Origin: Herminiimonas sp.
Lineage (GTDB): Bacteria; Pseudomonadota; Gammaproteobacteria; Burkholderiales; Burkholderiaceae_D
Assembly (NCBI GenBank): GCA_028292315.1
Contig: JAQGMO010000030.1
Coordinates: forward strand, 1-48,426
Reading direction: 5' to 3'
Length of the DNA: 48,426 nt
Under the pieces are notes generated by a model. The model ran no database searches. It was given only the letters and a program-made list of their open reading frames with translations, and had not been told where the DNA came from. Numbering within the stretch: position 1 is the first letter of the stretch; every line of letters starts with the position of its first letter. This document shows, in pieces, positions 1 to 48,426 of the stretch. A program made the translations under genes and the position numbers.

Positions 1-198
1 AATAGCCTGGCTCAGGATAATGCTGTCGGGCTGGTCGGCAAATTCATCGGCAGCGTCGACAATCCTGCCGTGGAAAATATCGTGATGGACGAGGTCATCA
101 TCTTCAAGACCCGCAGCGTTGGCATCCGTCTTTGCCCGGCTGGCACAGCTGCGGTCGCCGACCCGGCTGCCGACTTTGTCAGTTGCATCATGTTGTGA
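1..198 (+). CDS. C-terminal end of an unidentified protein (5' truncated by window edge)
   Basis: An open frame enters from the left edge in frame 1 and ends at a TGA at 196-198, giving 65 C-terminal residues. Third codon positions are mostly G or C, as in the neighbouring genes, which supports real coding. The tail holds two cysteines (in LCPAGTA and FVSCIML) about a dozen residues apart near the C terminus. A closed C-terminal Cys loop occurs in secreted or pilin-like proteins, but I do not recognise the family and assign no function. It converges on dnaE, whose stop lies about 36 bases downstream. Confidence 0.5.
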   Translation, partial: NSLAQDNAVGLVGKFIGSVDNPAVENIVMDEVIIFKTRSVGIRLCPAGTAAVADPAADFVSCIML

Positions 199-207
199 GT
201 TGCGTCG

Positions 208-232
208 GCCTTCGATAAGGCTATCGCAAGGC
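208..232. terminator. stem-loop between convergent ends of the partial gene and dnaE
   Basis: GCCTT-CGATA pairs with TATCG-(C bulge)-AAGGC around a 4-base loop, giving a 10-bp stem with one bulge. It starts two bases beyond the dnaE stop codon (234-236) and ten bases after the stop of the left-edge gene, so it could serve both. Neither side has a clear U-tract, so intrinsic termination is uncertain; it may instead be a 3'-end stabilising hairpin. Confidence 0.4.
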
Positions 233-233
233 T

Positions 234-3200
234 TCAATACTCCACCGCCGCGCTGCGCGCGCCCAGCCTGTCGAACAACGACTGCTTCAGCGCGTCGGCC
301 GGCGCCACCCGCCATTCATCCGGCCACTGCACCTCGCAGTCGATGCCGTCGCGCGTATAGCGCATCGCCAGCGGCAGGCCTTGCGGCGAGCGGAACTGCG
401 ACAGGATGGTCCTGATCTGCGCGGCGTCCGTGCTGTCGGTCAGCGCGAACGCAAATTTCTTCCCGAACTGGATGCGCGCCGTGGCAATGTCCATCGCCTT
501 CTCGGCGGTAATGCGCAGGCCGCCCGAGAAGCGGTCCTCCGATACCTTGCCCTGCACCGCCAGGAACTCGTCTTCCTTGAACAGGTTGCGGTTGGCGTCG
601 AACACCTCGTTATAGACCGTCACTTCGACCGCGGCGCTGCCGTCGTCGAGCAGCACGATGATCATCTTGCCGCGCTGTGTCATCTGGGTGCGCATGCCGG
701 CAATCACGCCGGCCATCAGCCGTGGCTCGCGCGACGGGCTCAGGTCGCTTAACCGGGTGCGGGCGAACTTGCGCGCTTCCTCGGCATACGCATTGAACAG
801 GTGGCCGGACAGGTAGAAGCCGAGCGCGGTCTTTTCCTCCGTCAGCTTCTGCTTCTCGCTCCACGGCTGCGCCTTCACGTATTCGGGCGGGGCCACCATG
901 TCGCTGTGGTCGCCGCCGAACAGGCTGACCTGGTTGGCCGACGCTTCGGCCTGCTCCGCGCATTCCATCGCGAAGCTGACCGATGCCAGCAGGATGCCGC
1001 GGTCGACGCTCATGCAGTCGAACGCGCCGGCGCGGATCAGCGACTCGACGGTGCGGCGATTGATCTGCTTCTTGTCGACCCGTTTGCAAAAGTCGAACAG
1101 GTCGGTAAAAGGGCCGTCGCGGCGGGCTGCGACGATGGCTTCGATTGCGCCCTGCCCCGAACCCTTGACCGCGCCCAGGCCATAGCGGATTTCCTTGACC
1201 TTCTTCTTCGTTACGCTGGGCGGCTCGCCGACCGGCATGAAGCGGTAGTCCGACAGGTTGATGTCCGGCGGCAACAGCGTCAGGCCGCAGATGTCGGCCG
1301 CGTCTTCCACCAGGATCTTGATCTTGTCGGTGTCGTCCATCGCCAGCGACAAGTTGGCCGCCATGAACGCGGCCGGATGATGCGCCTTCAGGTAGGCGGT
1401 GTAATACGACAGCAGCGCGTAGGCGGCGGCATGCGACTTGTTGAAGCCGTAGCCGGCGAACTTTTCCATCAGGTCGAAGATCTCGTCGGCCTTGTCAGTC
1501 GTCAGCCCGTTCTTCGCCGCGCCTTCACGGAAGATATTCCGGTGCTCGGCCATTTCCTCGGCCTTCTTCTTGCCCATGGCCCGGCGCAGCAAGTCCGCGC
1601 CGCCCAGCGAGTAGCCGCCGATGACCTGGGCCATCTGCATCACCTGCTCCTGGTAGACCATGATGCCGTAGGTCTCGGACAGGATGACTTCGGTGCGCGG
1701 ATCGGGATAGTCGAAGCGTTCACCGTGCTTGCGCTTGCAGAAATCGGGAATCAGGTCCATCGGGCCCGGACGGTACAGCGCCACCAACGCAATAATGTCT
1801 TCAAAGCGATCGGGCCGCGCATCCTTCAACATGCCTTGCATGCCGCGGCTTTCAAGCTGGAACACGGCGACGGTTTTCGCCTTGGTCAGCAATTCATAGG
1901 ATGGCCTGTCGTTCAGCGGCAGCTTCTCAAGACTGAAGTCGGCCATTGCCGGATCAAGCTGCCTGATGTAACGAACCGCCCGATCGAGGATCGTCAACGT
2001 GGTCAGACCCAGAAAGTCGAACTTGACCAGGCCAACCGCTTCCACGTCGTCCTTGTCGTATTGCGACACCACGCCGGCATCCCCGCCCTGGGTATACAAG
2101 GGACAGAAATCAGTGAGCTTGCCGGGCGCGATCAGCACGCCACCCGCATGCATGCCGATGTTGCGCGTGATGCCTTCAACCTGCTCGGCCAGCGCCAGCA
2201 ATTGCTTGACCTCTTCTTCATTGGCTTCGCGTTCGGCCAGCAGCGGTTCTTCATTCCTGGCGTCCGCAATCGTCACCAGCTTGCCCGGCTTGAATGGAAT
2301 CAGCTTGGAAATGCCGTCGCAAAAATTGTACCCAAGGTCAAGCACGCGGCCGACGTCGCGCACCGCCGCCTTGGCCGCCATGGTGCCGAAGGTCGCGATC
2401 TGCGATACGGCTTCCTTGCCATAGGTTTCCTTGACGTACTGGATCACGCGGTCGCGGCCTTCCTGGCAAAAGTCGATATCGAAGTCGGGCATCGATACCC
2501 GCTCAGGATTCAGGAAACGCTCGAACAGCAGGTTGTAGGCCAGTGGATCGAGATCGGTGATCGAGAGCGAATACGCTACCAGCGAGCCGGCGCCCGATCC
2601 GCGGCCGGGGCCGACCGGCACGCCATTATTCTTTGCCCATTGAATGAAGTCGGCCACGATCAGGAAATAACCAGGGAAGCCCATCTTGATGATGGTGTCG
2701 GTTTCAAATTTCAACCGATCTTCATATCGCGGGCGATTCTTTTCGCGCAGTTCCGGATTCGGGTAGAGATGCAGCAGGCGCTTTTCCAGGCCTTCCTTGG
2801 CCTGGATCACCAGAAACTCGTCGAGCGTGATACCGTCCGGCGTTGGAAAGCGCGGCAGCTTCGGCTTGCCGAGCTGGAGCACCAGGTTGCAGCGCTTCGC
2901 GATCTCCACCGTGTTCTGCAGGGCCGCCGGCATGTCGGCGAACAGTTCCGCCATCTCGGCTTGCGTCATGAAGCATTGCTGCTCGTTGAAACGCTTCGCG
3001 CGGCGTGGATTGGCCAGGATCTCGCCTTCGGAAATGCAGGTGCGCGCCTCGTGCGCGGTGAATTCTTCCTTCGTCAGGAATTGCACCGGATGCGTCGCCA
3101 CCACCGGCAATTGCAGCCTGGCCGCCAAGGCGACGGATTGCCGTACCTGCTGCTCCATGTTGGGCTGGCCGGCACGCTGTACCTCGATATAGAAATGACC

Positions 3201-3695
3201 GGGAAAAATCTCCGCCCAGCGCGCGGCATGTTGTTCGGCCAGCGGCAACTTGCCGTTTTCAATTGCAATGCCGATATCGCCGAAATGGGCGCCCGATAAG
3301 GCAATTAAACCGCCACGCGGCTGCAAGGCTTCCAGCCATTCGGTCCGGATTTCAGCCCGTCCGCGATGCACGTTGGTCAGCCAGGCGTTGGAAAGCAGCT
3401 CGCATAACTGCAGGTATCCCGCCGAATTCTTAACCAATAATAAAAGCCGGGACGGCTTGTCCCGGTCGTTATCGTTGGTGATCCAGACATCGCAACCAAC
3501 GATCGGCTTGAGGCCCTTGCCGCGCGCCGCCTTATAGAACTTCACCATGCCAAACAGGTTCGCCAGGTCGGTTACCGCGAGCGCCGGCTGTGCGTCATTC
3601 ACGGCCGCCTTGACAACATCGTCAATACGAACCAGGCCGTCGACGATCGAATATTCGGAATGGAGGCGAAGATGGATAAATTGCGGAGATGTCAT
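234..3695 (-). CDS. dnaE: DNA polymerase III subunit alpha (DnaE1)
   Basis: Catalytic subunit of the replicative DNA polymerase III holoenzyme in the cytoplasm. The 1153-residue length fits DnaE1 (~1160). An N-terminal PHP domain begins with [13 protein letters not shown] (H8 and H12 of the H-x-H motif). The polymerase core has PDFDIDF at 403-409, whose D404 and D406 match the two catalytic aspartates of the E. coli enzyme, and a third acidic site in VKFDFLGL near residue 559. A C-terminal OB fold (about 990-1060) is visible in [17 protein letters not shown], and the last ~100 residues form the tau-binding end. The ATG at 3695 gives the usual [13 protein letters not shown] start. It diverges from trhO across an 83-base gap. 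No key residue appears to be missing. Confidence 0.97.
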
Positions 3696-3737
3696 GGCGG
3701 TATTTTACCCGCTGCGAAGCGCGCCCACGACGGCAAT

Positions 3738-3766
3738 TTTGGAATCATGCGCTACCCGTTTATAAT
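3738..3766 (+). promoter_or_regulatory. sigma-70 type promoter for trhO
   Basis: A perfect -10 hexamer TATAAT lies at 3761-3766, with TTTGGA (3738-3743) 17 bases, or TTGGAA (3739-3744) 16 bases, upstream as the -35. Transcription would begin near 3773. That leaves only about 6 bases before the ATG at 3779, or about 27 before the ATG at 3800. Confidence 0.6.
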
Positions 3767-3778
3767 ACTGAGAAATCA

Positions 3779-4666
3779 ATGACTTACCCGAAAATAAACA
3801 TGCAGTCCACACAGTTCCGCCCTAGCTACGTCAACATCGCGGCGTACAAATTTATTACATTCGAAGACACGGCCGAAAAGCGGCCGCAATTCCAGGAATT
3901 GTGCAGTCGTCTGAAACTGAAAGGCACAATTTTGCTGAGCCCGGAAGGCATTAACCTGTTCCTGGCCGGCCTGCGCGAATCTATAGACGAGTTTCTGGCA
4001 TGGCTGCGCGCTGATCCGCGCTTTGCCGACCTGGAAGTCAAGGAAAGCCTGTCGGATGAACAACCGTTCAACCGCATGCTGGTCAAGCTCAAGCGTGAAA
4101 TCATCACGATGAATCTGCCGCTGATCAAGCCGGAACTGGGACGCGCCCCGGCGGTGTTGCCGGCCACGCTGAAACGCTGGCTCGACCAGGGCCATGACGA
4201 TGCCGGCAAACCGGTCGTGATGCTCGACACCCGCAATGCGTTCGAAGTGGATGTCGGCACCTTCGAAGGGACGATCGATTATCGTATTGAAAAATTCAGC
4301 GAATTTCCGGCGGTGGTGGCCGCGCATAAGGATGAGCTTGCGGACAAGACCATCGTGACATTTTGCACCGGCGGCATCCGTTGTGAAAAGGCTGCCATCC
4401 ATATGCACAATGTCGGCTTCGACAGCGTGTATCAGCTGGAAGGCGGTATCCTGAAATACTTCGAAGAGGTCGGCGGCGAACATTATCGCGGCGACTGTTT
4501 CGTGTTCGACCGGCGCACCGCGCTTAATCCCAAGCTGGAGCCGACGCCGACAGTGCAATGCTTTGCCTGCCGCGCAGTGGTCACGCCACGCGAACAGATT
4601 TCTCCGCAATATGTTTATGGGGTGTCGTGTCCGCACTGCGCAACCGAGGCGCGGGAAACCGCATAG
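3779..4666 (+). CDS. trhO: tRNA uridine(34) hydroxylase, rhodanese family (TrhO/YceA)
   Basis: Family members hydroxylate uridine 34 of certain tRNAs (ho5U formation). The protein is 295 residues from ATG 3779. An N-terminal acylphosphatase-like segment starts at YVNIAAYKF. The central rhodanese domain carries the active-site loop TFCTGGIRC with its cysteine at about residue 196. A C-terminal CFAC...CPHC pair looks like a metal site. The open frame extends upstream to 3689, but the strong promoter at 3738-3766 rules out that start. ATG 3779 would be nearly leaderless; ATG 3800 (MQSTQFRPS) is an equally plausible start with a normal leader. It is monocistronic, diverges from dnaE and faces the pirin gene. 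Confidence 0.93.
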
Positions 4667-4727
4667 GATGTTCCCTGCTTACGGCCTGTCCGTGGGCACC
4701 GGGCATGTCACCGCTTCCCTGAAACCG

Positions 4728-4763
4728 GCCGCCGTCGTTGACGGATTCGGCGGCGGCGTTTTA
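4728..4763 (+). terminator. putative terminator after trhO
   Basis: GCCGCCG (4728-4734) can pair with CGGCGGC at 4748-4754 or 4751-4757, followed by GTTTTAT. It lies about 60 bases after the trhO stop and just before the convergent pirin gene. The loop is large (13-16 bases), so confidence is moderate. Confidence 0.45.
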
Positions 4764-4771
4764 TCTTCCTG

Positions 4772-5467
4772 TCAGGGCAGGTCGAACAAAAGCACTTCCG
4801 CCTGACGGCCGTTCGACAGCGCAATTTGCGGTTCATCCTCGACCGCCACTGCATCGCCGGTTTTCAGCGCAGCGCCGTTGACCGTGATGTCGCCGCGCGC
4901 CACATGCAGCCAAGCCCGCCGGCCAGGCGCCAGCGTTACGGCTGCCTGTTCTTGCCCATCGAATAGCCCGGCATATATTTTCGCATCCTGCTGGATCGTG
5001 ATGGAACCGTCGGCGCCGTCGGAACTGGCGATCAGTTGCAGACGACCGCGCTTTTGCGCCGCATCGAAATGCTTTTCGGCATAACCGGGCGCACTGCCCC
5101 GCACGTTCGGCTCGATCCAGATTTGCAGGAAATGGGTAAGGCGGTCCGCATGATTTGATTCCGAATGCCGGACCCCGGTGCCGGCGCTCATGCGCTGCAC
5201 GTCGCCCGGGCGAATCACGCTGCCATTGCCCATGTCATCCTTGTGCGCCAGCTCGCCTTCCAGCACATAGGTGATGATTTCCATATCCTTGTGCCCGTGC
5301 GTCCCGAATCCACCGCCCTGGGCGACCCGGTCTTCATTGATGACCCGCAAGGGGCCGAACCCCATGTGGCGCGGATCGTAGTAATCGGCAAATGAAAAGC
5401 TGTGGTGCGAATCCAGCCATCCGTGGTTGGCATGACCGCGTTCTTCACTTTTACGTATCTGCATCAT
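4772..5467 (-). CDS. pirin family bicupin protein (YhhW-like)
   Basis: Pirins are bicupin proteins; several members, including E. coli YhhW, have quercetin 2,3-dioxygenase activity in vitro, but the natural substrate here is unknown. At 231 residues it matches the short YhhW-type pirins. The N-terminal cupin shows GTHGHKDMEIITYVLEGEL followed by GTGVRHSESN, supplying the usual His/His/Glu/His metal ligands. The C-terminal half is the degenerate second cupin. An AAGGAG Shine-Dalgarno lies 8 bases before the ATG, and ATGATGCAG offers two possible start codons. It diverges from gluQ; an imperfect 21-base palindrome sits between them. The fold is certain, the reaction is not. Confidence 0.9.
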   Translation of the reverse strand: MMQIRKSEERGHANHGWLDSHHSFSFADYYDPRHMGFGPLRVINEDRVAQGGGFGTHGHKDMEIITYVLEGELAHKDDMGNGSVIRPGDVQRMSAGTGVRHSESNHADRLTHFLQIWIEPNVRGSAPGYAEKHFDAAQKRGRLQLIASSDGADGSITIQQDAKIYAGLFDGQEQAAVTLAPGRRAWLHVARGDITVNGAALKTGDAVAVEDEPQIALSNGRQAEVLLFDLP

Positions 5468-5494
5468 TCCGACTTCTCCTTATACAAAAAACCT

Positions 5495-5515
5495 GCCGGT
5501 ATTTAAGTACCCGGC
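5495..5515. promoter_or_regulatory. imperfect palindrome in the pirin/gluQ divergent promoter region
   Basis: GCCGGTA and TACCCGGC flank a TTTAAG core, giving a near-symmetric 21-base site 28 bases upstream of the pirin start and 67 bases upstream of gluQ. It is a candidate operator only; no regulator gene is adjacent. Confidence 0.25.
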
Positions 5516-5581
5516 GCAAACTGGAACCTGAAACAGCGATAATCCGGGATACTGCATCAACAATTTTAAATAATTGCCACC

Positions 5582-6475
5582 ATGACCAGCCCATCTTACA
5601 TCGGCCGCTTCGCGCCGTCTCCGAGCGGCCCGCTGCACGCCGGTTCGCTGGTCGCCGCGATGGCCAGCTATCTCGATGCACGGGCGCATGACGGCAAGTG
5701 GCTGCTTCGCATCGAAGACATCGACGAAGCGCGGACTGCTCCGGGCGCGACCGACGCGATCATGCAATGCCTGGGTGCATTCGGCATGCGATGGGATGGC
5801 GGCGCCACGTTTCAGAGCCGGCGCAAGGCGCTCTATCGCGAAGCCCTTGAGCGCCTGGGCGCACATGCCTATGCCTGCGGTTGCTCACGCCGCGAGATTG
5901 CCGATTCGCGGCTTGGGATCGCCCGGGATGGCGCAGCAGTCTATCCGGGCACCTGCCGTCAAGGGCTGGCCCCTGGCAGGACCGCGCGCGCAATCCGCAT
6001 GCGGACGCCCGATGCGGGCAGTCCGGATGATTGCATCCGGTTCGAGGATCGCTGGGTCGGCCCGGTGACGCAATATCTCGCGCTGCAAGTGGGAGATTTC
6101 GTATTGAAACGGGCTGACGGGTTCTGGGCGTATCAAATGGCGGTGGTGGTCGACGATGCCGACCAGGGCGTGACGCACGTGGTGCGCGGCGCGGATTTGC
6201 TCGATTCCACCGGCCGCCAGATTTATCTGCAGCGCATGCTGCACCTGACGACGCCGCGCTATATGCATGTGCCCGTGGTCAGCAGCGCAAGCGGGGAAAA
6301 GCTGTCGAAGCAGACCGGGGCGCAGGCACTCGACCCCTTGCGGGCGGAACCCGCCCTGATCGCAGCGGCGTCGTTCCTCGGGATTTCCGTCAGACAGGTA
6401 AACTCAGTCGACGATTTTTGGCGGCAGGCGATTGCCGCCTGGCGCAATCGCTTCGTCGAGGGACGCCCCGGTTGA
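5582..6475 (+). CDS. gluQ: glutamyl-Q tRNA(Asp) synthetase
   Basis: A truncated glutamyl-tRNA synthetase paralogue that activates glutamate and attaches it to queuosine at position 34 of tRNA(Asp), not to a tRNA 3' end. It has 297 residues. The class I signature is RFAPSPSGPLHAGS near the N terminus and the KMSKS-like motif is EKLSKQTG. Between them is the zinc site CGCSRREI...YPGTC, typical of GluQ-RS. The anticodon-binding domain of GluRS is absent, as expected. No strong Shine-Dalgarno is obvious before the ATG, where the leader is AT-rich (TTTTAAATAATT). It converges on the rhlE-type gene, with 24 bases between the stops. Confidence 0.93.
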   Translation: MTSPSYIGRFAPSPSGPLHAGSLVAAMASYLDARAHDGKWLLRIEDIDEARTAPGATDAIMQCLGAFGMRWDGGATFQSRRKALYREALERLGAHAYACGCSRREIADSRLGIARDGAAVYPGTCRQGLAPGRTARAIRMRTPDAGSPDDCIRFEDRWVGPVTQYLALQVGDFVLKRADGFWAYQMAVVVDDADQGVTHVVRGADLLDSTGRQIYLQRMLHLTTPRYMHVPVVSSASGEKLSKQTGAQALDPLRAEPALIAAASFLGISVRQVNSVDDFWRQAIAAWRNRFVEGRPG

Positions 6476-6499
6476 CGGGCGCCCGGCAGCAAAAGCGTC

Positions 6500-7972
6500 T
6501 TACCGCTTCGGAATGCCGCCCAGCAAGGCTGCCTTCTTTTGCGGCTTCGGCGATGAATTATTATTGCTGGCAGATTCGCCCGGGTTCGATTGGGAGGGCG
6601 TGCTCGGTTCATAGGGTTTCAGGAACCAAGGATCGACTTTTTCCTTGCGCGGCATTGGCGAATAAGCGCTGCGCCCCTGCTGCGCGCCGCGTCCCTCGTG
6701 CCGCTCGCCTTCCTCATGCCGCGGACGGCGCTCGCTGCGCTCACTGCGTTCGCTGCCGGAACGGGCACCGGCGGGCGCCGGTGAACGCGGCACAAAACCG
6801 CTAAGCTGTGCCGGAACAAACTTGTGCCTGATCATTTTTTCAATATCGACCAGCAGGCGCGCATCCTTGTCCGAATACAGGGAAATCGCATCACCCGATG
6901 CGCCGGCACGGCCGGTGCGTCCGATGCGGTGCACATAGTCCTCGGCGTTATACGGCAAGTCATAATTGATCACACATGGCAAATCGGATATATCCAGGCC
7001 GCGTGCAGCGACATCGGTCGCCACCAAAACATCAACGGTGCCGTTTTTGAATGCCTCGAGCGCCGCCATCCGTTCCGATTGCGATTTATCGCCGTGGATC
7101 GCCGAAGCCTTCACGCCTTCCTGTTCGAGCTGGCGCGCCAGGCGCGAGGCGCCGATCTTGGTATTGGAAAACACCAGCACCTGTTTCAGGTCGCGTCCGC
7201 GAATCAGGAAAGACACCACGTCGCGCTTGGCTTCTTCATCCACCTTGTAGACCACCTGGGTGACACGATCGGCGGTGGCATTGCTGCGCGCCACTTCGAT
7301 CGTCACCGGGTCGTTCAGGAAGCTGGCTGCCAGCTTCTTGATCTCGTTGGAAAAGGTGGCCGAAAACATCAGGTTCTGACGCTGTTTCGGCAACAGGTTG
7401 ATAATGCGCTGCAAGTCCGGCAGGAAACCCATGTCCAGCATGCGGTCGGCCTCGTCCATCACCAGGATCTGCGTCTGGGAAAGATTGAGTGTTTTTTGCT
7501 GTACATGATCGAGCAGGCGCCCCGGCGTGGCGATCAGGATTTCCACACCCGCGCGCAAGGCTGCGGTCTGCGGCGCCATGTCCATGCCGCCGAATACGAC
7601 GGTCGAACGCAAGGGCGTGTGCCGGCAGTATGCCTTCACGTTTTCAGCCACCTGGTCCGCCAGTTCGCGGGTCGGGGTCAGGATCAGGGCGCGTACCGGA
7701 TGCCGTGCCGGCGATGCGCTGTTGCTTGCAGTCGCCAGCAGCAGTTGAATGATCGGCAAGGAAAATCCGGCAGTCTTTCCGGTGCCGGTTTGCGCGGCGC
7801 CCATGACATCGCGGCCTTGCAGCACGATCGGTATCGCCTCCGCCTGGATCGGTGTCGGATGGATATAGCCTTGGTCGGTCAGTGCACGCAGGATTTCAGG
7901 GGCAAGGCCGAAGTCTTCGAAACGGATTGCTGCCGCGTTATCTGGTGCGGCTACGGACTGGGTGTCAGACAT
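6500..7972 (-). CDS. rhlE: DEAD-box ATP-dependent RNA helicase, RhlE type
   Basis: RNA-remodelling helicase acting in ribosome assembly and RNA decay in the cytoplasm. The two RecA-like domains are complete: Q-motif FEDFGLAP..PTPIQ, motif I AQTGTGKT (60-67), PTRELADQ, TPGRLLD, DEAD (173-176), SAT, RGLDI and HRIGRTGRAG. A low-complexity tail from about residue 400 is rich in Arg, Glu and Ser (repeated SER units) and ends in ALLGGIPKR, like many betaproteobacterial RhlE proteins; such tails bind RNA. At 490 residues it has the usual RhlE length. A perfect small hairpin lies in its 5' leader at 7990-8004. The RhlE assignment over other DEAD-box classes rests on the tail and overall similarity. 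Confidence 0.93.
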   Translation of the reverse strand: MSDTQSVAAPDNAAAIRFEDFGLAPEILRALTDQGYIHPTPIQAEAIPIVLQGRDVMGAAQTGTGKTAGFSLPIIQLLLATASNSASPARHPVRALILTPTRELADQVAENVKAYCRHTPLRSTVVFGGMDMAPQTAALRAGVEILIATPGRLLDHVQQKTLNLSQTQILVMDEADRMLDMGFLPDLQRIINLLPKQRQNLMFSATFSNEIKKLAASFLNDPVTIEVARSNATADRVTQVVYKVDEEAKRDVVSFLIRGRDLKQVLVFSNTKIGASRLARQLEQEGVKASAIHGDKSQSERMAALEAFKNGTVDVLVATDVAARGLDISDLPCVINYDLPYNAEDYVHRIGRTGRAGASGDAISLYSDKDARLLVDIEKMIRHKFVPAQLSGFVPRSPAPAGARSGSERSERSERRPRHEEGERHEGRGAQQGRSAYSPMPRKEKVDPWFLKPYEPSTPSQSNPGESASNNNSSPKPQKKAALLGGIPKR

Positions 7973-8363
7973 GATATATCGTAGGCTCCCGTGCCAATGG
8001 CACGATACCGACGAATTGTGAGTTCTAAAAAAACGTATTATAACGACTTATCACTGGAACGACTAACTTGCTGATTTTAAAAGGTTTACGAAATTAAGCA
8101 AAGCAAGTCCGGTTTTAATGCGAGATGGCGGCCAGATCGTCTCCTATGCCGCCCGTTTTCAGGAAATCCACACTGCGGAAGACGTTGGTCAAACCGGGCG
8201 TGCCGCTGAGCAAGTCAGCATCCTCATGTTCCCCAACGCCGGCGCACAATCAGATGCGGGATGGCCGAAGCGGACATGCAGGCTCCAAATTCGATTCCAT
8301 GCGTCCTGATTGGCCGCGCATCATAACGCTGACGATGCGCCTGATCCTGCGTTTGCGGATGGA
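7973..8363. other. 391-base gap between the RhlE-type gene and the DUF1330 gene
   Basis: The gap holds the helicase leader hairpin and an AT-rich stretch (about 8030-8100) that probably contains its promoter. On the minus strand an open frame at 8115-8249 encodes a 44-residue C-terminal-looking segment (ends in DDLAAISH). A second open frame upstream of it, shifted, reads towards it. This could be a decayed gene, but I cannot name a family and see no ribosome-binding site. Confidence 0.3.
7990..8004 (-). promoter_or_regulatory. 5'-leader hairpin of the rhlE-type gene
   Basis: CGTGCC and GGCACG form a perfect 6-bp inverted repeat around a 3-base loop, 18 bases upstream of the helicase ATG. 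RNA helicase genes are often controlled through structured leaders, so this is a candidate regulatory hairpin or operator. Confidence 0.3.
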
Positions 8364-8669
8364 TCAGACTGTGGCATCGCCGCCTTCCACAAACACCAGT
8401 TCGACTTCGCCGACGTTATTGCGCCTGCGATATGCCGAGGCAGCCTGGTACTCGGGCGATTCATGGCAGGCCACCGCCTGCTCCATGCTCGGGAATTCGA
8501 TCACGACAAACCGACCAAAGTATTCCGGGCCTTCGCGCACGTCGAACCTACCGCCGCGGGCCAGCACTTTGCCATTGAACTTGGCGATAATTCCGGGTAC
8601 CTGGTCGGTGTATTTTTTATATTCGACCGGGTCATTGATGCGCGAGCGCGCCAGCCAGTATGCGGACAT
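8364..8669 (-). CDS. DUF1330 family protein
   Basis: A 101-residue protein of the DUF1330 family, small ferredoxin-like (dimeric alpha/beta barrel) proteins of unknown role. Typical features are the N-terminal YWLARSRINDPVEYKKY, a central YFGRFVVIEFPSMEQA and the ending ELVFVEG. A good AAGGAG Shine-Dalgarno lies 8 bases before the ATG. It starts 12 bases after the dctM stop and is the last gene of the TRAP operon, so it is probably co-transcribed and may act on the imported substrate. DUF1330 genes often sit in catabolic operons, but no reaction can be assigned. Confidence 0.85.
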   Translation of the reverse strand: MSAYWLARSRINDPVEYKKYTDQVPGIIAKFNGKVLARGGRFDVREGPEYFGRFVVIEFPSMEQAVACHESPEYQAASAYRRRNNVGEVELVFVEGGDATV

Positions 8670-8681
8670 GGTTGTATCTCC

Positions 8682-10046
8682 TTATTGAGCGACGGCGTTG
8701 CTTAAATTGGGCAGCCAGGTGGCCACTTGCGGGAAAATGATCAGTACCAGGACCACGCCGAGCAGTGCGACCCAGTACGCAACCGAACCGGAAAAAATTT
8801 CCCCGGTTGTTAATCCTTTTTCATTCGGCACCGCCGATCGAACCGTGAACACCAGGATGCCGAACGGCGGCGTCAGCAAACCGACTTCGATTGCGATGAT
8901 GCCGAGGATGGCGAAAGCGATCGGATCGAATTGCAGCGCCACCGCCAGCGGAGCGAACACCGGCACGGTCAGAAGGATGATGGAAATCGAATCGATTACG
9001 CAGCCCAGCGCCAGCCAGACCAGGATCATCAGGCCGAGGATCACGTAAGGCGACAGGCCGGATTTAAGGAAAAAATCCTGCGTGGCCCCGGTGATGCCCG
9101 TCATCGAAAGGATGCGCGAGTAAAGCTGGGCAGTCACCAGCAATAACAGCAGCGGGGCCGACGTCCTGCCGACCGACAGGATCGCATCCAGCATTTCTTG
9201 CGCTTTCATTCCGCGCATCATCGCAAGCAGCAGCGACAACGCGGCGCCCACGCCCGCGCCTTCAGTCGGCGTGAAATACCCCAGCCAGATGCCGCCCAAC
9301 ACCAGCGTAACCAGAGCGATGATGCCGGCGGTGCTCCAGAGTATGGTCTTGAGATCGACATCGGCGAACGCGTCATTGGCCAGCCGGGCCTCGGCCTGAA
9401 TTGCGGGCAGGTTCGGCCCTTCGCCGACGCGCGCCGGCGTGAACTTGGCCACGCCGATGATATAGAGGATATAAAACGCGACCAGGATGAAACCGGGAAC
9501 GATGCCCGCGATGAATAGCTTGCCGATCGAGATTTCGGTCAGCACGCCCCAGACGATCATCAGCACCGAAGGCGGGATCAGCATGCCGAGACAGGCGCTG
9601 CCGGCAATGCAGCCGAGCGCGAACTTGCGTTCATAGCCGAAGCGCCGCATTTCGGGATAGGCAATCTTGGAAAATGTCGCCGCTGCCGCGATCGAGACGC
9701 CGGTCACGAAGGCGAACACCGCGTTAGCCAGCACCGTGGCGACGCCGAGGCGGCCCGGCACCCATTTGAGCAGGCGGTTGAGCAAGGCATACAAATCGCG
9801 CGCGGCGCCGCACTTCGCAAGGAATTCACCCATCAGCATGAACAGTGGGATTACCGCGAAAACATAGTCGCGCAAGGCTTCATACGCCGTATTGGCCGTG
9901 AACGACTTGACGGTTTCGATGTCCCCATTGATGAGGTATATGCCCAGCATGCTGGTGATGCCGAGCGAAACCGCGATATGTATTCCGCAAAACACCAGCG
10001 CGAGCAGCACCGATACCAGGATGATCATGTCTCCCGCATTGAACAT
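8682..10046 (-). CDS. dctM: TRAP transporter large permease (DctM family)
   Basis: Main membrane subunit of a tripartite ATP-independent periplasmic transporter, using an ion gradient to bring in the ligand delivered by the binding protein. The 454 residues contain about 12 hydrophobic segments and DctM-family stretches such as GEFLAKCGAARDLY and LIPPSVLMIVWG. Glycine/proline-rich re-entrant loops are visible (TPTEGAGVG, GLLTPPFGILVF). A GGAG motif lies 9 bases before the ATG. It begins 19 bases after the dctQ stop in the order dctP-dctQ-dctM-DUF1330, all on the minus strand. Confidence 0.93.
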   Translation of the reverse strand: MFNAGDMIILVSVLLALVFCGIHIAVSLGITSMLGIYLINGDIETVKSFTANTAYEALRDYVFAVIPLFMLMGEFLAKCGAARDLYALLNRLLKWVPGRLGVATVLANAVFAFVTGVSIAAAATFSKIAYPEMRRFGYERKFALGCIAGSACLGMLIPPSVLMIVWGVLTEISIGKLFIAGIVPGFILVAFYILYIIGVAKFTPARVGEGPNLPAIQAEARLANDAFADVDLKTILWSTAGIIALVTLVLGGIWLGYFTPTEGAGVGAALSLLLAMMRGMKAQEMLDAILSVGRTSAPLLLLLVTAQLYSRILSMTGITGATQDFFLKSGLSPYVILGLMILVWLALGCVIDSISIILLTVPVFAPLAVALQFDPIAFAILGIIAIEVGLLTPPFGILVFTVRSAVPNEKGLTTGEIFSGSVAYWVALLGVVLVLIIFPQVATWLPNLSNAVAQ

Positions 10047-10065
10047 TATTTTTGTCTCCGGGATG

Positions 10066-10584
10066 CTAGTGTGAGGAACCGGACTGGACTGGCGCTTCGC
10101 CGGCCCTGAACAGACTGATGTTTTGCGCCGTCATCAACAGGTAGCTCGTGGTCGCCAGCGCGGTGCCAAGCACGATCGCAAAACGGGTCGGCCAGGCCGG
10201 CACCCGCAATGCGCCTTCCCCTTCGAATTCATTGGTGGTCCAGGCATGGATCGCGGTCTCGATGCTGCCCCAGCAAATGAAAGCAAAAAACGCCGCGCCG
10301 GCCAGGGCGCCGATGATTCCCAGGAAGGACTGTCCGCGTAGCGGCAATTTGTTGACGAATACATCGACGTTGAGCATGCCGCCCGAGCGGATCGCATAGC
10401 CGGCCTGCAGATAGCAAATGATGACGATGCAGGTGGATACGATTTCCGGCGTGCCCTTGACCGGACTGTTGAATGCGACCCGTCCGATCACGTCGGCGAC
10501 AACCAGGAAGCAAAGCATGAAAGCCAGGACTGCGGCAGCAATCAGCAGGGCCTGGGTAACCCTGTCATTGAGACGAGTAAGCAT
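10066..10584 (-). CDS. dctQ: TRAP transporter small permease (DctQ family)
   Basis: Small membrane subunit of the first TRAP system; it has four predicted transmembrane helices in 172 residues and partners the DctM protein encoded next. Typical DctQ features are the N-terminal helix LLIAAAVLAFMLCFLVVAD followed by the VIGRVAFNSPVKGTPE loop. The gene sits 57 bases after dctP and 19 bases before dctM. Symbols dctP/Q/M are family names; the transported compound is not known to be a C4-dicarboxylate. Confidence 0.9.
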   Translation of the reverse strand: MLTRLNDRVTQALLIAAAVLAFMLCFLVVADVIGRVAFNSPVKGTPEIVSTCIVIICYLQAGYAIRSGGMLNVDVFVNKLPLRGQSFLGIIGALAGAAFFAFICWGSIETAIHAWTTNEFEGEGALRVPAWPTRFAIVLGTALATTSYLLMTAQNISLFRAGEAPVQSGSSH

Positions 10585-10641
10585 GGTGTCGGTCCGGAAG
10601 AGCGCGGCTTGCTCAAGCAGGCCGCGCGGGTGGAAAAACCG

Positions 10642-11706
10642 TTACTTGATCGAATACTTCAATGGCCATTTATGGCCGAGTTTTTCCGCCTCATCCAGGG
10701 CGAGCTTGAGAACCTGGGTCGCCGGCAAGCCCTGCTTGTCCAGTTCCGTGGCGCGCTCCTGCGGCCAGCCCTTGAGCGAGTTGGCCCAATCGACCCGCAC
10801 CGCCTCAGGCACCGCCTTGATAACGGTGCCGACCGATTTCAGCTGTTCGATCTGCTTTGGATAGTTTTCTTCATTGACGGTGCCGGTCTTCGCTTCATAC
10901 TCGCGGCCCACTTGGACAATAATGTCCTGCACTTCCTTCGGCAGCCTGGCGAAGCGGCTTTTGTTGATGGTCAGGCCGTGCCAGGTAATGGCGCCGAAAC
11001 CGACCTCGGTATAGTATTTGGCGACTTCGTGCAGCTTGAAATTGCTCCAGCCGGAAGGAAACATGATCCAGCCGTTGTAGACCCCGGTCTGCATCGATGT
11101 ATAAGCCTCCGGCAGCGAAGACTGCACCGGCACCGCGCCTGCAAACTCGAGCCATTTCAGGTTAAGGCCGGCGCCGGCAAGCTTGCGGCCCTTGAGGTCG
11201 GCCACGCTATTCCATTCAAAGCTGGTGCCGAGGTTATAGCCGTTATCGGAAATCAGTCCGATCAGGCGCTGGTTGAACTTGTCTTCAAAGACTTTGCTCA
11301 TGTACGGCACCTTGTCGTACACGGTACGCGCCAGCTTGACGCTCTTTTCCGGACTCATCGTTCCGAAAGGCAGCATCACCTGGAATGCATGCAGTGGCAG
11401 ATTCGATGGCTCGAAGCAGAAACAGAAGCCGCCGATATCGATGATCCCCGATTGCACCGCTTCCAGCGTATCGGCAACCTTGACCATGGAGCCGCCGTAG
11501 CCCTCGATGAATTCGATCTTGTGCTTGCCGGTGGCGTTGACACGCTTGGTCACCTCCGGCACGAAGAAGGTTTGCATCAGATTGACATAGGTATTTACGG
11601 CTGGATGGCCGGAGGCGATACGCAACTTGATGTCTTCGGCCTGGACTGCCGTTGCGGTAAATCCGAATAGCAATGCGGCAAGCGCCGCACTCAGCGGTTT
11701 TAACAT
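10642..11706 (-). CDS. dctP: TRAP transporter substrate-binding protein (DctP family), atypical ligand site
   Basis: Periplasmic binding protein of the first TRAP system, 354 residues with a signal peptide ending in AVQA before EDIKLRI. DctP-fold landmarks are visible: GYGGSMVKVADTLEAVQSG, DLKGRKLAG and the Trp/aromatic-rich GWIMFPSGW segment. Most DctP proteins have an arginine in the LKGLKIR motif that clamps the ligand carboxylate. Here the aligned stretch reads GRKLAGAGLNLKW with alanine in that position, so the ligand or its binding mode may differ. Its start faces a GntR gene across 298 bases that contain repeat motifs, suggesting control by that regulator. Confidence 0.9.
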   Translation of the reverse strand: MLKPLSAALAALLFGFTATAVQAEDIKLRIASGHPAVNTYVNLMQTFFVPEVTKRVNATGKHKIEFIEGYGGSMVKVADTLEAVQSGIIDIGGFCFCFEPSNLPLHAFQVMLPFGTMSPEKSVKLARTVYDKVPYMSKVFEDKFNQRLIGLISDNGYNLGTSFEWNSVADLKGRKLAGAGLNLKWLEFAGAVPVQSSLPEAYTSMQTGVYNGWIMFPSGWSNFKLHEVAKYYTEVGFGAITWHGLTINKSRFARLPKEVQDIIVQVGREYEAKTGTVNEENYPKQIEQLKSVGTVIKAVPEAVRVDWANSLKGWPQERATELDKQGLPATQVLKLALDEAEKLGHKWPLKYSIK

Positions 11707-11739
11707 TCGAGTCTCCTGATGGTTAGCGAATCTGCTACG

Positions 11740-11755
11740 GATACTAATTTGTATC
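11740..11755. promoter_or_regulatory. GATAC-N6-GTATC inverted repeat upstream of dctP
   Basis: A perfect 5-bp inverted repeat with a 6-base spacer lies 34 bases upstream of the dctP start, at the right place for an operator. FadR-subfamily GntR proteins bind short inverted repeats, and one is encoded divergently. Confidence 0.35.
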
Positions 11756-11941
11756 TCTGTATTTATAATTCGAATACGCTACAGATATTCCTATCCATTG
11801 CATTGCACCATGTTAAGTACAATTAGGGAGACTGGAATATTTACCGAAACCAGAGCGCGCACCTAGGCGCGTCTGATAACGAGCATTGCTTTTATGCACA
11901 TGGAAATAGTGAGTTATTCCAATTTAAATGTCAACGATTTA

Positions 11942-11995
11942 ATTTCTGATATTTCAGCAATCGGAAATTTATATGGTCATTGATATTTCTGATAT
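11942..11995. promoter_or_regulatory. pair of ATTTCTGATAT direct repeats upstream of the GntR gene
   Basis: Identical 11-mers ATTTCTGATAT occur at 11942-11952 and 11985-11995, 43 bases apart (about four helical turns, same face). The second overlaps the palindrome TGATATCA and ends 9 bases before the GntR ATG. This looks like an autoregulatory site, inferred from position and symmetry only. Confidence 0.4.
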
Positions 11996-12004
11996 CATCC
12001 CGGC

Positions 12005-12700
12005 ATGTCAGATAAGCCAAGTTTAATGCCTGTGTCCGCCGTTATTCCGGCGAGCGCGACCCTGATCCGCGACGACGTCTATGACCGCATTCGCGACGAA
12101 ATCCTGTCGTGCGTCCTGAAGCCCGGTTCGCTGGCGCAGGAGAACGATTTGGCAGCGCGTTACCAGGTCAGCAAGTCGCCGGTGCGCGACGCGCTGCTGC
12201 GCTTGCAGGAGCAGGGACTGGTGGAGATATTGCCGCGCAAGGGATACCGGATCAAGCCGATCTCGGTGTCCGATGCCGCCGAGATGTATGAAATGCGCCT
12301 GATCCTGGACCGCGCCTGCATTACCCGCGCCGTCGACACGGCATCGGATGCCACGCTGGCGGCGCTCGACCGGTTTCGCGAAATCGGCGGGACGCCCGAC
12401 CTGCCCTCCTGGATCGCCTATAACCGCGCGTTTCACTTCGCCCTGGCGCAAGCCGGCGGCAATGCGCGGCTGGCGCGCGCGGCGCGCGACATCATCGAAG
12501 AGTTCGACCGGCTGACCTATATGAGCATTTCGCAGTTCGACACCGGCGGCCTGGCGGCGCTGGTCGGTGAACACGGCGCGTTGATCGATGCGATGCAGCA
12601 GCGCGACAAGCGGCGTGCGCTGGCGCTGGCGCGCAAGCACGTGGAAGAATCGCGCGACCGACTGCTTGAATCGCTGTCCAATCCGGCGGTCGTGCCTTAG
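12005..12700 (+). CDS. GntR family transcriptional regulator, FadR (FCD) subfamily
   Basis: DNA-binding regulator of 231 residues. The N-terminal winged helix-turn-helix is recognisable in RYQVSKSPVRDALLRLQEQG followed by LVEILPRKGYRIKPIS. The C-terminal half is an all-helical FCD ligand domain, with YEMRLILDRACI, a YNRAFHFALAQAGGN segment and a later EHGALIDAM supplying probable metal/ligand residues. It is transcribed away from the TRAP operon and towards the quinone oxidoreductase, VOC and hydrolase genes. It therefore probably controls both sides, with a pathway acid as effector. No good Shine-Dalgarno precedes the ATG, and repeats overlap the likely promoter. Confidence 0.92.
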   Translation: MSDKPSLMPVSAVIPASATLIRDDVYDRIRDEILSCVLKPGSLAQENDLAARYQVSKSPVRDALLRLQEQGLVEILPRKGYRIKPISVSDAAEMYEMRLILDRACITRAVDTASDATLAALDRFREIGGTPDLPSWIAYNRAFHFALAQAGGNARLARAARDIIEEFDRLTYMSISQFDTGGLAALVGEHGALIDAMQQRDKRRALALARKHVEESRDRLLESLSNPAVVP

Positions 12701-12790
12701 GCCTCGGGCCTGTCCGCCATGTTTCGTTAAAAGTGAAATCCGAGCATCCGAGAAATTCGACCCGAGCTTACCTGACAAGGAACAATAACG

Positions 12791-13768
12791 ATGAAAGCCA
12801 AAGCCGTTCGCATCCATTCCCACGGCGGAACCGAAGTTCTCGGGGTTGAAATGATCGATGTGGCGGAACCGGGCCCGAACGACGTGCTGATACGCCAGAC
12901 GGCGATCGGTTTGAATTTCCAGGACACGTATCACCGCTCGGGCTTTTATCCGTTGCCGATGCCTTCCGGACTCGGAACGGAAGCCGCCGGCGTGGTTGAA
13001 AAAGTCGGGGTCGCCGTCACCCGGCTTAAAGCCGGTGATCGCGTTTGCTACGCCGGCGGCGCGCCCGGCGGGTGCGCGGCCTGGCGCGTCTACCCGGCGG
13101 ACCGCCTGATCAGAATTCCAGACGGCGTATCCGACGAACAGGCAGCCGCAGTGCTCATGAAAGGCATGACGATCGAGTACCTGCTCAATCGCTGCTACCA
13201 GGTCAAGGCGGGCGACACGGTATTGTTCCACGCGGCTGCCGGTGGCATCGGGCTGCTGGCCGGGCAATGGGGCAGGCACCTGGGGGCCCGGATGATAGGC
13301 ATTGCCGGCGGTCCGGACAAGGTCAGGCTTGCGCTGGAAAACGGTTACAGCGTCTGCATTGATCGCCGCACCGAAGACGTGGTGGCGCGGGTAAAGGAAT
13401 TGACCGGCGGCGCCGGCGTGCCGGTGGTCTACGATTCGGTCGGCAAGGACACGTTCGAGCAGTCGCTTAACTGCCTGGCGCCGCGCGGCTTTTTCGTCTC
13501 CCTTGGCACCACGACCGGCGCGCCGCCTCCGATCGACGCCGCGACGCTGCAAAAACTCGGTTCGCTCTATTTCACGCGTCCGACGCTGGTGACTTACACG
13601 GCAAAAAACGAGGAATTGCACGCATCGGCGCAGGCAGTGTTTGCCCTGTTCGCCAAGGGTGTGCTCAATGTTTCGATCAACCAGCGCTATCCGATCGACG
13701 ACATCGCGCTGGCGCACCGTGACCTGGAATCGGGCCGCACCACCGGGTCAACCGTTATCATTCCCTAA
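12791..13768 (+). CDS. NADPH:quinone oxidoreductase, zinc-free MDR family (Qor-like)
   Basis: A 325-residue medium-chain dehydrogenase/reductase lacking the zinc ligands. The NADPH-binding loop AAAGGIGLLAGQWGRHLGA lies mid-protein, and the N-terminal GroES-like domain has GLNFQDTYHRSG and GLGTEAAGVVEKVG, typical of quinone reductase/zeta-crystallin proteins. It reduces quinones or enone substrates with NADPH; the actual substrate is unknown. An AAGGAA Shine-Dalgarno precedes the ATG, and the gene starts 90 bases after the GntR gene. The next gene follows 15 bases after its stop, so the two are almost certainly one transcript. Confidence 0.92.
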   Translation: MKAKAVRIHSHGGTEVLGVEMIDVAEPGPNDVLIRQTAIGLNFQDTYHRSGFYPLPMPSGLGTEAAGVVEKVGVAVTRLKAGDRVCYAGGAPGGCAAWRVYPADRLIRIPDGVSDEQAAAVLMKGMTIEYLLNRCYQVKAGDTVLFHAAAGGIGLLAGQWGRHLGARMIGIAGGPDKVRLALENGYSVCIDRRTEDVVARVKELTGGAGVPVVYDSVGKDTFEQSLNCLAPRGFFVSLGTTTGAPPPIDAATLQKLGSLYFTRPTLVTYTAKNEELHASAQAVFALFAKGVLNVSINQRYPIDDIALAHRDLESGRTTGSTVIIP

Positions 13769-13783
13769 CCAAAAGGAGGCAGC

Positions 13784-14251
13784 ATGCCGCTCGCGCATAT
13801 TGAGCATTACCTCGTCGCCGCCGACGACATGGAACGCACCCGGGACTGGTATCGCGATGTGCTCGGCATGCATGAGGGCTGGCACCCGGAATTCAATTTC
13901 CCGGTGTATTGGATGTATCTCGGCGATTCCGACGTGGTGCATATCAGCCAGAGCGCAAGGAATGCGACCGACAACCAGAAAGTCTATCTCGGTCGCACTT
14001 CGCAGGATGCCGGCGCCGGCACCGGCGCGGTCGATCACATTGCGTTTCGCGCGAGCGGACTGCGTGGCATGATGGCGCAGTTCCGCGAAAAAGGGGTAGA
14101 GTTCAAGGAGCGGCGCGCCGGCAATCAGGCCCTGTACCAGCTGTTCCTGTTCGATCCGAACGGCGTAAAGGTCGAATTGAATTTTGACGGCGCCGAAGCG
14201 GAAGGCATCGAACCTGAAGTGAACGCCGCCAGTTTCAGCAAGAAGAACTGA
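13784..14251 (+). CDS. VOC family (glyoxalase/extradiol dioxygenase fold) protein
   Basis: A 155-residue single-unit VOC protein with the full metal triad: His in IEHYLVAADD near the N terminus, His in VDHIAFRA and Glu in VKVELNF. The second betaalphabetabetabeta module is present (GVEFKERRAGNQALYQLFLFDPNG). Such proteins act as isomerases, lyases, epimerases or extradiol dioxygenases, so a step on a ring-derived or acyl intermediate is possible. A perfect AAGGAGG site lies 5 bases before the ATG, and the gene is tightly linked to the upstream reductase. A strong terminator follows the stop. Confidence 0.9.
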   Translation: MPLAHIEHYLVAADDMERTRDWYRDVLGMHEGWHPEFNFPVYWMYLGDSDVVHISQSARNATDNQKVYLGRTSQDAGAGTGAVDHIAFRASGLRGMMAQFREKGVEFKERRAGNQALYQLFLFDPNGVKVELNFDGAEAEGIEPEVNAASFSKKN

Positions 14252-14255
14252 TTAC

Positions 14256-14283
14256 GCGCCGCCGCTCGCGGCGCACACTTTTT
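14256..14283 (+). terminator. intrinsic terminator after the VOC gene
   Basis: A perfect 7-bp stem GCGCCGC/GCGGCGC with a 5-base loop (CGCTC) is followed by ACACTTTTT. It sits 5 bases after the VOC stop and 44 bases before the hydrolase start, so it may attenuate expression of the downstream gene. Confidence 0.75.
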
Positions 14284-14326
14284 ATGCCTTTTTAACCGAT
14301 AAGGTTGATAACCTGAGGAGACCTTC

Positions 14327-15019
14327 ATGTCGTATGTAATCCCGGCCCCGAAACAAGCAGTCATCGATGTGGTGGGCACCGATGCAAAATTCCCGGTCCG
14401 GCGCATCTGGTGCGTCGGCCGCAACTACGCCGACCATGCGCGCGAGATGGGCCATGACCCGTCGCGCGAGCCGCCCTTCTTTTTCCAGAAGCCGACAGAT
14501 TCGATCGTGCCGTCCGGCTCGACCATTGACTACCCGCCGAAAACCAAGGACCTGCATCATGAAATCGAGCTCGTCATCTGCATCGGCAAGGGCGGAAGCA
14601 ATATTCCGATTGAAAAAGCGCTTGACCATGTGTACGGCTATGCGCTCGGTCTCGACATGACGCGCCGCGACCTCCAGGGAGAAGCCAAAAAGCTGCAGCG
14701 GCCATGGGAAATGGGCAAGGCGTTCGACCAGTCGACGCCGGTCACTGCGGTGCAGCCGGCGGCCAAGATCGGACATCCAAAGGCCGGCGCCATCTCGGTC
14801 AAGGTCAATGGCGAGTTCCGCCAGCAGGGCAACCTCGATCAGCAAATCTGGCAAATCGACGAAACCATTTCTTACTTGTCCGAGTTTGTGACCCTGGAGC
14901 CGGGCGACATCATCATGACCGGCACCCCGGCTGGCGTCGGCCCCTGCGTGGCCGGCGACAAGCTCGAAGGGCACCTCGAGGGCGTGGGCGACCTGACCGT
15001 CACCTATCGCGCGGCGTAA
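14327..15019 (+). CDS. fumarylacetoacetate hydrolase family protein, fumarylpyruvate hydrolase-like (NagK type)
   Basis: A 230-residue FAH-family hydrolase that cleaves a C-C bond in a beta-diketo acid. The metal site is in LHHEIELVICIGKGG and GYALGLDMTRRDLQ, the catalytic core includes KAFDQSTPV, and the C-terminal signature is GDIIMTGTPAGVGP. Length and sequence style match fumarylpyruvate hydrolases of the gentisate/salicylate pathway (product: fumarate plus pyruvate). No gentisate dioxygenase or maleylpyruvate isomerase is present in this window, so the pathway is inferred. A GAGGAG site lies close to the ATG. The terminator at 14256-14283 separates it from the VOC gene, so it may also have its own promoter. 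Confidence 0.9.
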   Translation: MSYVIPAPKQAVIDVVGTDAKFPVRRIWCVGRNYADHAREMGHDPSREPPFFFQKPTDSIVPSGSTIDYPPKTKDLHHEIELVICIGKGGSNIPIEKALDHVYGYALGLDMTRRDLQGEAKKLQRPWEMGKAFDQSTPVTAVQPAAKIGHPKAGAISVKVNGEFRQQGNLDQQIWQIDETISYLSEFVTLEPGDIIMTGTPAGVGPCVAGDKLEGHLEGVGDLTVTYRAA

Positions 15020-15030
15020 CGGAGCACATT

Positions 15031-15059
15031 GCGGGCACGCTCGGTGGGAGCGCGCCCGC
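15031..15059. terminator. interrupted stem-loop between convergent genes
   Basis: GCGGGC/GCCCGC and an inner GCTC/GAGC pair form a two-part stem with mismatches, starting 11 bases after the hydrolase stop and touching the stop of the small minus-strand ORF. There is no U-tract; it is a possible shared 3'-end structure. Confidence 0.35.
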
Positions 15060-15223
15060 TAGGACGCCGGCCTGATATCGAGCGGCGGATGATCGACTTT
15101 GCACTGGACAAGATCGCCGTCGATCAGGCATCCCATGAATGCGTCGGCTTCCTGCGGCGTATCGAATATATAAACCATGTCGTCCACCGCGACTTCAATC
15201 CGGGAGATGCTGGTAATAACCAT
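15059..15223 (-). CDS. small hypothetical protein, 54 residues
   Basis: A short frame with a strong ribosome-binding site (AAAGGGGAT before the ATG) encodes 54 residues starting MVITSISRIEVAVDD and continuing with a YIFDTPQEADAFMGC segment; the C terminus ends in PLDIRPAS. The composition is acidic and soluble, without a signal or membrane helix. The segment DTPQEADAF suggests a small alpha/beta protein, but I cannot place it in a family. It is flanked by convergent (hydrolase) and divergent (PCC-domain) genes and is therefore its own transcription unit. The start codon, the Shine-Dalgarno and the absence of any better frame on the other strand support it as real. Confidence 0.6.
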   Translation of the reverse strand: MVITSISRIEVAVDDMVYIFDTPQEADAFMGCLIDGDLVQCKVDHPPLDIRPAS

Positions 15224-15367
15224 CGGTCGATCCCCTTTCGGCTGGTTCCTGGATTCTCGTGATTCTTCTTTTGCTCAGGCGTTTATAAGCGGCGAAAGTT
15301 CCCGATCAAATGCGGTGTGCCATCGCGCGTGCCTTTTCGCCGCGACTGCGCTAATCTGGCGAATATC

Positions 15368-15763
15368 ATGCAAACACTTCCATTGCGCCTTACTCCTGGA
15401 CAAGACTTGAGAGCAGCTCTTGAAGCCGCGCTATCCGAGCATCAAGTGAATGCTGGCTTCGTACTTCAGGGCATCGGCAGCCTGAGCGTGGCGCAACTGC
15501 GGCTTGCCGGCGCAAAGCGCACCACCGAATTGCGCGGGGACCTGGAGATCCTGAGCCTTGCCGGGTCGCTGTCGTCCGATGGCGCGCATCTTCACATGGC
15601 CGTGGCCGATGCGCAAGGCCGTGTGCTGGGAGGGCATGTGGCGGCCGGGTGCCTGGTGCGCACGACAGCCGAAGTACTGCTTGCGCTGCTGCCGGCGTTC
15701 CATTTTGCGCGGGAAAAAGACCCCGGGTCAGGCTTCAATGAATTGGTGATACGCCCGCAATGA
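15368..15763 (+). CDS. PCC (PPC/DUF296) domain protein
   Basis: A 131-residue protein consisting of one PCC domain (also called PPC or DUF296), the fold found alone in bacterial proteins and fused to AT-hooks in plant nuclear proteins. Diagnostic segments are VLQGIGSLSVAQLRLAG, LAGSLSSDGAHLHMAVADAQG and VLGGHVAAGCLVRTTAEVLL. The histidines of HLH and GGH can form the metal site seen in bacterial trimers. Start chosen at ATG 15368 because the domain begins there; an in-frame extension upstream reads as non-conserved sequence. Its role is unknown. It converges on the flippase-like gene. Confidence 0.85.
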   Translation: MQTLPLRLTPGQDLRAALEAALSEHQVNAGFVLQGIGSLSVAQLRLAGAKRTTELRGDLEILSLAGSLSSDGAHLHMAVADAQGRVLGGHVAAGCLVRTTAEVLLALLPAFHFAREKDPGSGFNELVIRPQ

Positions 15764-15788
15764 CGCGCAGGCCGGCATTGGATTGAAA

Positions 15789-16793
15789 TCAATTCGGCGG
15801 CGCCGCCTTTTTAGCGCGCGCCTCAACAACAAAATATACCAGTGTCGCCAGCATCAGCGGCGCAAGATAGTACATGGCGCGGTACATCAGCAGCGCGGCC
15901 AGCAGTTCGCTCTTGGGCAGCTCGTGCGAGAGCAGCGCGACAAACACCGCTTCAAGCACGCCCAGGCCAGCCGGCACATGCGTGATCACGCCCGCGATTG
16001 CCGCCAGGAGCAACACGCCGACAACCGTCGGGAACGGAATCTTTTGCTCCAGAAGGATGAATGCGGCGCCTGCCATCAACAACCAGTTAGTCGAGGACAT
16101 CAGCAGTTGCAGCACCGCCAACCGTAGCGACGGCAAAGTGAGCTCGTGGCCGCGCACGGTCCAGGTGCGCCGGCGCGCCACGGCGCATAGCAGCAGGTAA
16201 GCCATGGCGACTGCGGCCAGCACGATTCCGATTCCCTGCAAGGCGCGGGAATCGATCTTCCAGTCCGGCGGCAGTGGAATCGGCCACCACCAGAACACGA
16301 TCCCGGCAAGCAGCATGTAACCGAGCCAGTTGGTCAGCATGCTGACACCCATCACCTGCGTGATCGTCGCAGTGTCCAGTCCGAGGCGCGAGTACAACCG
16401 GTAGCGGAACGCGACGCCGCCCACCAGGGAGCCGAGGTTAAGGTTGAATGCGTAGCTGATGAAGTTGACGGAGATTACCTGCGGCGCCCTCAGCCGGTGG
16501 CCGGTGTAATGACGGCCGAGCAGGTCAAAGCAGCTATACAGCGCAAAACTGGCGGCGCAAAAAGCCGCCGCGCGCAATAGTTCGCCGATCGGACGACGCT
16601 GCATGGTCGCGAGCACCTCTTCCCATTCGACCTTGCGCGCCTGGGTGATCAGCAGGTAAGCCACCACCGCGAAAAACAGGATTTTTCCCAGCCGTTTCGC
16701 CCACGGCCACCAGGGCCGCGACGTGATGCCGCGGCCTGGAGGCGAGTGTGCCGCCGGCGGCGATCGGTCCCCGGAGTGTGGCTCGCCTTTCAC
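15789..16793 (-). CDS. lysylphosphatidylglycerol synthase transmembrane-like protein (YbhN/UPF0104 family)
   Basis: Integral inner-membrane protein of 334 residues with about eight hydrophobic segments and the family stretch FNLNLGSLVGGVAFRYRLYS and later HVPAGLGVLEAVFVALL. The family covers the flippase half of MprF and stand-alone YbhN proteins, probably moving or handling lipids. The GTG start at 16793 overlaps the TGA of the upstream cardiolipin synthase gene (shared GTGA), so the two are translationally coupled. This matches the ybhO-ybhN pairing of enterobacteria and points to a joint role in cardiolipin or phospholipid handling. Confidence 0.88.
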   Translation of the reverse strand: MKGEPHSGDRSPPAAHSPPGRGITSRPWWPWAKRLGKILFFAVVAYLLITQARKVEWEEVLATMQRRPIGELLRAAAFCAASFALYSCFDLLGRHYTGHRLRAPQVISVNFISYAFNLNLGSLVGGVAFRYRLYSRLGLDTATITQVMGVSMLTNWLGYMLLAGIVFWWWPIPLPPDWKIDSRALQGIGIVLAAVAMAYLLLCAVARRRTWTVRGHELTLPSLRLAVLQLLMSSTNWLLMAGAAFILLEQKIPFPTVVGVLLLAAIAGVITHVPAGLGVLEAVFVALLSHELPKSELLAALLMYRAMYYLAPLMLATLVYFVVEARAKKAAPPN

Positions 16794-18022
16794 GGATACG
16801 GCGTCTCGGTGAGGCGGTCAGCCCCTTCCTGCGTCGGCGACGGTTGCAGCGATCTCAGTCTTGGCGCGTGCGCCGGCAGCCAGCCGGCCCAGGTGGGAAA
16901 GCGGCGCAGGAAGTGAAACAGGAAGAAGCTGCGCACCTGCCGCCATGCATGGATTTCGTTCAAATCTTCGGCTTCTATTTTTTTGCAGCTGTTTGCCATC
17001 AAGCGCTCCAGGTTCTCGCCCAGCTGCCGGTTGAATTGGCGATCCCGAACAATGACATTCGCTTCGAGGTTGAGCGACAGGCTGAGCGGATCAAGATTGC
17101 TGGACCCTACCGTCGACCATTCATCGTCGACCAGCGCAACCTTGCCATGCAGCGGACGGTCGCAGTATTCATAAATCCGAACGCCGGCGCGCAGCAGATG
17201 GTGATAAAGCATGGACGCGGCCACGTGGACAATGGGCATATCGGGATTGCCCTGCAATATAAGCGACACCTCGACGCCGCGGCGGGCCGCCTTGCGCAAG
17301 TCCCTGAGGAAGGTGAACCCGGGAAAGAAATACGCGTTGGCAATCACGATCCGCTTGCGCGCCAGCCGCAGCGCAACCCGGTACTGACGTTCGATGGCAT
17401 CCTTGTGCTGCCGGTTGTCGCGCCAGACGAACATGGCATCGGCATTGCCTGCGGCCGGTAATGATTCCGTTGCCGGCGGCGCCTTGTAACGGTGGAACCA
17501 GCGCCGTCCCGGTTTGCCTTCATCGATCGCGGCACGGGCAAAGCTGCGGATCTGGGCTACGATCGGTCCTTCGATCTCCACCGCATAATCCTGCTTTGCC
17601 TGCGGACCGAAATCGCCGAGGTGATCCGCGGAATAATTAATGCCGCCGACGAAGGCGCGTTTACCATCCACCACGACAATCTTGCGGTGCATCCGGCGAA
17701 AATAGTTAACTCGCTGAAAAGGCTTCGGCGCCGGGTCGAACACGTGTACCCGCACCCCGGCCCCAGTGAGAGAGGAAATGAATTGCGGCGACAAATCGGG
17801 CGAGCCGAAGGCATCGACCGTCACATCGACCTGCACGCCGCGTTGCGCCGCTTTTAACAGCGCCGCATGCAGGCTTTTGCCGACTTTATCCTCATACAAG
17901 ATAAAGGTTTCCAGTAATACTTCATGCTGCGCTGAAGCAATCACCTCGAATACGCGTGGAAAAAATTCTTCGCCATTTTCAAGTAGTGAAAACTTGTTGC
18001 CGCTAGTCCAGCGCCTGCTCAC
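16790..18022 (-). CDS. clsB: cardiolipin synthase B (phospholipase D family)
   Basis: Phospholipase-D superfamily enzyme of 410 residues that makes cardiolipin by transferring a phosphatidyl group. Both HKD motifs are intact: MHRKIVVVDG with H112, K114 and D119, and LHGKVALVDD with H292, K294 and D299, each followed by a Gly/Ser-Asn segment (GGINYSADH, GSSNLDPLS). There is no N-terminal membrane anchor, as in ClsB/YbhO. It starts with GTG (MSRRWTSG) preceded by GAGGA 9 bases upstream. The YbhP-type nuclease gene often found upstream in enterobacteria is absent here. Confidence 0.92.
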   Translation of the reverse strand: MSRRWTSGNKFSLLENGEEFFPRVFEVIASAQHEVLLETFILYEDKVGKSLHAALLKAAQRGVQVDVTVDAFGSPDLSPQFISSLTGAGVRVHVFDPAPKPFQRVNYFRRMHRKIVVVDGKRAFVGGINYSADHLGDFGPQAKQDYAVEIEGPIVAQIRSFARAAIDEGKPGRRWFHRYKAPPATESLPAAGNADAMFVWRDNRQHKDAIERQYRVALRLARKRIVIANAYFFPGFTFLRDLRKAARRGVEVSLILQGNPDMPIVHVAASMLYHHLLRAGVRIYEYCDRPLHGKVALVDDEWSTVGSSNLDPLSLSLNLEANVIVRDRQFNRQLGENLERLMANSCKKIEAEDLNEIHAWRQVRSFFLFHFLRRFPTWAGWLPAHAPRLRSLQPSPTQEGADRLTETPYP

Positions 18023-18492
18023 GGTGCGATATCCTCAATGATGTCATGACGCGCGCGGAATGGCGGTTTGGCGAACGCGAGCGGCGCATACACCGGCACT
18101 CCGGCATGAATGTTCAGCCAAACAGACCCGACAGACAGAAGGTCGGGCCAATACGATCGAAGCGTTGTAGTCGGATTCATTGCTTACAGACAGTGTTGTT
18201 TCATCACATTTTTCTTGAAATAAAGACAACGCACCGTGCATTTAATCAACAAATAGGCTGATTGAAGGAAAATTTACGGTCTTTAACTTTACCTGGAGCA
18301 ATGCCGAAACAATTTGCAAGTCCATCTAGCGATTTGATCGGTCGAAAATGCTTGTGTTCCGTTAAATTATGGACAAAGTCAGAACGTGAATGGCCGAAAA
18401 ACTGTTATTCGGAAATTCCGGCGCGATGCGGTGGCTCAGGCCCGCCGTAACGGGGCCTGAGCTTTGGAGAAAGCACATTCCCGCGCGTGAAA
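18023..18492. other. 470-base intergenic region, partly AT-rich
   Basis: It separates the clsB start (right side of clsB) from the symporter stop. It holds a hairpin CCCGAC/GTCGGG at 18127-18147, an AT-rich part (about 18170-18400) and the long stem at 18434-18462. Short open frames are present on both strands but show no Shine-Dalgarno with plausible protein; I see no gene. The clsB promoter must lie here. Confidence 0.4.
18434..18462 (-). terminator. 10-bp stem-loop after the symporter gene
   Basis: GCTCAGGCCC pairs perfectly with GGGCCTGAGC around a 9-base loop, 30 bases beyond the symporter stop. No U-tract follows on the minus strand, so it may terminate inefficiently or protect the 3' end. 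Confidence 0.5.
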
Positions 18493-19941
18493 TCAGGCTT
18501 TGCGGTTCAGTTCGGTGGCCGGCAATAACGGGCGGCCGCCAAGCTGCGGCGCGAGTGAACCAACGATCATCCCGCTCAGGCTCATCAATACGCCAACCAG
18601 TTGCGGAGGCCAGTATCCTGCTGGAGCTGCAAGCTCCAGCAGGAGCCACGACCCGATGCCGGATACAATCGCCGCCAGTGCGCCCTGACGGGTCGCGCGC
18701 TTCCAGTACAGGCCGAAGGCAAGCGGGACGAAGGCTGCTACCAGCGTGACCTTGTAAGCATTTTCAACCATCTTGTAAATGCTTGCCTCGGTATTCATGG
18801 CAAACGTGGTGATAATCACGGTAAACACCAGTACCACGGCGCGCATCATGAACAGGAATTGTTTGTCGGTCTGATTCGGGAAAAACCCTTTCAGGATATT
18901 CTCGGTAAAGGTGACCGAAGGTGCCAGCAAGGTCGCGCTGGCGCAGCTTTTGATTGCGGATAGCAAGGCGCCAAAGAACATCACCTGCGCAAACAACGGG
19001 ACCTGGGTCATGATCAGCGTCGGCAGGATCAGTTGCGGGTCCTTGTCGATCAGGCTTGCCACCATTTTCGGATCGATCAGGGTAGCCGAATAAGCCAGGA
19101 ACATCGGGATAAATGCGAACATGAAGTACAGCACACCGCCCAATATCGATGCGTTACCGGCAATCTTTTCATTTTTGGACGAAGCGACCCGCTGGAATAC
19201 GTCCTGTTGCGGGATCGATCCCAGCATCATCGTGATCCATGCGGCGAAGAACCAAAGCACTTCCCTTCCGGTCGGGGCGGGCCAGAACTCAAGCTTGCCG
19301 GCGTCCGCCGCATGCGCGATTACCGCGCCCGCGCCGCCGGCCATGCCCGACACTACCCAGCCGATGTAAAGCATGCCGATGACGATGATGATCATCTGCA
19401 AAAAGTCGGTGATCGCGACCGACCACATGCCACCCATCAGGGTATAGATCAGCACGCTCGCGGCGCCGATGATCATACCGGTCTCTAACGTGATGACGCC
19501 GCCCGACACGACGTTGAAGACCAGCCCGAGCGCCTTGATCTGCGCCGCGACCCAGCCGAGGTAGGAAACGACGATACAGAGCGTGACCAGGATTTCGACC
19601 GTGCGGCCAAACTTGTTTCTAAAGAAATCGCCGATGGTCAGCAGGTTCATCCGGTATAGCGGCCGCGCGAAAAACAGGCCGACCAAAACCAGGCACAGCG
19701 ACGAACCGAACGGATCCGCGACCACGCCGCGCAGCCCATCCTTGACAAAGGTGGAAGAAATACCGAGCACGGTTTCGGAACCGAACCAGGTTGCGAATAC
19801 CGTAGCGGTTACCACGTACATCGGCAAGGACCGGCCGGCAACCGCGAAGTCTTTGGAATTCTTTACGTAACGCGCCGCATACAAGCCGATGCCGACCGAG
19901 ATGACCCAGTAAAGAATGACAAACCAGATAAGACCGTTCAT
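18493..19941 (-). CDS. sodium:solute symporter (SSS/SLC5 family)
   Basis: Inner-membrane Na+-coupled symporter of 482 residues with about 13 hydrophobic segments. Family features are the N-terminal ARYVKNSKDFAVAGRSLP, GSETVLGIS in helix 1/2, LYTLMGGMWSVAITDFLQ and SSKNEKIAGNASILGG. Substrates of this family range from proline and pantothenate to acetate and sugars; the sequence does not decide. The start at ATG 19941 (MNGLIWFV) is preferred over an upstream in-frame codon because AGGGA lies 7 bases before it and the first helix begins there. It is a single gene with a 10-bp hairpin downstream and a palindrome in its upstream region. Confidence 0.92.
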   Translation of the reverse strand: MNGLIWFVILYWVISVGIGLYAARYVKNSKDFAVAGRSLPMYVVTATVFATWFGSETVLGISSTFVKDGLRGVVADPFGSSLCLVLVGLFFARPLYRMNLLTIGDFFRNKFGRTVEILVTLCIVVSYLGWVAAQIKALGLVFNVVSGGVITLETGMIIGAASVLIYTLMGGMWSVAITDFLQMIIIVIGMLYIGWVVSGMAGGAGAVIAHAADAGKLEFWPAPTGREVLWFFAAWITMMLGSIPQQDVFQRVASSKNEKIAGNASILGGVLYFMFAFIPMFLAYSATLIDPKMVASLIDKDPQLILPTLIMTQVPLFAQVMFFGALLSAIKSCASATLLAPSVTFTENILKGFFPNQTDKQFLFMMRAVVLVFTVIITTFAMNTEASIYKMVENAYKVTLVAAFVPLAFGLYWKRATRQGALAAIVSGIGSWLLLELAAPAGYWPPQLVGVLMSLSGMIVGSLAPQLGGRPLLPATELNRKA

Positions 19942-20028
19942 GGATAAGTCCCTGCGCAAAGAAACATGCCGGCGGTAAGGTAAAAATCGATGCGGGCATT
20001 ATAGCGGCAACAGCACTTGTTTCAATGC

Positions 20029-20040
20029 AAGTGATCACTT
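20029..20040. promoter_or_regulatory. 12-bp perfect palindrome AAGTGATCACTT
   Basis: A perfect palindrome about 88 bases upstream of the symporter start, in an AT-rich gap. It could be a regulator-binding site for the symporter gene. The rest of the 242-base gap (19942-20183) shows no gene. Confidence 0.3.
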
Positions 20041-20183
20041 ATTGAGCAGAATTAGCGATTTGATGATTTAAATTTGATGATTCTGATATGAATGTTATGA
20101 CTGTTGAAGTAGATGGGTATACCTGTTCGAAAGGCAGCCATAGCGGAATACCGACGGTCCCGGACCGGAAAACATGTCTTGTT

Positions 20184-21581
20184 TCAGTTGTCATGATTGA
20201 CGATTGGCGCAACGTTGAGCACCAGCCCGGTGCGCGCCAGGACGCGTACTTTTTGCCCGCGATGCAACGGCGTATCGCTTATCACGCGCCAGTTTTCGCC
20301 ATACACATGCGCCCAGACTTCGCCTGCGTTATCCTGCAAAATTTCCGCGCTTGTGCCGATCAATTCATCGTCCCCCGCCAGGACCGGACGGCGGCGTGCT
20401 TTAAATGCGAAGCCGGCTACTGTTGCAATCAATGCCGCGTTGAGCAGCGCGACGGCGACGATCAAGCCGATCGGAATGCCGAATCCGGGCAGTTCGGTAT
20501 CGATCAGAATCACGGCGCCGAATACAAAGGCAACAATGCCGCCCAGGCCCAGTGCGCCAAAACTGGGCAGGAATGCTTCGGCCACCATGAAGCTGATGCC
20601 AAGCAGAATGAGGGCGAGGCCCGCGTAGTTCACCGGCAACAATTGCAGCGCGTAGAGACCAAGCAGCAGGCAAATACCGCCCAGCACGCCTGGCAAGACC
20701 ATGCCGGGGCTCATGAATTCAAATAACAATCCATAGACGCCGATCGCCATCAGGATCAGTGCGATACTGGGATCGGTGATGACGGCAAGCAGCCTGGCGC
20801 GCCAGTCCGGCTGGGAATTCACGATAGCCGCATTTGCCGTCCCGAGGTATTTTTCCTGCCCCTGCACCGACACTTTTTTACCATCCAGCTGTTTCAGCAG
20901 GTTGGCGAGATCAGGCGCGACGTATTCGACAACATGTAATTTCAATGCTTCGTCGGCCGACAGGCTTACCGCTTCGCGCACTGCCCGCTCGGCCCATTCC
21001 ATATTGCGGCCCCGCATCTGCGCCAGTCCGCGAATGTAGGCTGCGGCGTCGTTGACCTGTTTGCTCGTCATCGGCTCTGTCAGCGGACCGGCGGGTGCCC
21101 TCGCGTTGTCGCCTTTTGGATCCGGCTGGCTCCCTGATTGTCCCGGCGCGGGCTTACCCGGCCCCGGCTCCGCAGGCTTTGCCGGCGCGCCGATCCGGAC
21201 CGGGGTCGCCGCGCCCAGGTTGGTGCCCGGCGTCATCGCGGCAATATGGCTGGCATAGAGAATGTACGTACCGGCGCTGGCGGCACGTGCCCCGCCGGGA
21301 GCGACATAGGTGGCAACCGGCACCGGCGAGGCCAGGATCGCCTTGATGATGGTCCGCATCGAGGTATCCAGTCCGCCGGGCGTATCGATTTTCAGCACCA
21401 CCAGCTGCGCACCGTCGCGTGCGGCATGCGCCATCCCCCGGTTCAGATAGTCAGCCGTGGCCGGACCAATCGCGCCGTCGACCGTCAACACGGTTACGGG
21501 TCCGGCGGCCATCAGCCAGCCGGACAGCGTCGTTAAGATCAGCGCAAAAATAATCCGGAAAATGCTTTGCCTGTAATTCAT
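20184..21581 (-). CDS. NfeD family membrane serine protease (ClpP-class, long form)
   Basis: Membrane protein of 465 residues from ATG 21581. After a signal/anchor (IIFALILTTLSGWLMAAG) comes a ClpP-like protease domain with KIDTPGGLDTSMR and the catalytic serine S102 in GARAASAGTYILYASH. A Gly/Pro/Ala-rich insert (about 140-165) follows, then a helical part, four to five hydrophobic segments and the C-terminal NfeD OB fold. Long NfeD proteins cleave the C terminus of stomatin-like SPFH partners. No SPFH gene is adjacent here. The start lies 4 bases after the upstream stop, with the GAGG site inside that gene, so translation is coupled. Confidence 0.9.
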   Translation of the reverse strand: MNYRQSIFRIIFALILTTLSGWLMAAGPVTVLTVDGAIGPATADYLNRGMAHAARDGAQLVVLKIDTPGGLDTSMRTIIKAILASPVPVATYVAPGGARAASAGTYILYASHIAAMTPGTNLGAATPVRIGAPAKPAEPGPGKPAPGQSGSQPDPKGDNARAPAGPLTEPMTSKQVNDAAAYIRGLAQMRGRNMEWAERAVREAVSLSADEALKLHVVEYVAPDLANLLKQLDGKKVSVQGQEKYLGTANAAIVNSQPDWRARLLAVITDPSIALILMAIGVYGLLFEFMSPGMVLPGVLGGICLLLGLYALQLLPVNYAGLALILLGISFMVAEAFLPSFGALGLGGIVAFVFGAVILIDTELPGFGIPIGLIVAVALLNAALIATVAGFAFKARRRPVLAGDDELIGTSAEILQDNAGEVWAHVYGENWRVISDTPLHRGQKVRVLARTGLVLNVAPIVNHDN

Positions 21582-21585
21582 CGCC

Positions 21586-22512
21586 TCAGTCCCGCAAATA
21601 CAGATAATCATCGGGCAGGCCCATGCGCCGGCACGCTTGCGCGGCCGGGCCCGATCGCAACAGGATCCGGTCGGCCGCTGCCCCGATCTGCCTGGTGACC
21701 TGACGCTGCCACGCTCGCGGTTTCCAGCGTCCTGTCAGTTCGAGCCGTTCCCGTATCCAATCCGGCAGAATCCCGATCGCGGCCATCACCAGCACGCCCT
21801 GAAGCGCGGTGAATGGGGGCGGCAGTACCGGCGCGCGCCGCATGATATCGAGAAATTCGAGCACGATCGGAGACGGCTCAAGCCTCTCGCGCATCTTCTC
21901 GAACAGCGAGACAACTTCCCGTTCCGAAACCGGTGCGCCCAGGGCGCCATAGAGGCGAGCTGAAGGCGCGCCCTCCGCATAGAAGCGGTTGCGCTGCACA
22001 TCTTCCAGCTTGCTGACATAAGTATGGTACGCCTGAAGGAAGCCGAAGCTCGCCGTGGCATGCACCCAGTCAAGCAATTCCGGATCATCGGCGCGGTAAG
22101 GCTGCCCATCGGGCGTGTGCCCGCTGATGCGGGAATGTATCCTGCAAACGTTTGCGATCATCGCTTCGGCGCGGCTGCGCGGCCCATAGACCGTCACCAG
22201 GGCGGAGAGGCCGGTACGCTGGACACGGCCCAATGCATTGCTGCGGAATGCGGTGTGACTCCACACGCCGGTGCGAACGCGCGGCTCCGCCAGTTCGAGG
22301 ATGACTGCGGCGACCCCGCCGACAAATAACGCCAATGGATTTTTGAAGATGCGCCAGGAAACGGAGTGATAAGCCACCAGCGCCGGCTCGCCGGCGGGTG
22401 TCGCAAAATCCGCGAGGCCGGACTTGCCGGGGTCGAGGAAGTCCCGTGCAGCAGCTTCCAGCCGATTTTGCAGCGGCGGAGGCAGAGTGATTGCGCGCGG
22501 AAACGGATTCAT
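21586..22512 (-). CDS. oxygenase MpaB family protein (DUF2236)
   Basis: A 308-residue member of the DUF2236/MpaB family, alpha-helical haem-type oxygenases related to rubber oxygenase Lcp and the fungal MpaB. Recognisable blocks are AYHSVSWRIFKNPLALFVGG, EPRVRTGVWSHTAFRSN, LGRVQRTGLSALVTVYG and WVHATASFGFLQAYHTYVS, with conserved His and Arg residues for cofactor binding. The ATG at 22512 (MNPFPRAITLPPP) is chosen because a GGAG site precedes it and the upstream in-frame extension is Arg/Cys-rich and unlike the family. It is directly followed by the NfeD gene, an unusual partner. The substrate is unknown. Confidence 0.85.
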   Translation of the reverse strand: MNPFPRAITLPPPLQNRLEAAARDFLDPGKSGLADFATPAGEPALVAYHSVSWRIFKNPLALFVGGVAAVILELAEPRVRTGVWSHTAFRSNALGRVQRTGLSALVTVYGPRSRAEAMIANVCRIHSRISGHTPDGQPYRADDPELLDWVHATASFGFLQAYHTYVSKLEDVQRNRFYAEGAPSARLYGALGAPVSEREVVSLFEKMRERLEPSPIVLEFLDIMRRAPVLPPPFTALQGVLVMAAIGILPDWIRERLELTGRWKPRAWQRQVTRQIGAAADRILLRSGPAAQACRRMGLPDDYLYLRD

Positions 22513-22825
22513 TGCGTTATCGCTCCGTGCAATGCGGATACCAACAGGAAACCGCGGCACGCGCAATGATCCACCGTATCGACGGAACCGGTCTGCCACC
22601 TGCCGCGATGCGCAGCAAGCGCGGTCGGACCATCGGACCATCGGGCTCGATACGCATCCCGCATTACGTCAAAAGGCACAACGCCACTATACAACGATCG
22701 CGGGCGGCGGCGGGGTTCTCGTCACTGTCCTTGATACAGCTTTATACGGCGGCTGCGCTGGAACATTGCGACCGCCGTGCCGCAGCCTAACTACGCCGCA
22801 TTGCCTGACGCACGTCCTGCCCGGC
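22513..22825. other. 313-base gap with promoter region of the MpaB-like gene
   Basis: The stretch lies between the alcohol dehydrogenase stop and the MpaB-like start. A TATAGT sequence at 22686-22691 (read on the minus strand) could be a -10 element, but no good -35 accompanies it. Otherwise it is GC-rich with no convincing frame, RNA or repeat. Confidence 0.3.
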
Positions 22826-23986
22826 TCATGGTCTCAACACTACTTTGCGGCAGTTGTTTTCCTTCTTGTCGAACATCTTGTATCCTTCGGCCGCCTGCTC
22901 CAGCGGCATTCGATGGGAAATAATTACGTCCGGGTGTAATTTGCCTTCTTCGATAAACTGGAGCAATTCCGGCATGAAACGCTGTACGTGAGTCTGTCCC
23001 GTCCGGAAACCGATGCCTTTTTCAAAGACATCGCCAAACAAAAAGCCGTGAATGAATCCGGCGTAGACCCCCGGCACGCTGATGGTTCCGCCGCGGCGCA
23101 CCGCGGCGATAGCCTGCCGTAACGCCTTGCCGCTGCTGCCTTCGAGCTTAAGATTGGCCATCACCGTTTCGACCGCGCTGCCTTTGGCTTCAAATCCGAC
23201 GGCATCGATAACCGCGTCGACACCGCGCGACGCCGTGTTCTCGATGATCACTTCGGCTGCATCGACATCGTCGAAATTGATCGGAATCACGCCATACTGG
23301 CTGCGCGCAAATTCCAGACGATACGCGTGATGGTCAACCATGAAAATCTGTTCGACGCCGAGCATGCGGGCGCATGCCGCCGCCATTTGCCCGACCGGAC
23401 CGGCGCCGAAAATAGCGAGGCTGGAGCCTTTTCCGACGCCCGCATTCAATACAGCCTGATAGCCGGTCGGAAGAATATCGCTGAGGAACAGCACTTTCTC
23501 ATCCGCCACGGCAGCAGGAATCTTGATCGGCCCGACGTTTGCCTTGGGCACTCGCACATATTCAGCCTGGCCGCCCGGCACCCCGCCATAGAAATGGCTG
23601 AAGCCGAATAGCGCCGCGCCCGAACGCAGGCTTTTCTTGTTCATGATGGTGCCGCGGTCCGGATTGGTCGTTTCGCAGGCGGAATACAAATGCATATCGC
23701 AGAAAAAACAGCTGCCGCATGCAATCACAAAGGGCACGACCACGCGGTCGCCTTTTTGCAGCCTGGTTACCGCCGGTCCGGCATCCACCACTTCGCCCAT
23801 GAATTCATGACCAAGAATATCGCCCGCCTTCATTCCAGGAACCTTGCCGCGGTACAGATGCAGGTCCGATCCGCAAATAGCGGTCGCCGTGACCTTGAGG
23901 ATGATATCGTCCGGTTCCTGAATGATCGGATCGGGGACGGTATCGACTTTGACATCGTTGCTGGAATGGTAGACGAGTGCACGCAT
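22826..23986 (-). CDS. zinc-dependent alcohol dehydrogenase, formaldehyde-dehydrogenase-like
   Basis: A 386-residue medium-chain dehydrogenase. Catalytic zinc residues are in TAICGSDLH and LGHEFMGEV, and the structural-zinc loop has four cysteines in [15 protein letters not shown]. The NAD-binding fold is [17 protein letters not shown]. Its sequence resembles glutathione-independent formaldehyde dehydrogenase-type (FdhA-like) alcohol dehydrogenases, including the long insertion after the structural zinc loop ([21 protein letters not shown]). A GGAG site precedes the ATG. It is apparently a single-gene unit. Aldehyde detoxification is the likely role, but other alcohols are possible. Confidence 0.9.
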
Positions 23987-24124
23987 ATTTTTTCTCCGGA
24001 TGAATTTGATCGAAGGTCCATGTAAATCCGCCGCATCTTCAGCCGTCCGGGCAAAAAGGCCGCGCTATTTGCATAAGATCAATTACATTACTTGGGATAC
24101 TGCGGCGGCGGAATCGGAGCAAGT

Positions 24125-24202
24125 CCTAAGCGCAAGTAGGATTTAACCGACATGAATAGTGGTCAAAAAAAGGATTTTTCAATACTCAACATTGCGCTTA
24201 GG
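24125..24202. repeat. 11-bp perfect inverted repeat enclosing an A/T hairpin
   Basis: CCTAAGCGCAA (24125-24135) and TTGCGCTTAGG (24192-24202) are perfect reverse complements separated by 56 bases. The spacer contains a second possible hairpin (AAAAA-GGA-TTTTT). The arrangement resembles a small non-autonomous element, a structured RNA or two operator halves; copy number cannot be judged from one window. Confidence 0.45.
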
Positions 24203-24393
24203 TCGAAGCACGGTGGCGGACCTGATCGAACCGCCTTAAACCTGCAGAAATTACAGGATTACGGTTCCATGGTTGAACGTCGGGGCTGGAATATTGCTGC
24301 GGCGTGGCTGCCTGGGTCTGTACTTCGAAAATGCGGTTTTGTCGTTAACAAGTATTAAGTGCACTAACTTCGTAAGTCTATTCGTGTAGAACC

Positions 24394-24429
24394 GGGCGCT
24401 GGCGCCGAGGCGCCCACACCTTTCGGTGT
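24394..24429 (-). terminator. two adjacent hairpins after the substrate-binding protein gene
   Basis: GGGCGC/GCGCCC (24394-24415) is followed at once by ACACC-TTTC-GGTGT (24416-24429), 21 bases beyond the stop. No U-run follows on the minus strand; a possible 3'-end structure for the operon. Confidence 0.3.
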
Positions 24430-24449
24430 ACTGTCGGCGTTGCCGGCGG

Positions 24450-25196
24450 TCAGGATTCCGGATAGCCGGCCGCCGCAACCGCCGCGCCCTTGATCCCATG
24501 ACGCTCCAGCGCGTTCGCCACAAAGCCGGTCCGCTTCATTTCCTCGACAAAATCGTAAAGATACTGGAACGCTTCCTGGCTCCTGCTTTTCGGGATGCCC
24601 ATGGCCTGATTGATGACCATGAAACGCCCTGGCAGCAAGCGCACGCCCGACACCCGTTTCGCATCGGCTTCCAGCTGCTGCCTGACGCCGGCGGCGACTT
24701 CCAGTTTTTGCTCGACGAAGGTGTCCACCACTGCGGGCGAGGTCTGCGCCTTGACCGTTTGTGCATGTTTGAGATGCCGGCTGAGGTAAAGGTCGTACGC
24801 GCTGCCGGCGCCGACGGCAACCCGATGGCCCGGCTGGTCCACCTGCTCATTGGATTGGATAGGCGAATCCACCGGCACCATGTAACTGCCTTCGATCACC
24901 ACATAAGGGGGCGTGAAACTGATTCCTTCGCCGCGCAGCGGGTCGATTGCAAAGAAACCGAAATCGGCCTGCTCGTTCGTGACCGCTTCCACTGATTTTC
25001 CGGCCGTGTCGAACACCACCAGCTCAGCCGTGACGCCCAATCGCTTTGCCAGTTCATTCGCAAGATCCACAGAAACGCCGAACGGCTGGCCGGTCGCAGG
25101 GTCTTTATTCGCGAGGATCGGATTTCCCAGGTTAATCGAGGCACGAAGCTTACCGGTGGGCATGAAGTCATTTACAAGCGTTTTATTTGGGTTCAT
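24450..25196 (-). CDS. ABC-type amino-acid substrate-binding protein (SBP_bac_3) without a signal peptide
   Basis: A 248-residue family 3 solute-binding protein. The fold landmarks are LRASINLGNPILANKD, PFGVSVDLANELAKRLG, ADFGFFAIDPLRGEGISFTPP and VAVGAGSAYDLYLSRHL. From ATG 25196 the protein begins MNPNKTLVNDF and goes straight into the domain, with no hydrophobic leader. The in-frame extension to 25277 (Arg/Thr-rich) is not a signal peptide either. It is therefore likely cytoplasmic, or exported another way. No ABC permease or ATPase is adjacent. It may act as a ligand sensor or sequestering protein, but that is speculation. Confidence 0.85.
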   Translation of the reverse strand: MNPNKTLVNDFMPTGKLRASINLGNPILANKDPATGQPFGVSVDLANELAKRLGVTAELVVFDTAGKSVEAVTNEQADFGFFAIDPLRGEGISFTPPYVVIEGSYMVPVDSPIQSNEQVDQPGHRVAVGAGSAYDLYLSRHLKHAQTVKAQTSPAVVDTFVEQKLEVAAGVRQQLEADAKRVSGVRLLPGRFMVINQAMGIPKSRSQEAFQYLYDFVEEMKRTGFVANALERHGIKGAAVAAAGYPES

Positions 25197-25382
25197 CGTT
25201 TTCGTCTTCCGGATTGCGCGGCGTTGCGGGACTGCGGTGCGCGATCTCGCAACGCTGCAGTTTGTTTGGCACAGCAAGATGACAATATTAACAGAGCAAT
25301 GTTGTTGCCATGACGACGGGACGCATGCATGGCATTGCGCGCCAGAGAATACGCCCCCTGGCGAATTCAGCGCTAGTCCGAT

Positions 25383-26345
25383 TCAACGACCGGCCGGCTT
25401 CGGCGGCCCTGTCCATTCAAGTTCCGCGCGGTCCCACCGGGCCTGGTTGGCGGCGGCTTCATAACTGCCTTGCAGGAAATCGAGCAGCAGCGCGTCGGGC
25501 GACGGCGCGCGCCGCACATCGTCGTACGGCAGAATAAATTCGCGCAAGGCCGGGTCATAGCGGCCACTGCCGGCAGGTATCGGCGCCGTGCCGAATCCCG
25601 GCGGTTCGGGATAGGAATAGGAATAAAATACCGGATAAGGCACCGCCTCCGCGCCAGGCCAGAATCCGCAGCTACTGCATTCATGCGAATACGCCTCACG
25701 CGTCACCCAGTCGGGGCAATTCGGTACGCCGCCCGGATGTTCCGGCGCCCTGCGGCCCGAAAAGCGGGTGACCGCCAAGTCGAAGCTGCCCCAGAAAAAA
25801 TGCACGGGACTGCACTTCCCGATGAACCGGACGCGAAATTCCTTCATGACCCGGTCCGCCTGCACCAGCGTGCGCCAAAAACGGTTGGCCGCATCGGCAT
25901 CATAGGACGCATGCACATCGTCGCGGTCGAACGGAATCGGGTCGCTAACTTCATTGGGACTTTTGTGGATTGTTATTTCGAAGCCGAGCTGGCGCAAGTT
26001 TGAAAAAACGTCCTGATAAAAATCGGCTACCGTGCGGGGCTGCAGCGCAATTGCCCTGGACGCTCCATCATTTGCAAGGATCAAAAGTCGGTGATCGATG
26101 AAATCGAAATCGATCTGGAACGAGCGTGCCCCATAGGGGATGGGCGAGGTGGTCAGGCCACGTGCGGTGGCGTACAGCGGAACATGCCACGAGTGGTTCA
26201 TCCAGGGCGTTCGGGTCAGCCGGATCTTCCCCACGATCTGGATCCACCGGTGGAGCGTGGCGCAGGTGTCCTTCCATGCTTCGAACGGCAATTCGGGCCA
26301 GTCCGCGCGCACCGGCGAACCGCCTGCAGAACTGGAATCAGCCAA
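25383..26345 (-). CDS. DUF5996 family protein
   Basis: A 320-residue protein of the DUF5996 family, of unknown function. Typical blocks are LPFEAWKDTCATLHRWIQIVG, LTRTPWMNHSWHVPLYATAR, ARSFQIDFDFIDHRLLI and KCSPVHFFWGSFDLAVTRFSG. It is soluble, rich in Trp/His/Phe, and has no export signal. The TTG start at 26345 follows GGGAGAATGCG, giving a good Shine-Dalgarno; the nearby ATG is in another frame. It is next to the alpha/beta hydrolase gene (51-base gap) and probably shares its transcript. Confidence 0.85.
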   Translation of the reverse strand: MADSSSAGGSPVRADWPELPFEAWKDTCATLHRWIQIVGKIRLTRTPWMNHSWHVPLYATARGLTTSPIPYGARSFQIDFDFIDHRLLILANDGASRAIALQPRTVADFYQDVFSNLRQLGFEITIHKSPNEVSDPIPFDRDDVHASYDADAANRFWRTLVQADRVMKEFRVRFIGKCSPVHFFWGSFDLAVTRFSGRRAPEHPGGVPNCPDWVTREAYSHECSSCGFWPGAEAVPYPVFYSYSYPEPPGFGTAPIPAGSGRYDPALREFILPYDDVRRAPSPDALLLDFLQGSYEAAANQARWDRAELEWTGPPKPAGR

Positions 26346-26396
26346 CGCATTCTCCCATCCCGAAGGGAGGTGATCGTCACCGGAAACCGGCCGCCC

Positions 26397-27227
26397 CTAT
26401 TTAAGAAATTCTACCAGCTCCTGATTCACCTGATCCGCATGAGTCCAGATCAGGCCATGCGGTCCGCCCGCCACAGTGATCAAGCGGGCATCCTTCACCC
26501 CCTTTGACAGCGGCAGGCCTGTTGCATCGATCGGCAGAATGCGGTCCGCATCGCCCTGAATCACCAGCAAGGGCACCTCGATCCGGGGGAGATCCCTGCG
26601 GAAGTCGGTCATCCAGGCATTCACGCATTCAAGCGTGCCGCGCGGCGATGCGCCGACCGCGATATTCCAGCCAAACTGCACTACCTGGTCGCTCACGCGC
26701 GTGCCGCGCCAGACATCCAGGTTGTAAAAGTTTGCCAGAAACGCCGAAAGAAAGGCCGGCCGATCCGCCGCGACGTCGTTCTTGATCCGGTCGAATACTG
26801 ATTGGTCGACGCCGCCCGGATTGTCATCGGTTTTTAGCAGGAATGGCGGCACCGGGGCGATGCATACCGCCCTCTTCACACGCTCCGACCCGTAGGTGCT
26901 GAGATAGCGGACCACTTCGCCGTTGCCCATTGAAAATCCGACCAGCGAAATATTGCGCAGGTCCAGTTTTTTGATCAGCTTGTGCAGGTCTCCGACCAAC
27001 GTATCGTAGTCGTAACCCCGGGCGGACTTGCTCGACTGCCCGAATCCCCTGCGATCATAGGTGATGACCCGATGACCGGTATCCATCAGCGCTGCCACCT
27101 GCTTTTCCCAGGAAGCCCCGCTCAGCGGCCAGCCGTGGACCAGGACCACGGGCTTGCCCTTGCCATGATCCTCATAGTACAGATCGACATCATCGGAATT
27201 TTCTTCGCCGACATAAATGTAAGGCAT
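26397..27227 (-). CDS. alpha/beta hydrolase (non-haem chloroperoxidase/esterase-like)
   Basis: A 276-residue cytoplasmic alpha/beta hydrolase. The nucleophile elbow is GFSMGNG with S99, the acid is the Asp of QGDADRILP and the base is the His of GGPHGLIW; the oxyanion-hole motif is HGWPLSG. Sequence style matches the group annotated as non-haem chloroperoxidase or arylesterase, which cleave esters or lactones and can perhydrolyse acids. A textbook AGGAGG-GCTC-ATG start fixes the N terminus at 27227, against an in-frame extension to 27263. It lies in the minus-strand run downstream of the 2-hydroxyacid dehydrogenase. Confidence 0.9.
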   Translation of the reverse strand: MPYIYVGEENSDDVDLYYEDHGKGKPVVLVHGWPLSGASWEKQVAALMDTGHRVITYDRRGFGQSSKSARGYDYDTLVGDLHKLIKKLDLRNISLVGFSMGNGEVVRYLSTYGSERVKRAVCIAPVPPFLLKTDDNPGGVDQSVFDRIKNDVAADRPAFLSAFLANFYNLDVWRGTRVSDQVVQFGWNIAVGASPRGTLECVNAWMTDFRRDLPRIEVPLLVIQGDADRILPIDATGLPLSKGVKDARLITVAGGPHGLIWTHADQVNQELVEFLK

Positions 27228-27360
27228 GAGCCCTCCTTTGTCTGGCCATGACTGGTCAAGCAAAGAATAGAGTGGCCCACCCTGCGATCAGTGCCAAAGG
27301 TCCAACGTCCGATTGAGGTCTATCATATCCAGCGCAATTTGCCGCGCCGCACCGGTGAGC

Positions 27361-27387
27361 CGTCAATACGTCAATACGTCAATACGT
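27361..27387. repeat. 8-bp tandem repeat (CGTCAATA x3) at the lldD-like stop codon
   Basis: Three perfect CGTCAATA units followed by CGT. The first minus-strand unit supplies the Tyr codon and the TGA stop of the dehydrogenase gene, so changes in copy number would not alter the protein. Confidence 0.85.
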
Positions 27388-28524
27388 GCCGGGGACCAGG
27401 ATACTTTTGTCAACATGGTTCACATCGGTGAGCCCGCAAAACGCCATGGTCACTTCCAGGTCCCTGTGGATAATTTCCAGGCATTTCGTGACGCCGCTTT
27501 CGCCCAGTGCGCCCAAACCATATAAAAACGATCGTCCGATATAGGTGCCCCTGGCGCCCAGCGCCAGCGCCCGGATGACATCCTGTCCGGAGCCGATGCC
27601 GCCGTCGAGATGCACTTCGATCCTGTCTCCGACTGCATCGGCAATCGCCGGCAATGCGTAAATCGTCGAAGGCGCGCCATCGAGCTGGCGCCCGCCATGA
27701 TTGGAAACAATGATTGCGTCAGCCCCGCAATCCACGGCGAGGCGGGCATCTTCAGGACACATGATCCCTTTCAGTATCAACTTGCCGTCCCATTGCCGCC
27801 TGATCCATTTCACATCTTCCCATGACAGCGTCGGATCGAACTGCTGCGACACCCAGGTTGCCATGGACGACATGTCCGATACGTTGCTGGTATGTCCGAC
27901 AATATTGCCGAAGGTGCGGCGCTTGGTGCCCAGCATGCCCAGGCACCAGTCAGGCTTCGTCATCAGGTTGAGAATGTTGGGCAGCGTCATTTTCGGCGGC
28001 GTCGACAAACCGTTTTTTATTTCCTTGTGGCGGGTTCCATGGATTTGCAGATCGAGCGTCAGCACCAGCGCCGAACACCTGGCTGCTTTCGCCCGATCCA
28101 TCAGTCGGGTCAGGAAATTCCGGTCCCGCATCACGTACACCTGCAGCCAGAATGGCGCGCTGGTGTTTTCCGCCACATCTTCGATCGAGCACACGCTCAT
28201 GGTGGAAAGCGTAAATGGCACGCCGAATTTTTCCGCTGCCCTGGCGGCCAGTATCTCGCCATCGGCATACTGCATGCCGGCGATGCCGGTCGGCGCAATC
28301 GCCACTGGCATCGCTACTTCCTGGCCCGCCATCCGTGTTCTCAAAGTGCGCCGCTCGATGTTGACGGCGACACGCTGGCGGAATTTCATGCGCTGGAAAT
28401 CGGTGGAGTTGGCGCGGTAAGTCGATTCGGTCCAGGAGCCGGAATCCACATACTCGTAAAACATCTTCGGCACCCGTTTTTTGGCGAGCACGCGCAAGTC
28501 TTCGATACTGGTAACGATAGGCAT
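27379..28524 (-). CDS. FMN-dependent alpha-hydroxy-acid dehydrogenase (LldD/glycolate oxidase family)
   Basis: A 381-residue (betaalpha)8 flavoprotein that oxidises L-2-hydroxy acids such as L-lactate to the 2-oxo acid. The N-terminal FYEYVDSGSWTESTYRAN, the FMN region IAPTGIAGMQYADGE and the catalytic block VSNHGGRQLDGAPST (base His and substrate Arg) are intact, with HLDGGIGSGQDVIRALALGA following. The membrane-loop region (about 180-220) suggests a respiratory-chain-linked dehydrogenase, not an oxidase. It follows the TRAP binding protein gene by 57 bases, suggesting that the transported compound may be a hydroxy acid. No strong Shine-Dalgarno is visible. Confidence 0.9.
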   Translation of the reverse strand: MPIVTSIEDLRVLAKKRVPKMFYEYVDSGSWTESTYRANSTDFQRMKFRQRVAVNIERRTLRTRMAGQEVAMPVAIAPTGIAGMQYADGEILAARAAEKFGVPFTLSTMSVCSIEDVAENTSAPFWLQVYVMRDRNFLTRLMDRAKAARCSALVLTLDLQIHGTRHKEIKNGLSTPPKMTLPNILNLMTKPDWCLGMLGTKRRTFGNIVGHTSNVSDMSSMATWVSQQFDPTLSWEDVKWIRRQWDGKLILKGIMCPEDARLAVDCGADAIIVSNHGGRQLDGAPSTIYALPAIADAVGDRIEVHLDGGIGSGQDVIRALALGARGTYIGRSFLYGLGALGESGVTKCLEIIHRDLEVTMAFCGLTDVNHVDKSILVPGTY

Positions 28525-28581
28525 AGGTTTGCGGAGGGAAGACGCCCCGGGAAGCCGGGGCGGGATGGCGGAAGGGCGAAA

Positions 28582-29568
28582 TTACTGGGCGTTGCGAATC
28601 CGATCGATATTGGCTTTGCCGAATTGCTTTTCAAATTCGACATAGGCCGGCTTCAGGGCATCCACGAATTTGCTCTTGTCGACATTGTCGACCACCTGCA
28701 TGCCGCGCGCGCGCAACTCGCTCACGGCATTTTTTTCCTCGGCGTCGACCTTGGCGCGGCCGGCTTTCGCGCCTTCTTTTGCCGCGTCCAGGAAGATTTT
28801 CTTGTCGGCTTCCGGTAACTTGTCGAATATCGCCTTGTTCATCAAAAACATGGTCGGTGTATAGACATGGCCCGTCAAGGACAGGTGCTTCTGGACCTGG
28901 TCGAACTTGGACGTGGTAATGACGGTCAATGGATTTTCCTGGCCGTCGACCACCCCTTGCTGCAAAGCCATGAACACTTCGCTGAAGCCCATCGGCGTCG
29001 GCGAGATACCGAATGTCCGGTACGCCTGGATGTGGACCGGATTTTCCATCGTGCGCATTTTCAGGCCCTTCAGATCTTCCGGCGCCTTGACCGGGCGCTT
29101 GCTGTTGGTCATGTGGCGGAAGCCGTTCTCGCCCCACGCCATCGCCTTGAATCCGCGGGCGTCGAACTTTTGCAGCATTTCCTGGCCGATCGGGCCGTCA
29201 AGCACCGAACGCGCATGGGCGGCGTCGCGGAACAGGAACGGCACGTCGACAATCTTCACTTCCGGCACAAAACTCGGCAACGCGCCGGTCGAGGCGTAAG
29301 TCAGTTCCTGCGTGCCCAGCTGGACCGCTTCGATCGCCTCGCGCTCGGCACCGGTCGCATTGGCGTAAAAAGTCTGAATCTTGTAGCGGCCGCTGGTGCG
29401 CTTCTCGACTTCCGCGGCAAAGACGTCGATCGCGACGCCGTAGTGTGTATTCTTGGCGAGGGCGGTGCTGATGCGCATCTGGGTTTGCGCCGATGCCGTG
29501 CCCGAAACCAGACCCGCGGTAAGGGCGGACAATGCGACTACCACTGCTTTAAGGTAAATTGATTTCAT
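28582..29568 (-). CDS. TRAP transporter substrate-binding protein (DctP family) without adjacent permease
   Basis: Periplasmic binding protein of 328 residues, signal peptide ending in GTASA before QTQMRIS. It has the canonical ligand arginine in GLKMRTMENP and the usual SPTPMGFSEVFMALQQGVVDGQENP block, so a carboxylate ligand is likely. An AGGAGA site precedes the ATG. No DctQ/DctM gene lies beside it; the nearest unpaired DctQ-DctM genes are at 36951-38769. It leads a minus-strand run into the 2-hydroxyacid dehydrogenase gene and diverges from the amidohydrolase cluster. Confidence 0.93.
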   Translation of the reverse strand: MKSIYLKAVVVALSALTAGLVSGTASAQTQMRISTALAKNTHYGVAIDVFAAEVEKRTSGRYKIQTFYANATGAEREAIEAVQLGTQELTYASTGALPSFVPEVKIVDVPFLFRDAAHARSVLDGPIGQEMLQKFDARGFKAMAWGENGFRHMTNSKRPVKAPEDLKGLKMRTMENPVHIQAYRTFGISPTPMGFSEVFMALQQGVVDGQENPLTVITTSKFDQVQKHLSLTGHVYTPTMFLMNKAIFDKLPEADKKIFLDAAKEGAKAGRAKVDAEEKNAVSELRARGMQVVDNVDKSKFVDALKPAYVEFEKQFGKANIDRIRNAQ

Positions 29569-29884
29569 GCTTGTCTCCTGTATTTTTAATAGAACTGGCG
29601 CTCCCTTGCGGGAGGAACGGGCTGACAGGATACTCCTTGCCAGATTTCAAGCCCTGATTTCGGCACAAGTCTATTTCCGGCGACTGATATTATCAAACGA
29701 CAATTTCTAAAGCTGTCTGCGAAAAAAACTTGGTCATCGCGCCATTGCGGCAATGCAGCATCATGCTGTTCAATTTTTCTTGTGCAAAGCCTAAATAAAA
29801 TTCGGTTGTTGCATTTCGCTGCGCCTTATAGACTTTTTATATCGAGAAATACCCGTTAAAGAATTCATCGAAAGTAAAAGCAAC
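29569..29884. promoter_or_regulatory. divergent regulatory region between dctP-like gene and amidohydrolase cluster
   Basis: This 316-base AT-rich region must hold promoters for both directions. It contains a leader hairpin CTCCC-TTGC-GGGAG at 29601-29614 and the abutting palindromes at 29743-29768. No coding frame is supported. Confidence 0.5.
29743..29768. promoter_or_regulatory. two abutting 13-base palindromes
   Basis: CATTGC-G-GCAATG (29743-29755) is immediately followed by CAGCAT-C-ATGCTG (29756-29768). Each has perfect 6-bp arms about a single central base, and they touch without a gap. Position midway between divergent operons suggests tandem operators. Confidence 0.5.
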
Positions 29885-30826
29885 ATGCTTCGTCCACGTC
29901 CGCATCGAATCCTCGATGCGCATCACCATTTCTGGAATCTGTCGAGCGCGCATTATCCGTGGCTGTCGAGCGCGGTCGATCCGCATTTTTTTCTCGGCGA
30001 TTATGCACCGCTGCGGCGCGAAAATTTTCTGCCTGACGACTATCAGGAGGCGAGCCGCGCCTACTTTGTCGCAGGCACGGTGCATATCGAAGCCGAACGC
30101 GATCGTGACGACCAGGTGGGCGAAACCCGCTGGCTCACGGAATTGCATCGTGCCACCGGCTTGCCGAGCGCGATTGTAGGACATGCCTGGTTCGATCGGC
30201 CCGAATGCGAAGAACGCCTGCTCGCCCATCTCGAATCGCCGCTCATGCGCGGCATCCGCTCGAAGCCGGTCACCGCCGGGAGCCCGCGCGAAATGGAACC
30301 CGGAAAACCGGGCACCATGCAGGATGAAAAATGGCTGCGCGGGTTCGCGCTGCTGGAACGGCATAAGCTGTCCTGGGATTTGCGAGTGCCGTATTGGCAC
30401 TTGGGCGAGGCCGCGGCTGTCGCCCGCGCTTTTCCGGGAACCGCGATCGTGCTCAATCACACCGGTTTCCCCTGGGATCGCAGCCCGGAAGGTCTTGCTG
30501 CATGGCGCGCCGGCATGGAAGCGATCGCCGACTGCCCGAATGTCTGGCTCAAAGTGTCGGAACTCGGCTTGCCGAACGCGCCATGGACAGTCGAAGGGAA
30601 CCGCCAGGTCGTGCGCGAAGCGATCGGCATGTTTGGCATTGAGCGCTGCATGTTCGGCAGTAACTGGCCGGTTTCGACCTTGCGGGCGTCTTATGAAACC
30701 ATCGTCGATGGTCTCGTCACCATTCTGGGCGATCTGCCCGAGAATGATCTCGACCGGTTTTTTTACCGGAACGCCGTCACGTTTTACCGGATCGCTCCCG
30801 GGGCGCTTCGAAACAACATTAATTGA
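29885..30826 (+). CDS. amidohydrolase family protein (L-fuconolactonase/lactonase-like)
   Basis: A 313-residue TIM-barrel metal hydrolase of the amidohydrolase-2 family, which includes L-fucono-1,5-lactonase, 2-pyrone-4,6-dicarboxylate lactonase and decarboxylases. The N-terminal metal motif is ILDAHHHFWN (H13, H15). Other barrel landmarks are VAGTVHIEAE, LNHTGFPWDRS and the C-terminal MFGSNWPVS, whose Asp is replaced by Asn-Trp as in several lactonases. It is the first gene of a plus-strand cluster and probably opens a lactone. The Shine-Dalgarno is weak (AAAG). The next gene's start lies 32 bases after its stop. Confidence 0.88.
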   Translation: MLRPRPHRILDAHHHFWNLSSAHYPWLSSAVDPHFFLGDYAPLRRENFLPDDYQEASRAYFVAGTVHIEAERDRDDQVGETRWLTELHRATGLPSAIVGHAWFDRPECEERLLAHLESPLMRGIRSKPVTAGSPREMEPGKPGTMQDEKWLRGFALLERHKLSWDLRVPYWHLGEAAAVARAFPGTAIVLNHTGFPWDRSPEGLAAWRAGMEAIADCPNVWLKVSELGLPNAPWTVEGNRQVVREAIGMFGIERCMFGSNWPVSTLRASYETIVDGLVTILGDLPENDLDRFFYRNAVTFYRIAPGALRNNIN

Positions 30827-30858
30827 ACGGGCATCAGCCCGCCTTGAAGGAGACTGCA

Positions 30859-31635
30859 TTGAATACCAGAGTAAAAGGCAAGGTTGCCATCGTGACCGGC
30901 GGCGCCGGCGGCATCGGCTCGGCAACCGGGCTGCTATTGTGCGAGGAAGGCGCCAGCGTCGTGCTGGTCGATCGCGATGCCGCGGCGCTGGACGCGGTGG
31001 CGGGCGATATCCGCGGCAAGGTAGCGGGCGCACAGGTATTGACGATCCTGGCCGACGTTTCCCAGGATCCGGAAGCGCGCCGCATCGTGGAAGAAACCCT
31101 CGCAAAATTCGGCCGCATCGATGTCCTCGTGAACAATGCCGGGGTACGCGAGTACTGGAGGCTGGCCGATGCGCCGGCCGAATCCTGGCAAAACATCCTG
31201 GGCGTCAACCTGCTCAGTTATGCCTTCATGGCCAAGGCGGCCCTTCCCGCGCTGCGGCAATCCGGCAAGGGCAGCATTGTGAATCTCTCCTCTACCTATG
31301 GAGTGAGCGGCCGGGCCGGGATGGGTCAATACGACGCAACCAAGGCCGGCATCCTGGCGCTGACCCGGACCCTCGCATTTGAAGAGGCAGACAGCGGCGT
31401 CCGCGTGAACGCGGTCTGTCCAGGCTACACGCTGACGCCCTTCCATGTCCGGCAGGCGGAAAGCAAGGGCCGGACCGGCGACGAACTGCGCAGTGAAAAA
31501 GTGGACGCCTGCCTGATGAAGCGCTGGTCCGACCCGCGCGAAGTGGCGTACCCGATCCTCTGGCTTGCCTCGGACGAAGCGTCCTATATGACCGCAAGCA
31601 CCCTGATGGTCGATGGCGGCCGTCCGGTCGTATAG
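30859..31635 (+). CDS. short-chain dehydrogenase/reductase
   Basis: A 258-residue classical SDR using NAD(P). The cofactor loop is TGGAGGIG (13-20), NNAG is present in LVNNAGVREYW, and the catalytic residues are in NLSSTYGVSGRAGMGQYDATK (Ser, Tyr-x-x-x-Lys). After the active site comes VNAVCPGYTLTPFH. The start is TTG 30859, which has AAGGAGA 6 bases upstream; the frame runs further upstream to another TTG without a site. Asp in VLVDRDAAAL after beta2 favours NAD over NADP. It follows the lactonase-like gene and probably oxidises or reduces the same substrate. Confidence 0.92.
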   Translation: MNTRVKGKVAIVTGGAGGIGSATGLLLCEEGASVVLVDRDAAALDAVAGDIRGKVAGAQVLTILADVSQDPEARRIVEETLAKFGRIDVLVNNAGVREYWRLADAPAESWQNILGVNLLSYAFMAKAALPALRQSGKGSIVNLSSTYGVSGRAGMGQYDATKAGILALTRTLAFEEADSGVRVNAVCPGYTLTPFHVRQAESKGRTGDELRSEKVDACLMKRWSDPREVAYPILWLASDEASYMTASTLMVDGGRPVV

Positions 31636-31667
31636 TTTTCGATCAACGCTGCTTTGTAAAGGTAACC

Positions 31668-32447
31668 ATGTCCGATCTGATCCGGGTTGAGCGTAACGGC
31701 TTCATCGCCAATGTCATACTCAACCGACCTGAAAAAATGAACGCAATGTCGAAGCCGATGTGGCAGGCGCTGGGCGACGCATTCACCGCGCTATCGTCCG
31801 ACACGTCGGTGCGCTGCATCGTGGTGCGCGGCGCCGGTGAGAAAGCCTTTTGTCCTGGCGCCGATATCGCCGAGTTTGAAACTGACCGCTGCAGCAAGGC
31901 ACAGGCCATGGCCTATGGCCGCGTGGTGCATGCGGCCACGACGGCAATGGAGAATTGTCCGCATCCGGTGATTGCGCAGATTCATGGCGTGTGCGTGGGC
32001 GGCGGCCTGGTCATCGCGGCGCTTTGCGATATCCGTATTTGCGGCGAGTCGAGCCGCTTCGGCGTGCCGGTCAAGAATCTCGGACTGGTCGAGGCGTATC
32101 CGGAAATGGCGCCGATGATCCGCCTGACCGGACCCGACGTCGGCCTGGAAATTCTTCTCGAGGGGCGCGTGTTCGGCGCCGTCGAGGCCAAGGAAAAAAG
32201 ATTGGTGACGCGCGTGGTGCCCGATGCAGAGGTCGCGGCCGAAGTCCTGGCTTCAGCGCGGCGGATTGCCGAGGGCGCGCCGCTGGCGGCGCGCTGGCAT
32301 AAGAAATTCGCGCGCCGCCTGGGTGACTCGCGCCCCATCTCCGAAACCGAATATGAAGAATGCTTCGACTGCTTCGACACCGAGGATTTTCAGCGCGGCT
32401 ACAAGGCATTCCTGGCCAAGACCAAACCTGAATTCATCGGCAAATAG
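31668..32447 (+). CDS. enoyl-CoA hydratase/isomerase family protein
   Basis: A 259-residue crotonase-fold protein. The oxyanion hole segments are AGEKAFCPGADIAEFE and IHGVCVGGGLVIAALCDIRI. The position of the second catalytic Glu of typical hydratases is altered near FGVPVKNLGLVEAYPEMA, so hydratase, isomerase, hydrolase or C-C lyase activity are all possible. AAAGGT lies before the ATG and the gene is 32 bases after the SDR. In this cluster it should act on a CoA ester made by the CoA-transferase encoded next. Confidence 0.92.
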   Translation: MSDLIRVERNGFIANVILNRPEKMNAMSKPMWQALGDAFTALSSDTSVRCIVVRGAGEKAFCPGADIAEFETDRCSKAQAMAYGRVVHAATTAMENCPHPVIAQIHGVCVGGGLVIAALCDIRICGESSRFGVPVKNLGLVEAYPEMAPMIRLTGPDVGLEILLEGRVFGAVEAKEKRLVTRVVPDAEVAAEVLASARRIAEGAPLAARWHKKFARRLGDSRPISETEYEECFDCFDTEDFQRGYKAFLAKTKPEFIGK

Positions 32448-32482
32448 CCGATGCCGACATAACTCGAGATAATGGGAAATAT

Positions 32483-33712
32483 ATGAAAAAGAATGCCACC
32501 CACCCAGGCCCGCTGGCCGGCATGCGCGTGCTTGAACTCGCCCAGATCATGGCCGGACCTACCTGCGGCATGATGCTGGCCGACATGGGCGCGGACGTGA
32601 TCAAGGTTGAAAAAATGCCGGGCGGCGACGACTCGCGCGGTTATGGCGAACCGCGGGTCAATGGCGTTTCGGCGGCATTCATGATGTTGAACCGGAACAA
32701 GCGCGGCGTCGCCCTCAATTTGAAACACCCGAAAGGCCGCGATATCTTGAAGCGCATGGTCAAGGACGCCGATGTGCTGATCGAGAACTACCGGCGCGGC
32801 ACACTGGAAAAGCTCGGGGTCGGCTATGATGTCCTGTCCGAGGTCAATCCCGGCCTGATCTACTGCGCGGTTTCCGGCTACGGCCGCGACGGCCCGTTCG
32901 GCGACAAGGCAGGCTTTGACCTGATCGCGCAGGGCTTCTCGGGATTGATGTCGGTCACGGGGGAACCGGGCGGCCCGCCGGCCAAGACCGGCAATTCAAT
33001 CGCCGACATCAATGCCGGCATCCTCAGCGTGGTCGGCATCACCGCCGCCTACGCGCACAAGCAGAAAACCGGCCAGGGCCAGATCGTCGATACCTCGCTG
33101 ATCGAAGCCGCGCTGCAGCAAACTTACTGGCATGCCGCAATTTATTTCGCCAACGGCCAGTCGGTCGGCCCGACCGGTTCGGCGCATCTGCTGACCGCGC
33201 CATACCAGGCATTCCAGACCCGCGACGGCTGGATCAACATTGGCGGCGCGAACCAGTCGAATTGGGAACGCCTGACGGACGTGCTCGGTCATCCCGAGTG
33301 GCGCACCGATCCGCGTTTCGCAACGAATATGGGCCGCATGGATAACCTCGCCGCGCTGACCGCCGAGATGAATGCGGTGCTGGTCACGCGCGGGCGCGAT
33401 GAATGGATCGCCTCGTTCGACGCGGCCGGCGTGCCAGCCGGGCCGGTGCACTCGATCGGCGAAGCGTTGACGCATCCGCAGACGCTGGCGCGCAACATGG
33501 TGGTCGACCTGGTGCATCCGCAAGCCGGGCCAACCAAGGCGCTGGGCTGCCCGATCCACTTTTCCGAAACGCCGACCCAGATCAACCGCCCTGCCCCGAT
33601 GCTCGGCGAGCATACCCGCGAGCTGCTGCGCGAGTATGAATACAGCGAAGAGGAAATCGATGCTTTCCTCGCCGATGGCGTCGTTGAGGAAGCGGCGGCC
33701 GTGGCGGTTTGA
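32483..33712 (+). CDS. class III CoA-transferase (CaiB/BaiF family)
   Basis: A 409-residue family III CoA-transferase that moves CoA between carboxylic acids through an aspartyl-CoA thioester. N-terminal features are GMRVLELAQIMAGPTCGMMLADMGADVIKVEK; the nucleophilic Asp is in KTGNSIADINAGILS. The substrate cannot be read from sequence; relatives use formate/oxalate, succinate, carnitine, mesaconate and benzylsuccinate. It lies in the operon 35 bases after the crotonase gene. A leader GGGAAATAT gives only a weak Shine-Dalgarno. Confidence 0.93.
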   Translation: MKKNATHPGPLAGMRVLELAQIMAGPTCGMMLADMGADVIKVEKMPGGDDSRGYGEPRVNGVSAAFMMLNRNKRGVALNLKHPKGRDILKRMVKDADVLIENYRRGTLEKLGVGYDVLSEVNPGLIYCAVSGYGRDGPFGDKAGFDLIAQGFSGLMSVTGEPGGPPAKTGNSIADINAGILSVVGITAAYAHKQKTGQGQIVDTSLIEAALQQTYWHAAIYFANGQSVGPTGSAHLLTAPYQAFQTRDGWINIGGANQSNWERLTDVLGHPEWRTDPRFATNMGRMDNLAALTAEMNAVLVTRGRDEWIASFDAAGVPAGPVHSIGEALTHPQTLARNMVVDLVHPQAGPTKALGCPIHFSETPTQINRPAPMLGEHTRELLREYEYSEEEIDAFLADGVVEEAAAVAV

Positions 33713-33818
33713 CAGGAATATCCGCAGCGGCTACGGTGCGGTTCAAGTTCAGTTTTAGATTCAGTTTAAACCGGGTCACTTGCATGGACCGGTACTTTTT
33801 ATAGAGGAGTAGAGGAGC

Positions 33819-34676
33819 ATGCCGAAACTATTGGATCAAGCGGCGATTGACCGCTATCACGCAGAGGGAATTTATTTTCCGATTCGGATTTTCACCGAAG
33901 AACAGTGCGCCGAATTCGTTCAGAAATTCGAAGAGACCCAGGCGCGCGACCGCCTGCATATCAAGCGCAAGGATAACCAGATGCATAACTCGCATATGCT
34001 GGTGCCGTGGATCAGCGATTTGATCCACAATCCGAAGCTGCTGGACGCGGTCGAGGATGTACTGGGACCGAATATCCTGTGCTGGAATACCCAGTTCTTT
34101 GCAAAGAAAGCGCATGACCCGCGTTTCGTTTCATGGCACCAAGATTCCACGTATTACGGGTTATCCTCCAGCGAGGTAGTCACGGCATGGGTCGCACTGA
34201 CGCCGAGCCGGCGCGAAAACGGTTGCATGCGTGTAGTGCCCGGCAGTCATAAGGCACAGGTGCCACACAACGACACCTTCGATGAAAACAATTTCCTGAC
34301 CCGCGGCCAGGAAATTGCCGTCGAAGTCAATGAAGCCGACATCGTGAACGTAGAACTGGAACCGGGCCAGATGTCGCTGCACAATGTCCGCACCTTCCAC
34401 GGCTCGGAAGCAAACACGGCCGATTATCCACGGATCGGTTTCGCAATTCGCTATATCCCGACCCATGTGTATCAAACCACTGGGCTGCGCGATAGCGCGA
34501 CGCTGGTGCGCGGCGTCGACACGTACGGGCATTTCAATCTGGAACCGCGGCCGGAATCGGAATTCCATGCGGATGCGATTGCGCGTCACACAGCGGCAGT
34601 CGAAATGCAGCTCCAGATCCTGTACGCCGGTGCGGCGCAGGTCGGCAAGCGGGCAGCGGACGAAACGGCAAAGTGA
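33819..34676 (+). CDS. phytanoyl-CoA dioxygenase (PhyH) family protein
   Basis: A 285-residue Fe(II)/2-oxoglutarate oxygenase. The iron ligands are H107 and D109 in SWHQDSTYYG and probably H194 in NVRTFHGSEAN; the 2-oxoglutarate arginine is likely in RIGFAIRY. PhyH proteins hydroxylate acyl-CoAs or small metabolites next to an activating group. A doubled GAGGAG site lies directly before the ATG, so translation should be strong. The 106-base gap to the CoA-transferase is short enough for one transcript. It is followed by an 8-bp stem-loop. Confidence 0.9.
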   Translation: MPKLLDQAAIDRYHAEGIYFPIRIFTEEQCAEFVQKFEETQARDRLHIKRKDNQMHNSHMLVPWISDLIHNPKLLDAVEDVLGPNILCWNTQFFAKKAHDPRFVSWHQDSTYYGLSSSEVVTAWVALTPSRRENGCMRVVPGSHKAQVPHNDTFDENNFLTRGQEIAVEVNEADIVNVELEPGQMSLHNVRTFHGSEANTADYPRIGFAIRYIPTHVYQTTGLRDSATLVRGVDTYGHFNLEPRPESEFHADAIARHTAAVEMQLQILYAGAAQVGKRAADETAK

Positions 34677-34718
34677 ACCGGACAGCGGTATTGCATTGAC
34701 CTGATGTATTGAAACGAC

Positions 34719-34751
34719 GGCTGGCGCCGAAGAACCGTTCCGACGCCAGCC
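34719..34751 (+). terminator. stem-loop after the PhyH gene
   Basis: GGCTGGCG (34719-34726) pairs perfectly with CGCCAGCC (34744-34751) across a 17-base loop, 42 bases after the PhyH stop. The downstream sequence (TGTTGCG) is only weakly U-rich. It is the probable end of the catabolic operon. Confidence 0.55.
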
Positions 34752-35001
34752 TGTTGCGTGCCATGGCGCGCAACGCCCCTGTCAGCCACCGGGCAAAGGC
34801 CACCCCTTCCCGTCGGGATGCGCATCAGCGCCGGAGCCGGTGAAGTTCCGATGCCCACCTCGCGCGCATCGCCCAGGCGATTTCTTGTTTATTTCGCAAC
34901 CATACTTAATAAACCGGGCGCGCGTCTGCTGTGCCCCACACACAAATTTACTTTTCCATTCGATACGGTTAAAGTGGAGCCGAATTCCGGCGGATAACAT
35001 T

Positions 35002-35022
35002 TTCTTGAGATATATTCAAGAA
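35002..35022. promoter_or_regulatory. LysR-type operator candidate (TTCTTGA-N7-TCAAGAA)
   Basis: Perfect 7-bp arms flank a 7-base AT centre and contain the T-N11-A pattern (T35006 to A35018) of LysR-regulator sites. It lies 81 bases upstream of the LysR start, a typical place for an autoregulatory recognition site. Confidence 0.5.
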
Positions 35023-35103
35023 TTTCTAACGATTCAGATCGTTGTTGCGGCGCAAAAAAACTCCGCCGATACCAGTTATAAGTCTTGTCGTCAGAAAGTA
35101 AAA

Positions 35104-36057
35104 ATGTCGCGTCAGATCCCTCCCCTCAACCCGTTACGGGCGTTCGAAGTCGCCGCCAGGCACCTCAGTTTTACGCGCGCCGGAGAAGAGCTTTGCGTTA
35201 CGGCTGCGGCGGTAAGCCACCAGGTTAAAACGCTGGAAGAAAGCCTGGGAGTCATACTTTTTGAGCGCCGTACAAAATCGCTCGAACTGACGGATGCCGG
35301 CAAGGCTTACCTTCCCGGCGTGCAACAAGCTTTCAACCAGCTGGCGGAAGCGACGCACCAGCTTTATTCAAGGGGCAATCCGACTACGCTGAAAGTCAAC
35401 ATGCCGCCGACGTTTGCCGTCAAATGGTACATTCCGCGGCTGGACCGGTTCATGAAGGCGCATCCGGAAATCGATATCAAAGTCTCCACATCGGCGGATC
35501 CGCTGGATTTTGCGCGGGCGGATTTCGACCTGGCGATCCGCTACGGCAAAGGGATTTACCCGGGCCTGCATGCCGAGCTTGTGTTACCGGTCGAGGTGTT
35601 CCCGGTCTGTAGCCCGGCCTTGATGAAAGGCCCGCATCCGCTGCGCGTCCCGGCTGACCTGAAACACCATACCCTGCTGCATGATGAAAGCAAGTATAGC
35701 GATGCGAGCAGCAACCCGGACTGGGCAATGTGGTTACGGTTTGCGGGGGTGGAAGGCGTCGATGCGACGCGCGGGCCGTCGTTCTGGCCAAGCCACCTGG
35801 TAATCGATGCCGCGCTCGACGGCCTGGGCGTAGCGCTGGTGAAAAAGAACTGGGTCGGGACGGATCTGGCTGAAGGTCGCCTGGTCCGGCCTTTCGATCT
35901 CAGTCTACCGGTTGAATTTTCGTATTTCGTGATCTACCCGGAGTCACGCATCAACGACAAACCGATCAAGCGATTCGTTGACTGGATCCGCAGCGAAGTC
36001 GCCGCGGATGCAGCCGCCGTGGCCGCCAACAAGCCTACTTCGCCGCTGGTTTTATAA
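35104..36057 (+). CDS. LysR family transcriptional regulator (GcvA-like)
   Basis: A 317-residue regulator with an N-terminal helix-turn-helix (PPLNPLRAFEVAARHLSF, GEELCVTAAAVSHQVKTLEE, FERRTKSLELTDAG) and a C-terminal substrate-binding-like effector domain. The sequence style is that of GcvA-type regulators. The start is ATG 35104 because the conserved N terminus begins there. Its 3' end overlaps the convergent methyltransferase gene by 23 bases. By position it most likely controls the catabolic operon upstream and/or the TRAP permeases downstream; an effector derived from the pathway is probable. Confidence 0.92.
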   Translation: MSRQIPPLNPLRAFEVAARHLSFTRAGEELCVTAAAVSHQVKTLEESLGVILFERRTKSLELTDAGKAYLPGVQQAFNQLAEATHQLYSRGNPTTLKVNMPPTFAVKWYIPRLDRFMKAHPEIDIKVSTSADPLDFARADFDLAIRYGKGIYPGLHAELVLPVEVFPVCSPALMKGPHPLRVPADLKHHTLLHDESKYSDASSNPDWAMWLRFAGVEGVDATRGPSFWPSHLVIDAALDGLGVALVKKNWVGTDLAEGRLVRPFDLSLPVEFSYFVIYPESRINDKPIKRFVDWIRSEVAADAAAVAANKPTSPLVL

Positions 36058-36883
36058 ATTTAAGGGTCATGCGGTCGGACTCGCCGATAGCGAGGCGGCG
36101 CTCGCGGTCGGCGCCAACATTTCTCAGCGTAGGCGGCAGCGACCAGACGCCATCCGGATAATCTTTCGTATCATTCGGATTGGCGTTGATTTCGGCACGT
36201 CCGGCCAGTTCAAACCCCGCCGCGCGAGCCCGTTCGATCACATAGTCCTCGGTCACATAACCGGTTGCGATCATTTCATTTAAGGAAGTGCCGGGCCGCG
36301 CACGATGTTCCTCGACGCCGAGTACCCCGCCCGTTTTCAACACGGTAAAGAACGCGTGCAGGCTATCATCGAAATGGCCATCCTTGATCCAGTTATGCAC
36401 ATTGCGGAAGGTAAGAATGAGGTCGGCGCCGCCAGGCGGATCGATATCGGTAAAGCGCCGCACCGGCAGCGTTCCCACCACCACTTTGCCGTACAAATCC
36501 GGATTTTGAGCCAGCTTTTCTTCAAATAGCCGGCGCGAGCGGCGCCGCTCATCGGTTGCTTCCGGGGCGTTGATGTCATAGTGCGCGGCGTAGAGTTTCC
36601 CATCCTTGCGCAGATAGGGCGCCAGGATCTCGGTGTACCAGCCGCCGCCCGGCGCAATCTCGATCACGGTCTGGTTGGGCCGGAGTCCGAAAAAATGAAG
36701 TGTCTCGCCCGGATGGCGAAACCGATCGCGCGCCTTGTTTGCCTCGGCGCGTTGCGGCCCCGCGATAATGGCATCGAGCTGCGGATCGACCGGGGACGCC
36801 GCCAAGGCCGCCCCGGCCATTATCGATGCAAGCAGCATGGGCCATGCAAAACGCCAAACTCTGCCGTTCGATAAATTTAGCAT
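36035..36883 (-). CDS. secreted class I SAM-dependent methyltransferase-like protein
   Basis: A 282-residue protein with a signal peptide (RFAWPMLLASIMAGAALA, probable cleavage before ASPVD) followed by a methyltransferase fold. The SAM loop is VIEIAPGGGWYTEIL and a later block is LILTFRNVHNWIKDGHFDD. Family members (COG4798-type) carry export signals although SAM is cytoplasmic, so the real reaction is unclear. It follows dctM by 67 bases on the same strand and may be co-transcribed with the TRAP permeases. Its 3' end overlaps the LysR gene by 23 bases. Confidence 0.85.
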   Translation of the reverse strand: MLNLSNGRVWRFAWPMLLASIMAGAALAASPVDPQLDAIIAGPQRAEANKARDRFRHPGETLHFFGLRPNQTVIEIAPGGGWYTEILAPYLRKDGKLYAAHYDINAPEATDERRRSRRLFEEKLAQNPDLYGKVVVGTLPVRRFTDIDPPGGADLILTFRNVHNWIKDGHFDDSLHAFFTVLKTGGVLGVEEHRARPGTSLNEMIATGYVTEDYVIERARAAGFELAGRAEINANPNDTKDYPDGVWSLPPTLRNVGADRERRLAIGESDRMTLKFIKPAAK

Positions 36884-36950
36884 TCGATCCCCTTCGTTTC
36901 AGGTATTTACAGCATGATACAGCGCACCGGTTTAAAAAGTATCCGGGCGA

Positions 36951-38243
36951 TCATTTGAATCCCCATACATGGGGCAACCATGTTGAAAGCGCCGGGATAA
37001 AGGTCAGCATCAGCAGCACGATGCCATGTGCGATCAGGAACGGCGTTAATTCGCGGGTAAGCGCCGGCAATGGAATCCTTGCCACATTCGACGTAACAAA
37101 TAACAAGCCCCCTACCGGCGGTGTGATCATGCCGAGCGTAAGGTTGTAGATCACGATCATCGCGAAATGGATCGGATCGATGCCGGCAGCCGCAGTGAGA
37201 GGCGCAAGAATTGGCACCAGTATCAGCACTCCCGGCATCGGTTCGATGAAAATCCCGAATATCAGCAAGAAGATGTTGATGACGATGAGCAAAAGCCACG
37301 GTGACATCTGCCATTTCGTGACCATCTCCGCCATATCATAGGGAACGCGTTCAACCGTCAAAATCCATGCAAATGCGGTGGAAAGTCCAATGATAATCAG
37401 CACTGCCGAGGTAAGCATCGCCGATCGCGCGAGGATGTGCGGCAGCGCTTTCCATTCCAGAGTCCGGTAAACCCATTTCCCGCAAGCCAGGGCATAAAAT
37501 ACCGCCACGACGGAGGCCTCGGTAGGCGTAAACCAGCCGGCCCGCATGCCGCCAAGAATCAGCACCGGGAGCAGCAAGGCGGGTATGGCGGTCCACGTGT
37601 TGTACAGCACTTCCCGCAGCGGCGGGAATTTGCCATCGCCCCGGTAGTTGCGTTTCTTCGACACATGCCAGTTCACGACCGACATGGCGCCGGCGATCAA
37701 CAGCCCGGGTATCATCCCCGCTACAAACAGGGCGCCGATTGAAACCGTTTCATCCTGCAATCCATAGATGATCATGATAATGGATGGCGGAATAATCGGC
37801 CCGACGATTGCAGTGGACGCTGTCAGGGCGCCGGCATAGGCACGGTCGTAGCCTGCCTTGTCCATCATTTTGATCATCATCGAGCCCGGTCCGGCAGCAT
37901 CCGCAAGCGCCGATCCGGAAATCCCCGAAAAGAATGTCAGCGCCGCCACGTTGGTGTAGCCAAGCCCGCCGCGCTTGTGGCCGACAAACTGCCCGGCGAA
38001 TCGCAACAGCACCATAGTGAGTGATCCACCGCTCATCAACTCCGCAGCCAGTATAAAGAACGGTACCGCCATCAGCGAAAAGCTGTCGATACCCGTGAAG
38101 GTTTCCTTCAACACGACGATCATCGGGTATTTGCCAACCGCCAGTATTGCAATAGCCGTGGAAATGCCCAGCGAAAACGCGACGGGCATGCCGATTGCCA
38201 GCAAAATGCAAGCGGAAATGACCATAATCAGGCTCATGCTCAT
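36951..38243 (-). CDS. TRAP transporter large permease (DctM family), second system
   Basis: Inner-membrane permease of 430 residues with about 12 hydrophobic segments. DctM signatures are AVPFFILAAELMSGG, KRGGLGYTNVAALTFFSGISG, GPIIPPSIIMIIYG and LGMITPPVGGLLFVTSNVA. It is translated 13 bases after the DctQ gene. There is no binding-protein gene in this operon, although a matching one is required for function. The unpaired DctP gene at 28582-29568 is the nearest candidate. Confidence 0.93.
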   Translation of the reverse strand: MSMSLIMVISACILLAIGMPVAFSLGISTAIAILAVGKYPMIVVLKETFTGIDSFSLMAVPFFILAAELMSGGSLTMVLLRFAGQFVGHKRGGLGYTNVAALTFFSGISGSALADAAGPGSMMIKMMDKAGYDRAYAGALTASTAIVGPIIPPSIIMIIYGLQDETVSIGALFVAGMIPGLLIAGAMSVVNWHVSKKRNYRGDGKFPPLREVLYNTWTAIPALLLPVLILGGMRAGWFTPTEASVVAVFYALACGKWVYRTLEWKALPHILARSAMLTSAVLIIIGLSTAFAWILTVERVPYDMAEMVTKWQMSPWLLLIVINIFLLIFGIFIEPMPGVLILVPILAPLTAAAGIDPIHFAMIVIYNLTLGMITPPVGGLLFVTSNVARIPLPALTRELTPFLIAHGIVLLMLTFIPALSTWLPHVWGFK

Positions 38244-38256
38244 AATTGGTCTTTCC

Positions 38257-38769
38257 TTACAGTGAAGCGCTTGCGGTGGCGTCGAAATCGCTATCTGCCG
38301 CGAACTGCCGATCCATCAGCCACATGCGAGCGATGAATGCCAGGTGCATCAGCATGAATATTGATCCAATCGGCATGGCCATATAGATATAGCCGAACGG
38401 GATTTCCGTGGAAGGCGTCGTCTGCACCATGGTCCGCATGGCGTAGTCCCAGCCATAGTAAGCCAGCATGATAAAGAAAATAGCCATCACGACCAGTATG
38501 ACGGCGCGCAACGCGCGCGCAGCGCGGACGGAAAGCGCATCCTGCAGATTGTCGATCGCGATATGCCCGCCGGTGCGCAGCACCATGCCGCTGCCGATGA
38601 ATGTGAGCCATATCATGAGGTGGCGCGACACCTCTTCCGACCATATGATCGATTCATCGGTGGTGTAACGCATTACGACATTCAGAAATGCGATGATGGA
38701 CATGGCGGCCAGAAGGAGGATCAAAATCCACCGGTTGAATTCGACGAACCATACTTCAAATTTTTTCAT
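38257..38769 (-). CDS. TRAP transporter small permease (DctQ family), second system
   Basis: A 170-residue four-helix membrane protein, partner of the DctM protein encoded next. DctQ features are WILILLLAAMSIIAFLNVVM, IIWSEEVSRHLMIWLTFIGSG and GGHIAIDNLQDAL. A GGGAA site precedes the ATG. It is the first gene of the minus-strand dctQ-dctM-methyltransferase unit and has its promoter in the 351-base gap to its right. Confidence 0.9.
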   Translation of the reverse strand: MKKFEVWFVEFNRWILILLLAAMSIIAFLNVVMRYTTDESIIWSEEVSRHLMIWLTFIGSGMVLRTGGHIAIDNLQDALSVRAARALRAVILVVMAIFFIMLAYYGWDYAMRTMVQTTPSTEIPFGYIYMAMPIGSIFMLMHLAFIARMWLMDRQFAADSDFDATASASL

Positions 38770-39120
38770 GCTTTGTTCCCAATCAAGAAAATGCCCCGTG
38801 TGGAGGGGGCGCCTAACAAACGCGGTTTACGGACGTCTCTGATCTTATCGAGAGTGGCGGCGCGACAGGATGTCGGCACTTCAGGAAGGCTTGCTTGTCC
38901 CCACTGACAGCCGGTCACGGCTGCCATTTGTTTTTCACGATATCTACGACGTTTTATTATTGAACGTATGGTATTACAGATGCCGGAAAAATGGCAGCAT
39001 GCATCCCAAGTAAATGTCGAATAGCGTGGAAGGCGCGAATACGGGCAGTAGACGCGGCAAAGCGGGAATTGATGAAGGAGCCACAGCGCCGGCGGGCGGC
39101 ACTGTGGCGAGGCATGTCAA
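38770..39120. other. 351-base gap: TRAP promoter region and phoX 3' end
   Basis: The gap contains a perfect hairpin CAGCCG-GTCA-CGGCTG at 38908-38923 followed on the plus strand by a T-rich stretch, and the stem-loop at 39080-39108. A plus-strand frame at 39014-39196 overlaps phoX and is not convincing. The promoter of the TRAP permease operon should lie in the left part. Confidence 0.35.
39080..39108 (-). terminator. stem-loop after phoX
   Basis: GCCACAG pairs with CTGTGGC around a 15-base GC-rich loop, starting 12 bases beyond the phoX stop. On the minus strand it is followed by TCCTTCATC, only weakly U-rich. Confidence 0.45.
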
Positions 39121-41382
39121 TCAGGAACCGATGCGTCCGCCATCGTTTTTAGTGATGACGATCGTTGCCGACCGCGGCCGCCTGCCGGCGCCATAGCCGG
39201 CATTGGACGGCCACTGGCTGGTGTACTTCGATGGATCAGCCAGATTGGCAAGCGCAGTTGTTTCACCGGGATGCTGGATATTGACGAACATGGTCTTGCC
39301 GTCGGGCGTCTCGCTCAGGCCGGTGATTTCGCAGCCGGCCGGCCCCACCAGGAAGCGCTTGAGCGTATCGGCCGTCGGCGCCTTGCCGACGTAGGTGTCG
39401 ACCACTAGCGGTCCGCCGGCTGAACGCGGATAGCTCAGCGTCAGCTTCTTGCCGTCGCCAACCTGTCCGGGCAAGGCCGCCAGCATCATGCAGTTGGTGA
39501 CATCGGTATAAGCGCCATCGTCGGTCTGGACCCAGCAAATGCCGGTATAAGGACTGAATGCCAGGCCGTCCGGGCTGGAAAAATCCTGGTCCGCGGTCAG
39601 GCTCGACAAATTGACCAGGCTGCTGTCCGCGGTCGACTCGGCGCCGAACGCATAGACATCCCAGGTAAATGTCGTCGCGGCGGATCCGGCCGCGCCTTCC
39701 TTCATGCGCAAGATATGGCCGTTCGGGTTGCCTGCCTGATTCGTCGTGCCGCCTTTCACATCGGTGTAGACGCGCGGGTTTGCGCTGTCCGGCGCGAATT
39801 GCGACCCGTTCGGCTCGACCCGGCGGTTGGTATTGTTCGTCAATGAAAAATACACTTCGCCATTGGCCGGATTGACCGAGCACCATTCGGGCCGGTCCAT
39901 CTTGGTTGCACCCACGGCGTCGCCAGCCAAACGCGCGTTCACCAGCACGTCGGCCTGGTCCACGAACGGATAAGTCGTGTAGCCGGCAATTGCCGGATTC
40001 GCTATCGACAATTCTATCCACTGGCCGCCGCCGTCCGGATTGAACTTCGCCACATATAACTTTCCGGCATCCAGGTACTTGTCGCCGGTCGCCATACGAT
40101 TCGCCGGATCGGCATCCGCAGCGGACCAGTTGGCGGCCGATACCCATTTATAGATATACTCGCCGCGCGAGTCGTCCCCCATGTATGCGGCAAGCGGCTT
40201 GCCAGCCACCGGTATGCCGAATGCCGCGCTTTCATGCGCAAAACGGCCAAGGCCGGTGCGCTTTCTGGCGGCTTGGGTTTTGTCGTACGCATTAATTTCG
40301 ACGATGTAGCCCATGCCATTCATTTCATTGCGATAGTCGTCGCTGCCGTTGATGGAAACACCGGTTTTACTGATATCCCAGCGCGCATACCGGTCTTCCG
40401 GGCCGCCCGTTTCCCAGCCATGGCGCGATGTCGCACCCTGATTGCGGCCGTAACGCTTGAGGGAGGTGACGCTCTTGTCATTGCCGCGCGCCGCATCATC
40501 CGCCGCGCCGCGCACGAAATAGCCGGACCAGTTTTCTTCGCCGGTCAGGAAAGTTCCCCACGGGGTTTTCCCGGTGCCGCAATTGTTCAGGGTGCCGCGC
40601 GTTGTCGTGCCATTCGTCGAGTATTTTGTCACCAGCAGGGCATTGCCTCGCGCAGGGCCTGAAATCGCGATATCGGTTAATGGGGTTATGCGGCGGTTGA
40701 ATGATGAACCGCTAATGGTTTCCCACTTGCCGGCGCGTCTGCGTACTTCGACGACCGCAACGCCATGAACCGCGATTTCCTTATCCACTTCCGGCGCCGG
40801 ACGTGGCAGTGTCGTGGTGCCGCCATTGACATGCAAAAAATGCGATGAAAGTTTTTCATCAGTAGTTGCTTCATGATTTACAGCAAGCAAGCCACGCTCT
40901 ACCCCGTTGGCGGACGGCATGCCGTCATTGGACAGGCCGAAAAATTCCATGCCGTCGTGATGGTCGCCGGCGCGGTTTTCAAAGTCGGTATCGCTGCCGT
41001 CATTTTTGTAGGCGGGAGTGGACGCCGTCAGCGGATCGCCAAGTGCGTACAGCACCGAGGCGGTATAACCGGCCGGAACAATGACCGCATCGGCCAGGCT
41101 TTTCGATACTGCCTGAAAACCCAGCAGTTTTTCAGCCGAAGCGGCCACCGGAAGCGTGCCGGCGGGATCGGGAGTGAGATCGCTTCCGCCATTTCCACCG
41201 CATGCCGACAGGCTGAACGATCCGAATAAAGCGCCTGCGGCGGAAGCCAGGCCCCCGCGCAACAGGCTTCTGCGGCTGATCCGCGCGTCAAGAACGGCAC
41301 TGAAGTGTTCATTCGGTGAATCGTTATAGCCAATATCCTCCGGATCAATAGCGGTAATGGTCAGATCGGTCGGTTTATTCAC
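39121..41382 (-). CDS. phoX: PhoX family alkaline phosphatase
   Basis: Exported phosphomonoesterase of 753 residues that uses a Fe/Ca cofactor to release phosphate from organic esters during phosphate starvation. A twin-arginine signal ISRRSLLRGGLAS (R37, R38) leads into FSLSACGG, a lipobox with C61, so it may be a Tat-exported lipoprotein. PhoX-type (DUF839) blocks include GDHHDGMEFFGLS, LAVNHEATTDEKLS, FLTGEENWSGYF, GRFAHESAAF, WCSVNPANGEVYFSLTNNT and FSSPDGLAFSPYTGICWVQTDDG. It starts with GTG, preceded by AAAGGAA. A Pho box stands directly upstream. Confidence 0.95.
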   Translation of the reverse strand: MNKPTDLTITAIDPEDIGYNDSPNEHFSAVLDARISRRSLLRGGLASAAGALFGSFSLSACGGNGGSDLTPDPAGTLPVAASAEKLLGFQAVSKSLADAVIVPAGYTASVLYALGDPLTASTPAYKNDGSDTDFENRAGDHHDGMEFFGLSNDGMPSANGVERGLLAVNHEATTDEKLSSHFLHVNGGTTTLPRPAPEVDKEIAVHGVAVVEVRRRAGKWETISGSSFNRRITPLTDIAISGPARGNALLVTKYSTNGTTTRGTLNNCGTGKTPWGTFLTGEENWSGYFVRGAADDAARGNDKSVTSLKRYGRNQGATSRHGWETGGPEDRYARWDISKTGVSINGSDDYRNEMNGMGYIVEINAYDKTQAARKRTGLGRFAHESAAFGIPVAGKPLAAYMGDDSRGEYIYKWVSAANWSAADADPANRMATGDKYLDAGKLYVAKFNPDGGGQWIELSIANPAIAGYTTYPFVDQADVLVNARLAGDAVGATKMDRPEWCSVNPANGEVYFSLTNNTNRRVEPNGSQFAPDSANPRVYTDVKGGTTNQAGNPNGHILRMKEGAAGSAATTFTWDVYAFGAESTADSSLVNLSSLTADQDFSSPDGLAFSPYTGICWVQTDDGAYTDVTNCMMLAALPGQVGDGKKLTLSYPRSAGGPLVVDTYVGKAPTADTLKRFLVGPAGCEITGLSETPDGKTMFVNIQHPGETTALANLADPSKYTSQWPSNAGYGAGRRPRSATIVITKNDGGRIGS

Positions 41383-41421
41383 GGGTTTGGTTCCTTTGAC
41401 AGGGTTTTTATAAACCTCGCC

Positions 41422-41466
41422 AGTCTAGGTTTTCAGTATGACGACACCATGACCGTCATGTGACAA
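41422..41466 (-). promoter_or_regulatory. Pho box and -10 element of phoX
   Basis: On the minus strand TTGTCAC, CGGTCAT and TCGTCAT are three direct repeats at exact 11-base intervals (41466-41460, 41455-41449, 41444-41438), matching the CTGTCAT-type PhoB half-site. Ten bases downstream is TAGACT (41427-41422), a fair -10. In such promoters PhoB replaces the -35, so phosphate-starvation induction of phoX is strongly suggested. Confidence 0.8.
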
Positions 41467-41499
41467 CCGCGTGAAATTGCTGCCGCGCCGGAACTAACG

Positions 41500-41970
41500 C
41501 TAACGCTCACCCTCGGATGCGGGAAGTTCAATAGGCTTGACTTCGACCGGCGCAACGCCCTGCTCCTTCATGTCCAGCTTGCGCGCCGTCTCGGGAGTCA
41601 GGTCCACGATCCGGCCCGGCACGTAAGGCCCTCGATCCCTGATTTCAACGACCGCGCTTTTTCCATTTTCCAGGTTGGTCACCCTGGCTTTCGTCCCGAT
41701 CGGCAAGGTCTTGCTGGCTGCGATATTGGAAGCGGGATTCATGCGCGTACCGTCAGCCATTTTCTTTCCGTGGAACTTACGGCCGTAGTACGAAGCCTTT
41801 CCCTTGCGGGCTTTGCCGGAATGGTCGAGGCCTTTCTTGCCAGTCGCTTTCGACGCCGCAGGCTTGACGTCGTTGCTGGCCGGCTGCCGTGCGCCAACTT
41901 CGCCGCTCAGGCAAAACGACCAGGCAAGAAACAGGGCAGCCGGGATCATGTTTGTTTTTTTTGGTTCCAT
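41500..41970 (-). CDS. RlpA-like double-psi beta-barrel septal protein, short form
   Basis: A 156-residue exported protein whose domain is the RlpA/expansin-type double-psi beta-barrel: GKASYYGRKFHGKKMADGTRMN, LPIGTKARVTNLENGKSAVV, IRDRGPYVPGRIVDL. The catalytic Asp of RlpA lytic transglycosylases is in VVEIRDRGP. The leader is IPAALFLAWSFCLSG, followed by a Lys/Ala/Ser-rich linker. The C-terminal SPOR domain of full-length RlpA is absent. It may cleave denuded glycan strands. The start may be ATG 41970 or ATG 41949 (MIPAALF). Confidence 0.88.
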   Translation of the reverse strand: MEPKKTNMIPAALFLAWSFCLSGEVGARQPASNDVKPAASKATGKKGLDHSGKARKGKASYYGRKFHGKKMADGTRMNPASNIAASKTLPIGTKARVTNLENGKSAVVEIRDRGPYVPGRIVDLTPETARKLDMKEQGVAPVEVKPIELPASEGER

Positions 41971-42142
41971 CGCACCGTGTATAGGTGGCGTTAAAAATTA
42001 CGCAACGAAGTTCATGATGCCAGACCTATTTTTCTACTGATCAATATCGTGCACGCGATGAATTTATTCGCCTGCCGTATCGACGATGGTTATTCGACGC
42101 ACATCCCGATTAAAAGTTTCAGGCGCGGATGTCAGGTTCGTC
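41971..42142. other. 172-base gap between RlpA-like and LplT-PlsC genes
   Basis: The AT-rich left half probably contains the rlpA-like promoter. I see no gene or strong stem-loop here. Confidence 0.3.
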
Positions 42143-44107
42143 CTATGGCATCAGCGCGATGACGTGTTGCCGAAGGATTTCCGGTTGAACCTGCGTGGCC
42201 GGCAGCGCCGGGCCGATATGGAGCCCGACCTGGCTCAGGAATCCACGCCTGAACGGCCGGGTCATGGCAACCCGTTTGCCGTTCACCTGCTCGATCCGGC
42301 TGAAGAACGAGCCCCACAAGTTGGTAAGCGCCATCGGGATGACAGGGGGCGCGAGTCCATCCTGCTCCGCGCGCGCCAGGATCTTCATGATACCGCTCTT
42401 GAACGGCTGGACTGTCCCATCGCTGGTCAGTCCTCCCTCGGGGAAGATGGCGAGCAAGTCCCCTTCCCTGAGAACTTGCGCGGCACGCTCAAAGGCGGCT
42501 TCGTAGGTTTTCGGATCTTCATCGCGCGGCGCGACCGGTATCGCTTTCGCCAGCCTGAACAAGGCGCCGAGCAGCGGAATACGGAATATCCGATGATCCA
42601 TCAGAAAATAGATCGGCCGCGGACTGGCCGCCATCAGCAGCACCGCATCGACAAAGCTGACATGATTGCAGGCCAGGATGGCCGCTCCGGCAACGGGTAT
42701 GTTTTCCTCGCCCTTGATCCGGAATCGATACACAAGATGTGACATGATCCAGGCCACGAAACGCAGCAGGTATTCCGGCACCAGCAGGAAAATATAGGAA
42801 GCCACGACCGCATTGGCCAGCGCGACCACCAGGAAGACGCCGGAAATCGTCATGCCGGACTGGAGCAGCACCGCGGCCATGACGGAGCTGGCAATCATGA
42901 ACAGCGCATTCAGGATATTATTGGCGGCGATAATGCGGGCCCGGTGGGTCGGCTGCGCGCGCAACTGGATCAATGCGTACATCGGAACGCTGTACAGGCC
43001 GGCGAACAGGCTGAGCAGCGCGAGGTCGGCCATGACACGCCAGTGCGCCGGCTGCGCAAGGAACTGGCCCAGCGTAAACCCGGCTGAGTAAGGCAGCCCG
43101 CGCGATGCAAAATACAGGTCGATTCCGAACACGCTCATGCCGATCGCGCCGAGCGGGACCAGGCCGATTTCGACGTGCCGGCGGCCCAGCACTTCGCACA
43201 ACAAGGAACCAGTGCCTATACCGATCGAAAAGACCACCAGCAGCAGCGAGGCGACCTGCTCGTCGCCATGCAGCACTTCCTTGGCAAAACTGGGAAACTG
43301 GCTCAGGAACACGGCGCCGAAGAACCACATCCAGCTGATGCCGAGCAGGGAGCGGAACACGACTGTATTGCCATGCGCCAGTTTCAAATTGCGCCAGGTC
43401 TCGGTGACCGGGTTCCAGTTGATTTTCAAGCCGGGATCAGTGGCCGGGGCGGCGGGAATGAACTGCGCGATCACCCTTCCCAGCAGCGCCAGGACGATGC
43501 AGCCAATCGCGACCTGAAGCCGGCCGATTTCCGGGATCGCGATCAGCAGCCCGCCGGCAATATTCCCCAGCAGGATAGCGACGAAGGTTCCCATTTCGAC
43601 CATGCCGTTTCCGCCGGTCAGCTCACGCTCGTCGAGCGCTTGCGGCAGATAGGCAAACTTTACCGGCCCGAACAGCGTGGAATGCAATCCCATCAGGAAG
43701 GTACAGGCAAGCAGCACCGCCACCTGGCCGGCGATCAAACCGAACGCAGCGAGCACCATGATCGCGATTTCGAGATTCTTGACGAATCGTATGACGCGGG
43801 TCTTTTCATACTTATCAGTGATCTGTCCGCTGGTGGCAGAGAACAGCAGAAATGGCAAAATGAACAGCGCGCCGATCACCAGTCCGGCCATGGCCGGCGA
43901 CAGCCAGCTGACCTGCAACTGGTAAGTAACCATTACAGTAAAGGCGAACTTGAACAGATTGTCGTTTGCGGCGCCGGAAAACTGGGTCCAGAAAAAGGGC
44001 GCGAAACGGCGCTGGGTAAGCAGCGCAAATTGATTGGGATGAGGAGCAGGATGCGGTGCGCCTGCAACTGGCGCGCCGGTCTGTTCCGTCACGATCGATT
44101 CTTTCAC
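42143..44107 (-). CDS. MFS lysophospholipid transporter-acyltransferase fusion (LplT-PlsC)
   Basis: A 654-residue two-part inner-membrane protein. The N-terminal ~430 residues are a 12-helix LplT-like MFS transporter (FFWTQFSGAANDNLFKFAF, FLLFSATSGQITDKYEKTR). The C-terminal part is a 1-acyl-glycerophosphate acyltransferase with ACNHVSFVDAVLL (H-x4-D) and AIFPEGGLTSDG. The acyl-ACP synthetase module of many LplT-Aas fusions is missing. GTG 44107 is preferred as start because GGGGAG lies just before it; an ATG at 44134 and a GTG at 44404 are in the same frame but lack sites. It likely takes up and re-acylates lysophospholipids. It diverges from the anion permease remnant. Confidence 0.9.
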   Translation of the reverse strand: MKESIVTEQTGAPVAGAPHPAPHPNQFALLTQRRFAPFFWTQFSGAANDNLFKFAFTVMVTYQLQVSWLSPAMAGLVIGALFILPFLLFSATSGQITDKYEKTRVIRFVKNLEIAIMVLAAFGLIAGQVAVLLACTFLMGLHSTLFGPVKFAYLPQALDERELTGGNGMVEMGTFVAILLGNIAGGLLIAIPEIGRLQVAIGCIVLALLGRVIAQFIPAAPATDPGLKINWNPVTETWRNLKLAHGNTVVFRSLLGISWMWFFGAVFLSQFPSFAKEVLHGDEQVASLLLVVFSIGIGTGSLLCEVLGRRHVEIGLVPLGAIGMSVFGIDLYFASRGLPYSAGFTLGQFLAQPAHWRVMADLALLSLFAGLYSVPMYALIQLRAQPTHRARIIAANNILNALFMIASSVMAAVLLQSGMTISGVFLVVALANAVVASYIFLLVPEYLLRFVAWIMSHLVYRFRIKGEENIPVAGAAILACNHVSFVDAVLLMAASPRPIYFLMDHRIFRIPLLGALFRLAKAIPVAPRDEDPKTYEAAFERAAQVLREGDLLAIFPEGGLTSDGTVQPFKSGIMKILARAEQDGLAPPVIPMALTNLWGSFFSRIEQVNGKRVAMTRPFRRGFLSQVGLHIGPALPATQVQPEILRQHVIALMP

Positions 44108-44406
44108 GCTGACTCCCCGTTTTGAAATTGTCATCAATATACACTCGGGGCATCGCGCGGCACAATTTTCTAATAATTTCTTGCCGGACAACGTGGGAAT
44201 TGCGCATACATTGCCCGCCGGCAGGATTGCATCCCTGGTCTTTTTTGAACGGCATGTCGATAGCGAACATTTCCCTTCCTGGCTGGCCAGGTCCGGCATC
44301 AGGGCGGTCAGGCGGCTTACCTGAACACAGCCTGCATTTTTCAACATGCGGCCGGCGCCCGGTATTCTTCCGGGCAATCCCTGTTTGTTTCCATGCATAT
44401 CCACGA

Positions 44407-44604
44407 ATGAATCCGAAAGCCAGAACCTTCCTGCTTCCGTTCCAGGCTTTGCGCAAAGACTATTTTTTCCTGATCGTGTTTGCGGTGTTCATCGCGCTGA
44501 CGTCCGCTGCGCCAGAACAACCCGCCGGTTATCATGCTTTGGTCGACTGGCGCAGGATCGCCACGCTGACGGGATTGATGATCCTGACCAAGGGTGAAAT
44601 GGAT
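44407..44604 (+). pseudogene. 5' fragment of an anion permease (SLC13/ArsB-like), truncated
   Basis: From ATG 44407 the frame encodes a typical permease N terminus: a first membrane helix FFLIVFAVFIALTSAAP, then ALVDWRRIATLTGLMILTKG. The similarity ends right at LTKG, where the sequence becomes molybdenum hydroxylase in another frame (GTG AAA TGG at 44594). The permease frame hits TGA two codons later. A full permease would be ~400-450 residues, so only ~60 remain. This is a deletion or insertion junction, and the product cannot be functional. Confidence 0.7.
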
Positions 44605-46120
44605 TGAGGATCGACGCGAGCATTTTCTCTCGACCACGCAGGAACGCGATCAGTGGTGGAACATCTCGGTAGCGCTCGAATCCGACGGCAGGATCCGCGG
44701 CGTGCGCCTGGACATGATCCACGACAATGGTGCCTTTCTTCCCTGGGGCGTGATTACGCCGTATATTTCAATTACAACGACGCCGGGTCCTTATGTGATA
44801 CCGGCGATGCAAGCGCAATTAAAGGTTGTATTTACCAACAAGTGCGCTACCTCCCCAGTGCGAGGAGCCGGGCGTCCGCAAGCCGTCTTCGCGATGGAGA
44901 GAATTCTCGACAAGGCCGCCAAAACCCTGGGCATCGACCGTGCCGAACTGAGGCGGCACAACTTCATCCAGCCTTCCCAGATGCCCTATGACGTCGGGTT
45001 TATCTATCGAGACGGCAAGCCGATGAAGTACGATAGTGGCGACTATCCGGCTTGCCTCCAGGCCGCGCTCGAACGGGCTGACTACGCCGGCTTCCCCCAA
45101 CGCAAGGCCGCTGCGCGACGAAACGGGCGCTTTCTCGGGATAGGCATCGGCAATTTTGTCGAAGGAACCGGAATGGGGCCCTTTGAAGGGGCCACGGTGC
45201 GGGTGCAAGCCACCGGTCGAATTACCGTCCTGACCGGCGCCTCGCCGCAAGGGCAAGGACACAAGACCACCCTTGCGCAGATATGCGCGGAACAGTTGAA
45301 CATTCCGCTTGAACTGGTCGATGTGATAACGGGCGATACCGGCGGGATTTCCATGGGGGTGGGCACTTTCGCAAGCCGCGTCACAGTCAACGCGGGCAAT
45401 TCGGTTTTTTTGGCAGCAGACAAGGTGCGCGCGAAGATCATCACGCTGGCTGCCTCCCTACTCCGGTGTGAAGAAAAAGACCTGCGGCTCATGGCCGGAG
45501 TGGTCTCCAGTTCGACCACTCCGGGAAACAGCATCAGTTACGGCGAACTCGCAAGAATTTCTCAGGGCATGCCTGGTTTTTCCCTGCCCGAGGGACTCAA
45601 TGGCGGGCTTGAGGATACCCATTACTTCACGCCTTCGCAATCGACATATTGCAATGGCACGGCAATCGTCGAGCTGGAAGTTGACCGGGAAACCGGACAG
45701 ATCTCGATATGCAACTATGTCATGGCGCACGACTGCGGCAAGGTGATCAATCCCATGCTGGTGGAGGGACAGGTGATCGGCTCGGTTGCGCATGGCATCG
45801 GCAATGCAACGCTGGAATGGATGCAGTATGACGACAACGCGCAGCCCACGACAACGAATTTCGGGGAGTACCTGCTCCCCATGGCCACGGATGTCCCGAA
45901 TATCGACATCGTTCATCTCGAGACCCCTTCGCCGCTGAATCCGCTTGGCGTAAAAGGCGCCGGCGAGGGAGGGACGATTCCCGCTGCGGCAGCAATTGTC
46001 GGCGCGATGGAGGACGCGTTGTCGGAGTACGGGGTAACGTTCACGGAAGCCCCACTGGTGCCGCACCGTGTTTTCCAAAAGCTCAAGGAGGCGGGTGCCT
46101 ATGACAAGCCCGTAATCTGA
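44594..46120 (+). pseudogene. molybdopterin-dependent hydroxylase large subunit (CoxL/XdhB-like), 5' truncated
   Basis: About 508 residues equal to the C-terminal two-thirds of a CO-dehydrogenase/xanthine-dehydrogenase large subunit, which binds the Mo cofactor. It begins VKWIEDRREHFLSTTQERD, an internal motif. SPVRGAGRPQAVFAMERILD is the AYRGAGR-type loop of form II-like enzymes, and the ending has the catalytic Glu in KGAGEGGTIPAAAA. Missing are the first ~270 residues, including the cofactor-binding start, and no small or FAD subunit gene is nearby. The first GTG codon is at the junction and has no proper ribosome-binding site. The remaining frame is intact with no internal stops, so the event is recent or the piece is expressed. 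Confidence 0.8.
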
Positions 46121-46172
46121 TAAAGCCCCACCGTAGAATGTTTTTAGCCAGTACCTCAACAACCCTAAAACC

Positions 46173-46904
46173 ATGACCACTGAACTGGACACATCAATCC
46201 ATGGACAAGAGTGCCATATTGTCTTCACGCGACCGGAAGCCGATAACGCTTTAACGCTGGACGGTATTCGACAGCTCGCCGCCGCAATTCGTGAGGCTGG
46301 TCGAGACGACGCATTGAAACTGATTCGAATCCGCTCGACCGGCGCAAGTTTTTGTGGCGGACGCGCCCCTGGCAAGCCGCCCGCGCGGCCGCCGACCGCG
46401 GCGCAGTTCCGTCGCACTGTCGCTGATCCGATTCTCGACGTATATCGAGCGTTGCACGAGAGTGAGATACCGGTTCTTGCGGAAGTACAGGGGATTGCGA
46501 AAGGCTTCGGATGCGCATTGGTTGCCGCGTGTGATCTGGCGATTGCCTCCGAGCGCGCGACCTTCAGCTTGCCCGAGATGCGAAACAACCTTCCTCCGAC
46601 GCTTGTACTATCTGTTTTGCGGTACAAAGTGCCGCCTAAAGCGGCTGCCCACCTGGTCTATTTGACCTCATTGATCGATGCAAAGACGGCGCGTGAATTC
46701 GGGATCATAGCGGAAGTTGTTCCCGAGCCGGAATTGATAGCGCGCGGAGATGAAATTGCCGCGTTGGTTACGTCTCGTGATCGTATCGCCCTAGCGGCGC
46801 TCAAGACCTACTTCCGTGAAATTGTAATTCCGGATTTTTCGCTCGCAAGCGAAGCTGCAGGAGCTGCCCTGTCTAACGCAATGACTTCAATGCAGGCAAG
46901 CTAG
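46173..46904 (+). CDS. enoyl-CoA hydratase/isomerase family protein (divergent)
   Basis: A 243-residue crotonase-fold protein. Oxyanion-hole segments are RSTGASFCGGRAPGKPP and VQGIAKGFGCALVAACDLAIA; the second is recognisable, the first is altered. The catalytic Glu positions are not clear: LPEMRNNLPPTLVLS aligns to the second one. It follows the truncated hydroxylase by 52 bases and was probably in its operon. A codon composition less GC-rich than its neighbours (CGA, GCA, GTA more frequent) suggests that this and the hydroxylase fragment may have come together from elsewhere. The substrate is unknown. Confidence 0.82.
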   Translation: MTTELDTSIHGQECHIVFTRPEADNALTLDGIRQLAAAIREAGRDDALKLIRIRSTGASFCGGRAPGKPPARPPTAAQFRRTVADPILDVYRALHESEIPVLAEVQGIAKGFGCALVAACDLAIASERATFSLPEMRNNLPPTLVLSVLRYKVPPKAAAHLVYLTSLIDAKTAREFGIIAEVVPEPELIARGDEIAALVTSRDRIALAALKTYFREIVIPDFSLASEAAGAALSNAMTSMQAS

Positions 46905-47041
46905 AATAGAAACGGCAAGGCGACATGCGAGACTGCTGGCGTTGAAGGCCATCCAATCCGTCGCGGCTTAAGCATCAATGCCAAATCCGTATGGCCAGCC
47001 CCATTTTCCGGCATGGCCATTCGGCGAAGATGTCCGCGGCA
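46905..47041. other. gap between convergent genes
   Basis: A short 137-base gap between the crotonase stop and the aldehyde dehydrogenase stop. There is no clear terminator hairpin with a U-tract. Confidence 0.3.
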
Positions 47042-48426
47042 TCATCCCAGCTTGAACGGATCACGCAGTTCGCCGCTCAATTCGATCCAGATCGTCTTGG
47101 TTTCCAGGTACTCATTCATGCCATCGCGGCCATTCTCGCGACCGATGCCGCTGTGCCCGAAACCGCCGAACGGGGCGAATGGCGCTGTGACCCGATAGGC
47201 ATTGATCCAGACATTGCCGGCCCGCAGTTGCCCGGCCACGCGGTGCGCGCGCTGGACGTTGAGCGTCCACACGCCGGCCGCCAGCCCGTAGCGCGTGTCG
47301 TTCGCGATTTTGACCGCCTCTTCCTCGGTATCGAAAGTCAACACTGACAACACCGGGCCGAACACTTCCTCGCGGGCGATGTTCATCGAGTTGTTGACCC
47401 CGGTCAAAATCGTCGGCATCACGAAAAAGCCGCCTTCGGGCGCCTGTTTGCCGCCGTAGGCCAGCGTTGCACCCTCTTCCTCGGCAGCCTTGACCATCGA
47501 GAGGATCTTGCGGAACTGCGGCTCCGTGGCGGCCGGACCCATTTCGGATGCCATGTCCATCGGGTCGCCCAGCTTGATCGATTTGACGCGGTCGAGCAGA
47601 CGGTCAACCAGTTTGTCGTGAATTGAACGCTGGACGAGCAGGCGCGAGCCTGCCATGCAGGTCTGACCAGTGGCGGCGTAGACGCCCGAAACGACGCCGT
47701 TGGCCGCAGCGTCAAGATCGCAGTCCTCGAACACTACCTGCGGCGACTTGCCGCCCAGCTCCAGTGACACACGCGCGAAATTATCGGCGCCAGCCCGGGC
47801 AATCGCCTTACCGACGCCGTCCGATCCGGTGAACGAGATCTTGTCGACGCGCGGATCGGAAACCAGGTATTTTCCAACATCGGGGCCGCCCGTCACCACA
47901 TTGAACACGCCCGGCGGGAATCCGGCCTCCTCCATCAGCTCGGCGAACATGAGGGTGGATACGGGCGTATGCTCCGACGGCTTGACGACGATCGTGCAGC
48001 CGGCCGCCAGCACGGGGGCCAGCTTGAACATCATCAGCAGACACGGTGAGTTCCATGGCGTGATTGCTGCCACCACGCCGATCGGCTCCTTCTTGGTGAA
48101 CGCCACAAAGTTAGGACGGTCGCTGGGCAGGACTTCGCCCTGTGACTGCGTCGCTATCCCTGCGAAGTAGTACATCCACTCGGGCAGATAGCGCCATTGC
48201 CCCAGCATCTCCCGCAGCAGCTTGCCATTGTCGGAGGATTCAATGCGCGCCATCCGCTCGGCATCTCGCGCCATCAAGTCGCCCAGCTTGCGCATCATCG
48301 CAGCGCGCTGCTGGGGCGTGGTTTGCCTCCAGGGACCGTTATCGAATGCGTTGCGGGCGGCGGTTACGGCAGCCTTCACGTCCTGTTCCGACGCGTCGGG
48401 GACGGTCGCCCATACCTTCTGCTGGT
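47042..48426 (-). CDS. aldehyde dehydrogenase family protein (5' end beyond the window)
   Basis: NAD(P)-dependent aldehyde dehydrogenase. The catalytic cysteine is in ATGQTCMAGS and the general-base Glu in LELGGKSPQVVFED. Other blocks are GVVAAITPWNSPCL, KISFTGSDGVGKAI, EEVFGPVLSVLTFDTEEEA and INAYRVTAPFAPFGGFGHSG near the C terminus. The open frame continues to the right edge (VWATVPDASEQD), so it is partial at the 5' end, and the GTG at 48379 is not the true start. About 461 residues are visible of a likely 480-500. Its aldehyde is not evident from context. Confidence 0.93.
   Translation of the reverse strand, partial: QQKVWATVPDASEQDVKAAVTAARNAFDNGPWRQTTPQQRAAMMRKLGDLMARDAERMARIESSDNGKLLREMLGQWRYLPEWMYYFAGIATQSQGEVLPSDRPNFVAFTKKEPIGVVAAITPWNSPCLLMMFKLAPVLAAGCTIVVKPSEHTPVSTLMFAELMEEAGFPPGVFNVVTGGPDVGKYLVSDPRVDKISFTGSDGVGKAIARAGADNFARVSLELGGKSPQVVFEDCDLDAAANGVVSGVYAATGQTCMAGSRLLVQRSIHDKLVDRLLDRVKSIKLGDPMDMASEMGPAATEPQFRKILSMVKAAEEEGATLAYGGKQAPEGGFFVMPTILTGVNNSMNIAREEVFGPVLSVLTFDTEEEAVKIANDTRYGLAAGVWTLNVQRAHRVAGQLRAGNVWINAYRVTAPFAPFGGFGHSGIGRENGRDGMNEYLETKTIWIELSGELRDPFKLG

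Follow-up and report, generated by a model that had tools for sequence, protein, structure and literature searches.

A two-base junction between a truncated permease gene and a truncated CoxL-type hydroxylase gene in a Herminiimonas draft genome, probably a deletion scar

The window analyzed here is a whole contig of 48,426 nt (C11) from the draft assembly of Herminiimonas sp. (G000; 4.83 Mb in 402 contigs, 92.92% complete, 2.68% contamination). Its metabolic and transport genes include TRAP-type transporter parts at 8682-11706 (DctM, DctP) and at 28582-29568 / 36951-38243 (DctP, DctM). At 44407..44607 (+), a permease-type frame opens with ATG, runs for about 62 permease codons to LMILTKG, and ends after four junction codons at TGA (44605-44607). 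Offset by one base, a second frame opens at a GTG (44594), begins VKWIEDRREHF and continues to 46120 (508 aa). As judged against a second permease copy on contig C105, 44594 is the last base of permease homology; by DNA match to L031, an intact locus from a Burkholderiales MAG, 44593 is the first base of CoxL-type homology. The two homologies thus overlap by GG at 44593..44594 (+). A sequence-only reading of this DNA had described a permease frame that is convincing up to LTKG and then stops, with a different frame beginning at VKWIEDRREHF, and the open reading frames and the edges of homology agree on this. That reading had also proposed the nine-base GGTGAAATG as microhomology at the break. 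The exact overlap is 2 nt: at the junction point the C105 permease reads AAGGGCGTGGAAATG, with CGTGGAAATG where the window shows TGAAATGG, and because the two differ there, GGTGAAATG is an imperfect resemblance only. The join of two truncated, unrelated genes is present in the window sequence and lies far beyond chance.

The permease fragment itself matches none of the Pfam and NCBIfam models, and CitMHS (Pfam) is found in all three intact relatives scanned. With the 62 residues as query, matches occur in 35 of the 294 genomes of the family, the fragment's own included. In the other 34, the match reaches residue 61 or 62 of 62, in open frames of 376-524 aa. A full-length CitMHS-type permease has ~380-400 aa and the window holds 62 codons; comparison with four intact relatives puts the missing part at about 312 codons, fewer than the ~380 first supposed. 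The second copy aligns from window 44440..44594 (+) to C105:16361-16514(-), with 147 of 155 columns identical (95% over 155 bp) and one gap. The seven substitutions are four synonymous and three non-synonymous, a pattern that hints weakly that the copies diverged while still functional. Past the repeat, the C105 copy holds more permease codons, an internal deletion and a frame change, and then a 16-residue match to the permease C-terminus (69%, E 4e-4 against a 560-base subject; weaker with other relatives). C105 thus carries a permease 3' end, and C11 carries the 5' end. Only these two contigs match, and the rest of the permease was not found in the assembly.

The surroundings of the permease were also compared. 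Searching the permease loci of 12 relatives with its neighbors (eight of the nine query proteins) returned only two matches: L084 has a dehydrogenase at 41%, and L085 has a counterpart, at 51%, of the C105 gene at 14772-15518. No permease lies near the intact CoxL loci (seven loci, E<=1e-5). The C105 gene at 14385-15518 (-), close to the second permease copy, has two in-frame stops where L085 has a full-length homologue (53%, residues 64-374 of 377), and seems to be a further pseudogene.

On the other side of the junction, 44594..46120 (+) encodes the truncated large subunit of a CoxL-type molybdenum hydroxylase, here CoxL'. Its match begins at L031:10001 in a gene that begins at 9152, so the fragment starts at residue 284 of this 788-aa relative; 283 residues are absent, rather than the ~270 of the sequence-only reading. 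In a Pfam scan, CoxL' contains MoCoBD_1 from profile position 122 of 244 and a complete MoCoBD_2, and Ald_Xan_dh_C was not found. The intact L031 protein has Ald_Xan_dh_C and both MoCoBD domains in full. Likewise, genes for the medium FAD and small 2Fe-2S subunits stand alongside coxL in L031 and in L030, a Caballeronia sordidicola locus, and are missing here. The start of the window's hydroxylase, which in relatives would have spoken against a break, is absent in all 11 relatives seen: the six named CoxL loci match from query residue 1, as do five of five further genomes from an order-level search (398 genomes, E<=1e-190), in open frames of 802-1028 aa. The full-length coxL gene, of 788 aa in both, was read out in L030 and L031, and in L032-L035 conserved codons directly precede the point where the window's gene starts. 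We rejected identification as an aerobic CO dehydrogenase, as the NCBIfam large-subunit cut-off (950) is reached neither by CoxL' (565.7) nor by two intact relatives (811.3 and 807.8). Ten other contigs of the genome have large-subunit matches (C126, C313, C201, C321, C232, C237, C275, C107, C25 and C276), which indicates a lineage rich in molybdenum hydroxylases.

What remains of CoxL' is well conserved. It differs at five of the 254 sites that are invariant in seven relatives. In leave-one-out comparisons, the five Burkholderia-group loci show 0, 4, 1, 1 and 0 changes at 249-253 sites, Variovorax 22 of 271 and a Xanthobacteraceae MAG 70 of 319. Pairwise dN/dS against the five Burkholderia-group loci is 0.074-0.084, at a saturated dS of 1.66-1.90. 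There is thus no sign of relaxed evolution or prolonged neutral decay, which leaves a recent truncation or a protein that remains under constraint. Continued constraint would fit a working protein put to a new use and driven by the permease promoter, for which the open 508-codon frame, the low dN/dS and the 249 retained sites might speak. We find this highly improbable: the conservation could predate a recent truncation, no relative seen has the window's start, and no spaced ribosome-binding site is visible by eye before the GTG at 44594. With no N-terminal hammerhead domain, only half of MoCoBD_1 and no partner subunits, the predicted 508-aa product is most likely non-functional.

Downstream of CoxL' lies a crotonase gene (enoyl-CoA hydratase family; 46173..46904, +), whose product is 62-68% identical to that of the gene after coxL at five Burkholderia-group loci. 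In L030 and L031 the gene order is alpha/beta hydrolase, coxG-like, coxM, coxS, coxL, crotonase, UbiD, UbiX and aldehyde dehydrogenase, with names mostly assigned from reading the translations; by NCBIfam, the L031 UbiX is above its cut-off, and coxL, coxM and UbiD are below theirs. The intact permease and hydroxylase set that the earlier reading had wished to see aligned occur in relatives, the latter as coxM-coxS-coxL in L030 and L031. Its statement that the other hydroxylase subunits are gone from the locus also held, since L031 operon DNA matches C11 from coxL onward only. Elsewhere in the 92.9%-complete assembly there is no close match to the rest of the operon; other matches are pieces at 66-76% identity, and most of these, the coxM/coxS part included, are on contigs with their own hydroxylase. 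Six-frame matches to operon genes in two intergenic stretches were weak (best E 4e-4 at 34%), and we did not accept them as remnants. We found no literature joining furoyl-CoA dehydrogenase, UbiD and molybdenum. Within the family, only two of 294 genomes match CoxL' at E<=1e-150, its own and one at 48% identity, which suggests, without proving it, that the catabolic cluster was laterally acquired, as it probably was.

The contig ends within an aldehyde dehydrogenase gene (47042..48424, -) that lacks its N-terminus (Aldedh from profile position 17). A candidate for the missing part is a 35-codon piece at the right end of C105 (16880-16986, +). An intact paralog on C54 matches both parts in succession, the C105 piece at its residues 60-81 (E 4e-4 in a search of 12 proteins) and the C11 body at residues 90-547. 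At the DNA level, the C105 end matches paralog N-termini on C237 and C21 (79-81%, E 5e-7 and 1e-5). The 35 residues alone match no Pfam family, and their similarity to the Variovorax enzyme is not significant (E 0.41). Among the 18 dehydrogenase matches in the genome, only those on C11, C21 (two) and C237 reach a contig end, and no other contig in the assembly was found to overlap the right end of C105 or of C11. From these alignments we infer that C11(+) runs into C105(-), with the dehydrogenase split between their right ends; aligned by hand to C54 and Variovorax, it lacks about 8 nt between the two. If so, a segment of 3832 + about 8 + 472 bases, about 4.3 kb, with truncated CoxL, crotonase and aldehyde dehydrogenase, would have a partial copy of a dead permease at either end, both in the same orientation. 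The event is therefore bigger than 44407-44620, as the second permease copy, the split dehydrogenase and the downstream crotonase belong in it. The best match of the window dehydrogenase in a plasmid collection is a Variovorax record (CP063167.1, 68%), which also has a 70% CoxL about 9.5 kb from its dehydrogenase. Within the family, the 115 other genomes hold no close relative of the dehydrogenase at a strict 1e-180, a threshold that leaves room for distant ones.

If the two contigs are joined, a ~4.3 kb segment between 155-bp direct copies of the interrupted gene could recall a discrete mobile element or integrative island, inserted so as to leave long direct repeats of its target. The direct repeat is the only feature that fits. 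Pfam scans of 34 window stretches and seven C105 stretches, a subset of the open reading frames, detected no integrase or transposase family; neither C11 nor C105 has a tRNA; there are no terminal inverted repeats, as the longest matches between the two edges are 8 bp inverted and 9 bp direct; and the left edge falls inside coxL. We therefore regard such an insertion as very doubtful.

The main rival is an artefact, in which a false junction was assembled from chimeric molecules of library preparation or whole-genome amplification, or from mixed strains. The draft is fragmented and the join has a short overlap. In a study of multiple displacement amplification (MDA; PMC1855051), over 70% of chimeras were joined at 2-21 complementary bases. 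The ends of C21 and C237 also lend this rival some weight. The right ends of these contigs (L112 and L113) overlap identically over 77 bases, diverge into conflicting versions of one aldehyde dehydrogenase gene with different internal deletions, and nearly rejoin (76/77 bases). They could stem from chimeric molecules, or be two deletion alleles of a population. An overlap of exactly 77 bases points to a de Bruijn assembler run at k=77, and such an assembler would need reads spanning any join. Against an artefact, neither missing half turned up in the assembly, and the 5% difference between the permease copies shows that they are not duplicates of a single molecule. PMC1855051 also reports that more than 85% of MDA rearrangements were inversions, and the orientation at this junction is direct.

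Base composition also bears on this rival. The tetranucleotide value of the contig tail is 1.24, within the background of 0.79-1.28 (n=45) though above its 90th percentile (1.136), and the five Burkholderia-group loci lie at 1.93-2.65. GC3 is 0.684 for CoxL' and 0.561 for the crotonase, compared with 0.773-0.835 for the intact coxL of three relatives; the dehydrogenase (0.792) does not discriminate. The tail, CoxL' and the crotonase are thus nearer to G000 than to Burkholderia-group DNA, and both tests disfavor a chimera with a Burkholderia-type organism. A misjoin by the assembler of two places in G000 is likewise disfavored, as the missing halves were not found and the tail resembles the genome in composition. 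Where the sequence-only reading had left deletion, rearrangement and assembly error side by side, deletion or rearrangement now fits best and a simple misjoin within the genome has become less likely. Taken as a whole, we judge an artefact unlikely, while giving it more weight than any other rival.

The observed junction, the two truncations, the second permease copy, the intact operon of the relatives and the missing halves, which searches of the assembly did not find, are best explained, in our view, as a real scar of DNA loss, and we think it probable, with considerable reserve, that a cluster came to lie at the permease locus and was then reduced by short-overlap deletions. A catabolic cluster with a CoxL-type molybdenum hydroxylase would have come to sit at a permease gene, with permease parts on both flanks. 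A deletion with a 2-nt overlap would then have joined permease codon 62 to hydroxylase codon 284, at the cost of the remaining codons of that permease copy, of coxM and coxS, and of the initial third of coxL. A separate deletion would have removed the middle of the second permease copy. End-joining or replication slippage may have been the mechanism. The order of these events, like the adjacency of C11 and C105 and the lateral acquisition, is our reconstruction.

A more elaborate proposal, which we consider quite doubtful, adds a route of entry and a tempo to the deletion scar. Recombination with a donor molecule that carried a permease, or some unrecognized mode of integration, would have brought a foreign catabolic segment into the permease gene and left diverged 155-bp direct copies of the target to either side of it. 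The segment would now be eroding through an unusually high rate of short-overlap deletion in this lineage, with alternative deletion alleles coexisting, as C21 and C237 may show.

The locus is chiefly a warning for annotation: its 508-aa "CO/xanthine dehydrogenase large subunit" should not count as a functional molybdenum hydroxylase. If the scar is real, the locus is a compact record of the gain and loss of a catabolic cluster; if it is an artefact, it is an example of draft genomes inventing gene fusions.

Among known systems, the Mo-hydroxylase operons of Caballeronia, Paraburkholderia and Burkholderia (L030-L034) are the counterpart of the intact cluster. The window shares with them CoxL (80-81%), the crotonase (62-68%) and the order of the two genes. 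It differs in lacking coxG, coxM, coxS, the first third of coxL, UbiD and UbiX, and its adjoining dehydrogenase is a different one, about 40% identical to theirs. With MDA chimeric junctions, as described in PMC1855051, the window has the short overlap in common, but its join is direct rather than inverted and its permease copies are 5% different. The closest likeness is to the short-overlap deletion scars of illegitimate recombination: the join is sharp, two truncated and unrelated frames meet at a 2-nt overlap (GG), and the intervening genes are gone. As in scars of decaying genes, other broken genes lie nearby, namely the second permease copy and the C105 gene with two stops. What sets it apart is that, should C11 adjoin C105, partial direct copies would stand on both sides of the deleted permease. 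Overall, a deletion scar of the ordinary kind is the most likely account of the locus, whose setting is somewhat richer than the sequence-only reading described, and no new system has to be invoked.
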